Shown here piece by piece: positions 1 to 64,000 of a stretch of DNA of 64,000 bases. The position numbers were made by a program, and so were the translations under genes. This DNA is from Protula sp. h YS-2021. Its lineage: Eukaryota > Annelida > Polychaeta > Sabellida > Serpulidae. How positions within the stretch are numbered: position 1 is the stretch's first letter; each line of letters opens with the position of its first letter. Under the pieces are notes generated by a model. The model saw nothing but the letters and a program-made list of their open reading frames with translations, made no database searches and was not told the origin of the DNA. The stretch is taken from contig OX457034.1 in the NCBI GenBank assembly GCA_949752745.1, forward strand, positions 1,999,833 to 2,063,832, in the 5' to 3' direction.

Positions 1-265
1 GCTTCCAGAAAGTATACAAAATGCTGCAACCATTATTGATTTTAGGAAGATGCTTAAAACTCATTTTTTCACCAAGGCATTCAATTGTTGATTTATTTCA
101 GTATTAGTGATTTTATTCATTTTTTAAGAATGTTTAATTCTAGTCACACTTTAGTAATGTTTTTAATCAATTTTGACTATTATGTGATCATTGTTATATA
201 TTGTAAAGCCCTTCGAACTAATATTGATGAACGGGCTATATAAATGTTTCTATAATAATAATAAA
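1..265 (+). mobile_element. 3' end of a CR1/L2-like LINE
   Basis: The stretch resembles the 3' ends at 9870-10080 and 13860-14100. It has an AAAACTCATTT block, then a TTGTAAAGCCCTTCGA block, an ATATAAATG block and an ATAATAATAA tail, the usual end of CR1/L2-type LINEs in invertebrates. Only the 3' terminus is inside the window, so the clade assignment is by analogy with the other copies. Confidence 0.6.
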
Positions 266-267
266 AT

Positions 268-779
268 GAGTTATGCTTTAGTAGTGGGAAAATGATGGTT
301 CTAAACCAACATTAACAAATTTAGTTTTTGAAAACATATCATGCACAAAATAGTTTTGACATTTTACCACGCTATCTTTTCGAACATTCTGAGGTCATAG
401 TAGTAGATAAATGAGGATTCTAAACCGACTTTAACAAATTTAGTTTTTGAAAACATATTATGCCATGGTACGTGGGAAAAATTTGTGATTTTTGCATATT
501 TACACGTTTCAGACGATTCTGCCACTTGGTTGCTGGTTGGTTGGTTGTTGGAAAATGGGAAGAAAAAATGTGAGGTAAGTGAAATTCTTTGTTATGCATG
601 TTTATTTGGTAGATATTTTTTCTTTGGTTAGTGATGTAGGACGACCGCACCCATTGAAACATGTGTTCGAATGGCAAGCCCATTCAAGTATGTGTTCGAA
701 TTGGAAGCCCTTTCAAAAGACGTGTTCGAATTATTTTTGGAACATATCATGTCATGGTATTGTTCGACAAATTTTTTAA
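268..779 (+). repeat. Left inverted arm of the mini-Polinton
   Basis: Reverse complement of 3041-3560. Shared blocks include the GAAATTCTTTG...TATGCATGTTTATTTG region, ACGACCGCACCCATTGAAACA, and several GTGTTCGAATGG repeats with AAGCCC/TTCAA spacers that alternate at about 28 bp. Confidence 0.75.
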
Positions 780-920
780 CCTTAATAAATTTTTTAGCCT
801 TAAATTTTTTAACCTTAAAAATTTTTTAGCCTTAAAAGCCTTAAAAGGCACTTAAAGGATGCTCACACTTCAGAAGTGGATAAAGAATGGAATAGAGAAA
901 ACCCTGTAAAACCGCCTTTC

Positions 921-1548
921 ATGGAAACTTTAGATGAGTCTTCTATGGAAAGTCAAAGCGTCAACATGACTGACATTAATGCACATGCTTGTACAGAATG
1001 TGGGGCATTATACAACAGCGAAGAAGCTTTGTTCAAACATATAGAGCAGTGTGGTGAGGGTGCTGATGACAGCAGTTCAGACAGCAGTTCTGAAAGTAGT
1101 TCTAAAAGTGAATCAGAAATAGACTGCGTTTGGTATGATATGGTTCAAGGGGTCTAAGATGACTATGATGACAAATTTCAAGAAAAGGTTTTAGAATATG
1201 AACAGGGGCTGCTTGAAGATGCGCGTGAAATAGCAAGTGATGACCTTCGGCCCATTTATAAGCATGGACAAAAAAACTGTTTATGAGACCATTCAAATAT
1301 GCGCAACGTCTAGAACAAAGCGAACATTATCAAACCATTTTAAAGGACTTTAGTTACTTTGTTGATGAAAAACATTACAAGTATTCAAAGGCACTAATGC
1401 GGCTATAAGGAAAAACAATGCATTCTTTGAAGAGCTACAAGATAAGGAGGATGAGGAGGAGAAGGAGGAGGAGGAGGATGATAGCAGTGATGAAGAAAGT
1501 GGCATAGACAGTGAGGTGCAACAGAGTGAAACAGATGAAGAAAAATAG
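921..1548 (+). pseudogene. Zinc-finger/acidic-tail protein, frame-broken
   Basis: An ATG at 921 opens 78 codons with one C2H2-type finger (CTECGALYNSEEALFKHIEQC region, split here as C-x2-C-x12-H-x3-C) and a serine/glutamate-rich tail. The frame stops at 1157. Coding-like sequence continues in other frames: a RPFKYAQRLEQSEHY block near 1287, then a run of acidic residues with the last stop near 1547. The finger resembles those at the N-terminus of the Polinton PolB at 35178. I infer a former Polinton accessory gene with at least two frame breaks; its function is unknown. Confidence 0.45.
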
Positions 1549-2407
1549 ACTTATTTGATTAAACTTTATAATAAAGACTTCATAAATGTTGTAATATTTT
1601 ATTAACTTAAGCGTTGTGTATTAATATATGTCTTGTTTTGCAACATGTGAAGTCGCGAGAGGCTAAGGTCCCTGGCGTGGTGTGAATTCACCCGTAAGCC
1701 ATATTTCATATATTATAATGAAGTATTGTATCATGTATTGCATGAGAAAAATAAACAGTTGAAAAGCATCATATGTGTTTTTATTGAATGTTACAAATAT
1801 GCACAATTATGATAAAAACAATATTTCAAATACATAGTATGCTAATACATTTGCCCACTCACAAGAACTTGATATAAGTTTGCAAATGTTATAAAAACTG
1901 ACTTCACATCAACACAGATAATGTTAATTCATTCCATAGTCTATATATTAAGCATAAAGACAATTTGAACTACATATCAAATGTACATGTCCATTTAGGT
2001 CAAAGCTAAGTTTTAAGTTCTTGTCAAGCTTCAAAACCTAAAATCTTCTGCACTGAGAGTGATGAAATCATAGCATCCACTAAGCTTGTCATACTGTTAA
2101 AACTGCATACTGCGTTCACCGTCTCGCTCAATGACTATCTACTCAACCATCTTCTGACAGTCACTGCATTTATACACATCCATTTTCTGGAGCATGAGAT
2201 CCATTGACGTCATTTGCTTCTTCAGCATTTGTCATTCTTTCAATGACAACAAAATTCCCTTCTTGTTAGGATATAACCTCCCAGACGTATGATCCGTAAT
2301 ATATTCACAAATGTTAACCATCACATTCTGTTAATATTTTGCCAGTTTAATATATATTTCTCCATTAATGGGTATCATAACCGGTAAATCGTCTACACTC
2401 ATCGTCT
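1549..2407. other. Interior of mini-Polinton without a recognisable gene
   Basis: AT-rich sequence with several AATAAA-like sites near 1570 and 1750, as expected between convergent genes. No open frame here has a recognisable domain. Confidence 0.4.
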
Positions 2408-2692
2408 TCATGGACTTTGTAGTGGCAGCTTTACGCTCCGGTTCTCGCTCATTTTAGGCTCTGTCTTAATTTGTCGCTTTTTACACGGCAACGTCGTAGC
2501 TGGTAACTCAACTCTTTTTATCTTTCTAAGATGAGGTCGCTTTTGACGCTGCTGCATTGGTAGTGACTTCACCTCAGACTTTACCATGGGCGTTGCCTTA
2601 GACTTCGCTCTAGGTATTGTCTCAGGCTTTGCCATAAAATTTTCTACAGACATTGCCGTAGATGGTAGTTGTTGTTCACTCACTGCAGACAT
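2408..2692 (-). CDS. Small basic protein of the mini-Polinton, unknown function
   Basis: The ATG at 2692 gives 94 aa. The protein is rich in Lys, Arg, Pro and Ser, with KRPHLRKIKR and PCKKRQIKTEP patches that look like nuclear-localisation signals. It also has two sumoylation-type motifs, VKSE and IKTE. No enzyme motif is visible. It lies between the inverted arms, converging with the broken zinc-finger gene at 921, a layout like that of the full Polinton. I do not recognise the family, and it could be a chance ORF; coding status is uncertain. Confidence 0.35.
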   Translation of the reverse strand: MSAVSEQQLPSTAMSVENFMAKPETIPRAKSKATPMVKSEVKSLPMQQRQKRPHLRKIKRVELPATTLPCKKRQIKTEPKMSENRSVKLPLQSP

Positions 2693-3040
2693 GTTCACTC
2701 TTCAGTATCTGGATACAGAATGTGTGTATGCTGAGGGCGGGTGCCTTTTATGCTCTATAGGGAGTTGTCACACTCGAGGTCGGACAAACTATGTCCTAAT
2801 ATGTGTAGAAATAACGTTACCACATGCGACTTTGTGGCCAATTTTAAGATTTCAAACAAATGTTGTATTTATACATCCTTTCGGTTCAACATAAACTTTT
2901 CAAATGATGAGATAGTCTTAAAGCTTAATATACAACAACTTGTTGAACAACAGCTTGTTGAACAACATGTTCAACAACAGCACGTTCAACATGTTTAACA
3001 TGCTGAACAACTTGTTGAACAATTTGTTGAACAACTTGTT

Positions 3041-3560
3041 AAAAAATTGTCAAACAATACCATGACATGATATGTTCCAAAAATAAATCGAACACGTCTT
3101 TTGGATGGGCTTCCAATTCGAACACATGCTTGAATGGACTTGCCATTCAAACACATGTTTGAATGGGCTTGCCATTCGAACACATGTTTGAATGGGTGCG
3201 GTCTTCCTGCATTATTAACCAAAGAAAAAATATGTAACAAATAAACATGCATAGCAAAGAATTTCACTTACCTCACATTTTTACTTCCCATTTTCCAACA
3301 ACCAACCAACCAGCAACCAAGTGGCAGAAACGTCTGAGACGTGCAAATATGCAAAAATCACAAATTTTTCCCACGTACCATGGCATAATATGTTTTCAAA
3401 AACTAAATTGGTTAAAGTCGGTTTAGAACCCTCATTTATCTCCTACTATGACCTCAGAGTGTTCGAATAGATAACCTGTTTTATACATAATATGTTTTCA
3501 AAAACTAAATTTGTTAAGGTTGGTTTAGAACCATAATTTTCCCACTACTGAAGCAAAACA
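3041..3560 (-). repeat. Right inverted arm of the mini-Polinton
   Basis: Inverted copy of 268-779. Just inside it, 2930-3050 is a short array of TTGTTGAACAAC-type palindromic 12-mers with AACATGTTCAACA variants, which could form hairpins. Confidence 0.75.
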
Positions 3561-3660
3561 CATAACATTAGACTTAGCGTGGGAAAATCTTATTCCTTCT
3601 AAAAAAAAAAAAGACAAAAATCAAAAAAAAAAAAAAAAAAAAAAAGCAGAACTTTCATTC

Positions 3661-3981
3661 TACCCTACTCACGCTTGCATGTAGCTGTCTTATGTTTGAA
3701 ATCCAACCGAGGACAGTTGTTATAAAATAGCTGACTGAATAGTTTGGCGATCACTGGCAGCACTGACCGTTGAATGTTTTTTTTTTGGGTGTATAATACC
3801 CGTTTACTCAGTAGACGCTACTCGGGATTCAGCTAAAGTAGTGGTAATATAGAGAGGTGTTACTTTGTAAAGTAAGGAGGAATACGGAATAGATGAATAG
3901 AGGTTGGCTGTTGGATAACAACGTGAACGTAAAAGACTTCCGTGATTTTTCAAATTACGATGTAAAAGAGAACAACTTGCA
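3661..3981 (+). promoter_or_regulatory. Putative promoter and 5' UTR of the WDR44-like gene
   Basis: Unique-looking sequence between the poly(A) end of the transposon and the first coding exon. A TATAAAATAG box lies at 3721-3730. An ATG at 3893 is upstream of, and out of frame with, the true start at 3982. Its 61-codon frame (stop at 4076-4078) reads across the start and into intron 1, so it would act as an overlapping uORF if the transcript begins upstream of it. Promoter activity is inferred only from position and the TATA box. Confidence 0.4.
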
Positions 3982-4049
3982 ATGTCAAGTTGTTCCGAGG
4001 ACGAATTTTTTGATGCAGAAGAACATGTTCCACGGGGAACTTGTAAAAG
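3982..4049 (+). CDS. WDR44: WDR44-like gene, exon 1 (start codon, FFAT motif)
   Basis: The ATG at 3982 begins MSSCSEDEFFDAEEHVPRG, 22 codons plus two bases, ending at the donor AAAAG|GTAAGA. EDEFFDAEE is a near-ideal FFAT motif, which in WDR44 binds VAP proteins at ER contact sites; vertebrate WDR44 has a similar acidic EEFYDAPED at the same place. The two leftover bases (AG) are completed by the first base of exon 2, giving an uninterrupted reading frame. WDR44 is a Rab11 effector linking recycling endosomes and tubular ER. The identification rests on this exon plus seven in-phase exons downstream. Confidence 0.8.
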
Positions 4050-4552
4050 GTAAGAAAATGTTGTATTGTTTCAAATAAGCGGGATCTGGTGAACCAGACG
4101 AGCGATAATAGCTGATTGTTTACTATATTTTTCCTTGTTGGCATAACAGTAATCCATGACTAGCAAATCTGAAATCAATAAGGGGATAACAATGATTAGC
4201 TCCGAGTCAGCTCTGACTTGTATAACATCGTATAAATTTCTGTCAGAACTACGAAGCCTTACATTGTTCCACTAATAGGGGCCAACTTCAGTTGACTTCG
4301 AGTTCACGAAATCACAAACTGTACGAGGGGGAAGAGAACGAATGGCTACAGTAGATCCAAATTGGTGAAATTGAAAAGACCATCTTCCGTTGCTGAAAAC
4401 AATTTTTATTTGTCAAGTATAGCAAAATAAGGAATATTTAGTATAAAAGGTCGCCTAATTTGCATCTGGCTACTTAAGTTTAGTCGGAATTGAACATTTT
4501 GTTGTCACCAATTACGATCTACTCTAACCATTTCTATCTCTTCCCCCTTGTA
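4050..4552. other. WDR44 intron 1, unassigned
   Basis: No open frame, repeat or RNA signature that I recognise. Ordinary AT-rich intron sequence. Confidence 0.4.
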
Positions 4553-5134
4553 CCGTGAGTTTACGTGGGCAATAACTGGTTCCAGAACCGCATAACTGGG
4601 TCTAGAACTGCCGTTTATCTGGCCAACTGTAACCGGTTCTCGTGAAGAAAATCGTATCCGAGCCACACTTCGGGTACGCCCTTGACCTTTTTGAATAGAC
4701 TATTAACAACATTTTAAAATTTGAAGTCAGTAACTTTCTCATAAAAAAGTGGTAATATATGATAATTTGTATTGTAAAATATGATAAATTGAACAAAAAG
4801 ACAGGAAACTCTTAAAGATTGTTGTTTTATATTTGGCAGAAGCATCAATGTTTCGACTGCTGTTTTGATTGAAAGTCTTCAAAGATATATATTTTACTAA
4901 TCAACGAGTGAAATGCTTTATATCAAAGTATTTTCAACTCAGCATTTGTAATTGTTTACGTATTTTAAATGATATTTGTTTATTCGTCTTTGTATACAAT
5001 TGATTTGCACTTAAAGTTTTTAGCATAAATAGATTCAGAACCACCCATTTATCTGGAGGACATAACTAGAACCAGAACTGCCACTGCGCATGTCATCGGT
5101 TCTGGTTCTAGTTAAGCTCCACGTAAACGCACGG
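4553..5134. mobile_element. Foldback/MITE-like element
   Basis: The ends are inverted copies: CCGTGAGTTTACGTGGGC at the left and, reversed, CCGTGCGTTTACGTGGAGC at the right. Both are followed by AACTGGTTCCAGAACCG or ACTAGAACCAGAACCG blocks. The interior is AT-rich and non-coding. No clear target duplication is seen, so the superfamily is undetermined. Confidence 0.5.
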
Positions 5135-5559
5135 AAAATTTACTGAAGAACGAAACTTCAACGGCTTCCAGATAAACGCTGCATTAGTCAAACCGGTTAG
5201 GTGATTAAATGACACCTAAGTGAAGTAATCGAGTCACGTGTACCGTCTAAAACCGACAGAACACAAAAATAACCGCTTTAGATAACCCAACGCGCACGTA
5301 GGTTAATTAGAAAAACGCAGTAAAACGCACAAAAGCAAAGAAATTTAAAAGTGACTGTCTGAAACGAAAATGGAAGAATATTAGAACCCAAATCGAAACC
5401 ACCTCGTGACACTTACTTCAGAGGGATATTGATGCGTAGGAAAGTGGGCTGGGGAATGCGCTTTCAACCATTCAAAGGCTGTATGTTTGGACTCTCAAGA
5501 AGAAGACAAGGTATCCATTTCGCATTTCGGATACACTTTAGAAAACGAAATTATTGGAT
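5135..5559. other. Unassigned intron sequence before LINE
   Basis: No open frame with a recognisable domain. It may include the degraded 5' part of the LINE that becomes readable from about 5560. Confidence 0.3.
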
Positions 5560-7925
5560 TTTGTTCCTTCAATTTAATACCTTGCTGCTACAATAACCTG
5601 TGATCTAAACTGGAGTAACACATCTCGAATATATGTAGTAAGGACTTCAGGAAATTGGGATCAGTGCTCAGGAAATTGGGATCAGTGCTAACGTGAAGTT
5701 CGTTTCCAGGCTTACAAAGGCATGGGCAGGCCCGTCTTAGAGATTGTCCACTTAAAAAAATTCGTATACCTGGAAAAGAAAGGAATAAGCCATGGCTAAC
5801 CAAGGGTCTTCTCAAATGTTGCCGAAGGAAAAATAATTTGAGTAAAAAATTTATAATGAACAGAACCGATGTTAACGAAAGAAGATATAAAACATATAAA
5901 ATCAAATTAACTTCTCTTAAACGTGTCTGTGAAAGAGAATATTAGTGTGAACTCTTCAGGAAGAATAGCGGTAATTGTAAAGGAACCTGGAAATTATTAA
6001 ATGACATCGTAAAAAGGAACGCACACAATAGGACTGTTCAAACTTCGTTTATTGATGTTGATGGTAGCAAAGTAACGGGAAGCAAGGATGTGAGTAATAA
6101 GTTAAATGAGTTTTTGTTAATATTGGCCCTAAATTAGCTAATGATATTGGCCCAACCACAGCAGCAAATTATCTTGACAACCTTTGTCCGTCTAATGTAA
6201 ATTCAATGTTTTTATCTGATGTATCTAATGATGAAATCATCAAAATTGTGGGTAGCTTCAAATAATAAAAGTCGAGAGATTGTGACGATTTATACATGGA
6301 TTTTGTAAAACAAATTACTCCCTCTGTTGTTAGTCCTTTGGTTCATATCTGCAACCTTTCCTTTAAAATGGAGTGTTTCCAGATGGTACGAACCGAGCTA
6401 ACGTTGTTCCTATTTCTTAATCTGGTGATAAAGAACAGTTTAATAATTATCGCCCAGTGTCTCTATTGCCACAATTCTCCAAAGTATTGGAAAAAGTGTT
6501 TTACAATCGTCTTAATTGTTTATTGATAAATCACGGTTTTTAAGTTATAAAGAGTTTGGGTTTCGCAAAAAGAGATCAACCTAGTCACGTCTAGTTGTCA
6601 TTCAGAGATGCCGTATAGGAGCGTGTTAGCATTATCGAGTCTGCCGGAGAAGCCAATTGTATATTCTTATTATATTTCGTGCTTTATCATTTATCAATAC
6701 GTCATAGTTGGCAGGTTTTCTTCCTCCTCAAAACCATTAGAAACTGACATTCCGCAAGGGTCGGTTTTAGGACCTCTTTTATTTGCTCTTTAAATTTTGC
6801 CTTTATCGGATATCACAAGCTATTATGGTGTGGAAAGTCATTTTTATGCTGGCGATTCTCAGCTTTACGTATTCTTTGATATAAAGATAGAGTACGCGAG
6901 TAAAATAGAAATACAGTAAACTCTCGGTAAGTCAGAGTGGTCGGGACCAAGCAAAATACTTTGAGTTAACCGAAATTTGAGTTATCCGAAATTGGCCCTG
7001 CCGAGTGGTCACGTGACTATCATGGTTTCGCATAAAGTGTTTGTTGTTTTTATGGTATGGTGATTGTTTTATATGATGAATAATGTTCGGCTGTGACAAA
7101 TATAATTTATCATATTAATACTTAATATTTATAACACAGTGAAAATATTTTTTCATATTTTATTTACAGCGACCTTCTGAATTATATATACTGATATATA
7201 TTGATTCCATTTTCCATCACACATATATTAACTGCGAAAGTGACAAGGGGCGCGTACTCAAAAAATGCAGTTTGTCAGTTTTAAGACAGTTCCAAATCCC
7301 CATTGTCTTAGTGTTACTCTGGGTGCTGCTATAGATAAAAGATTTTCACTTGTACTCGTCGTAAAAATTGTTAACAAGCCGCGTGTTTTGTGTGCACTTG
7401 AGGTTGTAGAATCACAATTACAGATTAACTGCGTAACCGCGGAGACCATTGTCAGAGAATATGTACCCCGATGCTAGGTTACTCGGTGTCATAATGTGTA
7501 GAGACAAAGCCACACTAATTCTACACAAAGGGGTTTGCATATGCAGAACAATTGAGACATGCGTTTCCGTGTTATTTTGGTGAAAAGACAAGAATTTTCT
7601 TGCAAAAAAATTGAGGGTCAAGAAAATTGCTTTGAGTTAAAAAATTTGACTTAAGCGTTGAATTTAAAAGACTTACATAAGTAAAATATATCGGGACTTT
7701 CAAATTAATTTGAGTAAAGCCAAAAATTGATTAAACCGATTTTGATTTAAATGGAACTACTGTGGCAAAGCTGTTAAGACATTTATGGCTCAAAATGTTT
7801 TAAAACTTAATGATGACAAAACTGAAATTTTACTTTTCGGTTCAAATTTTGGCATGAAAAGTTTAAATTCAATCAAGGTATCAGTTTGAAATTATGAGAT
7901 TGCTATTAGAAGTAGTGCTAAAAAT
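5560..7925 (+). pseudogene. Degraded CR1/L2-like LINE ORF2 (reverse transcriptase)
   Basis: Conceptual translation, shifting frames, gives the linker before RT (KPWLTKGLLKCCRRKNN near 5790), the NNYRPVSLLP block near 6440, the PQGSVLGPLLF block near 6750 and the catalytic-loop region FYAGDSQLY near 6842, where YADD is degraded. The thumb region (MAQNVLKLNDDKTEILLFG, about 7783-7840) follows after an 838-bp insertion. Many stops and frameshifts show it is dead. Its 3' end reappears at 9330-10080 beyond another nested insertion. It lies in sense orientation in WDR44 intron 1. Confidence 0.75.
6917..7754. mobile_element. pogo/Tigger-like MITE nested in the LINE
   Basis: It begins CAGTAAACTCTCGGTAAGTCAG and ends, reversed, CAGTAGTTCCATTTAAATC. 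It contains GAGTTAACCGAAATTTGAGTTATCC, the same style of terminal sequence as the Tigger copy at 10234. LINE coding sequence is interrupted at its left edge and resumes at its right edge. A TA lies just before the left end; the right flank reads TG, so the target duplication is imperfect. There is no transposase gene. Confidence 0.6.
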
Positions 7926-7929
7926 CTTT

Positions 7930-9170
7930 GTCCCCTAAGGGAGACATATATAGCATTTGGTGTGTCCGTCCGTTCGTCCGTCTGTCCGCACTGAGTTCTT
8001 ATGAAATTAATGAGTCGATTTTTTTCAAAACAGACGTACATATTGGTTTACATGTCTAGATGATGCCCGTGTATTTTTTTTTTTGTTTCCTCAAAAATTT
8101 TATTTTTGGCAAATTTTTGAACATGGGGGGGGGGGGGGGGGTCGTGCATTTTTTCCACTCTGGCAGGCTATATCTCCAAAAGAGTTTGTTGGATTAGGCT
8201 GAAACGTGGCAAGAACAACACACATATAGTGCAAATGTTTGCTGTGAAGTTTTACTTCATTTCCGCTGAAAATGTATTTTTGGCGAATTTTTCAATTTTT
8301 TATTTTTAAATTGTTTGACCATATTGTTGCAATATCTCCGAAAAATTTCGTTGGATTAGGCTGAAACGTGGCAAGAACAACATACATATAGTGCAAATGT
8401 TTGCTGTGAAGTTTTACTTCATTTCCGCTGAAAATGTATTGTTGGCGAATTTTAAAATTTTTGATTTTGAACTTTTTTTGGCCATATTGTTGCGATATCT
8501 CCGTAACGGTTTGTTGGATAAGGCTGAAACTTGGCAAGAACAACTCACAAAACGTGTAAATGTTTACTGCGGCGTTTGTCTTCATTTCCGTTGAAAATGT
8601 ATTTTTGGCGAATTTTTCAATTTTTGATTTTTAACTTGTTTGACCATATTGTTGCAATATCTCCTAAACAGTTCGTTGGATTAGGCTGAAACGTGGCAAG
8701 AATAACCCACATATAGTGCAAATGTTTACTGCGAAGTTTCTTTTCATTTCCGTTGAAAATGTATTTTTGGCGATTTTTTTTTAATTTTTGAATTTTAACT
8801 TTTTTGGCCATAATTGTTGCGATATCTCCGAAACGGTTTGTTGGATTAGGCTGAACCTTGGCAGGAAGAACCCATATGTAGTGGAAATGTTTACTGCGAA
8901 GTTTTTCTTCATTTCCGTTGAAAATGTATTTTTGGCGAATTTTTTCAATTTTTGATTTTTAACTTTTATGGCCACAATTGTTGCGATGTCTCCGAACATT
9001 TTGTTTGATTGGGCTGAAACATGGCAAGAAGAACCCATATGTAGTGGAAATGTTTACTGCGAAGTTTTTCTTCATTTTCTGTAAAAACGTATTTTTGGCG
9101 ATTTTTTTCCACGTGACTGATTGGGGGGCGGGGGAGACATATCCGTTTTTGTTTTAACAAAAACACTGGC
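7930..9170. mobile_element. Transposon with internal ~163-bp tandem repeats
   Basis: It starts with AAGGGAGACATATATAGC and GTCCGTCCGTTCGTCCG repeats and ends GGGGGAGACATATCCG plus a hairpin GTTTTTGTTTTAACAAAAAC. About six units of ~163 bp lie between about 8180 and 9110, each with GTATTTTTGGCGA, ATATCTCCGAAA, GTTGGATTAGGCTGAAAC and GGCAAGAA blocks. It interrupts the LINE, whose last RT segment resumes just after it. Architecture (short unique ends, internal tandem core, 3' hairpin) resembles Helitron-like non-autonomous elements of bivalves (pearl type); the assignment is inference. Confidence 0.55.
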
Positions 9171-9299
9171 CAATCTAGTTTTTATTCGTGTCTGACGATG
9201 AATGAATTTTTTGCGTCGAAATGCCGCACAGCAATGTATTACATAAGAGCTATACGTCACATTAGAAGATGTTTGGATATTGAATCTGTAACGGCACTG

Positions 9300-10080
9300 G
9301 CGTTATAACTACGGATTGATTTTTCAAATACTGTTTTGCTTGGTGCTTCAAAGTCCACTCTGGCCCCACTTCAACGTGTGCAATATGCTGCGGCCCGATT
9401 GATAACAGGTGTAGATAAACGTACCCCGATGACTCCAGTTCTTAGATCATTACCCTGGCTACCTGTTTATTTAAGGATACAGTTTAACCAACGCAGAACA
9501 CTACTACCCGAAAGTAGCGATGTCACTGCGCATTTCGCACTTACTGAGCCTCTCCTAGAGACGTTCGGAGAGACCCAAGGGCTGCGTTACCCATAAAAAG
9601 AGTACTGGCTCTGATGACTACGACTTGAACGCTTTGCTTTCGCTCCTCTTTCTTCACGGGTCAGTCACAACAGACTGGCCGTGTCTTATAAGGAGCTTAA
9701 AGTTTTAATTTTATGTTTCAACTGTGTGAACGGAGTAGTCCCTGAATATTTATGTGAAATCGTTGAAAGGTACCGTCCTGTTGTGCCAAAGTTTAACTGG
9801 AAGTACAGTCACAAGTGTTTTCTATGTACGTGCCATATTTAAGGAATGCATTACCTTACAGTATTAGAGCATCTAAGTTCTGTTTCAAAAAAGGCCTCAA
9901 AACTCATTTATTTCTGCAGTATTTCTTGTAGGTCGTATCAGTCTGTCATGCAGTTTCTGTTTTATATGTTTTTTTTGCTAATGTATTTTAATCATTGCTT
10001 GTTTGGTATTGTAAAGCGCTTTGAGCTTTTATTAGAATAAGCGCTAAATAAGTGTATTTTAATAATAATAATAAAAATAA
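9300..10080 (+). mobile_element. LINE 3' segment (RT C-terminal domain and tail)
   Basis: 9336-9500 reads LGASKSTLAPLQRVQYAAAR then LITGVDKRTPMTPVLRSLPW, the LQRVQNAAARLI...TPVL..LHWLPV signature of CR1/L2-type RT C-termini. The frame is then broken. The 3' end carries TGTAAAGCGCTTTGAGC, GCGCTAAATAAG and an AATAATAATAA tail. It probably belongs to the LINE begun at 5560. The whole segment is duplicated at 13310-14100. Confidence 0.75.
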
Positions 10081-10233
10081 TTTATTTGAGAATCCAAAAT
10101 TAGGTTGAAGGCTGGGGGCGAGAATAGGGGATTTTCTCCAAGGACAGGGAGGACTATGACTAGTCTCACACAGAGTGGACTCTTCCAAGCTTTAAATTTC
10201 ATATATATATATTTATATATATACATATATATA
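10081..10233. repeat. LINE flank and TA microsatellite
   Basis: 120 bp of flank (also present at 14100-14220) followed by an (AT)n tract into which the Tigger element inserted. Confidence 0.6.
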
Positions 10234-12717
10234 CAGTAGACCCCACTTATCTCGAACTCGGATATCTCGAACTCCCGCTTATCTCGAACAAATCTCTCGG
10301 TCCCGACGTTTTTTCCTTATATAAGTCTTATAATCCTCGCTTATCTCGAACTATTTTTATCTCGAACACATTTTGACCCCCCAAAATTTCAAATTTTGTC
10401 TCAGACCCACAGTTTGCATTCATGATTATTGTTCAAAAACATCATAGGACATCAATGGAAAGTAAGCCCTTTCATGCTTGTTATGATCATGAATTGGCGT
10501 TCACAATGTAGCACCATTGACTCCGGTTGAGATGAACACAGTTGAGAACTTGTCAAACCTATTGCGTCTTTAATACAATAGATCAGTAGGTTGTTAGACG
10601 ATACAAGTCATGACTTAAGAACATCAATGGAACTTATGCCCTTTCAACTTAATCCGGCTAATTGGTCAAATCAACGATGATGGCATTATGGACTCTGGTC
10701 TGCTGGGTAGCGTTGATTAGTTGTCAAACTGAATTGCAATTGGAACATTACCCCTTCCCTTTCATGTGTATCAGATGAAAGATGAGGTCTTGTGCAAAAA
10801 TCGCTTTGTAGGGCTTAACTTTTTGAATTTATATCATCCGAATTGAGTATAAATAACCACTGGCTTCAGCGTTTCATTATCACTTTAAACAATCGTTTAT
10901 GGTTACTAATTGATTTGAGATAAAGTTCTGAAAATGGATGAACGGAAAGGTGTGAAACGTAAATTAGACGTTAAATCAATGGATATTAAATACAGAGCAG
11001 TGATGGAAGTAGAACGAGGACTTAAATCAAAAGCTAAAATTGCTGAAGAGTTTGGTGTAAAAAGAAACACTCTTTCAACCTGGATAAAAAATAAACAGAC
11101 TATTATTGATGGTTATCGTAGTGGTTCGTTCAATGTGGATAGAAAGAAAATGCGTCATGCTCAGTTTGAGGATATAGAAGATGATCTTTACAAGTGGTTT
11201 GTTAATGCACGTTCCCACAATGTGCCCGTTAGTGGACCTCTGTTACAAGCACAAGCTGAAATTATAGCCAAGAAACTAGGATACAATGATTTCAAGTGCA
11301 GTGGCGGATGGTTGGATCGCTTTCAAAAGCGTTATCAAATTGTTTTCAAAAAGATATCCGGAGAAGCGAAATCTGTCAACTTGGATAGTGTACACGACTG
11401 GTACAACAGTGTGTTTCTCGACATCCTCGACCAGTACGATGCAAAGGATATTTATAATGCAGACGAAACCGCCATTTTCTACAAGCTGTTACCTGATCGT
11501 ACCCTCACATTCAAAGGCGATGATGGCCATGGCACAAAGACAAGTAAAGAACGTCTATCAGTTTTAGTGGCCGCCAACATGAATGGAACGGATAAACGAC
11601 GTCTCCTTGTGATTGGGAAATCCGCCAAACCACGATGTTTCAAGAACGTTGCGACATTGCCAACTCAATATGAAAGCAACAAAAAAGCGTGGATGACAAG
11701 TGCCATTTTCACGACATGGGTGCACGAGTTTGACGAGGATATGGCCAGACAGCGGCGGCAGGTCGCGCTGCTCATCGACAATTGCCCAGCCCATCCCGAC
11801 GTTCGCGGCCTACGAGCTACCACGCTATTTTTCCTACCACCCAACACAACCAGCGTCACTCAACCGATGGACCAAGGTGTGATTTTGAGCTTCAAAAGGA
11901 ACTACAGAAAGCAGCTTGTGGATAGACTATCCCAGTGTATGTTGTAACGACGAGTTTGCCGCCATCCCGACCAACACTTCCATCCGTACCTCAGGACTAC
12001 ACAACTCCAATGGATAGCGCCATGTTCGAGGAATATGTCTCTGTAGACATGGATGCTGTTTGCACCGAAGACATCAACGACGAGAATGAGCACCCAGCAG
12101 ATGAACAGCCTGAGAGCTCTACTAACGAAACAGAACAGAACCGTGAGTTACGACCTACCTCCGCGATTATCGACAATCTAGAGAGGTTGCGATTCGATGC
12201 CAGTACTTTCAGAGACGCTGAAGGTGCTTTCGACAGAATAAACTGGCTTATGAACTGGTTTGAAGCCCAACGTCATCAGAGAGCCACGCAGACCACCATC
12301 AAAGACTTCTTTGTGCCGAAGGAATAGAACTTGAATCGATGACTTTAGTGTTATGATACATGTAACAATTTTGTTTGGTTTATATACAGGACACTGTGTA
12401 CTAGATCTGTGTTAAATACCCGCATGATTTGTTTTGTGATTGTGTTCAAGAACCATAGACTTTAGCAAATAAAATTCTTAAATAAGAATTCGTTTCATTT
12501 TTTGTTCATATAAATTAAAAAGTTTGAATTTCTAGTCCTTTTAAACAAATAAGAAACCATTTTATAACTATAAACCTATATATAACACATACAATATCAT
12601 ACAAGTACATTATATGTCTATATTTATGCTCGAGCTCGAGACCCTCGGATATCTCGAACTTCGGTTATCTCGAACAAATCACCACGGTCCCGACCTGTTC
12701 GAGATAAGCGGGGTCTA

Positions 12718-12720
<3 letters not shown>
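10234..12720 (+). mobile_element. Tigger/pogo DNA transposon, 2.5 kb
   Basis: Terminal inverted repeats: CAGTAGACCCCGCTTATCTC-type, reading CAGTAGACCCCACTTATCTC at the left and ending GAGATAAGCGGGGTCTACTG at the right. Internal TATCTCGAAC repeats lie near both ends. It is flanked by TA on both sides, the pogo/Tc1-mariner target duplication. It carries one transposase gene with a broken 3' part and lies inside a TA microsatellite between two copies of a LINE-flank duplication. Confidence 0.85.
10934..12327 (+). pseudogene. Tigger transposase, internally deleted/frameshifted
   Basis: The ATG at 10934 opens 337 codons: CENP-B N-terminal helix-turn-helix (about residues 10-55, with KAKIAEEFGVKRNTLSTWIK), a second CENP-B DNA-binding HTH (about 75-140, GGWLDRFQKRY), then the DDE core. 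Catalytic aspartates are visible at D177 (NADETAIFY), D282 (LLIDNCPAHP) and D313 (TQPMDQG), a DD30D spacing typical of pogo/Tigger. The frame ends early at 11947, right after the FKRNYRKQLVDRL helix. The usual C-terminal acidic region continues in another frame at 11985-12327 (EEYVSVDMDAVCTED ... TTIKDFFVPKE). The segment normally between them seems deleted. Inactive by this break, though the termini look intact. Confidence 0.85.
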
Positions 12721-12762
<42 letters not shown>

Positions 12763-12764
12763 AA

Positions 12765-14068
12765 ATTTAAATGTATTTTTGGCGAATTTTCCAATTTTTG
12801 ATTTTTAACTTGTTTGACCATATTGTTGCAATATCTCCGAAACATTTCGTTGGCTTAGGCGGAAACGTGGCAAGAGCAACATACATATAGTGCAAATGTT
12901 TACTGTGAAGTTTCTTTTCATTTCCGTTGAAAATGTATTTTTGGCGATTTTTTTAATTTTTGAATTTTAACTTTTTTGGCCATAATTGTTGCGATATCTC
13001 CGAAACGGTTTGTTGGATTAGGCTGAACCTTGGCAGGAAGAACCCATATGTAGTGGAAATGTTTACTGCGAAGTTTTTCTTCATTTTCTGTAAAAACGTA
13101 TTTTTGGCGATTTTTTTCCACGTGACTGATTGGGGGGCGGGGGAGACATATCCGTTTTTGTTTTAACAAAAACACTGGCCAATCTAGTTTTTATTCGTGT
13201 CTGACGATGAATGAATTTGTTGCTTCAAAATGCCGCACAGCAATGTATTACATAAGAGCTATACGTCACATTAGAAGATGTTTGGATATTGAATCTGTAA
13301 CGGCACTGGCGCTTATAACTACGGATTGATTTTTCAAATACTGTTTTGCTTGGCGCTTCAAAGTCCACTCTGGCCCCACTTCAACGTGTGCAATATGCTA
13401 CGGCCCGATTGATAACAGGTGTAGATAAACGTACCCCGATGACTCCAGTTCTTAGATCATTACCCTGGCTACCTGTTTATTTAAGGATACAGTTTAACCA
13501 ACGCAGAACACTACTACCCGAAAGTAGCGATGTCACTGCGCATTTCGCACTTACTGAGCCTCTCCTAGAGACGTTCGGAGAGACCCAAGGGCTGCGTTAC
13601 CCATAAAAAGAGTACTGGCTCTGATGACTACGACTTGAACGCTTTGCTTTCGCTCCTCTTTCTTCACGGGTCAGTCACAACAGACTGGCGTGTCTTATAA
13701 GGAGCTTAAAGTTTTAATTTTATGTTTCAACTGTGTGAACGGAGTAGTCCCTGAATATTTATGTGAAATCGTTGAAAGGTACCGTCCTGTTGTGCCAAAG
13801 TTTAACTGGAAGTATAGTCACAAGTGTTTTCTATGTACGTGCCATATTTAAGGAATGCATTACCTTACAGTATTAGAGCATCTAAGTTCTGTTTTTAAAG
13901 AAGACCTCAAAACTCATTTATTTCTGCAGTATTTCTTGTAGGTCGTATCAGTCTGTCATGCAGTTTCTGTTTTATATGTTTTTTTTGCTAATGTATTTTA
14001 ATCATTGCTTGTTTGGTATTGTAAAGCGCTTTGAGCTTTTATTAGAATAAGCGCTAAATAAGTGTATT

Positions 14069-14100
<32 letters not shown>

Positions 14101-14219
14101 TTATTTGAGAATCCAAAATTAGGTTGAAGGCTGGGGGCGAGAATAGGGGATTTTCTCCAAGGACAGGGAGGACTATAACTAGTCTCACACAGACTGGACT
14201 CTTCCAAGCTTTAAATTTC

Positions 14220-14222
<3 letters not shown>
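12765..14222. repeat. 1.45-kb duplication of LINE 3' end and satellite transposon
   Basis: Near-identical to about 8590-10212 but with fewer ~163-bp units. It contains the same GGGGGAGACATATCCG end, the same RT C-terminal segment (13346-13606), the same LINE tail with a longer (AAT)n run, and the same flank ending in an (AT)n tract. Differences are scattered single bases and small indels. The Tigger element sits between the two copies. Confidence 0.8.

Positions 14223-14290
<68 letters not shown>
14223..14290. repeat. (TA)n microsatellite
   Basis: About 68 bp of nearly pure alternating TA, matching the TA tract at the end of the upstream duplicate. Confidence 0.9.
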
Positions 14291-14292
<2 letters not shown>

Positions 14293-14690
14293 AATGATGA
14301 CTTTGCGCTCACGGTTATCTGAGGCAACGTGGGGATTAAGGGTTTCAGGACATTATTTAGTGAGAGCTGAAGCAGCGCGGGGACTAGGAGTTGCATGCCA
14401 TTATCTAGCGTCAGCTAAGGCAGTGCGGGGATTAAGGATAAAGGTCATTATGTAGTGAGAGCTGAGAGAGTGCGATGATTAAGAGTTCGAGACTCACTGT
14501 TAACAACCGCGAGTGGGGTTGGTACATGTACACAACGGGTCAAGCAAACAGAAGACTATGCATTAGATAAATAAACGAGTTATCGGATATTCGAGTTATC
14601 GAATAATCAAAATGTCCCTTACCATGTAAGATGTCAGTAATGCATACATACACTTTTGAGATATCAAACGTAACTAATACATGTACTAAT
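14291..14690. repeat. Degenerate ~65-bp repeats
   Basis: Three or four diverged copies of a unit with GAGAGCTGA, GCGGGGATTAAGG and CATTAT(G/T)TAG blocks between 14300 and 14490. Then comes unassigned sequence with a ACGAGTTATCGGATATTCGAG stretch at about 14575, reminiscent of Tigger termini. No gene is seen. Confidence 0.35.
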
Positions 14691-14759
14691 GGTTGGTATG
14701 AATGAAGACGATTTTCAAATGAAGAGGCATATACATATAACTAAAAATAAATAGTCTTG

Positions 14760-15690
14760 TATCTACTAGTTTTACAATTTGTAGTCTGTTCCACGCCAAC
14801 TCAGTCGAATAGCGTGTCGCTCGAAGGCATTTCACCAAGCGGTTCCTTGCGAACCTTTCCTTTTGGCAAACGTCGCACGACCGGCAGAAACATTTCACTT
14901 CCGTTGATGCCTGACAAGTGAAAGTTCGCTGTAATCATTTCCGCTGTCTTCTTGATCCCGAGGTGGCCTACCACGATCGGCTCGTGCGCTCGTAGTGGCT
15001 TCGGAACGACCATTTGCTTCTGCTTCACTCTATCGTTCCGGATTTCAAAGTAGTAGCGCATTAGTATTCCACCCTTCAGTGCGTAACAGAAGCTTCCTGC
15101 CTCGCGACCCGAAGACAGTTTTCTCCTGCCCGTATCTGAAGTGTTTCTTCAATGTTTCGTCGTTCCTTCGCGTTGCTAACACCATCCACCCTTAATTCCA
15201 GCGTGATGAGGGGCAGCCTAACTTTCTTTTCCTTCTATCAGTCGCCGCCGCAGCTTTGCAACTGCGGCGGCGACTGATATATCATAATCGCACTGCTTCT
15301 CGTGGTTATTCTGATCGTCAACATACTGATTTTACGAACTAGTTCTGTCGGACAGTTTTCTGCATCAGTAGCTGGAAATGACTTCACTTCCGCATCTATG
15401 CTCTTGACGTATCCAATGATCAAATCGTAAGGTGGATTCTTAACCACCATCACAATCAAGCATTCTTGATTGGGGTATAGATTGGGGTCGCTACACTGAT
15501 GTGGGCCATCGGAAACATACATAGCGTGCCATCCATTTGTACACAGCCGCTGGTCTCACCAGTGATCTCGCCCTTAACGAGATTTGCGCGGACAACAGCA
15601 CTGTCACTGTCCCTCTGGACAATGGGAGGCACTTTATGGTATCCAGCCTGTCACATATCGCTCCCATGTATGGCATGGCGTCACCGAATC
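14760..15690 (-). pseudogene. Ty3/gypsy polyprotein remnants
   Basis: Reading the minus strand from 15061, conceptual translation gives KQMVVPKPLRAHEPIVVGHL, GIKKTAEMITANFHLSG and, in another frame, CFCRSCDVCQK. This is the H-H-C-C zinc-binding N-terminal domain of a gypsy integrase. Between 15238 and 15522 an ECLIVMVVKNPPYDLIIGYV segment resembles the protease-to-RT region of gypsy elements, placed upstream as expected. Frames are broken and no LTRs are seen. A dead fragment in antisense to WDR44. Confidence 0.6.
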
Positions 15691-15874
15691 CGGGACAGAA
15701 GGGCCCTGGACATAAGGGGCTTTTCCAAAAGGGCCTTTCCCAAAACGGCCCTAAATGAAAAGTTGGACAAAAGGGCCTTAAATGTAGGAATTAATCAGGA
15801 GGATGGTAGCAGGTGAGTGTTGATTTGTAGGTCGACATGCACGAATGAATTTAGTGCCTTCTGTATTGTTTCAG
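15691..15874. other. End of WDR44 intron 1
   Basis: A short block of GGGCC(C/T)-containing repeats (15700-15780: AAAAGGGCCTT, AAACGGCCCTAAA), then a pyrimidine-rich tract ending CTGTATTGTTTCAG, the acceptor of exon 2. Confidence 0.45.
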
Positions 15875-16165
15875 GTTAGAGCCTAGAGAAAATGAAGCGA
15901 AAGAAAGGGGTAAGGAAGTGAATTTAGCAGAGGGGCCACGCAGACAGGTGGAGGAACAACTAGAGTCACTCAGTCAGGTGGAGGAACAACAGGAGTCGCG
16001 CGGTCAGGTGGTGGAACAACTGGAGTCACGCAGTCAGTTGGAGGAACAACTGCAGCTGCAGTCCCGCAGTCAATTGGATAAACAGTTGCAGTCACACAGC
16101 CAGGAGGAACAGCTGGAGCTGCAGCGACAAATCCTTCTCGAGGAACAGGATCAGCTGCAGAAAAG
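15875..16165 (+). CDS. WDR44: WDR44-like gene, exon 2 (Gln/Glu-rich coiled coil)
   Basis: Acceptor TTTCAG|G and donor AAAAG|GTTAGA bound 291 bp. The first base completes the AG left by exon 1 and the exon ends with AG again. It encodes a charged segment, then a heptad-like QVEEQLES/QLEEQLQLQSRS repeat rich in Gln and Glu, ending LQLQRQILLEEQ-type coiled coil. The repeats inside the exon (about 10-14 codons, GGTGGAGGAACAACT) look like an in-frame coding minisatellite. Vertebrate WDR44 also has a poorly conserved N-terminal region here; this coiled coil is not diagnostic alone, but the phase fits perfectly. Confidence 0.65.
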
Positions 16166-16179
16166 GTTAGAAAATGCGA

Positions 16180-17775
16180 TGTGCGTCCCTATGGCATTAC
16201 ACTCCGGCACACGCCCCCGTGGCATTACATTCCAGCACACACCCCATGGCATTACACTCCAACGCACACCCCGATGGCATTACACTCCAGCACATACCCC
16301 CATGGCATTACACTCCAGCACATACCCCCATGGCATTACACTCCAACGCACACCCCCATGCCATTACACTCCAGCACAGACCCCCATGGCGTTACACTCC
16401 AGCACACACTCCATGACATTACACTCCAGCACATACCCCCATGGCCTTACACTCCAGCACACACCCCATGGCATTACACTCCAGCACACACCCCCATGGC
16501 ATTACACTCCAGCACACACCCCCATGGCCTTACACTCCAGCACATACCCCCATGGTGTTACACTGCAGCACATACCCCATGGTGTTACAGCACACACCCT
16601 TATGGCGTTACACCCCAGCACACACCCCCATAGCGTTACATTCCAACACATAGTCCCATGGCGATACCCTGCAGCACATACCCCCATGGTGTTACACTGC
16701 AGCACATACCCCATGGTGTTACAGCACACACGCTTATGGCGTTACACCCCAGCACACACCCCCATAGCGTTACATTCCAGCACATACTCCCATGGCGATA
16801 ACCTGCAGCACATACCCCCATGGCGTTACACTCCAGCACACACCCCCAGGGCCTTACACTCCAGCACACACCCCCATGGCGTTACATTCCAGCACACACC
16901 CCCATGGCGTTACACTCCAGCACATACCCCCATGGTGTTACACTCCAGCACATACTCCCATTTCGTTACACTCGAGCACATACCCCTATGGCGATACACT
17001 CGAGCAGACACCCATGGCGTTACACTCCAGCACACACCCCCATGGCGTTACACTCCGGCACACACCCCCATGGCGTTACACTCCAGCACATATTCCCATG
17101 GCGATACCCTGCTGCACATACCCCCATGGTGTTACACTGCAGCACACACCCCAAAAGCGTTACATTCCAACACATAGTCCCATGGCGATACCCTGCAGCA
17201 CATACCCCCATGGTGTTACACTGCAGCACATACCCCATGGTGTTACAGCACACACCCTTATGGCGTTACACTCCAGCACATACCCCCATGGGGTTACACT
17301 CCAGCACATACTCCCATTTCGTTACACTCGAGCACATACCCCTATGGCGATACACTCGAGCAGACACCCATGGCGTTACACTCCAGCACACACCCCCATG
17401 GCGTTACACTCCGGCACACACCCCCATGGCGTTACATTCCAACACATAGTCCCATGGCGATACCCTGCAGCACATACCCCCATGGTGTTACACTGCAGCA
17501 CATACCCCATGGTGTTACAGCACACACCCCCATGGCGTTACACTCCAGGACACACCCCCATGGCATTACACCCCAGCACACATCCCCATGGCGTTACACT
17601 CAGCACAGACCCCCATGGCGTTACGCTCCAGCGCACACCCCTATGGCGTTACACTCCAGCACACACCCCCATACATTCCAGCACATACTCCCATGGCGTT
17701 ACACTGCAGCACACACCCCATAGCGTTACATTCCAGCACACACCTCCATGGCGTTACACTGCAGCACACACCCCC
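16180..17775. repeat. 28-bp minisatellite, ~57 copies, from the exon 2 donor
   Basis: The unit is of the form CCCATGGCGTTACACTCCAG plus CACACACC. It begins about 15 bp after the exon 2 splice donor. Because 28 is not a multiple of 3 and no frame has a stop, all three plus frames stay open for hundreds of codons. These are repeat artefacts, not genes. Higher-order variants (TGCAGCACATACCCC, CTCGAGCA) recur in blocks, showing block duplications. Confidence 0.95.
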
Positions 17776-17789
17776 GTGTGTGTGATTCT

Positions 17790-18560
17790 GTTGTTAACAA
17801 AATGTTGTGTGCATGATATCTCGAGAACGAAAAGTCGGATCGACTTCAAACTTAATCTGTTTATTCCTTGGGTAGCTCGGACGGGTCTTGCAACTTTTGA
17901 CGCATGCTACATTATCAGGGAAGGGGTATGACATCATTACGCAAATATCTTGCGTGCGAAATTTCTCCGCCACTGAACATTGGAGAATGTTCAAACGTGG
18001 TGGATTGTGGCTTGGTAGTTCCAAACGATTCAGTGTGACGTCAACACGCAAAATATGTGTACTATCATGATCTTGTGTGCAAAACATCTCGATAACGGAG
18101 AGTTGTATCAACTGCACATTTTATATGGATTTTCCTTGGGTCAGTCTGACGGTTCTTTCAACTTTTTACGGTTGTAGCGAAATTAAAAAAGGCGTATGAC
18201 GTCATTATATTAAAATCTTGTATGTAACATTCCCCAGCCGTTGACCATCGGAGAAAGTTTGAACTTGGTGGGCATGTTGCTTGATAGGTCCAAGCTTTCA
18301 AATTTTGCCCGGAGTAAAACGAACGAAAACGGCATATTGCGTTTTTAGGTAAAAAAAGTCAGGTGAAAAATATCTCGATAGCGGAGGGTCGGATCCACTC
18401 CGAACTTAATGTTGTTCTTCCATGGATAAGTCGCACGGGTTTTGTTAAACATTGCACTCACAGAAAAATAAGAAAGGCGTAAAAAGTATTACTGTTATAT
18501 TTTGTAGTCGCTGGATGCGACCCCTCCCCCTTCATACTTTTGTTTGCCCTTTTGTTAACT
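17790..18560. repeat. Dispersed repeat family with ~270-bp internal units, copy 1
   Basis: Contains TGTTGTGTGCATGATATCTC, GAGAACGAAAAGTC, CGACTTCAAACTTAATCTG, CCTTGGGTAGCTCGGACGG and GGCGTATGACGTCATTA-type blocks, repeated two to three times. Homologous copies lie at 32700-33710 and 57725-58290. The 57725 copy shows the left end, TGTCTCACCGACCAAGGGGAGACA. No protein is encoded. Confidence 0.65.
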
Positions 18561-19079
18561 AAGCATAGCTATTAACTATACTTGTGATTTCAGCGTTGTG
18601 CAGAAGATTTTTTTGCCATACTTGAAAGCATTGGCAACTATCGACCCAAAGGTATTTCTTACATTGCGTGTAATTGACCTTCACTCACTTACAGCTGTTA
18701 AGTAACATGCCACTCTCAGGGGTCAGTGTCAGTTGTAGTGCATTAAGGAGTCTGTATCTGCTATAACATTCTACAATGTGGCAAAGTTAAACACAGGAAA
18801 CCTGACGCATATAATTCAGAGCGGTGTTTGAGGAGACACCCCCCCATCTCCCCCCCCCCCCCCACCCCCCCTCACTCGTCCCACATACGCTTTAGGCCGC
18901 AGCAGGTCTAGCTGTGTCTTCTGGTTGCCAAGGTGTTCCATACATGGGAGTTATTTTAGTAACGCTTGGCAATGTTTGCAGCACCTGGAATTAATCTTCT
19001 TCTTTTAAAGTGGGTCATGTGATATCTGCGTTTATACCTACATTAGATGACCGGGCGGGGGGAGGGGTGGTGGTGAATA
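18561..19079. other. WDR44 intron 2, unassigned
   Basis: Contains a GTTAACTA...GATTTCAG block shared with 58250-58290 and a C-rich tract at 18838-18876. No gene is recognised. Confidence 0.4.
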
Positions 19080-19550
19080 TTATATTGGTAAAACAAACTT
19101 GCGGTAAAACCTATTTGTAACTACCACCTTCAAGACCCGGATAAACGGGGGGGGGGGGGGGCGACGGTTAGCAAAAGAAAAAAAAAGAAACCCGACCATC
19201 TTTAAGTCCCGGATAAAAAGATGTGAAGTAAAACCTGTTTGTAGTGACCACCTTCCAGATTCGGATAAAAAGACGCACGGCAAAACCTGCCTGTCTTGAC
19301 CACCTTTGAGAACGGGCGAAAACAGTACGTACAGTGAAACTGCTGTAATGACCAACTTCGAACCTCGGATAAAAAGGACGTACAGTAAAATCTGTTTTTA
19401 GCGACCAGCTCCCAGACCCGCACAGAGACGTACAGTTAAACCTGTTGATGGTGACTACCATCCGGGACCAGTGAAAAAAGACGTAGCAGAACCTTCCAGA
19501 CCGGGTTAAAAAGGCCTACCGTAAACCTGGCTGTGGTGACCACCTTCTAG
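19080..19550. repeat. Diverged ~62-bp tandem repeat, array A
   Basis: About seven units with GTAAAACCTGTTTGTA, GTGACCACCTTCCAGA and CCGGATAAAAAG blocks, plus a G-tract near 19150. The same unit forms array B at 20640-21030. Confidence 0.75.
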
Positions 19551-19554
19551 ACTC

Positions 19555-19720
19555 CCCCTGTGGGGTGGGGGAATCTTAAGAATCCTCCCACTGCGTTCTG
19601 TTCCGTGCAACTCTGCTTTTACTGTTTCTTCATTCTTCCTTCTTTTTCTCCCACTTGCTTCTTTGACAAGTGCGTCCTAATATACCCATCCTAGTGGTGA
19701 AGAGAAAAGAGGATTGAGAA
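19555..19720 (+). mobile_element. SINE fragment, copy 1
   Basis: CCCCTGTGGGGTGGGGGAATC, TCTGTTCCGTGCA and CCTAATATACCCATCCTAG blocks are shared with 22225-22445, which has the full 3' tail. The tail is missing here. Confidence 0.6.
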
Positions 19721-19729
19721 ATCCACAAG

Positions 19730-20200
19730 TTAAGTGACGGACCCCCCTTTCGAAATTTGGATAAAGATGATAGAAAACCCGAGTTTTTGGGCACATTTGA
19801 TACATTTTTATGAGGTTAAAGGTCTTATTATTCTGAAAATAGTACAAACTTGTTCTAATAAATTTGTGAAAGGTCTGTTGGGGAAAAATTTGGTTTTGTT
19901 TACAAAAACAAAAAGGCAACAGCTGTCTAATAAAAGCGATTGACATGTTCGGGTTTTGTTTATTTTTTTAATTTTTGGCAATGAATTATGATCATGTTTG
20001 CAGAAATGGATCTTTTATTTCAGTGAAAAGAAAACTGAGAAATGGTTATTGGGGAATTATGGGTTTAGTCAGGCAGACATTTGTTTGTGTTTATAAAAAC
20101 AAGAAATTAAATGTGTGTCGATTGAAAGTGCGTGCTATAAGCCTGTACTATTATATTTTGCGTACACTGGCCGCTCTAGTTACAATTCTAGTGTGTGGGA
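19730..20200. repeat. Dispersed repeats with terminal AAAAACAA hairpins
   Basis: TTTGGTTTTGTTTACAAAAAC at about 19890 and AGACATTTGTTTGTGTTTAT at about 20073 carry the same hairpin-forming end motif as 9134-9165 and 59793-59830. About 150 bp around the second copy (20035-20190) matches 59758-59905. Confidence 0.55.
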
Positions 20201-20264
20201 GTGATGTTTGATTGCGAATAATAATAACAATGACAATGAATGACATACATTGACATCTGTGCAG

Positions 20265-20355
20265 GAGGGAGGAGGAAGATCGGCAGCTGGAAAAGAAGCT
20301 GCAAGAGCTGGAACAGCTGGAGAACCGCCACAGGGTCAAACAAACTCAGCAACAG
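20265..20355 (+). CDS. WDR44: WDR44-like gene, exon 3 (coiled coil)
   Basis: Acceptor ACATCTGTGCAG and donor AACAG|GTCGGT bound 91 bp: one base completing exon 2's AG, then 30 codons, ending in phase 0. The peptide is REEEDRQLEKKLQELEQLE followed by NRHRVKQTQQQ, a clear coiled coil with hydrophobic heptad positions. It continues the exon 2 coil, and its end phase matches exon 4. It is too short and biased to identify alone. Confidence 0.6.
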
Positions 20356-20549
20356 GTCGGTCCCGGTTACGCCAAGTTATTCATTCGGCGGGGGGCGGGA
20401 TGTAGAATTCAGAGGGCTAGTTAGCCCCCCAACCAGCAGTCTAGCCCCAGGGGGGGACTATAGAACAAATTAAACAAATAACGCAGTTTCAGCGAAACAA
20501 TAAAAAATATCGCAGTACACTTAAATTATTATTTTATTATCATTAGTAT

Positions 20550-21030
20550 TGTCTCCCCGACCAAGGGAAGACATAGTGTTTGTCCGTTCTGTTTGTCCGT
20601 TCTGTTTGTGCGTTCCGTGTGTCTGTGTGTGACTGACTTCAAACGGGGGTTAAAGTTCGCAAAACAAACCTATTTTTAACTGCCACTTTCAAGATCCGAA
20701 GAAAAATACGTAAAATAAAACCTGTTAGTAGTGACCAACTTCCGGTTCCGGATACCCGCCTGTCTTGACCACCTTCCAGTTCCGGATATATGCCTGTCTT
20801 GACCACCTTCCAGTTCCGGATACCCGCCTGTCTTGACCACCTTCCAGTTCCGGATACCGGCCTGTCTTGACCAACTTCCAGACCAGTAAAACTGCTGTGA
20901 TGACGAACTTCAAAACCGGGATGAAAAGGACGTACAGTACAACTTGTTTAGGCGAAAACCATCTGAAACCGGACAAAAAAAAAACATACAGTAAAACCTC
21001 TTTAGTTACCAAATTCTAGACCCAGATAAA
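20550..21030. repeat. CCGACCAAGG repeat head and ~62-bp array B
   Basis: 20553-20640 has TTGTCTCCCCGACCAAGGGAAGACA and TTTGTCCGTTCTG repeats, the left end of the family seen at 57725. 20640-21030 is a second array of the 19080 unit, including four near-identical CTGTCTTGACCACCTTCCAG copies. Confidence 0.65.
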
Positions 21031-21835
21031 CACCTACGCCTAAAATCGTATACAAGAAGGATTGAAATACTAAAATACATATCGCTCCTTTCAAAATTTG
21101 AATAAAGGTGATACACAATCCAACTACTGAGCAAGGGTCCGTCCCTTTAAATATTAAATGGGCCCCTTCAACCCCATGGAGGGCATGAGTTTTCATATTC
21201 CGGCCCCCCCCCCCTCTGGGTGCTCAGTTCCACTGGTATCTCGTCCCCTCTCCGTACAATCGCAGTAATATATACCCTTATCCAATATACCTCTCCGGAG
21301 TCACGTATGTTTCTTCCATCAAAACAACCTTACATTGACCTCGTCAGACTGTTTCCACGTTGATCGGATAAAAGCGTGGCAATCTGTTGTGCGTTTACCC
21401 AAGATGAAATTCAGTACCAGGGGTCTTCTTCGCTGAAAGCGTGCCCCCTCCCCCCAAGAAAAAAACAGAAAAAAACGTGGATTGCATCCCTAACGGGGGG
21501 GGGGGGGGGAGACCGGTGATCTGGTCGTTGAGATTTCCAGGTTTTAGGCAGTACACGGCCTGGTGGCCAATATGCAGTTTTGGCCCCGATTCTTCAACCA
21601 AAGGAGGGCGGTATTAAAGGCCCGTCACGATCATTAACGGCTCGTCGTTTAGGTTAACCACACTGCGGCCACAGGGCCAGTCTAACGGATGGGGAATACC
21701 GCTGCGCCTAGTTAAGCATACCACGTGACCTAGCCCCAGGCGGAATTTCCGCGGCCAAAAAGTCGGTCAAAGTAGGGCCGGGGGCCGGCAGGAAATTATG
21801 GATGAAAGCAAAAACACTACAAAAACGCCGCAAAA
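21031..21835. other. Intron 3 sequence, probably LINE 5' region at its end
   Basis: No gene is seen. The last ~200 bp is GC-rich, with CCACGTGACC and a run leading directly to the LINE ORF1 start, so it may be the internal promoter/5' UTR of that LINE. G- and C-homopolymers lie at about 21205 and 21497. Confidence 0.35.
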
Positions 21836-22190
21836 ATGGCCTCTGGAACAAACAGCCCACTGAAACTCTCGCCGTTCGCGATTGAGAAAGAGTTAACAGC
21901 CATCGTAGGAACAGATTACACAGTGAAGCGCTTAAGATCGTGTGATTTGTTGGTGCGGGTAACCACTACATGGCAGAGCAATAACCTCTGTAAAACCTGC
22001 ACGTTTGTTGGACGTACAGTTAAGTGCACACCACATGGAAGCCTGAATGTTACAAAGGCGTTGTGGCAGACGCGGAATTGCTGTAGAAATGGTCGAAGGA
22101 GAACCAAGGTATTATAGCACCCAGAGCTATGAGGAAAAGAGATACCTATATGCTCACTTTTCAAAGGTCTTCACTACCACCAAGAGTTAG
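21836..22190 (+). pseudogene. LINE ORF1-like nucleic-acid-binding protein fragment
   Basis: The ATG at 21836 encodes SPFAIEKELTAIVGTDYTVK, RLRSCDLLVRV, then TCTFVGRTVKCTPHGSLNVT. This is the N-terminal segment of the mobile-element nucleic-acid-binding protein (jockey-like ORF1) that precedes CCHC knuckles. After LNVTK the expected continuation (KGVV...) is in a shifted frame and a MLTFQRSSLP segment appears near 22155. The element is then cut by a SINE. Its likely partner, an RNase H domain, is at 22905-23220. Confidence 0.65.
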
Positions 22191-22224
22191 TCACAAATCG
22201 TTAAGGCAGCCGAATACGGGCCAT

Positions 22225-22445
22225 ATATCCCCCTGTGGGCGGGGGGAATCTTGAGAATACGCCCACTGCTTTCTGTTCCGTGCATGGCGTAAGAGGCGTC
22301 TAACCGAAATTGCTTTCTTTCTAACTAACTTCTCTTTTATTATTTCTTTTTTCTTCCTATTTTTTCCCATTTGTTCTTTCGTCCTAATATACCCATCATA
22401 GTTGGTGAACGGGACGTTAAACACCAAACAAACAAACAAACGGGC
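22225..22445 (+). mobile_element. SINE, copy 2, with GGGACGTTAAAC tail
   Basis: Shares CCCCCTGTGGGCGGGGGGAAT, TCTGTTCCGTGCA and CCTAATATACCCATCATAG with copy 1. It ends GAACGGGACGTTAAACACC followed by (AAACAAAC)n. The same tail closes the tRNA-headed element at 53702-54665. Confidence 0.7.
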
Positions 22446-22904
22446 CACATCGGGAAGCGGACGACGCAGATGCTACTTGCTGCCCGCGACAACCTTCATC
22501 GAAGATAATCACTCTCGATGAGAAGAAGCCGGCCCTCCTTGTGCAATCGAAACCTTCACGGGCTCGGCAGGCAAGGGATAAGTACCAGAGCCATCCAAAT
22601 TTCCCACTCAATTTTGAATTTGCGGGAAACCGATACTTGGCTGTGGAGGATGTTGATGAAGGGGTGGGGGGGGGGGGGGGGTAACCTAACCAAGTCCCCT
22701 GAAAAGCGACTATCCAACCCCCCCCCCCCCCAAAAAAAAAAAAAAAAAAACAGAGCCAGAACCTGACAAAGCGACAACAAAAACTCAAAAAAGGCCACCC
22801 AAAGTAACATTGCATTCCCTGTCAGTTTTATAATCACTAGAAAATATTCAAGTGTCGAACACAATGATTTTAGACTTACTAGAACGCTACGATAGGACAA
22901 TCAA

Positions 22905-23260
22905 ACAAGGCATTCCGGGTAATGAGGCGGCAGACCAGGCAGCAAAAGAAGTGTTAACCACAATATATCTGGCCTTTTGCCACCAAACTCTGATTTTAAA
23001 GCCCATAATTCAAAATACGTGAAAAATCTTTGCCAAGAAAAGTGGAACGAACTAAGAAATAACAAAATCTTTCAAATCCAACCAATGGTTGGCCAAAAGC
23101 TTCTAGCTCTCAGCAATATACGTGATATAATGGTTATGCATAGAGCCCGACTTGGACACACATACATCACCCATGGTTATCTTTTGAGAGGCGATCCCCC
23201 TCCAAACTCATTTATTCCAAATGAGTCCCACTATTTTTACAGAACCGACACAATATGACC
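22905..23260 (+). pseudogene. LINE RNase H-domain fragment
   Basis: Conceptual translation with one frameshift reads GIPGNEAADQAAKEVLT (RNase H C-terminal signature), then KWNELRNNKIFQIQP, LSNIRDIMVMHRARLGHTYI and THGYLLRGDPPP, the conserved tail of RNase H-bearing jockey/RTE-X-type LINEs. Zinc-finger cysteines after PPP are missing. Probably the 3' part of the element whose ORF1 lies at 21836; the RT is absent. Poly-G and poly-C tracts at 22664-22740 lie in between. Confidence 0.7.
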
Positions 23261-23439
23261 CTAACGGGTTGCTGGTGTCGTTAAACCAACCAGTCAGTAA
23301 AAACACCGACTACATGGCACATCGGATAAGTTTATTAGACCAACCGACTTCGTCGGACTGGTCTTATCACATCAATAGAGGGCATCAGTCGTCTGTACGT
23401 ACGTATGTACGTGTGTAAACTTTTACTTAAAATGCTTCC

Positions 23440-24600
23440 TCTACTTCAGTTTTGACCAGATTCCTTCAAAATTTTGTGTGAATGTTTTCTAGGTAGGCCT
23501 CTCTAGCAAAATTGCTCTTTTTGGCGATCCGCCAAAAATTGGCCAAATGGGGGACATTTTTTTTTTTGGCTTCTAATTTTCAAAATGCTTCTCCTGCAAT
23601 TTTGATCAGATTTTCTTTAAATTTTGTATGAGTGTTCTACACTTAGATCTCTCTTGAAAAATTACTTTGTTTGGCGGTCCGCCAAAGGTTGGCCAAATTC
23701 GGGGCAATTTTTTTTCGCTTCCAATTATCAACATGCTTTTTCTCCGACAATTTTTATTAGATTCGTTTCCAATTTTAAACTGTTGTTCCCTGGGTAAGTC
23801 TCTTGGAATATTGCTTTTTTCGGCGATAGGCCAAAATTTGGCTAAATGGGGGCATTGAATTTTTTTTCGTTGCCAATTGTCAACATGCTTCTTCTCCTAC
23901 AATTTTGATTGAATTCCTTTCCAATTTCCTACCAATGTTCCCTGGATAAGTCTCTCTTGAAAAATTACTTTTTTTGGCGATCCACCAAAATTGGCCAAAT
24001 TGGGGCATTTATAATTTTTTGCTTACCCATTTTTACAATGCTTCACAATTTTAATAAGTTTCTCTTTAACTTTTGTACGAATGCTCTCTAGGGCTCTCTT
24101 GAAAACTGTCTTTTTTTAGCGATCCGCCAAATATTGGCTAAATAGGGGGCATTTTTTGATTCATTAGCATTCAAATTTGAAAGTGCTTCTTCTCCCACAA
24201 TTTTGATTGTATTCCTTTCCAATTTACGTGATTCTTGTCTAGGCAGGCACCTCTGGCGATGCGCCAAAAATTGGTCAAATGAGGGGCATTTAAAATTTTT
24301 GGTTGCCAGTTTTCAAAATGTTTCTTTTCCTACAATTTTGATCGGATTATCTTCACATTTTGAAGAAGTATTTACTAAGAATACCTCACGTGAAGAGGAG
24401 TTTTTCTGGCGATCCACCAAAAATTGGCCATGTGGGGGGGGGGGGGGAGGGGGGGGGGCATTTATAATGTTTTGGTAGCTAATTTTCAAAATGCTTCTTC
24501 TTTCACCGTTTTAATCAGGTTTTCTTTAAATTTTGTATGAATGTTATGTATATAGACCTCAATTGAAAAATTACTTTTTTTGGCGATCCGCAAAAAAATG
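23440..24600. repeat. ~155-bp tandem repeat with GGCGATCCGCCAAAA, array 1
   Basis: About seven units, each with TTTTTGGCGATCCGCCAAAAA, TTGGCCAAATGGGG, CAATTTTCAAAATGCTTCTTC and GTAGGCCTCTCTTGAAAA blocks. Related arrays lie at 25490-26380, 27540-27740 and 49220-49700. GGCGATCCGCC is a perfect short palindrome-like core. Likely the internal core of a satellite-bearing transposon. Confidence 0.85.
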
Positions 24601-24920
24601 AAAGTTGAATAGTTCGAACAGCGCACTGATGATAAATATGCGCACTGGTCCGAAATGCAAATCGCTCATCAACGCAAGTTAAATAAACTTGCACAATGGT
24701 CCGAAAGAATAACCACGCATCAACGCAAGTTAAATAAACATGCGCACTGGTTCGAAATGCGAACCGCAGATCAACAGAAATGCGAACCGCTCGTCAACAT
24801 AAATTGGAAATTTGTTGAATTAACATGTGTATTGGTTCGAATTGCGAACCGCACATCAACGCAAGCTAAATAAACATGTGCATTGGTCCGAAATGCAAAC
24901 GTCACAAAATAATCTAAACC
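24600..24920. repeat. ~60-bp tandem repeat
   Basis: Five or so units of AACCGCTCATCAACGCAAG, TTAAATAAACATGCGCA and TGGTCCGAAATGC. Non-coding. Confidence 0.8.
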
Positions 24921-25084
24921 AAAACTGTTTTAGACGCGGCATTTTCTTGTCAAAGCGCAAACGTTGTCACATGTGTTTGGTCATATCGCCATTCACTGTT
25001 TGTTTCTGTTCCTTGAAAGAATTGTGTATGCCCGAACAACAGTACACGTGTGTAGCTACAATTTCGATACGTTGTTGGGAGGGT

Positions 25085-25101
25085 TAGGGTTAGGGTTAGT
25101 A
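25085..25101 (+). repeat. Short interstitial telomere-like repeat
   Basis: Three consecutive GGTTAG units (TTAGGG type, the metazoan telomere motif). Too short to be more than suggestive. Confidence 0.6.
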
Positions 25102-25489
25102 TGTATTTATCGTCTATGCTCGTTGCTAAATTATCGGTCCGTTTCTAAATTAATTATTTAGCTAGCTTTTTGCCATCTCGTCTTTTGAAGCCCGATTTTT
25201 CAGGGAAATTCCCTTGCTCATGCACGCCGGAATTGGTCTTCTGCTTTGTGTAAGCTGGTACTTTGCCCTTTGACAAACTTGTACAATGTGACCACCATTT
25301 TTTGGCACCCATACTAGCTTGTTCATACGTGAGTCACTGGATTTCGGCTGGTCACAATGTCCGTGGACATTCGTCAATTTTAAAAGTAAAAAGGTCTTAT
25401 TATTATTCTGAAAACGGTACAGACTTGTTCAAGTAAAACTTTGTGAAAGGGCTGTCGGGGGGAAAAAGAAAAACGTAACTGGCGATTTA
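25102..25489. other. Intron 3, unassigned
   Basis: No gene is recognised. It contains a TTCGGCTGGTCACAATGTCC, GTGGACATTC block that also occurs near 27806 and 54520, so it is a dispersed repeat fragment. Confidence 0.4.
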
Positions 25490-26380
25490 TGAGTTTACAA
25501 TTTTTTATTGTTACCAGTTTTCAAAATGCTTCTTCTCCCGTATTTGGATTAGATTTTCTTTAAATTTGTGTGAATATCTCCTAGGTAGGCCTGTTTTGAA
25601 AAATTACTTATTTTTTGCGATCCGCGATAATTTTATCATTGTCAATTTTCAAAATGCTTCTCCCACAATTTTGATCAGATTTTCTTGAAATTTTGTACGA
25701 ATGTTTTTAGGTAGGCCTCTCTTGAAATGATACTTTTTTTGGCGATCCCCCCAAAATTAGACAAATGGGGGACATTTTTTAAAATTATTGGCTTCAAATT
25801 TTCAAAATGCTTCTTTTTACGCAATGTAGGTCGGATTTCTCTCCAATTTTGTACGGTTGCTCTCCAGGTAGGCCTTTCTTGAAAAAAATGTTTTTTTTTT
25901 AGGCGAGCGGCCAAAAATTGGTTAATGGGGGCATTTTTTGTTTAGTGATAGCCAATTTTCCAAATACTTCATCTCCTACAATTTGGTATGGATTCCTTTT
26001 CAGTTTAGTACGATTGTTCTCCTGATGTTGTTCTTGTGAAAAATTACTTTTTATGCGATCCGCCGAAAATTGGTCACAATGGGGGGGGGGGGGGGGCATT
26101 TAAATTTTTATCATTGTTAATTTTCAAAATGCTTCTTCCACAATGTTCATTACATTTTCTTAAAATTTTGTACGAATGTTCTTTGGATAGGCCTCTCTTG
26201 AGTGATACTTTTTTGGCGACCCCCCAAATTGGCCAAATGGGGCAGAGGGCAATTTTTAATTTATTGGCTTCAAATTTTCAAAATGCTTCTTTTCACACAA
26301 TTTGGATCGGGTTTTGTCCAATTTTGTACGAAGGTTCCCTAGGTAGGCCTGTCTTGAAAAGTTACTTTCAACCTATGATA
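25490..26380. repeat. ~155-bp tandem repeat, array 2
   Basis: Same unit as 23440-24600, about five and a half copies, including a G-tract at 26081-26097. Confidence 0.85.
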
Positions 26381-26399
26381 ACGTAAATGATAAACTAAA

Positions 26400-27540
26400 T
26401 TTATTAAGCCTTACCCCGGCCATAAGGTCCCCGTCCATGAAGTATCCGACCATAAGGTCCCCGAATGAATTTAGGGCCAAAGGTTCCCCAAAGCAAAAAC
26501 ATATAACTTAAATTAACGCTCTATTAAGATTAACATCAGCCATAATGTCATAAGATCCCGAAATAAATTTAGGTCCAAAACGTCCCCAAAGCCAAATCAG
26601 CTTACGATAGCCTAAATTAACGATTTTTAAAGCAATACCCCAGCTATAAGGTGGCCGGCCATAAAGTACCCGGCCTTAAAGTCCCCAAATGAATTTAGGG
26701 CCTAAACGTCCCCAAAGCTGAGAAGTGTATGATAACCTAAATTAGCCCTTTATTAAGCTTTATCCCGGCCTTAAAGTCCCCGGCTGTAAGGTCCCTGGCC
26801 ATAAGGTACACGTGCAAAATGTCCCTGGCTATATGGTCCCCGGCCATACTTTCCACAAATGAATTTAGGGCTAAAACGTCCCCAAAGCAGAAAACAAATG
26901 ACTGATTACCTAAATTAACGCTTTATTAAGCTGTACACGAGTCATAATGTATTCGGCCATTAGGTCCCAAATGAATTTATGGCCAAAACCTCCCCAAAGG
27001 AAAACAAACGAACAACAACCTCAAATAATGCTTTATTAAGCTTTACCCTGGCCGTAAACTACCCGGCCATAATGTCCCCAGCCATAAGGTCCCCAAATAA
27101 GTTTAGGTTCATAACATCCTAAAAGCAAAATTTGGTGAGGAATCCAGGCCAAAAAGTCCCCGGCAATAAGGTCCTCAAATGAATTTAGGGCCAAAACATC
27201 TCCAAAGCTAAAAAGTATGATGACCTAAATTAACGCTTTATTAAGCTTTACTCCAGCCATAAAGTACCCAGCCAAAAGGTCCCCAAATCAATTTTGGGCC
27301 AAACCATCCGCAAAACAAAATTTGTCGTGGAATCCAGGTCAACACGTCCTCGAACATAAGGTCCCCGGTCAAAAAATACGTGGCCTTAGGTTCGGTGCCA
27401 TAAGTTCCTCAAATGAAGTCAGGGCCAAAACCTTCTCAAAGCCCAAAAAAACATGATAACCTAAATTAACGATTTTTTAACCTTTACCTCGAACATAAGG
27501 TCTCCGACCACGAAGTACACGGCTATAAAGTCCACAAATG
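26400..27540. repeat. ~110-bp tandem repeat (GGCCATAAGGTCCCC)
   Basis: Roughly ten diverged units built from GGCCATAAGGTCCCCGG, CAAATGAATTTAGGGCC, AAAACGTCCCCAAAGC and CCTAAATTAACGCTTTATTA. Within each unit the GGCCATAA(G/A)GTCCCC segment is itself repeated two to four times. Non-coding. Confidence 0.85.
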
Positions 27541-27908
27541 AAGTTTGATCGGATTGTCTTCAAATATTTAATAAATCACTATGCAGTCTTCTTTGGACAA
27601 GTTACTTTTCTGGCGATCCGCGAAAATTGGTTAAACAGGGTCATTTAGAAATATTTAGTGGCCAATTTTCAAAATGCTTCTTCTTTCACAATTTTCACTG
27701 GATTCTTTTATAAATTTGTACCAATTTTCAACAACCGGGTTTAACAATATGATAACACGTATTGGCGACCATGCTAGTCTATTGCTAGGTGATTTACTAG
27801 ATCTCGACTGGCCACAATGTCCCTGGACATTCTTGTTGTCATTTGGCCGGCAGTTTTTGTCATTTGGCTGGCAGTTTTTTGTCATTTGGCTAGTGAAATG
27901 ATTTCCAG
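27540..27908. other. Single ~155-bp unit and exon 4 acceptor region
   Basis: 27540-27740 is one more unit of the GGCGATCCGC family. 27775-27900 has the CTGGCCACAATGTCCCTGGAC block and a triplicated TTTTGTCATTTGGC(T/C)GGCAG, ending with the acceptor AATGATTTCCAG. Confidence 0.6.
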
Positions 27909-28601
27909 GATTTGAAGAAACAAGCGAATGAGAACGAAACAAAGAGGCAGAAACTAGAGCGGCTGCGCGAGCTGATGTGCGAAGAAAGTACCCCTCGCCG
28001 AAACTCGCCGCCACCCCCCGCCCATCTCACCCCCGGCGTCCAGAAAGCCCGGAGTCTTGCTGGACAGGCACACGCGCACCTTGCAGGTCAAGGTCACACT
28101 GTTGAAGAGTCTGAAGTACGGGATAATCTGGTGAATGATGACCTTGAAAAAGGTCAGATGTTTATGAGATATTTTAGTGACGTAAACAGCTCACTGGGAA
28201 GGAGTGGAGATACGGCAGAACGGGCAGGCCCGGAAGCTTCTAGTCTGACGAGCGAGGGAAGGGGTGCGGTGCTACAGGCTAGCAGTGGGAGCATGCTGCT
28301 AACCGAGGACTCACAGCATTCTCATGAACCACCCATCCCAAGCAAATCGAGCCACAAGTCATTTCCGTCCAGTCATGAGAATCCAGCCAACGAGCGCCCG
28401 CCTGTCATTCACTGTGATCCACACGAGCCCGACTTAATACAAAGTGTGAAAACGAGTAGCTTGGCGCGAGCGCCTCAGGCGAGTCCCCCGCGCCACACGA
28501 GTTACGCGGCATCAGCCGGAGAGCCGGAGATGCCCCCGCCACCGCTCGTGCCCCCGAGACGCAAGAAGCGCGTACAGTCTGAAGTACTAGCAGCCGGAGA
28601 G
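27909..28601 (+). CDS. WDR44: WDR44-like gene, exon 4 (coil end, proline-rich region)
   Basis: Acceptor GATTTCCAG|GAT and donor GGAGAG|GTGAGG bound 693 bp, 231 codons, phase 0 at both ends and without a stop. It begins with a Lys/Glu coil (DLKKQANENETKRQKLERLR), then a disordered Ser/Glu/His region. It ends with an EPEMPPPPLVPPRRKKRVQ stretch comparable to the PPP-rich region followed by PPPRKRKSE in vertebrate WDR44. Such proline-rich segments in WDR44 bind BAR-domain GRAF proteins; that role is known for the family, not shown here. A codon-rich GC content and lack of repeats set the exon apart from its introns. Confidence 0.75.
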
Positions 28602-29049
28602 GTGAGGAAAAAGACTCCATTGGGAGCAACAGATAGGGCGAGGGGCGGGGGGGGGGGGGGTGGAGGGCTGGGGGGTTAACCCAAGATGTTGTGCTTAGTT
28701 GCTGCCACTGGTAACCCATCGTTATGTGCTGGCTAATGTTTGTGAAATGTTAAAGTATAAGGCGAATCTAAAATGGGAAGGGGAAAAAATATACAAAATA
28801 AAAGTAAGCGTAACACATGAACTTTCTTTTTGGATTTGTTGATATATTGTGTTAATAACTGCACTGTTTTATTATTGATTTTAAGAGAAACAATGGGTCG
28901 AAGGATAGCATTGTAGAAGTGGGAACGAGACCAAAGTCGCTGGGCAACGCAAATGAACCAATCAGCGATTGCCTAACAACGTCGGCGTGTTTACTGACTG
29001 CCCCGAGCCCACAGGTGGGGCGAAAAGCCCTGGACATGTCATGTGTTAT
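28602..29049. other. Intron 4, first part
   Basis: A G-tract at 28647-28661 and unassigned sequence. No gene is seen. Confidence 0.4.
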
Positions 29050-30010
29050 GCAGGGAGAGAGAGTGGTGACTGCCTCGGAGGTAAGCCGACACGTGTTGTG
29101 CGGGGAGTGGGAGTGGTGGTGGTAGCAGAGGTAAGCCGACACGTGTTGTGCGGGGGGTGGGAGTGGTGATGGTACGGGGGTAAGCCGACACATGTCATGC
29201 GGAGAGAGAGTGGTGAAGGCCGCGGAAGTAAACAGACACGTGTCTTGCGGGGAGAGAGTGGTGAAGGCCGCGGAAGTAAACAGACACGTGTCTTGCGGGG
29301 AGAGAGTGGTGAAGGCCGTGGAAGTAAACAGACACGTGTCTTGCGGGGAGAGAGTGGTGAAGGCCGCGGAAGTAAACAGACACGTGTCTTGCGGGGAGAG
29401 AGTGGTGAAGGCCGTGGAAGTAAACAGACACGTGTCTTGCGGGGAGAGAGTGGTGAAGGCCGTGGAAACAAAAAAAACACGTGTCTTGCGGGGAGAGAGT
29501 GGTGAAGGCCGTGGAAGTAAACAGACACGTGTCTTGCGGGGAGAGAGTTGTGAAGGCCGCGGAAGTAAACAGACACGTGTCTTGCGGGGAGAGAGTGGTG
29601 AAGGCCGTGGAAGTAAACAGACACGTGTCTTGCGGGGAGAGAGTGGTGAAGGCCGTGGAAGTAAACAGACACGTGTCTTGCGGGGAGAGAGTGGTGAAGG
29701 CCGTGGAAACAAAAAAAACACGTGTCTTGCGGGGAGAGAGTGGTGAAGGCCGTGGAAGTAAACAGACACGTGTCTTGCGGGGAGAGAGTGGTGAAGGCCG
29801 CGGAAACAAAAAAAACACGTGTCTTGCGGGGAGAGAGTGGTGAAGGCCGCGGAAACAAAAAAAACACGTGTCTTGCGGGGAGAGAGTGGTGAAGGCCGTG
29901 GAAGTAAACAGACACGTGTCTTGCGGGGAGAGAGTGGTGAAGGCCGCGGAAACAAAAAAAACACGTGTCTTGCGGGGAGAGAGTGGTGAAGGCCGTGGAA
30001 GTACGCTAAC
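29050..30010. repeat. 48-bp minisatellite, ~17-19 copies
   Basis: The unit contains GACACGTGTCTTGCGGGGAG, AGAGTGGTGAAGGCCG and CGGAAGTAAACA, with an AACAAAAAAAACACGTG variant. At exactly 48 bp (16 codons) it keeps frames open on both strands, giving apparent 16-aa-repeat ORFs up to 426 codons on the minus strand. These have no gene context and I do not call them genes. Each unit carries the palindrome ACACGTGT, containing an E-box. Confidence 0.95.
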
Positions 30011-30059
30011 ACGCTGTCATGCTGGGAGGGAGAGTGGCGCGCCTGGTCCCCCACCTGGC

Positions 30060-30530
30060 TATTACTTTTTTTTTGACGATTGACGAAAAACTGACAAAAT
30101 GGCGGCACTTTTTTGTGCCCGTTTTGAACCATTTTTAAAATACTACTACTCCAAGACTTTTACTCCAATCGTTTAGATGTTCCCAAGGGGTTCACCTACC
30201 AGACTATTATTTTTTTTTCGCGGTTGGCCAAAAACTGGAATAAATGGTAGTAAATAACTGAATTGTCAAACGATTCATTTCTCTCAGTCTTTTTCAAATA
30301 GTTATTAAATTTTATTCGAATGTTTCTTAGGTGCTTCTCCACCTGGACAAATGACAAAAAAAATGCCAAAATGGTGGAATTGATTTTTTTTTGTAAAATT
30401 GTGTAAATGTCGGTAAATAAGTGAATCGTCAAAACCCAACCTCTCCAACATCCCATTCGGGTAGCTTCCACACGGGAAAACTCGTTTTTGTATATTAAAA
30501 TTATGAAAAAGTTCGGAAACAAAGTTCTTC
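30060..30530. repeat. Diverged repeats near TTTTTTGACGATTGACGAAAA
   Basis: Three diverged units with TGACAAAATGG(C/T)GG and TTTTGAACC/TTTTTAAAA segments, resembling the GGCGATCCGCC family at low similarity. No gene. Confidence 0.4.
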
Positions 30531-30544
30531 CATTTGGCCTAACG

Positions 30545-31215
30545 GTGTTGTAAGTGTTGTAAGTGTGCGCGATGACGTTACCGTGACGCTGACAGTGTGA
30601 GCGATGACGTTACCGTGACGCTGAAGTGAGTGAAGACGTCTCCGTGACGCTGAAGTGAGCGAAGACGTCTCCGTGACGCTGACGGTGTGAGCGATGACGT
30701 CTCCGTGACGGTGACAGTGTGAGCGAAGACGTCTCCGTGACGCTGACAGTGTGAGCGATGACGTTACCGTGACGCTGACAGTGTGAGCGAAGACGTCTCC
30801 GTGACGCTGACAGTGTGAGCGATGACGTCTCCGTGACACTGCCGGTGTGAGCGAAGACGTCTCCGTGAGGCTGACAGTGTGAGCGATGACGTCTCCGTGA
30901 CGCTGACAGTGTGAGCGAAGACGTCTCCGTAACGCTGACAGTGTGAGCGAAGACGTCTCCGTGACGCTGACAGTGTGAGCGATGACGTCTCCGTGACGCT
31001 GACAGTGTGAGCGAAGACGTCTCCGTAACGCTGACAGTGTGAGGGATGACGTTCCCGTGACGTTTAAGTGTGAGCGAAGACGTCTCCGTGACGCTGACAG
31101 TGTGAGGGATGACGTTACCGTGACGCTGACAGTGTGAGCGAAGACGTCTCCTTGACGCTGCCAGTGTGAGCGATGACGTTTCCTTGATGTTTAAGTGTGA
31201 GCGATGACATCTCGG
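30545..31215. repeat. 32-bp minisatellite, ~21 copies, ending at exon 5 acceptor
   Basis: The unit is GTGAGCGAAGACGTCTCCGT plus GACGCTGACA(GT), with GATGACGTTACCGTGACG variants. The last unit lies about 10 bp before the exon 5 acceptor (GATTTCAG). Each unit starts GTGAGC, a donor-like hexamer, and carries GACGTC or TGACGTT cores. Confidence 0.95.
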
Positions 31216-31227
31216 TGCTGATTTCAG

Positions 31228-31422
31228 GAGGAGTGTACACGTGCCGTGAATGACCTTCACATTGACGCAGAAAGCCACGAGGCAGTGGAGGGGCCGCCGG
31301 AAGCGAGTGCAGGAGGCGCGGATAGCGAGGTCGTGGAGGGCGCGGGCGCGCGGGAGAGCGTCAAGAGCCACTCGTTTCCGCGCTCAAACAGCACCGCGTC
31401 CCCGTCTCACAGCGTCGACAAG
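31228..31422 (+). CDS. WDR44: WDR44-like gene, exon 5 (acidic, phospho-site-like region)
   Basis: Acceptor GCTGATTTCAG|GAG and donor GACAAG|GTCAGT bound 195 bp, 65 codons in phase 0 at both ends. The peptide is acidic and Gly/Ala-rich and ends with KSHSFPRSNSTASPSHSVDK. The RxRSNS-type element lines up with the PRSNS site just upstream of the LDTGE block in vertebrate WDR44. Phase and order relative to exon 6 support it; sequence conservation is limited. Confidence 0.7.
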
Positions 31423-32699
31423 GTCAGTGCCCCGGGAGGCGCGGATTTGGGAGGCGGAAGTCGATGAGGAGGACGGGAGGCATGGGGGAGGAGGGGCGCG
31501 GGAGGTGTGGAGGGGTGGAGCGTTTACATTACCATTTACATAGAGGACCGGTGACTGAGAAGTACACATGGCGCGACATATATATATACAACATATATAT
31601 ATCATGTAGACGTGCAACGGCGTATTGATTTTAAAATTGACGAAAAATTGACGAGATGGGAAATTGTCAAAAATGTGACATTCCTGGATAGAACTTAACG
31701 AAAACGCGGTATTTTGTCGACGCCATATCTCTTCAAAGATCAGGCATATATATCATATAGATGTGGAACGGCATATTAATTTTGATATTAGCATGCACAT
31801 TTAATGGAAGCATTTGCGGCAACAGCGCCGCGTCTCGAGGAAACGCCAAATCAGTGTATAGATGCAACAATAAAAAAAATTAAGTTATCAAAAATCGGAC
31901 GACGACATAACATGTACAACTATAGCAAATATACAGATGCACATAAATGACAAAAATACTATAAGTCAAAAATAAAAAATTTGAAAAAGGATAAATTGCT
32001 GGTCTTTCGACATCACCCCCCCCCCCCCCCGCCACCCCACGTTAAGGTGATACTGCCGCTGAATCGCTATTGGAAGAGAGCAGTGAAAAGTTATACAAGG
32101 CTCCGAAAAGTAAGAACTTTGTCCGTGTAAGTTAGGCAGAGCTGATGGCTGAGGAAGCTCAGATAAGTGTAGCTTCTAAAACAAAAAAAAAACAAAAACA
32201 AAAACAAAAAAAAAGCTCTATGATGTTAGAAGGCGGCAAAAGATTGGAGAAGCTAAGAAGAAGGAAAATAAAAGAAAAAGCAGAAAAAAGGTACGATAGA
32301 GCTCAAGCAAGTGAAGCATCTACTACAAAAAGTTGATGTTAGGAAGAAGCACAATAATGACAAAGCAAAAACAAGAGGGAAAATCTAGAGAAAAAAACAG
32401 AAGAAAGGTGTGCGAAAAAGAAGAAAGGTGTGCGAAAAAGAAGAAAGGTGTGCGAAAAAGAAGAAAGGTGTGACGTTTATCCCAGTGGCCTTACATTCTG
32501 GTGCACTGTGAGAGCCCTTAACACAATGGAAAATATTTTCTGTGCGTTTTGAATAACTTGAGTATGTGGAATATAGTTTCATGGAAGTGCCACATACTCT
32601 CAGACGTATTTAAAAGCTTTATAGTAATTGGAGGAAATTTTAAAAGCATTAGTCAACTCTGCTTTCTGATATTTTTCAAGGTTGGCAAAGTTTAAAGGT
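31423..32699. other. Start of 18.6-kb intron 5
   Basis: Contains TATATATCATGTAGACGTGCAA repeats at 31580-31770, a C-tract at about 32016 and a Lys-rich open frame at 32145-32336 caused by A-rich sequence. Four copies of GAAGAAAGGTGTGCGAAAAA lie at 32400-32470. No supportable gene. Confidence 0.45.
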
Positions 32700-33710
32700 T
32701 TAGAGTTTAGAGCGTTTCGCGCGTGTTATGCTGATAATATACGTTGTGAAGAAACATGTGTGGCATTTTGTTTAAAAGTCAGATCGACTTCAAACATGAT
32801 CTGTTTATTTCTCGTGTAGATCGGACGCGACTGTCAGCTTTTGACCATGTTACGTTATTAGGGAAGGCGTATGATGTCATTACGTAAAATCTTGTGTGTG
32901 AAATTTCTCAGCTGCTGAACAAATTCGAGCATGTGGGATTGTTGCTTGCTAGGTCAGACAGATTCTATCAAATCAAGTAAAACATGTATATATTTTGAGC
33001 AAGACCTTGTGTGCAAAATATCTCGGTAACGGACAGTCATATGGGCTTCAAATTTTATGTGGGTATACTTTGGGTCAGTCGGACGGTTCTTTCAACTTCT
33101 GACGAATGTAACGAAGTTAAGAAAGGCGTATGACGTCATTACGTTGAAATATTGTATGTAAAATTTCTCAGCCGCTGAACAGTGAAGGACGTTGAAACTT
33201 GGTAGAACTATTGCTTGGTAGGTCCGAAAGATTCTTTCATTTTTTGTCGCCAGTACAACGAACGCGTACGGCGTATCACGTCTTCACGCAAAATGTGTAC
33301 ATATTTTCAACAAGATCTTGTGTGCAAAATATCTCGATAACGGAAAGTCATATCGACTTCAAATTTTATATGGATATTCCTTGGGTCAGTGGAACGGTTC
33401 CATCAACTTTTGATAGATGAGACGAAATTAAGAAAGGCGTAATCCGTCATTACATAACTTCTGAGCCGCTGAACATCGGAGAAAGTTGAAACTTCGTGGG
33501 GTTTTTGTTTGCTGGGTCCGAAAGATTGTGTCCAATTTTTCACGAGAACAACGAATGAGTGCGGCCTATACACGTAATTCGAATAAGATGGGTATTTCTT
33601 GAGTCAGTCGGACGGCTGTTTCAACTTTTGATGTGTGTAATGAAATTATGAAAGGCGTCATTACATAAAAATTTATCTGTTGTTTTTTTTTGTTTTGCAA
33701 AACATTAAAC
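32700..33710. repeat. Dispersed ~270-bp-unit repeat family, copy 2
   Basis: Same family as 17790-18560: ATATCTCGATAACGGAAAGTC, CGACTTCAAATTTTATATGG, CCTTGGGTCAGT and GGCGTATGACGTCATTACG recur at about 270-280 bp, roughly three and a half units. Confidence 0.7.
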
Positions 33711-33860
33711 TGTTATAGAAAATTAACATTAAGTAAGATGTATGATGTTTCGATAACTGCAATGTAAGACTTGGGTGCTTTCCACGCGAGTCTTTCGAAA
33801 CTATTTATCCTAGGCATATGCTACCTTGCACAGTGAATATATATAGTGAAGTTGTGCAAC

Positions 33861-33866
33861 GTCGTG
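33861..33866. repeat. Polinton target-site duplication, left
   Basis: GTCGTG, identical to 49216-49221. Confidence 0.9.
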
Positions 33867-34318
33867 AGTAGGGTGAAAACGAGAGAATCACCGCACTTTG
33901 TGACGTCATACTGACGGACCCCCCCCCCCCCCTGGTAGAGAATCAAATACCATGGGACCCCCCCCCCCCCCTGGTAGAGAATCAAAAACCATGGGGACCC
34001 CCCCCCCTAGGCGGCAGTCGGAACTGACCCCCCCCCCCCCGCCCTCGGGACATACTATGGACCGACCCCCCCCCCCCTCGGGACATACTATGGACCGACC
34101 CCCCCCCCCCCCCCCCCTAGTATGTGATTCAACACTCCTATAAGAGCACATTGTCTGTGCACATATGCATCATTCATGCTCTGACTGCCGTTAGATACAC
34201 AGGGGAAAAAAGTGAAAACAGTTGCTCTTACCTATTGTGTTGTGCTGTTGAATAACAAGTGAAGGATTGACTGGAATACACATAGGAGACGAATTGGCAA
34301 AACAGTCGTGGTAAGTGA

Positions 34319-34354
<36 letters not shown>

Positions 34355-35082
34355 TATGATAATATTTAATTAGTCATATTTCAATGGTTTCCCACTACAG
34401 TAACCACACACACACACACAGCATAAGTACATGTGTACAGAGTGCGCTCGTACAGAGTGTGGGAACGATCAATAAATTTGAGAAGGAATGGGATTTTCCC
34501 CACGTTAAGTCTAATGTTATGTTTTAAGTTATAGTAGTTGGAAAATGACACTTCTAAAACACATTTAACAAATGTAGTTTTTAACACCATATAATATATA
34601 AAATAAATTTGAACATTTTAGCATGCTACTTATTTGAATGTTCTAAAGTTATAGTAGTGGGAAAATGGTGGTTCTAGACCAACTTTAACAAATTAAGTTT
34701 TTAACACCATATGATATATAAAATAAGTTTGAACATTTTAAGCACGCTACTTATTTGAATATTCTAAAGTCATAGTAGTGGAAAAATGGTGGTTCTAGAC
34801 CAATTTTAACAAATTTTGTTTTTTGACAAAATATGATGTATAAAATAAGTTTAAACATTATACAATGGTGTAGTAGAGTAAAAAATGAGGGTTCTAGACC
34901 AACTTTAACAAATTTTGTTTTTTGACAAAATATGATGTATAAAATAAGTTTGAACATTTTACCATGGTGTAGTAGGGTAAAAATCAGGGTTCTAATCCAA
35001 AATTTAATTTTTTTTTGAAAACATATTATGCTTTTCTTTTCTTAATGCTTTCAGGTATCGTCAGAACACATCGCTCTCCGCT
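33867..35082 (+). repeat. Polinton left terminal inverted repeat (extended)
   Basis: The outer 270 bp has repeated C-tracts separated by CTGGTAGAGAATCAAA and ACCATGGGG, then a region with GACATACTATGGACCGAC repeats. A long T-tract at 34321-34352, a CACACACA block and GTACAGAGTG repeats follow. It pairs with the right TIR to 35082 (ACATCGCTCTCCGCT), but 34525-35040 is an extra block absent at the right. That block holds about five ~115-bp units (TAGTGGGAAAATGGTGGTTC, TAGACCAACTTTAACAAATT) also found in the 268-3600 element. Confidence 0.85.
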
Positions 35083-35111
35083 AGATGTCTCTGCAATACA
35101 TGCCTAGGCGG

Positions 35112-35120
35112 TATAAATAG
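35112..35120 (+). promoter_or_regulatory. TATA box of the PolB gene
   Basis: TATAAATAG, 66 bp upstream of the PolB ATG and just inside the inverted repeat. Confidence 0.55.
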
Positions 35121-35177
35121 GATGAGTGAGACCTACATTTCATCATATCAGTTTAAGCAATTGACGTGACAACAACA

Positions 35178-38100
35178 ATGGCATCTAATTCAGACACATC
35201 AGTCGTCTGTCATGATTGTAATTTGACATTTCCATCTCTGGAATTGTTCGTAGCACATACATGCAAACAAGCTAAGATGAAACGTGCTAATGAAGAGCTT
35301 GTTGAGATGATTGAAGCCAAGAGACGAAAGACGGTACAAGATGGTGTTATCAGACCTGATCCGTTCCTCTGCTGTGAATGCATTAAAATATTTCCATCTA
35401 TGGATACTTATGAGGCACATGCATGCATACCAGCTGAGATGGAAAATGTGTCTCATGAAGAACAAAGAAAGAAAGAGACAGGACAAGTAGGCAGAGGCAG
35501 AAGAGTGAGTCTTGGTGAAAACGCACAGGAAAGACGGTTTGAGCCTGAAGATGGATCGGATTTGCTACTTGAAATGCGACAACAAGAGAATAGAATCAAG
35601 AGACATTTGCTAGAAACGTTAAACCGTGGCATGAAATGGTACATTGTGGTACATGCACGCTTCAAGAAAATGACAGCGAATGCTGAAGGCGTGATGGTAG
35701 AACAGGTGGATAATGCCTTCATCAGTAGTCCGACATATGCAGCATACAATCCAACAGATATTGAGAAGGACTTACCAGAAGCCTATAAAGAATTGTTTAC
35801 TAGGTTTGATGAACATGAGCGACAAGGTTCTGGCTGGGTATTGGATAACATACTGTACATTGAAGTACATACAGCTACGTCAGCGCCTCTGGAAGCAAGC
35901 AGTTTTATTCCACTGCCGAAGAAAGTGAAGAATACATTAGGTGTGTTAAACATTCAGAATAAAGACAACAAATGTTTCTTATGGTCTGTACTGGCTCACC
36001 TTCACCCTTCAACAAGCAATGACCCACAGCGTGTGCATCAATACAAGCTATTTGAGAACGAATTGAAGGTGGAAGGCATGACATTTCCAACACCGATTAC
36101 AGACATTCCAAAGTTTGAAAAGGAGAATGATGTGTCCATTAACGTGTTTGGATATGAACATGATGTCGTTGTTCCCATACAACTCAGTCGAAACACCAGT
36201 GCGAGAGAAATCAACTTGCTTTTGATTAGCAATGACAAGAAAAGGCATTACTGCCTCATCAAGAATTTCAGCAGACTGATGTCTTATCGATCAAAGCATA
36301 ATGGTGCAGCTTTTTATTGTTTCAACTGTCTTCACGGGTTTATGCGACAAGATCTGTTAGACAAGCATCGTGAAGTGTGTGACAAGAATGGAGCACAACG
36401 TTTATCATTTCCCAAGGAACCATTCATCAAGTTTAAGAATGTGGCTAAACAGCAGCGAGCACCGTTTGTGATTTATGCTGACTTTGAATGTTTCACGCAA
36501 AAGCATGAAGAAGGAGACAAGTATCAACATCATCGTCCAAACAGCTTTGCCTATGTGGTTGTCAGCCAGTATGATACACGTGCACCAGTTGTGTATCGAG
36601 GAGACAATGCCGTGAAAGTCTTTTTAGACCATATGGTGAATGAGCGTGATCGTATTGTACGTGGTTTAGAGCGACCAAAGGAAATGGTGATGACTCGCGA
36701 AGACAAAGAGAATTTCAAGAACGCCACTGATTGTTACATTTGTCATGAACCTCTAGGAGCAGATCGTGTGAGAGATCATGACCATATCAATGGCAAATAT
36801 CGTGGAGCAGCGCACAATGAATGCAACTTACAATTCCGACTTAGAAAAGATCGGCAAGGGGATAAAGATTCTTTTATCATTCCCGTATTTTTCCACAATT
36901 TGCGAGGCTATGACAGTCACCTTATCATGGAGGAAATTGGGAAATTCAAAGGTGAAACGATTACAGTCATTCCCAACACCATTGAAAAATATATTGCATT
37001 CACCATGGGCAATCTGAAATTTACAGACAGCTTTCAGTTCATGAGTACCTCTCTACAGAAGTTGGTATCCAACCTTGCAGCAGAAGGGAAAGATAACTTC
37101 TACAACATGACGTCACACATTCACGATAGTGATCAACAAGATTTGCTGCTGAGAAAGGGAGTGTACCCCTACGATTACGTGGACGAACCATCCAAGTTTG
37201 CTGAAACACAGCTACCATCAAAGGACAAGTTTTATAGTCTGCTCAGTGAAGAAGACATTAGCGATGAGGATTATGCACATGCACAGAAGGTATGGGATAC
37301 ATTCAACTGTACAACATTTGGTGAATACCACGACCTGTACCTGAAATCAGATGTGTTATTACTAGCTGACGTGTTTGAAAACTTTCGTCAAGTATGCCTC
37401 AACACGTATGAATTGGATCCTGCTCATTACTATACAGCACCAGGACTGTCGTGGGATGCAATGTTAAAAGCGACAAAGGTGAAGTTGGAATTGATCAATG
37501 ACATTGACATGTACCAAATGGTTGAGGAAGGCATACGTGGAGGAATATCCGTGATCACACACAAGTATGCGAAAGCGAATAATCCCTACGTAGCAGAATA
37601 CAATTCTGAGATACCAAACAACTATTTGATGTACCTCGACGCAAACAACTTGTATGGTTGGGCCATGTCACAAAGCATGCCACAAAGAGGATTCATGTGG
37701 GTGAGCGAGCCAGAATCCATTGACTTCATGGATGTGGATGAAGATGATGACATTGGATTCATTTTGGAAGTGGATTTAGAATATCCAAATTCAATCCATG
37801 ATCATCATAATCACTACCCAGTGGCTCCAGAACGGAAATGTGTCAAAGTTGAAGAATTGTCAGAGTACAGTCAGAAGCTGCGGAAAGATCTAAACATGAA
37901 AGAGAAATCCAGTGAAAAGCTCATTCCTAACTTGTCTGACAAGAAGAAATATGTACTTCATTACAGGAATTTACAACAGTACGTCTCACTGGGGTTGAAA
38001 GTTACTAAAGTTCATCGCGCCATCATGTTTGAACAGAGCAAATGGTTGGCAAAATACATTACCTTGAACACGGAAAAGAGAAAATTGGCCAAGAACCCAT

Positions 38101-38885
38101 TTGAGAAAGACTTCTTCAAACTGATGAACAACTCGGTGTTTGGCAAAACCATGGAAAATGTGAGAAAGCGAATCAATGTTGAACTTGTTCACAAGGAAAA
38201 GCGGTTCAAGAAACTTGTGGCCAAACCTTCTTTCCACAAATTCAAAATTTTCAACGAAGATTTGACCGCAGTACATTTACGCAAAGTGGATTTGCTTCTG
38301 GAGAAACCCATTCAAGTTGGTTTTACCATTCTCGACCTCAGCAAAGTGCTTATGTTCAACTTTCATTACAACTACATCATGGTCAAGTATCCCAATGCCA
38401 AGTTGTTGTTCAGCGACACCGACAGTCTATGTTACAACATAGAAACGGAAGATATCTACAAGGATATGCAGCAAGATGCTGACCTGTTCGACACAAGTGA
38501 CTATCCGCCAGATCACTTCCTACATTCCAACGTGAACAAAAAAATGCTTGGGAAAATGAAGGATGAGACGGCAGGCGTCCCTATTGAAGAGTTTGTTGGA
38601 CTCAGACCGAAAATGTACAGTTTATTGTGCGGTGGGAAAGAAAAACATACAGCTAAAGGCATCACTCGAGCTTGTCAAAGACGTATTAAACATGTGCAGT
38701 ATAGAGACAGTTTGTTTAAGAAAACTCAAACGATGGCTACAGGACACATTATTCGAAGTCATAGTCACCAGCTTTTCTCGGAGAAGATAAGGAAGGTAGC
38801 CCTCTCCCCATATGACGACAAGCGATATGTGCTGAATGATGCCTATTCCACTTTAGCGCATGGACATTACAAGGCTGTGGTATAA
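35178..38885 (+). CDS. polB: Protein-primed family B DNA polymerase
   Basis: 1235 aa from the ATG at 35178; GTG at 35166 is in frame but less likely as a start. Order: two C2H2-like fingers (CHDCNLTF..HTC at about 12-30 and CCECIKIF..HAC at about 65-85); a cysteine-protease-like segment with C266 (NKCFLWSVL) and H357 (RHYCLIK), resembling OTU-type domains; a third finger (YCFNCLHGF, about 380-405); an exonuclease with D435/E437 (YADFEC), NLRGYDSHL and YLKSDVLLLADVF; an inserted HNH/endonuclease-VII-like zinc module (about 519-553, CYICHEPL and VRDHDHINGKYRG). Polymerase motifs are A with D821 (YLDANNLYG), B with K981 (KLMNNSVFGK) and C with D1080 (SDTDS). All catalytic residues are present. 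It replicates the element from terminal-protein-primed ends; this is known for the family. Open throughout. Confidence 0.96.
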   Translation: MASNSDTSVVCHDCNLTFPSLELFVAHTCKQAKMKRANEELVEMIEAKRRKTVQDGVIRPDPFLCCECIKIFPSMDTYEAHACIPAEMENVSHEEQRKKETGQVGRGRRVSLGENAQERRFEPEDGSDLLLEMRQQENRIKRHLLETLNRGMKWYIVVHARFKKMTANAEGVMVEQVDNAFISSPTYAAYNPTDIEKDLPEAYKELFTRFDEHERQGSGWVLDNILYIEVHTATSAPLEASSFIPLPKKVKNTLGVLNIQNKDNKCFLWSVLAHLHPSTSNDPQRVHQYKLFENELKVEGMTFPTPITDIPKFEKENDVSINVFGYEHDVVVPIQLSRNTSAREINLLLISNDKKRHYCLIKNFSRLMSYRSKHNGAAFYCFNCLHGFMRQDLLDKHREVCDKNGAQRLSFPKEPFIKFKNVAKQQRAPFVIYADFECFTQKHEEGDKYQHHRPNSFAYVVVSQYDTRAPVVYRGDNAVKVFLDHMVNERDRIVRGLERPKEMVMTREDKENFKNATDCYICHEPLGADRVRDHDHINGKYRGAAHNECNLQFRLRKDRQGDKDSFIIPVFFHNLRGYDSHLIMEEIGKFKGETITVIPNTIEKYIAFTMGNLKFTDSFQFMSTSLQKLVSNLAAEGKDNFYNMTSHIHDSDQQDLLLRKGVYPYDYVDEPSKFAETQLPSKDKFYSLLSEEDISDEDYAHAQKVWDTFNCTTFGEYHDLYLKSDVLLLADVFENFRQVCLNTYELDPAHYYTAPGLSWDAMLKATKVKLELINDIDMYQMVEEGIRGGISVITHKYAKANNPYVAEYNSEIPNNYLMYLDANNLYGWAMSQSMPQRGFMWVSEPESIDFMDVDEDDDIGFILEVDLEYPNSIHDHHNHYPVAPERKCVKVEELSEYSQKLRKDLNMKEKSSEKLIPNLSDKKKYVLHYRNLQQYVSLGLKVTKVHRAIMFEQSKWLAKYITLNTEKRKLAKNPFEKDFFKLMNNSVFGKTMENVRKRINVELVHKEKRFKKLVAKPSFHKFKIFNEDLTAVHLRKVDLLLEKPIQVGFTILDLSKVLMFNFHYNYIMVKYPNAKLLFSDTDSLCYNIETEDIYKDMQQDADLFDTSDYPPDHFLHSNVNKKMLGKMKDETAGVPIEEFVGLRPKMYSLLCGGKEKHTAKGITRACQRRIKHVQYRDSLFKKTQTMATGHIIRSHSHQLFSEKIRKVALSPYDDKRYVLNDAYSTLAHGHYKAVV

Positions 38886-38926
38886 AAGGGGGAGGTCCTC
38901 CAACGGAAGAGTTATTTGAGGTGTGA

Positions 38927-39231
38927 ACATTGAAGTGTTTGTTGGACTCAGACCGAAAATGTACAGTTTATTGTGCGGTGGGAAAGAAAAACATACAGCT
39001 AAAGGCATCACTCAAGCTTGTCAAAGACGCATTAAACATGTGCAGTATAGAGACAGTTTGTTTAAGAAAACTCAAACGATGGCTACAGGACACATTATCC
39101 GAAGTCATAGTCACCAGCTTTTCTCGGAGAAGTTGAGGAAAGTAGCCCTCTCCCCATATGACGACAAGCGATATGTGATGAGTGATGGCTATTCCACCTT
39201 AGCGCATGGACATTACAAGGCTATGGTATAA
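38927..39231 (+). pseudogene. Duplicated C-terminal fragment of PolB
   Basis: About 100 codons nearly identical to PolB residues ~1135-1235, from the 346-bp duplication. No ATG precedes it in a sensible place, and it lacks all three polymerase motifs except the KKRY/TAKGI-side region. Likely a by-product rather than a gene. Confidence 0.75.
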
Positions 39232-39235
39232 AAGG
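39227..39235 (+). promoter_or_regulatory. TATA box upstream of the PC4-like gene
   Basis: TATAAAAGG, 62 bp before the ATG at 39289. An identical box at 38882 overlaps the PolB stop codon in the upstream copy of the duplication. Spacing matches the PolB TATA box (66 bp). Confidence 0.55.
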
Positions 39236-39288
39236 GGGAGGTCCTCCAACGGAAGAGTTATTTGAGGTGTGAACATTGAAGTGTTAAC

Positions 39289-39645
39289 ATGGAACGTGAA
39301 AGTCGTAAGAGATCTACAACTGATATGGATACTCTTGCAGATGCAGTTAAAGACTTAAAAGTGAAAAATCCTACCACTACCATCAAGAAATTGAAAGTGG
39401 AGACAGCACCAACACCACAGTCGTGGGATGGAATGCTTTCTCTAGGAAATGGAAAGTATATCAAGATTATGAAACAAAGCAATGAAGGAGTGGTAAACAT
39501 TCGCAAGTACCTGAGAGATAAGGGGTCTGGAAAAAACCGTCCTACGAAAAAGGGTATCTTGCTGACAATACCTGAATGGAAAATGCTGAAGAAGCAAGTG
39601 AAAGAAGTGGATAAAAGGCTTCGCAGACAAGAAGACGACTCATAA
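39289..39645 (+). CDS. PC4/SUB1-like single-strand DNA-binding protein
   Basis: 118 aa from the ATG at 39289. The N-terminal half is charged and Thr/Lys-rich. Residues about 50-112 read LGNGKYIKIMKQSNEGVVNI, RKYLRDKGSGKNRPTKKGIL and LTIPEWKMLKKQVKEVDK. This matches the PC4 fold pattern: curved sheet with (V/I)xIRxY, then a Pro-Gly-Lys-x-KGIxL strand and an EWxxLxxxI helix. Cellular PC4 binds ssDNA and promoter-melted DNA. Here it follows PolB on the same strand with its own TATA box, so a role in replication (coating displaced strands) or late transcription is plausible but inferred. Confidence 0.8.
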   Translation: MERESRKRSTTDMDTLADAVKDLKVKNPTTTIKKLKVETAPTPQSWDGMLSLGNGKYIKIMKQSNEGVVNIRKYLRDKGSGKNRPTKKGILLTIPEWKMLKKQVKEVDKRLRRQEDDS

Positions 39646-39657
39646 CAAGGTAAAAAC

Positions 39658-40029
39658 ATGAATGCACTCATGCTGAACGGTGGTGCTTACCTTACTGTAA
39701 ATGATAGGAATGAAGTGATACTAGATTCTCAGACAAGTTATCATCGGTTTAAACCTGAAGTGTGGAAAGACTTTAAAAACATACCACTTGAACATGAGTT
39801 TAAACGTAGACTTGAAAATAAAGTGGAAGTGACGGTGGCTGAATATGATTCTAACATACGTGTAGAAATCTGTAGAAATCTTTTACAGGATTATCCAGAG
39901 GATTATAAGGGAGTTGTACCAGATACACCATATACAGATTTGATCATCTTTGATATCAAGAACTGGCGCGCAGTCTTACGATTCCTAGAAGTGATACAAC
40001 ATCCACTCTTCGCCATCTTGCGAGCATAA
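39658..40029 (+). CDS. Polinton accessory protein, possible divergent PC4-like
   Basis: 123 aa, ATG at 39658, 12 bp after the PC4-like stop. No recognised enzyme motif. The last 60 residues (EVTVAEYDSNIRVEICRNLL then TDLIIFDIKNWRAVLRFLEV) have the layout of the PC4 core: strand ending in VEI-R, a loop, a hydrophobic strand and a W-centred helix. An alternative view is a lineage-specific orphan. Placement beside a clear PC4 gene is the main support. Confidence 0.5.
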   Translation: MNALMLNGGAYLTVNDRNEVILDSQTSYHRFKPEVWKDFKNIPLEHEFKRRLENKVEVTVAEYDSNIRVEICRNLLQDYPEDYKGVVPDTPYTDLIIFDIKNWRAVLRFLEVIQHPLFAILRA

Positions 40030-40084
40030 AAAACGTCTTTGCAGACAAGGAGACAGCTCATAGTTCATCTGACTGTTGAACGAG

Positions 40085-40426
40085 ATGGAAGACTTTTTAT
40101 CGGAATATGAACCCATTACACATGGATTCTCATATCTGAGAAACGTATATGATGACATCGTGCTAAAACATTTTGGAAAGTATATCATTCTATCAACTGA
40201 TGAACAATCTGTGTTGAAAGACCATCTAGAGAAGCTGAGGATACCTGGCTTTCTCCTGAAACTCTCAGAGGATTTAGAAGTGCGTGCGACTGAGAACTAT
40301 TTAGACGTGTTTGTACGATTTCGCCAATATGACGAGCTTACAAAATGCTACGACTACATCACCCTCAACACAGTGGAATGGCATGCTCTGTTACAAGCAT
40401 TGGATTGGAAAGAACCTGACGCTTGA
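40085..40426 (+). CDS. Polinton accessory protein, PC4-like core
   Basis: 113 aa from the ATG at 40085, preceded at 40026 by a TATA-like CATAAAAAA. The C-terminal part reads LDVFVRFRQYDELTKCYDYI then TLNTVEWHALLQALDW. The VxVRxRxY ... YITLNxxEWxxLLxxL pattern is shared with PC4. The N-terminal half contains a separate W-less strand-helix unit (GKYIILSTDEQSVLKDHLEK), perhaps a first degenerate copy of the same module. Function is unknown; ssDNA binding is an inference. Confidence 0.55.
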   Translation: MEDFLSEYEPITHGFSYLRNVYDDIVLKHFGKYIILSTDEQSVLKDHLEKLRIPGFLLKLSEDLEVRATENYLDVFVRFRQYDELTKCYDYITLNTVEWHALLQALDWKEPDA

Positions 40427-40709
40427 ATTCAAAGAGGAAGGAGTGCAACTCATGCGAGGCACCAAGTCCATTGAACTGACGCATCCCATGTGTGTTATGG
40501 TGATGGACATTGACATGAATGATCATGGAGTTGAACTGAAACTGTCTGAACATGAAGATGTTAAAATAATAAAGTTTGGTAGTGGACAGTGTTATGCTAG
40601 TTTTCATAGCATTTACAAACGTGAATGTAATGTCTATGATACATATATTAATTTAGATTGGTATGAATGGCATGTGTTTATCGATGTATTGAATGTATTT
40701 GTAAAATAA
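40383..40709 (+). CDS. Polinton accessory protein, PC4-like core
   Basis: 108 aa if started at the ATG at 40383 (overlapping the previous gene by 44 bp), or 85 aa from the ATG at 40452. It ends QCYASFHSIYKRECNVYDTY, INLDWYEWHVFIDVLNVF, again the aromatic strand + YINLxxxEWxxFxxxL helix seen in its neighbours and in the minus-strand protein at 47465. Last gene on the plus strand; AATAAA sites follow immediately. Confidence 0.5.
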   Translation: MLCYKHWIGKNLTLEFKEEGVQLMRGTKSIELTHPMCVMVMDIDMNDHGVELKLSEHEDVKIIKFGSGQCYASFHSIYKRECNVYDTYINLDWYEWHVFIDVLNVFVK

Positions 40710-40861
40710 AAAATTTAATGTGAAATAATTGTTGAAATGTAAATAATGTATAACACAATAAACAAAGAATGTTGTATAAAACTGTCTTGTTTATTTACAA
40801 TATTCATAATACAATTCACAATTACCAACAACTTAACTAATACAACTTAACTAATACAACA
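40710..40861. terminator. Convergent polyadenylation region
   Basis: 152 bp, very AT-rich, between the last plus-strand and last minus-strand genes. AATAAA occurs on the plus strand at about 40757, and its reverse complement (TTTATT) near 40787 serves the minus strand. Confidence 0.5.
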
Positions 40862-41299
40862 TCAATAAAATAATGGTTTATAATGTCTATATACAAAATC
40901 CTTTACAACAAAATCACCATCACTTCTTCTTAATACATCAATGATTTCAAAAGGACTATGTCCTCGAGCTCTTTGAATTATATAATACACACAATAAAAT
41001 CCACATGTAGAGGATATTGGTGTTTGTAATGGAACTGAATTATAAATGAAATTAAACTTTAAAAACTTATTCAAACGACTGTCTATAGGTAAAAGTCCAT
41101 AAGAGTCAAAATATTCTGCAGGGTCTTCGTCATAATATACTGCCACCCAATGCTCTCCTGGCTCATCATGATCGTCTGTGTTGATGACATAGGCACCGCG
41201 TTGTAAAGATGGTAACTGGTCCATGGCAAACACACCTTGAAACAAGTCTTTTGTCGTGGCATCATGGGATAGGATGGCTTCTATCTGCTTCGTGTTCAT
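40862..41299 (-). CDS. PRO: Adenain-type cysteine protease (maturation protease)
   Basis: 145 aa. Catalytic residues in adenain order: H50 (GEHWVAVYY), D65 (EYFDSYG), Q92 (PLQTPIS, oxyanion hole) and C99 (SSTCGFYCVYY). The ATG overlaps the capsid-protein stop by 4 bp (ATGA), so the two are probably co-transcribed. In adenoviruses and Polintons this Ulp1/C5-clan enzyme cleaves virion precursors during maturation. Length is short but typical of Polinton proteases. All catalytic positions are intact. Confidence 0.92.
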   Translation of the reverse strand: MNTKQIEAILSHDATTKDLFQGVFAMDQLPSLQRGAYVINTDDHDEPGEHWVAVYYDEDPAEYFDSYGLLPIDSRLNKFLKFNFIYNSVPLQTPISSTCGFYCVYYIIQRARGHSPFEIIDVLRRSDGDFVVKDFVYRHYKPLFY

Positions 41300-42657
41300 G
41301 ACTGGTAGTCGAATTGAATGCTACGATTTGCACTTATTTCAACAATGTTATCAAATTCAGCATACACTATAACATTGACTGTATTTTGCAAGGCACCAGC
41401 AAAATTCATTTCTAGTCTCAAATTCCCATGTTTGATAAGGGCATAATGATCCGCACCATCATAATCAGGTGTTAAGTCAAAAGAAAATAAAGAATAACCT
41501 CTAGGCCAATCTTCCCGTTTTATAATGGAACTTTTCTCACCATCCAGTCTATCAAAAGATTTGTAAAGTGTTTCAAAAGCATCAAGATATTTGCCTTGAT
41601 TTATATTAAGCTTGAGAGGTTTTGATAGGACTGGTTCACCATCAGAGTAAAGCTGCATAAAGTTAAGATTGAAATGTTCAAAATTGTATGGATTTCTCAA
41701 TACTGTTCCAGCAAAGGATTCATTATGAACCATTCCAATGACAATACGTTTTGGTAATTGGCCTAAAAAGATGCTATCTTTCACAAAAGATTGAAATCCA
41801 GTTGGAATAGCTAAAACTTTACATTCTTTTCTAGTAACAATAAACTTAGCAGGACTTTTCATCAATGCATCTGCATGTCCCAACTGAATACCTGGACTAA
41901 CCCTCACTTTGCGAATGGTTAAAAACGCTTCTCTCACTTCTACTTTAAAACCATTATTTGCAGCCATTAATACATATTCATCTTTTTGTCTATGTAAACG
42001 TAATTTCATACTAACACCATTGGGAAGATAACGATCCTGCTCAAACAAATCACCTGTAAGCATAAACTCACGGCTTAGACGTGTATACAAATAGCGATTA
42101 TGTAAACCATTATTTCCTGTTTCAGCTATATCACCACCTTCAATATTTACATGAAAACCTGATACATATCTTTCATGATTAGGTCTTTTCACCTGATGAG
42201 TATTCATTGACCCGGCAGTATCTTTATAGATGAGACGCATAGAGCGCTCAGAATTGAGACTTTCTTCCGAGTCATGAATGAGATGAGATATGATGCTGGT
42301 ATAATCATGAGTATTGTTACTATGTGATACCAATCGATCATTTAGAAATAATTCAATATTAGACCATAACCCATTAAACAAATCATTGATACAGGATACA
42401 TTATCATCTACACCACACGCTTCTCCATCAACCTTTACAATGCGACATACAGTATGGAGTTTACTGTTCTTTAAATCTAGATATTCTTCGGTACTCGCAG
42501 GAATGTAGAATTCTATTGGAGCACCTTCTCTAATAGTAGTTAGTGGTTGATAGTCTACATTATAGCTTTTTTCTACAGCAGTTTGCGTTGGTGGTATGTG
42601 AAACCATTCTAATGGAGAAAGACTACATTCACAAGAATGATTATGAATTAAAGACAT
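41296..42657 (-). CDS. MCP: Major capsid protein, double jelly-roll (hexon-like)
   Basis: 453 aa. It starts with an N-terminal SPLEWFHIPPTQTAVE block. It contains PIEFYIPASTEEYLDLKNSK, a LNDRLVSHSNNTHDYTSIIS segment and, near the end, PRGYSLFSFDLTPDYDGADH and NVIVYAEFDNIVEI. The DLTPD..GA / GNLRLEMNF / VYAEFDN series is the conserved C-terminal jelly-roll signature of Polinton/adintovirus major capsid proteins. No stop or frameshift. It lies between the pX-like gene (2-bp gap) and the protease (4-bp overlap), the usual morphogenesis cluster. Confidence 0.93.
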   Translation of the reverse strand: MSLIHNHSCECSLSPLEWFHIPPTQTAVEKSYNVDYQPLTTIREGAPIEFYIPASTEEYLDLKNSKLHTVCRIVKVDGEACGVDDNVSCINDLFNGLWSNIELFLNDRLVSHSNNTHDYTSIISHLIHDSEESLNSERSMRLIYKDTAGSMNTHQVKRPNHERYVSGFHVNIEGGDIAETGNNGLHNRYLYTRLSREFMLTGDLFEQDRYLPNGVSMKLRLHRQKDEYVLMAANNGFKVEVREAFLTIRKVRVSPGIQLGHADALMKSPAKFIVTRKECKVLAIPTGFQSFVKDSIFLGQLPKRIVIGMVHNESFAGTVLRNPYNFEHFNLNFMQLYSDGEPVLSKPLKLNINQGKYLDAFETLYKSFDRLDGEKSSIIKREDWPRGYSLFSFDLTPDYDGADHYALIKHGNLRLEMNFAGALQNTVNVIVYAEFDNIVEISANRSIQFDYQS

Positions 42658-42659
42658 GA

Positions 42660-43016
42660 TTAAAAAATATCTTTCTTATATTTTGTTGATGTTATCCGTT
42701 TAGCTGCCTTTCGCCTTCTGACAGGTTTTGCTGGTTTCGCTCTCTTTTGTCCTCCTAACTCATCACCAAACATACGTTGTGCTACTCGACCTGTAACATC
42801 TTTCGCGACATCTTTTGCAGCCTTTTTAAGATGTGGTGCAACGATTTTAGCCCCTGCCTTAAGCAGTGGAATAGCTTTTCGAGCCAATGATCCCAGTATT
42901 GAACCAATACCATCTCCATATTGTATTCGCGCTCCTTTAAATCCTGGTAATTCTCCACCCACTTGACGAAGAAAATGGTTGCGATAAATAGATGGATTGT
43001 GTGTGTATGCTTTCAT
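42660..43016 (-). CDS. Minor virion protein, pX/pVI-like
   Basis: 118 aa. A GDGIGSILGSLARKAIPLLK segment followed by AGAKIVAPHLKKAAKDVAK forms a glycine-led amphipathic helix. The tail is strongly basic (KRAKPAKPVRRRKAAKR). This combination is typical of adenovirus pX/pVI-like and adintovirus virion proteins, which interact with membranes or DNA and are cleaved by the viral protease. A G-rich stretch (VGGELPGFKGA) before the helix could be a cleavage region, but no exact site is claimed. Confidence 0.75.
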   Translation of the reverse strand: MKAYTHNPSIYRNHFLRQVGGELPGFKGARIQYGDGIGSILGSLARKAIPLLKAGAKIVAPHLKKAAKDVAKDVTGRVAQRMFGDELGGQKRAKPAKPVRRRKAAKRITSTKYKKDIF

Positions 43017-43777
43017 AATGCTTTTGGTCGAAAATGAAGTTTACAGATCACCTTCCCAGTTTGAAATGGAACATTATGGTCTGTGTCATCCTTAATATTC
43101 ATTTCTATCACGTCGAATTTGGATGTGTTTACAGGAACATAATGAGGTTCTCCATAAGTTTTCATGATAATGTCTCCATCATGTCCTTGTATTGCAACAG
43201 AACGTAGCAAAGGAACATAATAATCACCAACAACTTGTGGCTCACAAATACTACAGTACACATAAAGTGTATAAAACCCCTGTTTCACATCAGCTTTATA
43301 TTCAGCTGTACACGTTTCAGTATACCATTGATTTGGGATAAATCCTAAAATCTCAGCTAATCCAGTGGAGAATGACACTTCAAAGCCATAATTTAGATAT
43401 AGAAAAACGCGTCGTCTAATTTTATCATACTTTATCCGAATACCTTCTTTAAGGTCATCTTTCATAGAATTAGTTGCTTCTTCATTGACTGCATGACATA
43501 TTTCTTGTATGGATCTGTAGTAACCATAAGGAATATTGATTGTGTCAAGAACAATATTATTCAGTGGTTGTTGACGATACTGAATAGAATAGTCCATTTC
43601 ATGTCTCATGGTTGTCCATGTATGTGGATATTGAATTTCAGCTAATGCCACTTCATATTTTCCGTTCAGATAGATGGTTCGAGGCATACGAATTTGATAA
43701 TTCGAAGTCTTGTTGTTGGGATAATAGTTCATACTAGCATTGCTGGGTAAAGTAATGTAAAAACTTGTTGACTCCAT
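43013..43777 (-). CDS. Penton-like minor capsid protein (single jelly-roll)
   Basis: 254 aa. It opens with STSFYITLPSNASMNYYPNN and TSNYQIRMPRTIYLNGKYEV, then ALAEIQYPHTW. This FxxxLPSNAS...YYPxNT...L..P..L.G.WEVAL.E..YP signature is shared by penton-like proteins of Polintons and adintoviruses. Later segments (YCSICEPQVVGDYYVPLLRS, then GEPHYVPV) also fit. It overlaps the next gene by 4 bp. It forms capsid vertices in the family. Confidence 0.9.
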   Translation of the reverse strand: MESTSFYITLPSNASMNYYPNNKTSNYQIRMPRTIYLNGKYEVALAEIQYPHTWTTMRHEMDYSIQYRQQPLNNIVLDTINIPYGYYRSIQEICHAVNEEATNSMKDDLKEGIRIKYDKIRRRVFLYLNYGFEVSFSTGLAEILGFIPNQWYTETCTAEYKADVKQGFYTLYVYCSICEPQVVGDYYVPLLRSVAIQGHDGDIIMKTYGEPHYVPVNTSKFDVIEMNIKDDTDHNVPFQTGKVICKLHFRPKAL

Positions 43778-43831
43778 GGCAGCTAAATCGTTTATGTGAT
43801 GTAGATAGACTAGATGTGTATATACATTACT

Positions 43832-44053
43832 TCATGTTTGACACTCTTCATCCTCACTTTCTACATTGCTGTCTACATTGCTGTCTACATTATTGTCTAA
43901 ATTGCTATCTACGTGATCTAAATTGGTATCTACTACTTCTCCCTGACAACAAGCACTAACACACCTAATTTTTACAGGAATAGTATTTTTATTTCCATTT
44001 TCTTTACAACAACAACACCATAACTCTTTAATCCATGTTAAAAAGTTTCCCAT
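43832..44053 (-). CDS. Small putative N-myristoylated/palmitoylated protein
   Basis: 73 aa. The start MGNFLTWIKELWCCCC has Gly2 with Thr6, the N-myristoylation pattern MGxxxT/S. It is followed by an amphipathic Trp-containing helix and a Cys13-16 cluster suited to palmitoylation. The C-terminal half is an acidic DSN(L/V)DNNVDSNVDSNV repeat from a 12-15-bp coding microsatellite (CTACATTGCTGT). There is no transmembrane segment. It lies in the capsid cluster and overlaps the upstream 196-aa gene by 16 bp, so it is likely expressed with it. A membrane-anchoring role in assembly or exit is inference. Confidence 0.6.
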   Translation of the reverse strand: MGNFLTWIKELWCCCCKENGNKNTIPVKIRCVSACCQGEVVDTNLDHVDSNLDNNVDSNVDSNVESEDEECQT

Positions 44054-44628
44054 CCTTCTGGAAACAACCTTTGTTGACGTTGTTGTATCTCTTTTGTAAT
44101 ATCTTCACGAGTTGTCTTTTTACCAAAAACAGTTTTTGGAATATTAGCATCTACAATTTCCTCAATAAACTGCTTCCAACCATGCGGTGGTTCTCGTTGT
44201 TCTTTTCTTCTTGTAGCAACCAATGCTTCTTTCAACAAATCAATAATGTTGGAATTTGTAATGACAGTACCCGTTTTTAAAACAAGTTCATTTTTATCCG
44301 TCCATCTCGTACCATATTTCTTAAGTTCTGCTAGAAGTTGTGTTAGTTTTACATGATAAATAGGTTGAAAATGACTTAGAAACTGTTGGGACTTTTCTGA
44401 TTTTTCTGCTTTGGATGATGTAACAGACTTTTGTCGCTGTTGTTGCGACTGAATTGTTCGTAAATGACGGCCAAGAACTTGAGACATTTCTATTGCCTTT
44501 TCACGAGTTCTTTTCCCACGTAAAAGTTTATTCACTTTCGTTTTGATTTCACCATCTTTTCCCTTCTTTTCTAACAACATTTTATATTCATATTCAGGAA
44601 TGAGGACCATTTTCATAGTATGTTTCAT
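44038..44628 (-). CDS. Conserved Polinton protein of unknown function
   Basis: 196 aa. It begins MKHTMKMVLIPEYEYKMLLE, then a Lys/Arg/Gln-rich, probably coiled linker (about 40-85). A C-terminal globular part follows: KKYGTRWTDKNELVLKTG, VITNSNIIDLLKEALV and PPHGWKQFIEEIVDANIP. Proteins with this MVLIP...E start and a SNI-DLL segment recur in Polinton/adintovirus-like elements next to the ATPase; I know no function. Its start overlaps the previous gene by 4 bp. Confidence 0.7.
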   Translation of the reverse strand: MKHTMKMVLIPEYEYKMLLEKKGKDGEIKTKVNKLLRGKRTREKAIEMSQVLGRHLRTIQSQQQRQKSVTSSKAEKSEKSQQFLSHFQPIYHVKLTQLLAELKKYGTRWTDKNELVLKTGTVITNSNIIDLLKEALVATRRKEQREPPHGWKQFIEEIVDANIPKTVFGKKTTREDITKEIQQRQQRLFPEGWETF

Positions 44629-44951
44629 TTTAACAGCAACTGAGCTAACAAGGGTAATGCAAATTTAGCAATAGCTCCAATGAATCCTCCTTTCTGATTA
44701 ACCAACTTCTTTTTTCTTCGAAGTGATATCTTCTTATCTGCTAGTGTGCGTAGGGTATGACGTTCACGCTTGAATACCTTATACCTTTTTGAGCTTAAGG
44801 GTAAATGTCCTCGCAATATATTCAAACAAATTTCAAACAAGCTAGTTAATTCCTCCTTAGTAGCTTGTTGTAGCAAGGTTTTACGTCGTTTAGGCCCGCT
44901 GCGTGCGAGCAAGTGAAGAAAAGGTTGATTCGCTTGAATACGTTTAGACAT
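44625..44951 (-). CDS. Small basic virion-core-like protein with hydrophobic tail
   Basis: 108 aa, ATG at 44951, overlapping the ATPase gene by 8 bp. Sequence: FLHLLARSGPKRRKTLLQQA, then LFEICLNILRGHLPLSS, a KRERHTLRTLADKKISLRRK basic block, and a C-terminal GGFIGAIAKFALPLLAQLLL membrane-active-looking segment preceded by NQKGG. The LLARSxPKxRKxLL...NxLxGxxPLS...HxxxLRxLAxKKxSLxxKKxLxxQKGG pattern is common in Polinton elements. A DNA-binding or membrane-lytic virion role is inferred from composition. Confidence 0.7.
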   Translation of the reverse strand: MSKRIQANQPFLHLLARSGPKRRKTLLQQATKEELTSLFEICLNILRGHLPLSSKRYKVFKRERHTLRTLADKKISLRRKKKLVNQKGGFIGAIAKFALPLLAQLLLK

Positions 44952-45603
44952 CTTGGCTGCGAATGGTTAGGTGACTTGGTTCTTGTTCATACGCCACCTT
45001 ATCAACATATACGTAATGTGTATCTTTTGGTAAAATGCCTGTACGAATACGTAGTTGATCATTTGTCTTCGGCTTCAAATCAATGAATAAATAGCCGTGA
45101 GGTTTGCTGGTAGCATCTTGATAGGCTTCTATGAGAAATTGAGATTTTCCAGGATACATTTGTCGCGCTAATGTACTTATTTGTTGGCTGTCTCTAGGAT
45201 TTTTAAACAGAATGATGTAATGTGTATTCAAACTAATATTTCGCATTTCTCTACCATGATGAAACAAATTATGTACAATAAAAATAATGCTAAGATTTTG
45301 ATGACTGCTACCAACACTAAAGAGACGTGTCATACGCTCATCACTATGACATTTAGTCATTAAGTCATCAATGATGAGTAAGTTTGGCTTTTTCGGGTTA
45401 AAACGCTCTTCAATGTCATCTGGAATGCCTTGGTAAAATTCCACACCTTTCATTCCCTTGTACAAAGGCTGATCTGCTGCATAGAGCCATAAAATGGTTT
45501 TTGGAGAGGGTTTAATTAACTTTTGTTCTAGAATTTCTCTAACTAGAGAAGTTTTACCACTGCCTGTAGGTCCAGAGACCAAACATGTGAATGGATGCTT
45601 CAT
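44944..45603 (-). CDS. ATP: Genome-packaging ATPase, FtsK/HerA type
   Basis: 219 aa from the ATG at 45603 (an in-frame TTG upstream is unlikely as a start). Walker A is GPTGSGKTS at residues 11-19 with K17. Walker B is NLLIIDDLM with D79/D80. A sensor-like FIVHNLFHHG segment follows, then a typical FKNPRDSQQISTLARQMYPG block. The start overlaps the stop of the chromodomain frame (ATGA). It pumps the genome into capsids in the family. All motifs are intact. Confidence 0.93.
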   Translation of the reverse strand: MKHPFTCLVSGPTGSGKTSLVREILEQKLIKPSPKTILWLYAADQPLYKGMKGVEFYQGIPDDIEERFNPKKPNLLIIDDLMTKCHSDERMTRLFSVGSSHQNLSIIFIVHNLFHHGREMRNISLNTHYIILFKNPRDSQQISTLARQMYPGKSQFLIEAYQDATSKPHGYLFIDLKPKTNDQLRIRTGILPKDTHYVYVDKVAYEQEPSHLTIRSQDV

Positions 45604-45920
45604 TTTCGAATATCTGTTTCTTTCACCCAACTGTTAAACTTCTTTGGCCAACCTAACCACTTCACAAATAATTCTTTAACACCTCGTCTTTTTCGTGTTT
45701 TCAAAACCTTTTCAATTCTGTAGACTGATTCAATATCTTTTGTCACTTTCTGTAGTTCTTCTTCATAGAAATGTCCATCAATATCTTCATCCAAAAAGTC
45801 TTTCACACGATACAAGTGTACTCCTTGCTTCTTACAACGATGTGTGATAATGAAGACTTCTTGCGTCCACTTTATATGATAATCTCGTTGAAATACATAT
45901 TTTATGTGAGAAATGCGAAC
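45600..45920 (-). CDS. Chromodomain tail of the integrase, beyond an in-frame stop
   Basis: Reading on from the integrase stop in the same frame, about 106 codons stay open. They contain RISHIKYVFQRDYHIKW-type Polinton integrase linker, then a chromodomain-like segment: VYRIEKVLKTRKRRGVKELF and VKWLGWPKKFNSWV, with the aromatic W/W positions that read histone marks. There is no ATG at its start; only TTG codons are available. Either it is lost through nonsense mutation of the integrase, or it is reached by readthrough. It ends in ATGA overlapping the ATPase start. Confidence 0.7.
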   Translation of the reverse strand, partial: VRISHIKYVFQRDYHIKWTQEVFIITHRCKKQGVHLYRVKDFLDEDIDGHFYEEELQKVTKDIESVYRIEKVLKTRKRRGVKELFVKWLGWPKKFNSWVKETDIRK

Positions 45921-46700
45921 CTAATCACCAATTTTAAATTTGTAGGGTTTTTTCTTCTTCGGTTTTAATTTCAATTTGTCTACATACATATATTTCCACA
46001 CTTTCGATTCAATGTCTTTACGAATGTCTGCAGGAGCATACTTATTAGGGAGGGAGCCATGTGGTCTATGGTTGTAATTATACACTAAGTCTGGAAGAAT
46101 GTCCATATATCGATACGTTTGATTATGTAGGAAATATCGATACATCATTCCCTTTAGAGTACGAATGACTCTCTCAGCATAGTTGGCTTTGGTTTCATTC
46201 TTTGTCGTATAGGCATGTATTCCCTCCTTCTTCATAAAAGCTTTTACCCATCTGTTTTTAAATTCAGTTCCCTTATCCGACCTTAGAGTTCGTGGTCTTC
46301 GTTGTGTTTCATGAAAAATCTTTTGAAATGCTTCTATGACGCTGGTATGTGATTTGTTAGGTATTGGCTGCACCCATAAATATTTGGAAAACACATCAAT
46401 GACAACCAACAAAAAACGGGTGTCATCATTATAGGAAGCTATGTTTCCCATGTCAGCTAAATCAATATCCCACATGTCATCAATTCCACGTGTAATGACA
46501 CGTTGCCTTTTAAACCTGTATTTTACAGGTTGTAGTAAACTGAAGGCATCTTGATCCTGTAGCCATTTCTTCACTTGTGAATGAGTGACTGGTTGATCAT
46601 GTTTTCTTAATATGTGATAAAGTTTGTATGGACCAGCAAATGCCCCGGGTTGACCAGGTTTAAAATAAATATTGGTTAGGTAGTCTTTCCACGTCGACAT
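45921..46700 (-). CDS. INT: Polinton integrase (retroviral type, DDE), prematurely stopped
   Basis: 259 aa, ATG at 46700. The N-terminal part (about 1-70) is helical, with PGAFAGPYKLYHILRKH and a SQVKKWLQDQDAFSLLQP segment replacing a zinc domain. The catalytic core has D80 (WDIDLADM), D142 (LRSDKGTEF) and E176 (NYAERVIRTLK), a D-x33-E spacing. The frame ends FKIGD then TAG at 45921-45923, exactly where family members continue into the chromodomain. The rest of the frame is undamaged, so the stop looks recent. Integrases of this type cut 6-bp staggered target sites, agreeing with the GTCGTG duplication. Confidence 0.92.
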   Translation of the reverse strand: MSTWKDYLTNIYFKPGQPGAFAGPYKLYHILRKHDQPVTHSQVKKWLQDQDAFSLLQPVKYRFKRQRVITRGIDDMWDIDLADMGNIASYNDDTRFLLVVIDVFSKYLWVQPIPNKSHTSVIEAFQKIFHETQRRPRTLRSDKGTEFKNRWVKAFMKKEGIHAYTTKNETKANYAERVIRTLKGMMYRYFLHNQTYRYMDILPDLVYNYNHRPHGSLPNKYAPADIRKDIESKVWKYMYVDKLKLKPKKKKPYKFKIGD

Positions 46701-46780
46701 GTTAACACTAAATGATTAACACTTGTTAACATATCTTACATTTTATTTTATCAACACATCTTGCATTTTATCAACATATC
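46701..46780. promoter_or_regulatory. Spacer upstream of integrase
   Basis: 80 bp of AT-rich sequence with CTTACATTTTATTTTATCAA-like short repeats. It contains one of the few gaps in the minus-strand gene row, so a promoter or polyadenylation site may lie here; TTTATT on this strand reads AATAAA in the direction of the upstream genes. Confidence 0.35.
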
Positions 46781-47113
46781 TTACAAATCAAGTATTGATA
46801 CAATGGTGTGAATAATTGGAGTCCATTGATCTTCAATGAACATTAACCAACTACTTAATTCATCAAATGTGATAGCATCTACACCATATTTTTCACAACG
46901 TTGATTTGCATTATCTAACACTTTATCTAAATGAATGTAATATTTAGCTTCATTCCAATATGTATAGACACATGCAGAATGACAAGTATGTTCTGAACAC
47001 TCTTCATTTTGACAAGCAGGACATACTAAACATGCAAACTTTTTTACAGCTAATAACATTTCTTCACAATATGTCTTCTGCACAATATATTGTCTCAATG
47101 TAATGTCTGTCAT
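46781..47113 (-). CDS. Cysteine-rich small Polinton protein, unknown
   Basis: 110 aa from the ATG at 47113 (TAATG overlap with the stop of the upstream gene). Central Cys/His cluster: FACLVCPACQNEECSEHTCH then SACVYTYW, possibly binding one or two zincs (CxxCxxC...C...HxCHxxC). The C-terminal half is helical with conserved Trp residues (LSSWLMFIEDQWTPII). I do not recognise the family. Confidence 0.6.
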   Translation of the reverse strand: MTDITLRQYIVQKTYCEEMLLAVKKFACLVCPACQNEECSEHTCHSACVYTYWNEAKYYIHLDKVLDNANQRCEKYGVDAITFDELSSWLMFIEDQWTPIIHTIVSILDL

Positions 47114-47400
47114 TATACTGCAATGTAGATTAACCACTCTCTCACTTCATAAAACAGTCTTGGATCAAATCGAGCGAAGTGATATGCTGCTTCCACATCA
47201 AACTCCTCAGCTCCGTCAATGTTTGAAAGCACACACTCTTTGATGAAATCCTCACGTAATTTCGGTACGTTCAGCGTGGAATGAGCAAGTTCCCAATAGA
47301 TGTCAAAGTGTTCCAGTTGTTGTTGAATAGATCCAAAACGCGCCAGTTCACTTATCATGTAGTCCACATACGTCTCCTTGAAAAACGTTTCTACATCCAT
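47113..47400 (-). CDS. Small helical Polinton protein, paralogue of the 48159 gene
   Basis: 95 aa. It shares with the protein at 48159-48578 the pattern YVDYxxSxLxxF, then a YWE/HWE residue group, FIxEC, and D(I/V)(D/E)xA. Here: TYVDYMISELARFGSIQQQL, FDIYWELA, FIKECVL and EEFDVEAAYHF. Predicted all-helical. Function unknown. Separated from the next gene upstream by 64 bp. Confidence 0.6.
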   Translation of the reverse strand: MDVETFFKETYVDYMISELARFGSIQQQLEHFDIYWELAHSTLNVPKLREDFIKECVLSNIDGAEEFDVEAAYHFARFDPRLFYEVREWLIYIAV

Positions 47401-47464
47401 CTTTCACATATCCATATGACACGTCTACACACTTTGACGACTGGCAAGCAAATGACTTGTAGTC

Positions 47465-48085
47465 TTACTCGGCAGATACTGTTAGTGAGCCGCACTTGTT
47501 GCAGAAGTTGCCAGGTTCACACAACTTGCAATTGTACTTGTGGCAGTGACAATCATAATCCTCAGCATATCCGTAAGCACCACAATATTCACAGGTAAGT
47601 CCAAGTTGATTTTGCACATCCATATTCTCCAATTGAACTTCAGCCAGTCTTTTCTTGGATAGCTTTGACACTTTCATTCGATTGTCCTTTTGCAGCTTAA
47701 CAGGAGTTTTCTTCCCATGACATTCCGTACATGGCAGTAAGGTTGAGGTTATGCTATGGATTTCCTGAAGCAATGTCCCCCATTCACCATCATTCATGTT
47801 GATGTAACGCGTATATTCTTTCCCTTCAAACAGAGATGTTTGCACAAAACTCACATAGCGCATATCCAAGTATGAAATGACTTCAAGCCACTTCGTTTGC
47901 GTTAAGTATAGTTTGAAGCCAATGTTGCGTAATCTTGTCAAGTTCTGACACACAATCTTCCACAAGGATGGTGATAAAGCAAGCCATCTCTCTCCACGTT
48001 TGATTCGAAGAAATAGCCCAAATTCTCCATGCTCCACAGTAATGGTTAAGTTTGCACTAATTTTAAAGCTGCTTGTCTTCTCCAT
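47465..48085 (-). CDS. Double PC4-like/zinc-ribbon protein
   Basis: 206 aa, ATG at 48085. Residues about 5-55 (TITVEHGEFGLFLRIKRGER then WLALSPSLWKIVCQNLTRL) and about 55-105 (YVSFVQTSLFEGKEYTRYIN then MNDGEWGTLLQEIHSI) each have strands followed by L/INxxxWxxLxxxI, like a PC4 core. The C-terminal part is Cys/His-rich: CTECHGKK, CEYCGAYGYAEDYDCHCHKY and CKLCEPGNFCNKCG, probably two or three zinc ribbons. A TATA-like box lies 38-46 bp upstream. I infer a nucleic-acid-binding, perhaps transcription-related, factor. Confidence 0.6.
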   Translation of the reverse strand: MEKTSSFKISANLTITVEHGEFGLFLRIKRGERWLALSPSLWKIVCQNLTRLRNIGFKLYLTQTKWLEVISYLDMRYVSFVQTSLFEGKEYTRYINMNDGEWGTLLQEIHSITSTLLPCTECHGKKTPVKLQKDNRMKVSKLSKKRLAEVQLENMDVQNQLGLTCEYCGAYGYAEDYDCHCHKYNCKLCEPGNFCNKCGSLTVSAE

Positions 48086-48122
48086 GGCTGCGCGTTGAAT
48101 GATGACTTCACTTCACCCTTCT

Positions 48123-48131
48123 CCTTTTATG
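48123..48131 (-). promoter_or_regulatory. TATA-like box upstream of the 206-aa gene
   Basis: CATAAAAGG on the minus strand, about 40 bp before the ATG at 48085, similar to the TATAAAAGG box at 39227 on the plus strand. Confidence 0.45.
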
Positions 48132-48158
48132 CCATTAGAAATTGCAGAGCCAGCTTTT

Positions 48159-48578
48159 TTATAGTTCTTCAAACATTTTACAAAGCTTTGAATTCACTTC
48201 AACTCGTTCATTGTTGAATCGAACAAGTTCTGATGCATTCGTCGTCAATGGAACGCCATCATCATAATGTAAAATAATTCTAGCAGCTACAGCTAGCATG
48301 AGTTCAGCTGCCCAAGTTGTATTCGCGCGGATAAATGCTGAATCAATGTCGTAAGTTGATGGTAAAAGTAGTTCTTCACATTCCTGTAGAAATGAGTGGA
48401 TGAATTCATGTCTTAGAATTATCTTTCCAACAGCTTCCCAATGCTTATGCAAATTCTTCACTTGTAAAATCCAATTAGATTCAAAAGCAGGAAGCTTTGA
48501 AAACACATAGTCAACATAGTTCACTTTGAAGACGTCATCCATGGTCTCTACACATCGGTGAAGAAGTAATGATGACAT
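48159..48578 (-). CDS. Helical Polinton protein, unknown function
   Basis: 139 aa from the ATG at 48578; an internal ATG (MDDVFKVNYVDY) 12 codons on gives a start equivalent to that of its paralogue at 47113-47400. Contains NYVDYVFSKLPAFESNWILQ, LHKHWEAVGK, HSFLQECEELL and YDIDSAFIRANTTWAAELML. No enzyme or zinc motif. First minus-strand gene, next to the right inverted repeat, so it is probably expressed early or independently. Confidence 0.6.
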   Translation of the reverse strand: MSSLLLHRCVETMDDVFKVNYVDYVFSKLPAFESNWILQVKNLHKHWEAVGKIILRHEFIHSFLQECEELLLPSTYDIDSAFIRANTTWAAELMLAVAARIILHYDDGVPLTTNASELVRFNNERVEVNSKLCKMFEEL

Positions 48579-48596
48579 TGTTAATAATCAGGTGAA

Positions 48597-48913
48597 AGCG
48601 GAGAGCGATGTGTTCTGACGATACCTGAAAGCATTAAGACTTAACGTAGGGAAAATCCAATTCCTTCTCAAATTTATTGATCGTTCCCACACTCTGAAAT
48701 TATCGATCGGTTTTCCCTCACACTCTGTACGAGTACACTCTGAAATTATCGATCGGTTTTCCCCCCACACTCTGTACGAGTGCACTCTTAAATTTCTCAG
48801 TCGGTTTTCCCTCCACACTCTGTACACATGTACATATGCTGTATGTGTGTGTGTGTGGTTACTGTAATGGGAAAGCATTGAAATATGACTAATTAAATGT
48901 TATCATAATAATA

Positions 48914-48948
<35 letters not shown>

Positions 48949-49215
48949 AGAAGGAAAAAAAAAAAAAAAAAAAAATATGCTATATGATTCTTGACCAGGG
49001 GGGGGGGGGGGGGGGGGGTCCCCATGGTTTTTGATTCTCTACCAGGGGGGGGGTCCCCATGGTATTTGATTCTCTACCAGGGGGGGGGGTCCCCATGCTA
49101 TATGATTCTTGACCAGGGGGGGGGTCCCCATGGTATTTGATTCTCTACCAGGGGGGGGGGGGGTCCGTCAGTATGACGTCACAAAGTGCGGTGATTCTCT
49201 CGTTTTCACCCTACT
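48597..49215 (-). repeat. Polinton right terminal inverted repeat
   Basis: Reverse complement pairs with 33867-35082. It contains repeated CACACTCTGTACGAGTGCAC units, a long A-tract at 48916-48975, and G-tract repeats of CCAGGGGGGGGGGTCCCCAT plus GATTCTCTA/GATTCTTGA. Confidence 0.9.
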
Positions 49216-49221
49216 GTCGTG
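49216..49221. repeat. Polinton target-site duplication, right
   Basis: GTCGTG, identical to 33861-33866. Confidence 0.9.
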
Positions 49222-49720
49222 TTATTTTTCAGATCGGTAAAAAATTGCCAAAATGGCGACTTGTTGTGTCCGATTGGGCTCTGCGCCTTCGACGATGGCT
49301 TGTTTTATTTATTGGTAGCCACTTTCCAAAATGCTTCTCCCTGAATTGTGATTGGATGCCTTTCCAATTTAACACAATTGTTCTCTTGATGGTTCTTTCG
49401 TGAAAAATCACTTTCTTTGGCGATCTACCAAAAGTTGGCCAAATGGGGGCATTTAAATGTTTTTGGTTTCCAGTTTTCAAAATGCTTCTCTTCCCACAAT
49501 TTTGTACTTTAAATATTGGACGATTGTTTTCTAGGCAGACCTCTCTTGAGAAATAACTGTTTTGGCGATGCGCCAAAAATTGACCAAATGGGGGAGGGGC
49601 ATTTTTTAAGTTATTTCTAGCCAATTTTCAAAATGCTTCTTCTCCCACATTTTTAATTGGATTCTTTTCCAGTATTACGCAAATGCTCTGTTGGCGGTTA
49701 TCTGTTGAAAAAATTGCTTC
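49222..49720. repeat. ~155-bp tandem repeat, array 3
   Basis: About three units of the GGCGATC(T/C)(A/G)CCAAAA family described at 23440, in the host intron just outside the Polinton. Confidence 0.75.
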
Positions 49721-50006
49721 ACCCGAAACTGCATGTTACCCCTCCTAACTATATCACAATGGTGTACTTTTGCATGGTCCAGCGTCCTATAAGTTTTTTT
49801 TTTATGGAAAATCAAAGTGACCTGTTGCATCAATAGAAAGTTTCAGAAAATGTAAATATACACTTAAAAATGCCTGGTACATCTTTAGAATGTTTGTGAA
49901 TCGTTTACGAATTCCAAACCTCTTTGTCATGCCCATGGCGTAGTATGCCTCGCATCAGGCAAGTACTATATATCCTAACTATATTATGAGTTCATATTGA
50001 TTGAAG
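49721..50006. other. End of WDR44 intron 5
   Basis: Unassigned sequence ending TCATATTGATTGAAG before exon 6. The acceptor lacks a good pyrimidine tract. Confidence 0.4.
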
Positions 50007-50172
50007 GGAGTTCTGGAGACTGTGTCCGTGCTCAATCTGGATACGGGGGAGCGGATCCCGCTGAGCGAGGCGGAAGGCAAGGTGCCGTGCGGTGTCAACC
50101 CTCTCTCCCTGCACATCATGCGCCGAACCAAGGAGTACCTCAGCGACCCCAAGCTCCACCACTCCGCTCACG
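50007..50172 (+). CDS. WDR44: WDR44-like gene, exon 6 (LDTGE / LHIMRRTKEY block)
   Basis: Phase 0 at the acceptor and one leftover base (G) at the donor TCACG|GTGAGA, 166 bp. Translation includes VLNLDTGERIPLSEAEGKVP and CGVNPLSLHIMRRTKEYLSD. Vertebrate WDR44 has NLDTGE-IPLS-AEEKLP-GINPL-LHIMRRTKEY at the same place, a strong, specific match. The exon's last 31 bp and its donor are the seed of the 61-bp array that follows. The acceptor is weak, so usage may depend on other signals. Confidence 0.9.
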
Positions 50173-53028
50173 GTGAGACCTTCTGCCTCTACTATAGGGG
50201 ATAGCGACCCCAAGCTCCACCACTCCGCCCACGGTGAGACCTTCTGCCTCTACTATAGGGGATAGCGACCCTAAGCTCCACCACTCCGCCCACGGTGAGA
50301 CCTTCTGCCTCTACTATAGGGGATAGCGACCCTAAGCTCCACCACTCCGCCCACGGTGAGACCTTCTGCCTCTACTATAGGGGATAGCGACCCTAAGCTC
50401 CACCACTCCGCCCACGGTGAGACCTTCTGCCTCTACTATAGGGTATAGCGACCCTAAGCTCCACCACTCTGCTCACGGTGAGACCTTCTGCCTCTACTAT
50501 AGGGTATAGCGACCCCAAGCTCCACCACTCTGCTCACGGTGAGACCTTCTGCCTCTACTATAGGGTATAGCGACCCTAAGCTCCACCACTCCGCGCACGG
50601 TGAGACCTTCTGCCTCTACTATAGGGGATAGCGACCCTAAGCTCCACCACTCCGCCCACGGTGAGACCTTCTGCCTCTACTATAGGGGATAGCCACCCCA
50701 AGCTCCACCACTCCGCCCACGGTGAGACCTTCTGCCTCTACTATAGGGGATAGCGACCCCAAGCTCCACCACTCCGCCCACGGTGAGACCTTCTGCCTCT
50801 ACTATAGGGGATAGCGACCCCAAGCTCCACCACTCTGCTCACGGTGAGACCCTCTGCCTCTACTATAGGGGATAGCGACCCCAAGCTCCACCAATCTGCT
50901 CACGGTGAGACCTTCTGCCTCTACTATAGGGGATAGCGACCCCAAGCTCCACCACTCCGCCCACGGTGAGACCTTCTGCCTCTACTATAGGGGATAGCGA
51001 CCCCAAGCTCCACCACTCTGCTCACGGTGAGACCCTCTGCCTCTACTATAGGGGATAGCGACCCCAAGCTCCACCACTCTGCCCACGGTGAGACCTTCTG
51101 CCTCTTCTATAGGGGATAGCGACCCCAAGCTCCACCACCCCGCCCACGGTGAGACCTTCGGCCTTTACTATGGGGGATAGCCACCCCAAGCTCCACCACC
51201 CCGCCCACGGTGAGACCTTCGGCCTTTACTATAGGGGATAGCCACCCCAAGCTCCACCACTCTGCCCACGGTGAGACCTTCTGCCTCTACTATAGGGGAT
51301 AGCGACCCCAAGCTCCACCACTCCGCTCACGGTGAGACCTTCTGCCTCTTCTGTAGGGGATAGCGACCCCAAGCTCCACCACCCCGCCCACGGTGAGACC
51401 TTCTGCCGTTACTGTAGGGGATAGCGCCCCAAGCTCCACCACCCCGCCCACGGCGAGCATTCTGCCTCTACTGTAGGGGATAGCGACCCCAAGCTTCACC
51501 ACCCCGCCCAAGGCGAGCATTCTGCCTTTACTGTAGGGGATAGCGACCCCAAGCTTCACCACCCCGCCCAAGGCGAGCATTCTGGCGTTACTATAGGGGA
51601 TAGCGCCCCAAGCTCCACCACTCCGCCCACGGCGAGAATTCTGCCTTTACTGTAGGGGATAGCGACCCCAAGCTTCACCACCCCGCCCACGGCGAGCATT
51701 CTGGCGTTACTATAGGGGATAGCGACCCCAAGTTCCACCATCCCGCCCATGGCGAGCATTCTGCCGTTACTATAGGGGATAGCGCCCCAAGCTCCACCAC
51801 CCCGCCCACGGCGAGCATTCTGCCTCTACTGTAGGGGATAGCGACCCCAAGCTTCACCACCCCGCCCACGGCGAGCATTCTGGCGTTACTATAAGGCATA
51901 GCGACCCCAAGCTCCACCACCCCGCCCACGGTGAGACTTTCTGCCTTTACTATAGGGTATAGCGACCCCAAGCTCCACCACTCCGCCCACGGTGAGACCT
52001 TCTGCCTCTACTATAGGGGATAGCGACCCCAAGCTCCACCACTCCGCTCACGGTGAGACCTTCTGCCTCTACTATAGGGGATAGCGACCCCAAGCTCCAC
52101 CACTCCGCCCACGGTGAGACCTTCTGCCTCTACTATAGGGGATAGCGACCCCAAGCTCCACCACCCCGCCCACGGTGAGCTTTTCTGCCTTTACTGTAGG
52201 GGATAGCGACCCCAAGCTCCACCACCCCGGCCACGGTGAGACCTTCGGCCTTTACTATGGGGGATAGCCACCCCAAGCTCCACCACTCTGTCCACGGTGA
52301 GACCTTCGGCCGTTACTATAGGGGATAGCGACCCCAAGCTCCACCACTCCGCTCACGGTGAGACCTTCTGCCTCTACTATAGGGGATAGCCACCCCAAGC
52401 TCGACCACTCTGCCCACGGTGAGACCTTCTGCCTCTACTATAGGGGATAGCGACCCCAAGCTCCACCACCCCGCCCACGGTGAGCTTTTCTGCCTTTACT
52501 GTAGGGGATAGCGACCCCAAGCTCCACCACCCCGGCCACGGTGAGACCTTCGGCCTTTACTATGGGGGATAGCGACCCCAAGCTCCACCACCCCGGCCAC
52601 GGTGAGACCTTCGGCCTTTACTATGGGGGATAGCGACCCCAAGCTCCACCACCCCGGCCACGGTGAGACCTTCGGCCTTTACTATGGGGGATAGCCACCC
52701 CAAGCTCCACCACTCCGCCCACGGTGAGACCTTCTGCCTCTACTATAGGGGATAGCGACCCCAAGCTCCACCACTCCGCCCACGGTGAGACCTTCTGCCT
52801 CTACTATAGGGGATAGCGACCCCAAGCTCCACCACTCCGCCCACGGTGAGACCTTCTGCCTCTACTATAGGGGATAGCGAACCCAAGCTCCACCACCCCG
52901 CTCACGGTGAGACCTTCTGCCTCTACTATAGGGGATAGCCACCCCAAGCTCCACCACTCCGCTCACGGTGAGACTTTATGCCTCTACTATAGGGTATAGC
53001 GACCCCACGCTCCACCACCCCGCCATAT
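50142..53028. repeat. 61-bp minisatellite made of exon 6 end plus splice donor, ~47 copies
   Basis: The unit begins AGCGACCCCAAGCTCCACCA and continues CTCCGCCCACGGTGAGACCT then TCTGCCTCTACTATAGGGGAT. The first unit's first 31 bp are the coding end of exon 6 (SDPKLHHSAH) and its GTGAGA is the functional donor. Nearly every copy keeps CACGGTGAGA, so the intron begins with dozens of donor-like sites. Some copies also have CTACTATAG, which is acceptor-like. Confidence 0.95.
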
Positions 53029-53700
53029 TTGAACTCTTGTGTCGGGGAGAGACCAGTTTTTTTGGATAGACCCGGAACTTTAGCCCGGAGGGAATTACAG
53101 GTTTATTGCTGTCCGCCGATCTAGCCGTCTGTCCGTCCATCGCCGGCTGTTACTACCACCGTAATAAGTCTATGATATTTGGTAGGGGAGACTGAGGTGC
53201 ACTAAGATGTGCATTGGGACACGGGGGTGGGGGGGGGGGGGAGCTTTCTAGAATTCTGTAGCAGGAAAAACATAAACTAAATAACAGTTACACAGGTACT
53301 ATTCAGCAGCCTCCACGAAAATGATAGCAAACTGATAAGGAATAAATACACGGGTGAAGAAAGTCTGATTTCAACGTCCAAGTCAATGGTACCAATTGAG
53401 GAATTTAAATGTTTTCATAACCAAAGCTGATGGCGGAGATAGGGAGACCAGCCTAATATCCACAGTAACAAAGTGTGAAATACCAGTGTTAGTACTGAAG
53501 TCATAAAACGTTGCGGAAAAATAATTTACTACCGCATACATTATCCCCCACGGAGGGATATAGTTTTGAACTTTTCGGTCTGTCTGTCCGTCCGTCTTGC
53601 CGTCTGTCACGCTTCAGTTTCACGCGCCTACAGGCCACATTAATACATTAATTGGTTTAACAGAACCGCCATACCTCCGCAGCACCCAGGCGTTTGAGGA
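53029..53700. other. Intron 6, unassigned with transposon-end motifs
   Basis: 53090-53160 and 53560-53620 have GTCTGTCCGTCCGTC-type repeats seen at the left end of the satellite-bearing transposons (7965, 20575). A G-tract lies at 53224-53242. No gene. Confidence 0.45.
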
Positions 53701-53701
53701 G

Positions 53702-54665
53702 TGGCGTTTAGCTCGATGGTTAGAGCACTGGTCCATGAATTCCGACATTCCGGTCCGGCCAGAGGTGGCATACATATCACGCTTGTTCAGTCTTTCGGCC
53801 ATCGGCCATCTTTCTTCCACGCTTCCCCCACCTTTCGGCCATCTTTCGGCCACGTTTCCGCTACCTTTCGGCCATCTTTCGGCCACTCTACCACTACCTT
53901 TCGGCAATCTTTCGGCCACGCTTTCGCTACCTTTCGGCCATCCTTCGGCCACGCCTCCGCTACCTTTCGGCCATCCTTCGGTCACGCTTCCGCGACCTTT
54001 CGGCCATCCTTCGGCCACGCTTCCGCTATCTTTCGGCCATCGGCCATCCTTCGGCCACGCTTCCGCTATCTTTCGGCCATCAGCCATCCGTCGGCCACGC
54101 TTCTGCTCCTTTCGGCCATCAGCCATCCTTCGGCCACGCTTCTGCTACCTTTCGGCCATCCTTCGGCCACGCTTCCGCGACCTTTCGGCCATCCTTCGGC
54201 CACGCTTCCGCTATCTTTCGGCCATCGGCCATCCTTTGGCCACGCTTCAGCTATCTTTCGGCCATCAGCCATCCTTCGGCCACGCTTCCGCTATCTTTCG
54301 GCCATCGGCCATCCTTCGGCCACGCTTCAGCTATCTTCCGGCCATCGGCCATCCTTCGGCCACGCTTCAGCTATCTTTCGGCCATCGGCCATCCTTCGGC
54401 CACGCTTCAGCTATCTTTCGGCCATCAGCCATCCTTCGGCCACGCTTCTGCTACCTTTCACTTTTTGGATCCCAGGGGAGCCCCAAAGTGGCTTGTGTTG
54501 TTGTTTCCATGAATTGTTTCGGCTGGTCGCAATGTCCGTGAACATCCTTGTTTTTCGGGTCTGTCGCTGTCACTATGTTTCCTATTTTTTCCTATAGCCG
54601 GTGCGCCAAAATATAGCCTTCATTGTCGCTGAAAGGGACGTTAAACATCAAACAAACAAGTTTCC
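53702..54665 (+). mobile_element. tRNA-headed SINE carrying an internal minisatellite
   Basis: 53702-53775 reads TGGCGTTTAGCTCGATGGTT, AGAGCACTGGTCCATG, then CCGGTCCGGCCAGAGGTGGC. This has an A-box-like TAGCTCGATGGTTAGAGC and a weak B box, a tRNA-derived pol III head. 53795-54455 is a TTTCGGCCATCCTTCGGCCACGC minisatellite (33- and 41-bp units). The 3' end (54590-54665) is GAAAGGGACGTTAAACATC with an (AAAC)n tail, as in the SINE at 22225. I read it as one SINE whose body expanded; two separate insertions are possible. Confidence 0.6.
53795..54455. repeat. TTTCGGCCAT minisatellite (33/41-bp units)
   Basis: About 17 units alternating TTTCGGCCATCCTTCGGCC, ACGCTTCCGCTATC and an optional extra ATCGGCC. 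Long apparent ORFs rich in Ser, Ala, Phe, Gly, His and Pro on the plus strand are repeat artefacts. Confidence 0.92.
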
Positions 54666-54694
54666 ATGGTTGCCTTATATTTCCCACTGCGCAG

Positions 54695-54814
54695 ACATAA
54701 AAGCCGACGACTCACAGACCATCACTACGGTCAAGGCCGTCGGCAAGAGGAAGAAGAAGCTCAAGAAGTTCTTCGGCAAAGCGAAACAAAAGATAAAGAC
54801 AGTTAAAGATGAAG
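54695..54814 (+). CDS. WDR44: WDR44-like gene, exon 7 (basic KKFFGK block)
   Basis: Acceptor CCCACTGCGCAG|AC and donor GATGAAG|GTGAGG bound 120 bp. Two bases complete exon 6's G and one base is left over. Translation DIKADDSQTITTVKAVGKRK, KKLKKFFGKAKQKIKTVKDE parallels the vertebrate QLKKFLGKSVKRAK...VKSVRDE block ahead of the WD repeats. The donor lies within the first unit of the array that follows. Confidence 0.88.
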
Positions 54815-56640
54815 GTGAGGAGAGGGCGGTACTCGGGCGGGGAGGGGGAGCGTGCGGTGATGGGTGGGCAGCGGGAGAATGGTGCTGGTGCGGGGAGGGG
54901 GGCGGGGAGTGCGGTACTCAGGCGGGGAGGGGGAGCGTGCGGTGATGGGTGGGCAGCGGGAGAATGGTGCCGGTGCGGGGAGAGGGGGAGTGCGGTACTC
55001 GGGCGGGGAGGGGGAGCGTGCGGTGATGGGTGGGCAGCGGGAGAATGGTGCCGGTGCGGGGAGAGGGGGATTGCGGTACTCATGCGGGGAGGGGGAGCGT
55101 GCGGTGATGGGTGGGCAGCGGGAGAATGGTGCCGGTGCGGGGAGAGGGGGTGTGCGGTACTCGGGCGGGGAGGGGGAGCGTGCGGTGATGGGTGGGCAGC
55201 GGGAGAATGGTGCCGGTGCGGGGAGAGGGGGAGTGCGGTACTCGGGCGGGGAGGGGGAACGTGAGGTGATGGGTGGGCAGCGGGAGAATGGTGCCGGTGC
55301 GGGGAGCGGGGGGGGGGGGGAGAGGGTGCGGTATCGGGCGGAGAGGGGGAGCGTGCGGTGATGGGTGTGCAGCGGGAGAATGGTGCCGGTGCGGGGAGGG
55401 GGGGAGTGCGGTGCTCGGGCGTTGAGGGGGAGCGTGCGGTGATGGGTGTGCAGCGGGAGAATGGTGCCGGTGCGGGGAGGGGGGCGAGTGCGGTACTGGG
55501 GCGGGGAGGGGGAGCGTGCGGTGATGGGTGGGCAGCGGGAGAATGGTGCCGGTGCGGGGAGGGGGGGGGGGTGGGTGCGGTACTCGGGCGGGGAGGGGGA
55601 GCGTGCGGTGATGGGTGGGCAGCGGGAGAATGGTGCCGGTGCGGGGAGAGGGGGAGTGCGGTACTCGGGCGGGGAGGGGGAGCGTGCGGTGATGGGTGGG
55701 CAGCGGGAGAATGGTGCCGGTGCGGGGAGCGGGGGGGGGAGAGGGTGCGGTACTCGGGCGGAGAGGGGGAGCGTGCGGTGATGGGTGGGCAGCGGGAGAA
55801 TGGTGCCGGTGCGAGGAGGGGGGGAGTGCGGTACTCGGGCGTTGAGGGGGAGCGTGCGGTGATGGGTGTGCAGCGGGAGAATGGTGCCGGTGCGGGGAGG
55901 GGGGCGAGTGCGGTACTGGGGCGGGGAGGGGGAGCGTGCGGTGATGGGTGGGCAGCGGGAGAATGGTGCCGGTGCGGGGAGGGGGGGGGGTGGGTGCGGT
56001 ACTGGGGCGGGGAGGGGGAGCGTGCGGTGATGGGTGGGCAGCGGGAGAATGGTGCCGGTGCGGGGAGGGGGGGAGTGCGGTACTCGGGCGGGGAGGGGGA
56101 GCGTGCGGTGATGGGTGTGCAGCGGGAGAATGGTGCCGGTGCGGGGAGGGGGGCGAGTGCGGTACTGGGGCGGGGAGGGGGAGCGTGCGGTGATGGGTGT
56201 GCAGCGGGAGAATGGTGCCGGTGTGGGGAGGGGGGCGAGTGCGGTACTGGGGCGGGGAGGGGGAGCGTGCGGTGATGGGTGGGCAGCGGGAGAATGGTGC
56301 TGGTGCGGGGAGGGGGGGGGGGAAAGGGCGGTACTTGGGCGGGGATGGGAGGGTTGCGGTACTCGAGGTGGATTAATGGGATGGTGTGCTCGTGTTGGAA
56401 TGAAGGGGGGGGGGGGGTGCGAACGTCGTCAGTGGCGGGTGGAATGCGGTACTTGGGCGGGGATTGGGTGGGGGGGGGGGGCGGGGATGCGATGCTCGTG
56501 CTGGGATGATGGTATACGGTACTCATGCAGTAATGGGGGAATGCGGCACTGGGGCGGGGGTTCGGGGGATGCGATGCTCGTTCTGGGTGGGAGACATGAG
56601 GTACGTGATTTGGGGGCGGGGGGGGGGATGAAATAATATC
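54815..56640. repeat. 81-bp G-rich minisatellite, ~19 copies, from exon 7 donor
   Basis: The unit is GCGGTACTCGGGCGGGGAGG, GGGAGCGTGCGGTGATGGGT, GGGCAGCGGGAGAATGGTGC, CGGTGCGGGGAGAGGGGGAGT. At 81 bp (27 codons) it keeps frames open on both strands, producing a 604-codon Pro/His/Ser minus-strand ORF and Gly-rich plus ORFs; not genes. It starts at the exon 7 donor itself (GTGAGGAGAGGGCGG). Diverged units run to about 56630. Dense G-runs make G-quadruplexes likely. Confidence 0.93.
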
Positions 56641-56675
56641 ACCACAGGCAAGCGGCCCATTGTTATGCCTCTTAG

Positions 56676-56827
56676 TGTTTCACAACGCGGAAAGTAGTCC
56701 GTCGGACAGCGAGGAGGAATCTGATGAGTCACGGCGGATGATCAAAATCAAGGCGTCAAACAGCCACAAGGGGCCGTACGACTTCGATTTGCTGGTTCCG
56801 GTGCAAGACATCAGCAATGCGCATAGC
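56676..56827 (+). CDS. WDR44: WDR44-like gene, exon 8 (KGPYDFD block)
   Basis: Acceptor TATGCCTCTTAG|TG and donor CATAGC|GTGAGT bound 152 bp. Two bases complete exon 7's leftover G into Val, giving KDEVFHNAESSPSDSEEE across the junction, like RDEVFH-x-D-PSSSDDE in vertebrate WDR44. It continues KIKASNSHKGPYDFDLLVPV, QDISNAHS, matching VKFKAAHGFKGPYDFD-KVVQDLSGEH. The exon ends in phase 0, which fits GAVWTM at the start of the WD-blade exon found in the 60254-62113 array. Confidence 0.92.
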
Positions 56828-57440
56828 GTGAGTAGTGATGTAACACTGGGAAGCTTCAGAAGTCAGTGTGACGTCATCATTGTGACGTCATCGATGGCGA
56901 CGAGCGACTTGTTACGTCAAGCTCTGTTTCCATGTTTTTCTTCTTTTTTTTTTTTTGGCACGATTGTTATTCGCCAACTTTTTATTTATTGATTGATTTA
57001 TTTGTTTTTTTTTTTGTAATTCTGCAAAAGAGCGCAAGTGTAACGGCTTCCAGTCATAACAGAACTATGCCCGATTTTACTTCCGGTAAATGTAGGCTGC
57101 TCTTTCAAAAGTTTATTTTAAGTCATGTTTTGTAGTATGTACACAAAAATTAAGCTACACAGCACTTTTATATTAATTTTTTATAATACATTAATTTTTC
57201 GTATTTTTCACTCTTACTATAAACAGTATATAAACAGTTTGAGTCGCACCCAGGGAGAATAGCTGGCAAAATTCCCAACTAGAGTTTGTGGCTTCAGTTT
57301 GATTGGTCGATAATTTGTATCGCTTATCAGAATAAACAACAGTGAACTGGAAAAAATCATTAAAAATGCAAGGTTTGTCACATGTCTTTGGCAAGGCTAA
57401 CCAGCTTAGAACCATTTGTAATTTTGTGGTACTCCCCGCC
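56828..57440. other. Intron 8, first part
   Basis: T-rich tracts (56941-56957, 57005-57016) and unassigned sequence. No convincing exon is seen. Confidence 0.4.
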
Positions 57441-57610
57441 TTCGGTGAGTCGGCAGCATTACGCCCTACAGCGTTTCGCCCTACAACATTACGCCCTGCA
57501 ACATCACGTCCTATAACATTACGCCTTCAACATTACAGCCTACAACATTACGTCCTGTAACATTACGCCCTACATCACGCCGTATAGCATTACGCCCTAT
57601 GTCTACTTGA
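57441..57610. repeat. 14-bp tandem repeat (AACATTACGCCCTA)
   Basis: About eleven units of CATTACGCCCTACAA with variants. Confidence 0.9.
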
Positions 57611-57719
57611 TATCGCCATAACAACGCAATTACGCGACAGGAGAAAAGGTGTTGTCATGCCGGGGTGTTCCTTTGATTCTGCGTCAGATGTCAGTTTGTG
57701 ATGTTTCTTAGTTCGGTAA

Positions 57720-58290
57720 TTATGTCTCACCGACCAAGGGGAGACATGCAGTGTTTGTACGTTCTGTATGTGTGTATGTGTGTGCGTTTTCTGTTTATGC
57801 CAATCTGCTATAAAAAATGTTGTGTGTAAGGATATCTCGAGAGCGAAAACTCCGATCGACTTTAAACTAGATATTTCTATTCCTTGGTTAGGTCAGACGG
57901 TTCTGTCATGTTTTGACGCATGTCACGAGACTGGGGCAGGCGTATGACGTCACAAATTTTGTGAAAATTGGTGAGACTGATACTTGGTAGGTTCGAAAGA
58001 TTCTGTTTTTCGCGAGTACCTGGTAGAACGAACCAGTGCGGCGTATGACGTCATCATGTAAAATATCGACTTTAAACTTGGTGTAGTTATTAATCGGATA
58101 AGTCGCACGATTTTAGTTAAACATCATTAAACTCGTATAGAAAATCTAGAAAGGTGCACAGCGTCAACACTCTCCCCCACCCCCACCCTCCCCCACCCTA
58201 ACCCCCCCCCCCCCCCCGCGTCTCCATTTTATCGGCTCCTTTGTTAACTAACCATAGTTGTTAACTACGCTGGGGATTTCAGAAGATTCT
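57720..58290. repeat. Dispersed ~270-bp-unit repeat family, copy 3, with left end
   Basis: Starts TGTCTCACCGACCAAGGGGAGACATG, whose ends TGTCTC and GGGAGACA are inverted. It continues GTTTGTACGTTCTGTATGTG and the ATATCTCGAGAGCGAAAA core shared with 17790 and 32700. Confidence 0.65.
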
Positions 58291-58760
58291 CGAGTGTTCC
58301 TTCATTCTTTAGAATGCTTCAAAACAAACAGCATTACTGTCGGTTCATTGGTATTTGTTATTGCCTGAAATTGAGCTTTTTATGCGTTCTTCATCACCTC
58401 GGCCCTTATGTTTTATTTGGATTTGTAGGCTGTTAAACGTCGGTTTTAATGAAAACGGTGTTGCTAAAATGTGTTTTTGAAAAAGTGTTCGAAAAAATGT
58501 TGATTTTACTCTATTTTCGCGCTGTTTTGAAAGTGTTTTATAGCACTGGAAGCTTCAGGGTTTAAATGTCTTTCAAAACACTAATAGCAATCCTTACACG
58601 GATAATGTAACCAACATTGATTTATTGATTGAAAGACTGTTTTAATTACAATTTACCATCACATTTGTAATTCGCCGGAATACTTGTGTTAGTAATTACA
58701 TGTGTAAGCGAGTAAGTAATTAAACCTAAGTGAAATCTACATAGTCGTTGCACGTGTAAT
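58291..58760. other. Intron 8, unassigned
   Basis: AT-rich sequence without a recognisable gene. The GGGGATTTCAGAAGATTCTC at 58273 matches 18584 and is repeat-derived, not an exon acceptor. Confidence 0.4.
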
Positions 58761-59189
58761 TCAACAGTTGTTGGATTTGCGGCGCTCTTGGTGCGTAAAT
58801 GTGTCCTACGGCCTTTCAAAGCTTGGAGGCAGATCTTGTACCATTTCTGTATTCGTTCCAGTACTTGTGGATTTTCGCGGAAATAGCTCTCTACTTGGTT
58901 GTTTGTGGATTTTTCCGTCTGACGCAGGTGTGACGTGGCGGGTGGCCAGAAACGCTTCGTTGTGCAAGAGGCCAGTAGTTAGGCTGACGTGGTTTGTCAC
59001 AATGAAGAGGCCAATATTTAAGTGGATCGTGTGCGGATTAACAGTCCGAAAATCGTCTACTTTCCACACACTGGATAGGATCCAGTTTTCCTCGACATAC
59101 TGAGCCAGAGCGAATAGATCAGGGTGGGAACTGGTCTGCTGTTTGAGTTTCACTGCAATTAATCTGCGAGGTATATATGTTATACTCAA
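58761..59189 (-). pseudogene. Possible transposase-derived fragment
   Basis: A minus-strand frame of 127 codons (58806-59189) contains SSHPDLFALAQYVEENWILS then SVWKVDDF. This resembles the segment near the C-terminus of MULE-type transposases of invertebrates (YIERNWIxSxxWxPxDW). The expected RTNNDVEGWH that should follow is not in frame. Low confidence; it may be a chance ORF. Confidence 0.25.
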
Positions 59190-59369
59190 CTCTACGTAAC
59201 TGAGCGTTTGTGACAGCCAATGACAGTAGTACTCGTGAGTAAAAAATTAAACTCCGGAGTACTGTCCCTAGGCAGGAAATCTTCTCCAGAGTAGCTCATG
59301 ACAACTCACTACAGTTACTCTACGAGGTATATCGCGGTCATTACATGTAATTGTAGTTAGCGACGAGTG

Positions 59370-59605
59370 GGCACGTTAAAAAAGGGACGAGGTGACTCGG
59401 GGACGAGGTGACTAAGGGCCGAAGTGACCGTTTAGCGGAGGATGCAATCTGCACTTCGTTGCTACCTCTGTGAGCCACGTTACTTCGTTGCTACCGCTGT
59501 GAGTCACGTTACTTCGTTGCTAACGCTGAGCCACGTTACTTCGTTGCTACCGCTCTGAGCCACGTCACTTTGTTTCTACCGCTGTGAGCCACGTTACTGC
59601 TTCCT
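59370..59605. repeat. Short tandem repeats (GGGACGAGGTGACT; CTTCGTTGCTACCGCTGTGAG)
   Basis: Three GGGACGAGGTGACT-like units at 59385-59430, then five ~31-bp units of ACTTCGTTGCTACCGCTGTG, AGCCACGTT at 59453-59598. Confidence 0.8.
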
Positions 59606-59699
59606 TAGGGGACTCCAGTGAGAACTTTGCTGTAGATGTGCACTCTCAGTTTAAGAATACGAGTGGTTTAGTGGAAGACTTTTTGAGCGCTGTCTTACC

Positions 59700-59910
59700 G
59701 CTTACAAAAAAAAACTTTTACAGACATCTGAGGCAATTTCTTACACAATTTGTTAAGCCGCACTGGTTATTGCGGATTTATGGGCTTCGTCGGGGAGACA
59801 TTTGTTTTTGTTTACAAAAACAAGAAACTAAATAGGTGTCAATTGAAAGCGTGTAACATAAGCCTGTACTTATGTTTGTTTGTACTGGCTGCTGTAATTA
59901 GCCTGTTAAC
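59700..59910. repeat. Dispersed repeat end with hairpin
   Basis: GGTTATTGCGGATTTATGGG, CTTCGTCGGGGAGACATTTG and a TTGTTTTTGTTTACAAAAAC hairpin; matches 20035-20190 and shares the hairpin end with 9134-9165 and 13144-13175. Confidence 0.6.
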
Positions 59911-60039
59911 GTTCATTCAGAACGCACCCCTTCCTCCTCGGTGAGGAGGGGGTGTCTGTTTTTATGTGCAGCGCACGGTGTTGTGTTTGTGTGTAGGGCG
60001 TTCGTGGGACGGGGTTGGCATGACGTCATGATGTCACGT

Positions 60040-62113
60040 GTTTGTGTGCAGGGCGCCGCGAAAAGCATGAAATTTTTGCTGATCGATGGGGCGGGGGAGG
60101 CGGGAGGGGTGTGCCTTGCCATGAAGTGATGTGTGTGAGCAATGCACCGTCTGGAGCATGTAGTTCTTGCTGTGTATCTCTGTGTGTGTGCGGGGGGGGG
60201 GGGGGGGGGTTGCGTGTTTTGACGTCACTTTGCGCAGGACGGTGGAGGGGGTGTCGTGACGTCAGACGTGCGTGTGTGTGCAGGGTGCCGTGTGGACGAT
60301 GCGATTCTCTCTGTGCGGGCGGCTGCTGGCTTCGGGAGGGGGTGGTATCATGACGTCACACGTGCGTGTGTGTGCTAGGCGCCGTGTGGACGATGAGGTT
60401 CTCGCTGTGCGGGCGGCTGCTGGCTAGCGGGAGGGGGTGGTGTCGTGACGTCACACGTGCGTGTGTGTGCAGGGCGCCGTGTGGAAGATGCGATTCTCGC
60501 TGTGGGGGCGGCTGCTGGCTAGCGGGAGGGGGTGGTGTCGTGACGTCACACGTGCGTGTGTGTGCAGGGCGCCGTGTGGACGATGCGATTCTCGCTGTGC
60601 GGGCTTCTGCTGGCTAGCGGGAGGGGGTGGTGTCGTGACGTCACACGTGCGTGTGTGTGCAGGGCGCCGTGTGGACGATGCGATTCTCGCTGTGGTCGGC
60701 TGCTGGCTAGCGGAGGGGGGGGGGGGGTGGTGTCGTGACGTCACACGTGCGTGTGTGTGCAGGGCGCCGTGTGGAAGATGCGATTCTCGCTGTGCGGGCG
60801 GCTGCTGGCTAGCGGGAGGGGGTGGTGTCGTAACGTCACACGTGCGTGTGTGTGCAGGGCGCCGTGTGGACGATGCAATTCTCGCTGTGCGGGCTTCTGC
60901 TGGCTAGCGGGAGGGGGTGGTGTCGTGACGTCATACGTGCGTGTGTGTGCAGGGCGCCGTGTGGAAGATGCGATTCTCGCTGTGCGGGCGGCTGCTGGCT
61001 AGCGGGAGAGGGTGGTGTCGTGACGTCACGCGTGCGTGTGTGCAGGGCGCCGTGTGGACGATGAGGTTCTCGCTGTGCGGGCGGCTGCTGGCTAGCGGGA
61101 GGGGGGTGGTGTCGTGACGTCACACGTGCGTGTGTTCATGGCGCCGTGTGGACGATGAGGTTCTCGCTGTGCGAGCGGCTGCTGGCTAGCGGGGGGGGGG
61201 GGGGGGGTGGGGTGGTATCATGACGTCACACGTGCGTGTGTGTGCAGGGCGCCGTGTGGACGATGAAGTTCTCGCTGTGCGAGCTGCTGCTGGGTAGCGG
61301 GAGGGGTTGGTGTCGTGACGTCACACGTGCGTGTGTGTGCAGGGCGCCGTGTGGACGATGAAGTTCTCGCTGTGCGGGCGGCTGCTGGCTAGCGGGGGGG
61401 AGGGGGTGGTGTCGTGACGTCACTCGTGCGTGTGTGTGCAGGGGCGCCGTGTGGACGATGCGATTCTCGCTGTGCGGGCTTCTGCTGAGTAGCGGGAGGG
61501 GGTGGTGTCGTGACGTCACACGTGCGTGTGGCTGCAGGGCGCCGTGTGGACGATGCGATTCTCGCTGCGCGGGCGGCTGCTGGCTATCGGGAGGGGGTGG
61601 TGTCGTGACGTCAGACGTGCGTGTGTGTGCAGGGCGCCGTGTGGACGACGCGATTCTCGCTGTGCGGGCGGCTGCTGGCTAGCGGGAGGGGGTGGTGTCG
61701 TGACGTCACACGTGCGTTTGTGAAGGGTGCCGTGTGGACGATGAGGTTCTCGCTGTGCGGGCGGCTGCTGGCTAGCGGGAGGGGGTGGTCTCGTGACGTC
61801 CGACGTGCGTGTGTGTGCAGGCCGCCGTGTGGACGATGCGATTCTCGCTGTGCGGGCGGCTGCTGGCTAGCGGGAATGGGTGGTGTCGTGACGTCAGATG
61901 TGCGTGTGTGTGCAGGGCGCCGTGTGGACGATGAAGTTCTCGCTGTGCGGGCGGCTGCTGGCTAGCGGGAGGGGGTGGTGTCGTGACGTCACACGTGCGT
62001 GTGTGTGCAGGGCGCCGTGTGGACGATGAGGTTCTCGCTGTGCGGGCGGCTCCTGGCTAGCGGGAGGGGGTGGTGTCGTGACGTCACACGTACGTGTGTG
62101 TGCAGGGCGCCGT
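60040..62113. repeat. 95-bp array built from the WDR44 WD-blade exon, ~20 copies
   Basis: The regular array begins at about 60254, after two diverged copies (60040-60240). Each unit: TGTGTGTGTGCAG (an acceptor), GGCGCCGTGTGGACGATGCG, ATTCTCGCTGTGCGGGCGGC, TGCTGGCTAGCGGGAGGGGG, then TGGTGTCGTGACGTCACACG. The exon-like part reads GAVWTMRFSLCGRLLASG, the start of the first WD repeat of WDR44 (GAVWTMKFSHCGRLLASAG), in the phase expected after exon 8. No copy continues into the rest of the blade (QDNIVRIW). The array runs into the assembly gap. Confidence 0.93.
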
Positions 62114-62313
62114 NNNNNNNNNNNNNNNNNNNNNNNNNNNNNNNNNNNNNNNNNNNNNNNNNNNNNNNNNNNNNNNNNNNNNNNNNNNNNNNNNNNNNNN
62201 NNNNNNNNNNNNNNNNNNNNNNNNNNNNNNNNNNNNNNNNNNNNNNNNNNNNNNNNNNNNNNNNNNNNNNNNNNNNNNNNNNNNNNNNNNNNNNNNNNNN
62301 NNNNNNNNNNNNN
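62114..62313. other. Assembly gap (200 N)
   Basis: Run of 200 N directly after an array unit cut at GGCGCCGT. The round number suggests a gap of unknown size; the rest of WDR44 may be in it or the two sides may be wrongly joined. Confidence 0.95.
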
Positions 62314-62560
62314 TACCCGTATCATTCGTTCGATACTAGAATTTATGTGTTGTGATATGGCGTACCGTAATATCGCATGGCGTAAATAACTCCCATTACG
62401 TCAGCGAATAAAACGTTTTTATTTGCTTCTACTTAATAATCTTCAAATGATTCGCTTTATTGGCGAAATTTATAAAATCGTTAAAGTAATTTACGTGACA
62501 TCGGGGACTCTTTAACAATACCGGTAGACCTCAGGGCGTTTGCTAATGTTTATGAATACT
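62314..62560. other. Unassigned sequence after gap
   Basis: AT-rich, with no gene seen. Confidence 0.4.
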
Positions 62561-62920
62561 GTTGATACAGGCCGCCTTCCCTCAGCCCATGCCTGCCATT
62601 GGGAGGATAGCGAACTTCCCCCCCCCCTCCCACCCCCACTCCCCCCAACCCCACAGGGTGTAGAGAACTGTTTGGTGGTTTGCTAATGTTTATGAATACT
62701 GTTGACACAGGCCGCCTTCCCTCAGCCCATGCCTGCCATTGGGAGGATAGCGAACTTCCCATTCCCCTCACCCCTCCACCCCCCCCCCCCCCCCCCCCCC
62801 CCGCCAATGTGTAGAGAACGGCTTGGTGGTTTGCTAATGTTTATGAATACTGTTGATACAGGCCGCCTTCCCTCAGCCCATGCCTGCCATTGGGAGGATA
62901 GCGAACTTCAGCTCGCTGAG
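62540..62920. repeat. ~135-bp triplication of an exon acceptor and exon start
   Basis: Three copies of GTTTGCTAATGTTTATGAAT, ACTGTTGATACAG and GCCGCCTTCCCTCAGCCCAT, GCCTGCCATTGGGAGGATAG, CGAACTTC, starting near 62538, 62678 and 62829. The first two continue into C-tracts; only the third continues as coding sequence to a donor. Confidence 0.9.
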
Positions 62921-62964
62921 AAAAAACAGACCTCGCGAGCATCATATTTTCGATACACACTTCG
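62862..62964 (+). CDS. Twitchin-like gene, exon upstream of Ig domain
   Basis: Acceptor GTTGATACAG|GCC and donor CTTCG|GTAAGT bound 103 bp, phase 0 to one leftover G. Translation: AAFPQPMPAIGRIANFSSLR, KNRPREHHIFDTHF. It is joined in phase to the Ig exon at 63383 (G + AC gives Asp). No domain is recognised by itself. The third and only complete copy of a triplicated segment. Confidence 0.6.
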
Positions 62965-63382
62965 GTAAGTTCCGGACACCGCCGTCCCGATTTGGTTGTT
63001 CAGATACGGGGACATTCGTTCCATTACCGTCGTATCTTATTTGAAAGTGTGCGGCATTAATCGCTAAGTACAGTTATGTACCAACACTGAAATCGCAAAA
63101 ACTTAACAGTCAATTAAATGTAGATTGATTATTGTTTATAGTTATGTAACCACTTGGGAACGATTACAGAGATATTTGGAGTTGGTGGGAAATGAGCAAA
63201 ACTGCAGAATGGGTAGGGGGTGGGCTAGCTTGCAAGCCCTGGGAGTAGCGCAGCGCTGTCGTTTGACGTTCGTTTTTCGCCAGATTTACAAAATTTTACA
63301 TATCTCAAAATATTGCCCCCTCTCTTCCTATGAATCCTTCAATCTAGATTGTTTGAAATAAAAACGTTGGGGGCGTTTTCAG
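62965..63382. other. Intron between twitchin-like exons
   Basis: 418 bp, no other feature seen; it ends GGGGCGTTTTCAG. Confidence 0.6.
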
Positions 63383-63674
63383 ACCGCAAGGAAGCAATGC
63401 CCCGCTTCATCCGCAAGCCTCACAGCTGCATCGTGCAGGAGGGCCAGGTGGCCAACTTCAAGTGTCGTGTGGTCGCCTCCAGCCCTCCCATCATCACGTG
63501 GTCATTCAACAACCAAGTACTCAACCCGAGCCTCAAGTACATGCCCAAGTACTCGGGCCTGTCGTACGAGCTGAGGATAGCCAGAACCAAGATGGAGGAC
63601 AAAGGGGGAGTATGTCGTGAAGGCGGTGAATTCGTACGGGAGCCGCGAGGAGTCCTGCTTCTTAAATGTTGAAC
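63383..63674 (+). CDS. Twitchin/titin-like Ig (I-set) domain exon, one-base frameshift
   Basis: Acceptor GGCGTTTTCAG|AC and donor GTTGAAC|GTAAGC. The exon reads RKEAMPRFIRKPHSCIVQEG, QVANFKCRVVASSPPIITWS, FNNQVLNPSLKYMPKYSGLS, YELRIARTKMEDKG: a complete I-set Ig with Cys (FKC), Trp (ITW) and the L-I--DKG region. The Y-x-V-x-A-x-N-xYG strand (YVVKAVNSYGSREE) follows only in the next frame, because the run AAAGGGGGAG has one G too many. The ASSPPI-TW and KY-LKYM-KY details resemble twitchin/projectin giant muscle kinases, but titin-family assignment beyond that is open. A separate gene from WDR44. Confidence 0.8.
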
Positions 63675-64000
63675 GTAAGCAATACGATTTTATTATTGGC
63701 TATTTATTTAATGTGTTGGAAATTTCAGCTGCATTTGATTTATTGCAAGTGCCGCTAGACTCGAGCTGAGTTCTTTATGGAAAGCGGAGTTGTGGTGTCT
63801 AAAATGAAGCATACTTAAAATGGAAAGATATAAATAAAACTCATCAAAAGATGAAACGATTCAAAACAACATAATCTGGTAATTGTGTGATTTGATAATA
63901 TTGGTCAAATTTGATTAATTTTAATTGCCGGGTGTGAAATATGTAAAGTATTAAAATGAATTAATATGCAAATGACAGAATGTTCAAAAAATTAACATAT
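63675..64000. other. Downstream intron of the twitchin-like gene
   Basis: AT-rich, no feature recognised. Confidence 0.5.

Follow-up and report, generated by a model that had tools for sequence, protein, structure and literature searches.

WDR44 exons on both sides of an assembly gap

The window, by which we mean the whole 64,000-nt stretch analysed (contig C11, positions 1999833-2063832, + strand; assembly of 863 Mb in 218 contigs), contains five placed exons of a WDR44 gene followed by a 95-bp tandem array. The array runs into a 200-N assembly gap (62114..62313), the sole gap in 181 kb of the contig; window position 62114 corresponds to C11:2061946. The joined exons matched WDR44. Among the 120 homologues listed, that of Capitella teleta was 78% identical, and those of Lineus longissimus, Owenia fusiformis and Lingula anatina were also present; the top two listed matches were 80% identical and were either unnamed or called just WD40 repeat protein. 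The exons are colinear with WDR44, with the motif GAVWTMxFSxCGRLLA at the first WD blade.

All exons before the gap are on the + strand. A putative exon at 28886..29080 has its donor (gtaagc) at 29081. A further exon is at 50007..50172 (VLETVSVLNLDTGERIPLSEAEGKVPCGVNPLSLHIMRRTKEYLSDPKLHHSAH, donor gtgaga), and two more are at 54695..54814 (DIKADDSQT...KTVKDE, donor gtgagg) and 56676..56827 (VFHNAESS...VQDISNAHS, donor gtgagt), the latter immediately preceding the array. Since this exon ends at 56827 in phase 0, its phase suits an exon starting GAVWTM, as the first-pass annotation of this DNA had expected. The remaining WD part was found on the other side of the gap at C11:2137927-2152948, on the same contig and strand. 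Altogether five exons were placed before the array and six after it. All of them are open, adjoining exons join in phase when read by hand, and the last exon ends in TAA where the homologues end. Identity to five compared homologues was 84-92% in three of the six 3′ exons and about 46-86% in the others. Exons before 27909 were left out, together with a 28-bp array at 16187; their phases did not join. This array (58 copies, 16187-17775) lies immediately after a coiled-coil-like ORF, does not join the next exon in phase and is possibly another donor-side array.

The missing part of WDR44 starts midway through the first blade and reaches ...WSK. When the whole assembly (863 Mb) was searched with this stretch, 16 matches were obtained, of which 15 were array copies and one was weak. 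The same stretch from an 80%-identical homologue retrieved the exon that comes next, together with 15 weak matches, the best of which had E 0.01. No intact blade exon, which the first-pass annotation had considered might lie elsewhere, was thus found in the assembled genome by these searches, which short exons can escape.

The interval separating the gap from the 3′ exons of WDR44 (C11:2062146-2137900, loci L009 to L023) contains exons of an Ig-domain gene on the same strand. With these exons in the 76 kb after the gap, the sequence could be joined imperfectly there: either the Ig-domain gene lies inside a WDR44 intron, or it indicates that the join is not simple. It has a donor array of its own (119 bp x 10.9, C11:2064827-2066138). 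In addition, three copies of an acceptor with about 48 nt of exon start were read directly at 62538..62909 on the + strand (exon parts at 62571, 62711 and 62862), near an Ig-domain exon that belongs to a neighbouring gene. They are not in the TRF list, and the last copy alone runs on.

Several mobile-element sequences are present in the region. A Polinton-like element at 44947-46715 (- strand) encodes an integrase core (PF00665) and a packaging-type ATPase (Adeno_IVa2 / Pox_A32 profiles). A transposase ORF at 10919-11944, with CENP-B, Tc5 HTH and DDE_1 domains, is of the Pogo/Tigger type. Downstream of the gap are a YqaJ-type recombinase ORF of 445 aa (L010:1637-2971, +), a DDE_Tnp_4 transposase (L010:3300-4553, -) and a reverse transcriptase (L020:1052-1759, -).

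Structure of the 95-bp array

A single array was reported by TRF at 60250..62113 on the + strand, with a period of 95, 19.4 copies, 89% matches and a score of 2920, which confirmed the array of about 20 copies seen in the first-pass annotation. Alignment of the units gave 19 full units, two degenerate copies on the 5′ side and one copy cut by the gap. In each unit an intron end leads through a TG-rich acceptor into 51-54 nt of the first WD-blade exon, after which comes a short G-rich tail, and TGACGTCA is present in the intron end of most units. The unit consensus reads ...GTGTGTGTGCAG and passes directly into the coding part, GGC GCC GTG TGG ACG ATG CGA TTC TCG CTG TGC GGG CGG CTG CTG GCT AGC (GAVWTMRFSLCGRLLAS). 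The unit peptide, GAVWTMxFSLCGRLLAS, corresponds to the initial 17-18 codons of WDR44's first WD blade, and none of the visible copies continues into the rest of the blade. That assignment had been proposed earlier, and it was upheld by the motif GA[VI]W[TSV]MxF, which occurs in 117 of the 120 listed homologues and continues to ...GQD in those 117. The same count rules out a chance similarity limited to a few codons. A PDB search with the short unit peptide returned generic WD40 chains, and WDR44 was absent. From TRF, the unit alignment and the peptides we annotated 60250..62113 as an acceptor mirage array of WDR44: a mirage is defined as a tandem repeat spanning an exon-intron boundary, and this unit contains an acceptor and 51-54 nt of exon in phase.

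The acceptor noted in the units by the first reading is largely preserved. Of the 19 full units, 16 have AG immediately 5′ of the coding part and 18 have it within one nt; it is shifted by one nt in units 60345 and 61409 and lost in unit 61109. The coding part is open in all full units except unit 60630, which has a frameshift. The 19 full units all differ from one another, and 17 of them have at least one private alignment column. These inner units are near the consensus, the two copies at the 5′ edge are diverged (starts 60015 and 60214, together 60015..60249, + strand, from the unit alignment), and the 3′ edge is hidden in the gap. The copy at 60015 reads GGCGCCGCG...ATGAAATTT. An early copy singled out in the first-pass annotation is indeed distinct, as GCTTCGGGA was found in copy 60251-60344 alone among the 19 full units. 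This copy, near 60290, reads A-S-G-G, as do several homologues, and the lysine codon of the homologues is retained in other copies (60015, 61215, 61310 and 61883).

Diversity among the array copies was 0.040, 0.099 and 0.085 at the first, second and third codon positions, compared with 0.069 for the intron part of the unit and 0.157 for the sequence that follows the exon part. By this measure of diversity per position there was no codon-position signature of coding constraint within the copies, and for that reason the copies are probably passengers. The CGA, AGG and AAG variants of one codon gave a first impression of synonymous evolution under constraint. They may be read more simply as one slip templated by the adjacent CGAT.

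Donor sites were scored on a crude scale that gives 4-8 for the ten placed WDR44 donors. The two GT sites directly 3′ of the coding part score 3 each. Three more are found in the following intron part, 79-85 nt from where the coding part starts; their scores of 6, 4 and 5 are within the range of the real donors. Cryptic exons from the 95-bp units are possible because these further GT sites score like placed donors. DNA from the array start had no other locus in a genome-wide search that skips simple repeats, except for four short matches of 35-46 nt.

The palindrome TGACGTCA, the CRE octamer, was strongly over-represented in the region: it occurred 24 times in 143 kb of array-masked sequence (C11:1979833-2160832), where 1.8 would be expected. 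In kinesin loci L031-L060 there were 27 against 1.27 expected, 11 of the 27 in the array-bearing locus L041. The flanks of the palindrome seem unrelated, except that they are mostly purine before it and pyrimidine after it. None was found in 20 kb of mitochondrial DNA.

Arrays at other exon boundaries

WDR44 contains at least four arrays with exon sequence, namely those at 29057, 50142 and 60250 and that of the last exon. The TRF array at 29057..30032 (+ strand) is a donor mirage with a 48-bp unit in 20.1 copies; it begins 24 nt inside the exon and spans the donor. Another donor mirage, at 50142..53024 (+ strand, TRF), has 47.4 copies of a 61-bp unit, in which the donor is flanked by the terminal 31 nt of the exon and by 30 nt of intron. 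In both donor arrays the first copy is the one joined to the exon body, a mirror image of the acceptor arrays. Within the 61-bp array (about 47 copies in total), 37 of 38 parsed units have a 36-nt in-frame segment bounded by an AG-like site and a GT site. The segment is exactly GDSDPKLHHSAH in 16 units, AG and GT are both kept in 32 of the 38, and such segments could be cassette exons. The last exon (C11:2151983-2152948) has an acceptor and exon start at 2151983, 2152140, 2152410 and 2152757. The first three of these copies pass into intron repeat, and the 3′-most alone reaches the stop codon.

Five further WDR44 arrays are no more than 25 nt from a splice site (30562, 54822, C11:2139090, C11:2139983 and C11:2149053). 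The first of them, a 32-bp array of 20.8 copies at 30562..31217 (+ strand, TRF), stops 11 nt short of a putative acceptor at 31228; it abuts the acceptor and contains no exon sequence. An 81-bp G-rich array at 54822..56349 (+ strand, TRF) follows the exon at 54695-54814, beginning 7 nt after its donor.

The frequency of such arrays was estimated in two samples. The WDR44 sample covered 49.4 kb of stretches with 22 placed splice sites and 23 merged arrays of score at least 100; the array at 60250, with its exon in the gap, has its own splice site outside these 22. The kinesin sample consisted of the 30 best-scoring loci of a motor search (part of 139 rows), with 97.9 kb, 63 exons and 126 sites. 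Its arrays were filtered at a score of at least 50, and its exon ends were set by a simple AG/GT score and not by RNA. An array spanned the boundary in five of the 63 kinesin exons, that is at five sites (three acceptors and two donors). In L041 the unit is 74 bp and there are 11 copies, of which the last alone continues into the exon. There are signs that boundary arrays are common in this genome.

It is possible, though we rather doubt it, that mirages arise preferentially at splice sites through a splicing- or transcription-coupled process and are not ordinary minisatellites that span a boundary by chance. Eight of the 23 WDR44 arrays span a placed splice site or are no more than 25 nt away from one; with the array at 60250 there are nine. 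Under a seed-unit null, the four exon-containing arrays of WDR44 compare with 0.63 expected (P 0.004), in a gene that was picked because of one of them. The corresponding kinesin figures are five and 2.25 (P 0.08), a weak excess; for both samples together, which include the WDR44 gene so picked, they are nine and 2.88 (P 0.003). Against a preference, a null in which the arrays were rotated inside their loci gave no excess in the kinesin sample, either for spanned sites (5 observed, 8.5 expected) or for array edges near sites (4 and 4.8). The stronger proposal, that boundary minisatellites are pervasive here (about one exon in 12), are seeded preferentially at splice sites and in some cases give in-frame cassette exons (the 36-nt segments of the 61-bp array) serving as a live source of new exons and introns, appears unlikely.

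Two other repeats were noticed in the surrounding sequence. The 126-bp array at C11:2115174-2115834 (5.2 copies, unit reading QEDKIGWVRGGGDIKYYRNNI) may be an acceptor mirage of another gene, perhaps carboxypeptidase-like. An open frame of 891 codons (L022:6449-9121) contains a 285-bp unit x 3.8 and has no Pfam match.

Origin of the 95-bp array and state of the gene

The 95-bp array is most probably a mirage-type minisatellite whose genuine exon is its 3′-most copy, located in the gap and spliced into the mRNA, and arrays of this kind would need no function. The seed would have been a local tandem duplication of the boundary segment upstream of the exon. Unequal exchange or replication slippage would then have given a larger, partly homogenised array, with worn copies left at the distal edge. 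The 3′-most copy, in the gap at 62114, would be the exon used in the mature mRNA. The upstream copies would be poor exons that mostly remain intronic, because the rest of the exon is absent from them and the GT sites directly after the coding part are weak. Such arrays would persist without a function because one intact boundary copy stays beside the exon body.

This layout is supported by two complete examples, the last exon of WDR44 with its four acceptor copies and the kinesin locus L041 with its 11. By the same examples, the genuine exon should be the copy in the gap and not the one near 60290, which the first-pass annotation had suggested might be nearest the ancestral exon. That annotation also described the array as an exon turned into a minisatellite. 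Its visible copies are partial exons, as it said; what appears to have been copied upstream is the boundary, that is the acceptor and exon start, and not the whole exon. The absence of the blade end from the assembly is expected if the true exon is the last array copy inside the 200-N gap, and this is the simplest reading. We infer that the gap holds this copy with its intact exon and any further copies, as the blade continuation was not found elsewhere.

Mirage minisatellites are known from amphioxus, where the available parts of the papers describe them in Adh3, in the globins BflGb6 and BflGb9 and in troponin C, with similar repeats in PGBD5 (PMC3087553, PMC3902484). There, RT-PCR suggests regular splicing, and the cluster edges are excluded from homogenisation (PMC3087553). 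The arrays described here resemble them in being tandem repeats that span a boundary on the acceptor or donor side, in the many units that keep AG or GT and in their diverged edges (PMC3087553, PMC3902484, as far as their available text goes). They differ from what those parts report in that the animal is an annelid, the arrays have up to 47 copies, one gene has at least four arrays containing exon sequence, and the authentic copy of the 60250 array is probably hidden in a gap. In the available text on human internal tandem repeats in segmental duplications (PMC2812944), minisatellites likewise reach exon-intron boundaries and may create introns; the genes altered there, in exons and introns alike, are young primate paralogues, whereas here partial-exon copies sit in the introns of a conserved gene. 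Earthworm metallothionein genes are also annelid genes with minisatellite blocks in an intron, and unlike the 60250 array these have no exon-boundary copies in the available text (PMC12783039). In the open-licence literature, searched in part with amphioxus as a term, the papers found to use 'mirage' as a name for such repeats are on lancelets, and the word 'tandem' is absent from the available main text of the Galeolaria caespitosa genome paper (PMC12400804).

The array therefore belongs to a known but little-studied kind of repeat, which genes seem to tolerate. What is new is the presence of boundary arrays in a serpulid annelid, both in WDR44 and in the sampled kinesin exons, and we found no earlier report for the group. 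The mitochondrial contig (21,318 bp) agrees with this placement: among the 120 matches listed for its cox1, the best named ones are the serpulids Ficopomatus enigmaticus (62%) and Hydroides elegans (58%), after an unnamed top match of 63%, and not amphioxus or a bivalve, to which repeats and mitochondrial layout had at first seemed to point. Its length and its genes lying on one strand are also in line with serpulid mitogenomes (PMC13202650). Mirages have been proposed as a route to new introns, and the papers found under that name describe them in a handful of lancelet genes. An annelid with several of them in one gene would be a rich place to test how splicing chooses one boundary among tens of copies, and it would also allow testing whether the arrays become introns or exons.

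WDR44 is probably not broken. The first-pass annotation had suggested that the gene might be, in which case the exon body would have been lost during array expansion, leaving a pseudogene or a truncated protein. The failure to find the blade continuation in 863 Mb of assembled sequence is in line with such a loss, which we nevertheless consider very unlikely. On both sides of the array the other placed exons are in phase and intact. Three of the 3′ exons retain the identity of 84-92% given above and the others about 46-86%, conservation that would not last in a dead gene. The missing part coincides with the assembly gap, and the last exon is intact despite an array of the same kind.

It is highly improbable that the arrays are in use, with repeat-derived alternative acceptors or cassette exons giving WDR44 a variable peptide. 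The in-frame 36-nt segment of the 61-bp units, with both sites kept in most of them, and those further GT sites of the 95-bp unit that score like weak real donors point in this direction. However, a length divisible by 3 has a chance of 1 in 3 and a short open segment is not unlikely, the introns between adjacent 61-bp copies would be just 25 nt, and the 95-bp period is not divisible by 3.

We regard it as extremely improbable that the array is an assembly artefact, due to false duplication or a wrongly joined contig end: it does stop exactly at the gap, and a draft amphioxus genome is reported to contain an aberrantly assembled mirage (PMC3087553), but each of the 19 full units is distinct, 17 of them being marked by a private alignment column, and similar arrays lie within gap-free stretches (C11:2151638-2152751, window 50142-53024 and L041). 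The copy number near the gap may be wrong. The assembly break at the array seems to have lost a WDR44 exon, a warning that in genomes of this type an assembly may be interrupted within a gene at such arrays, with loss of exons.
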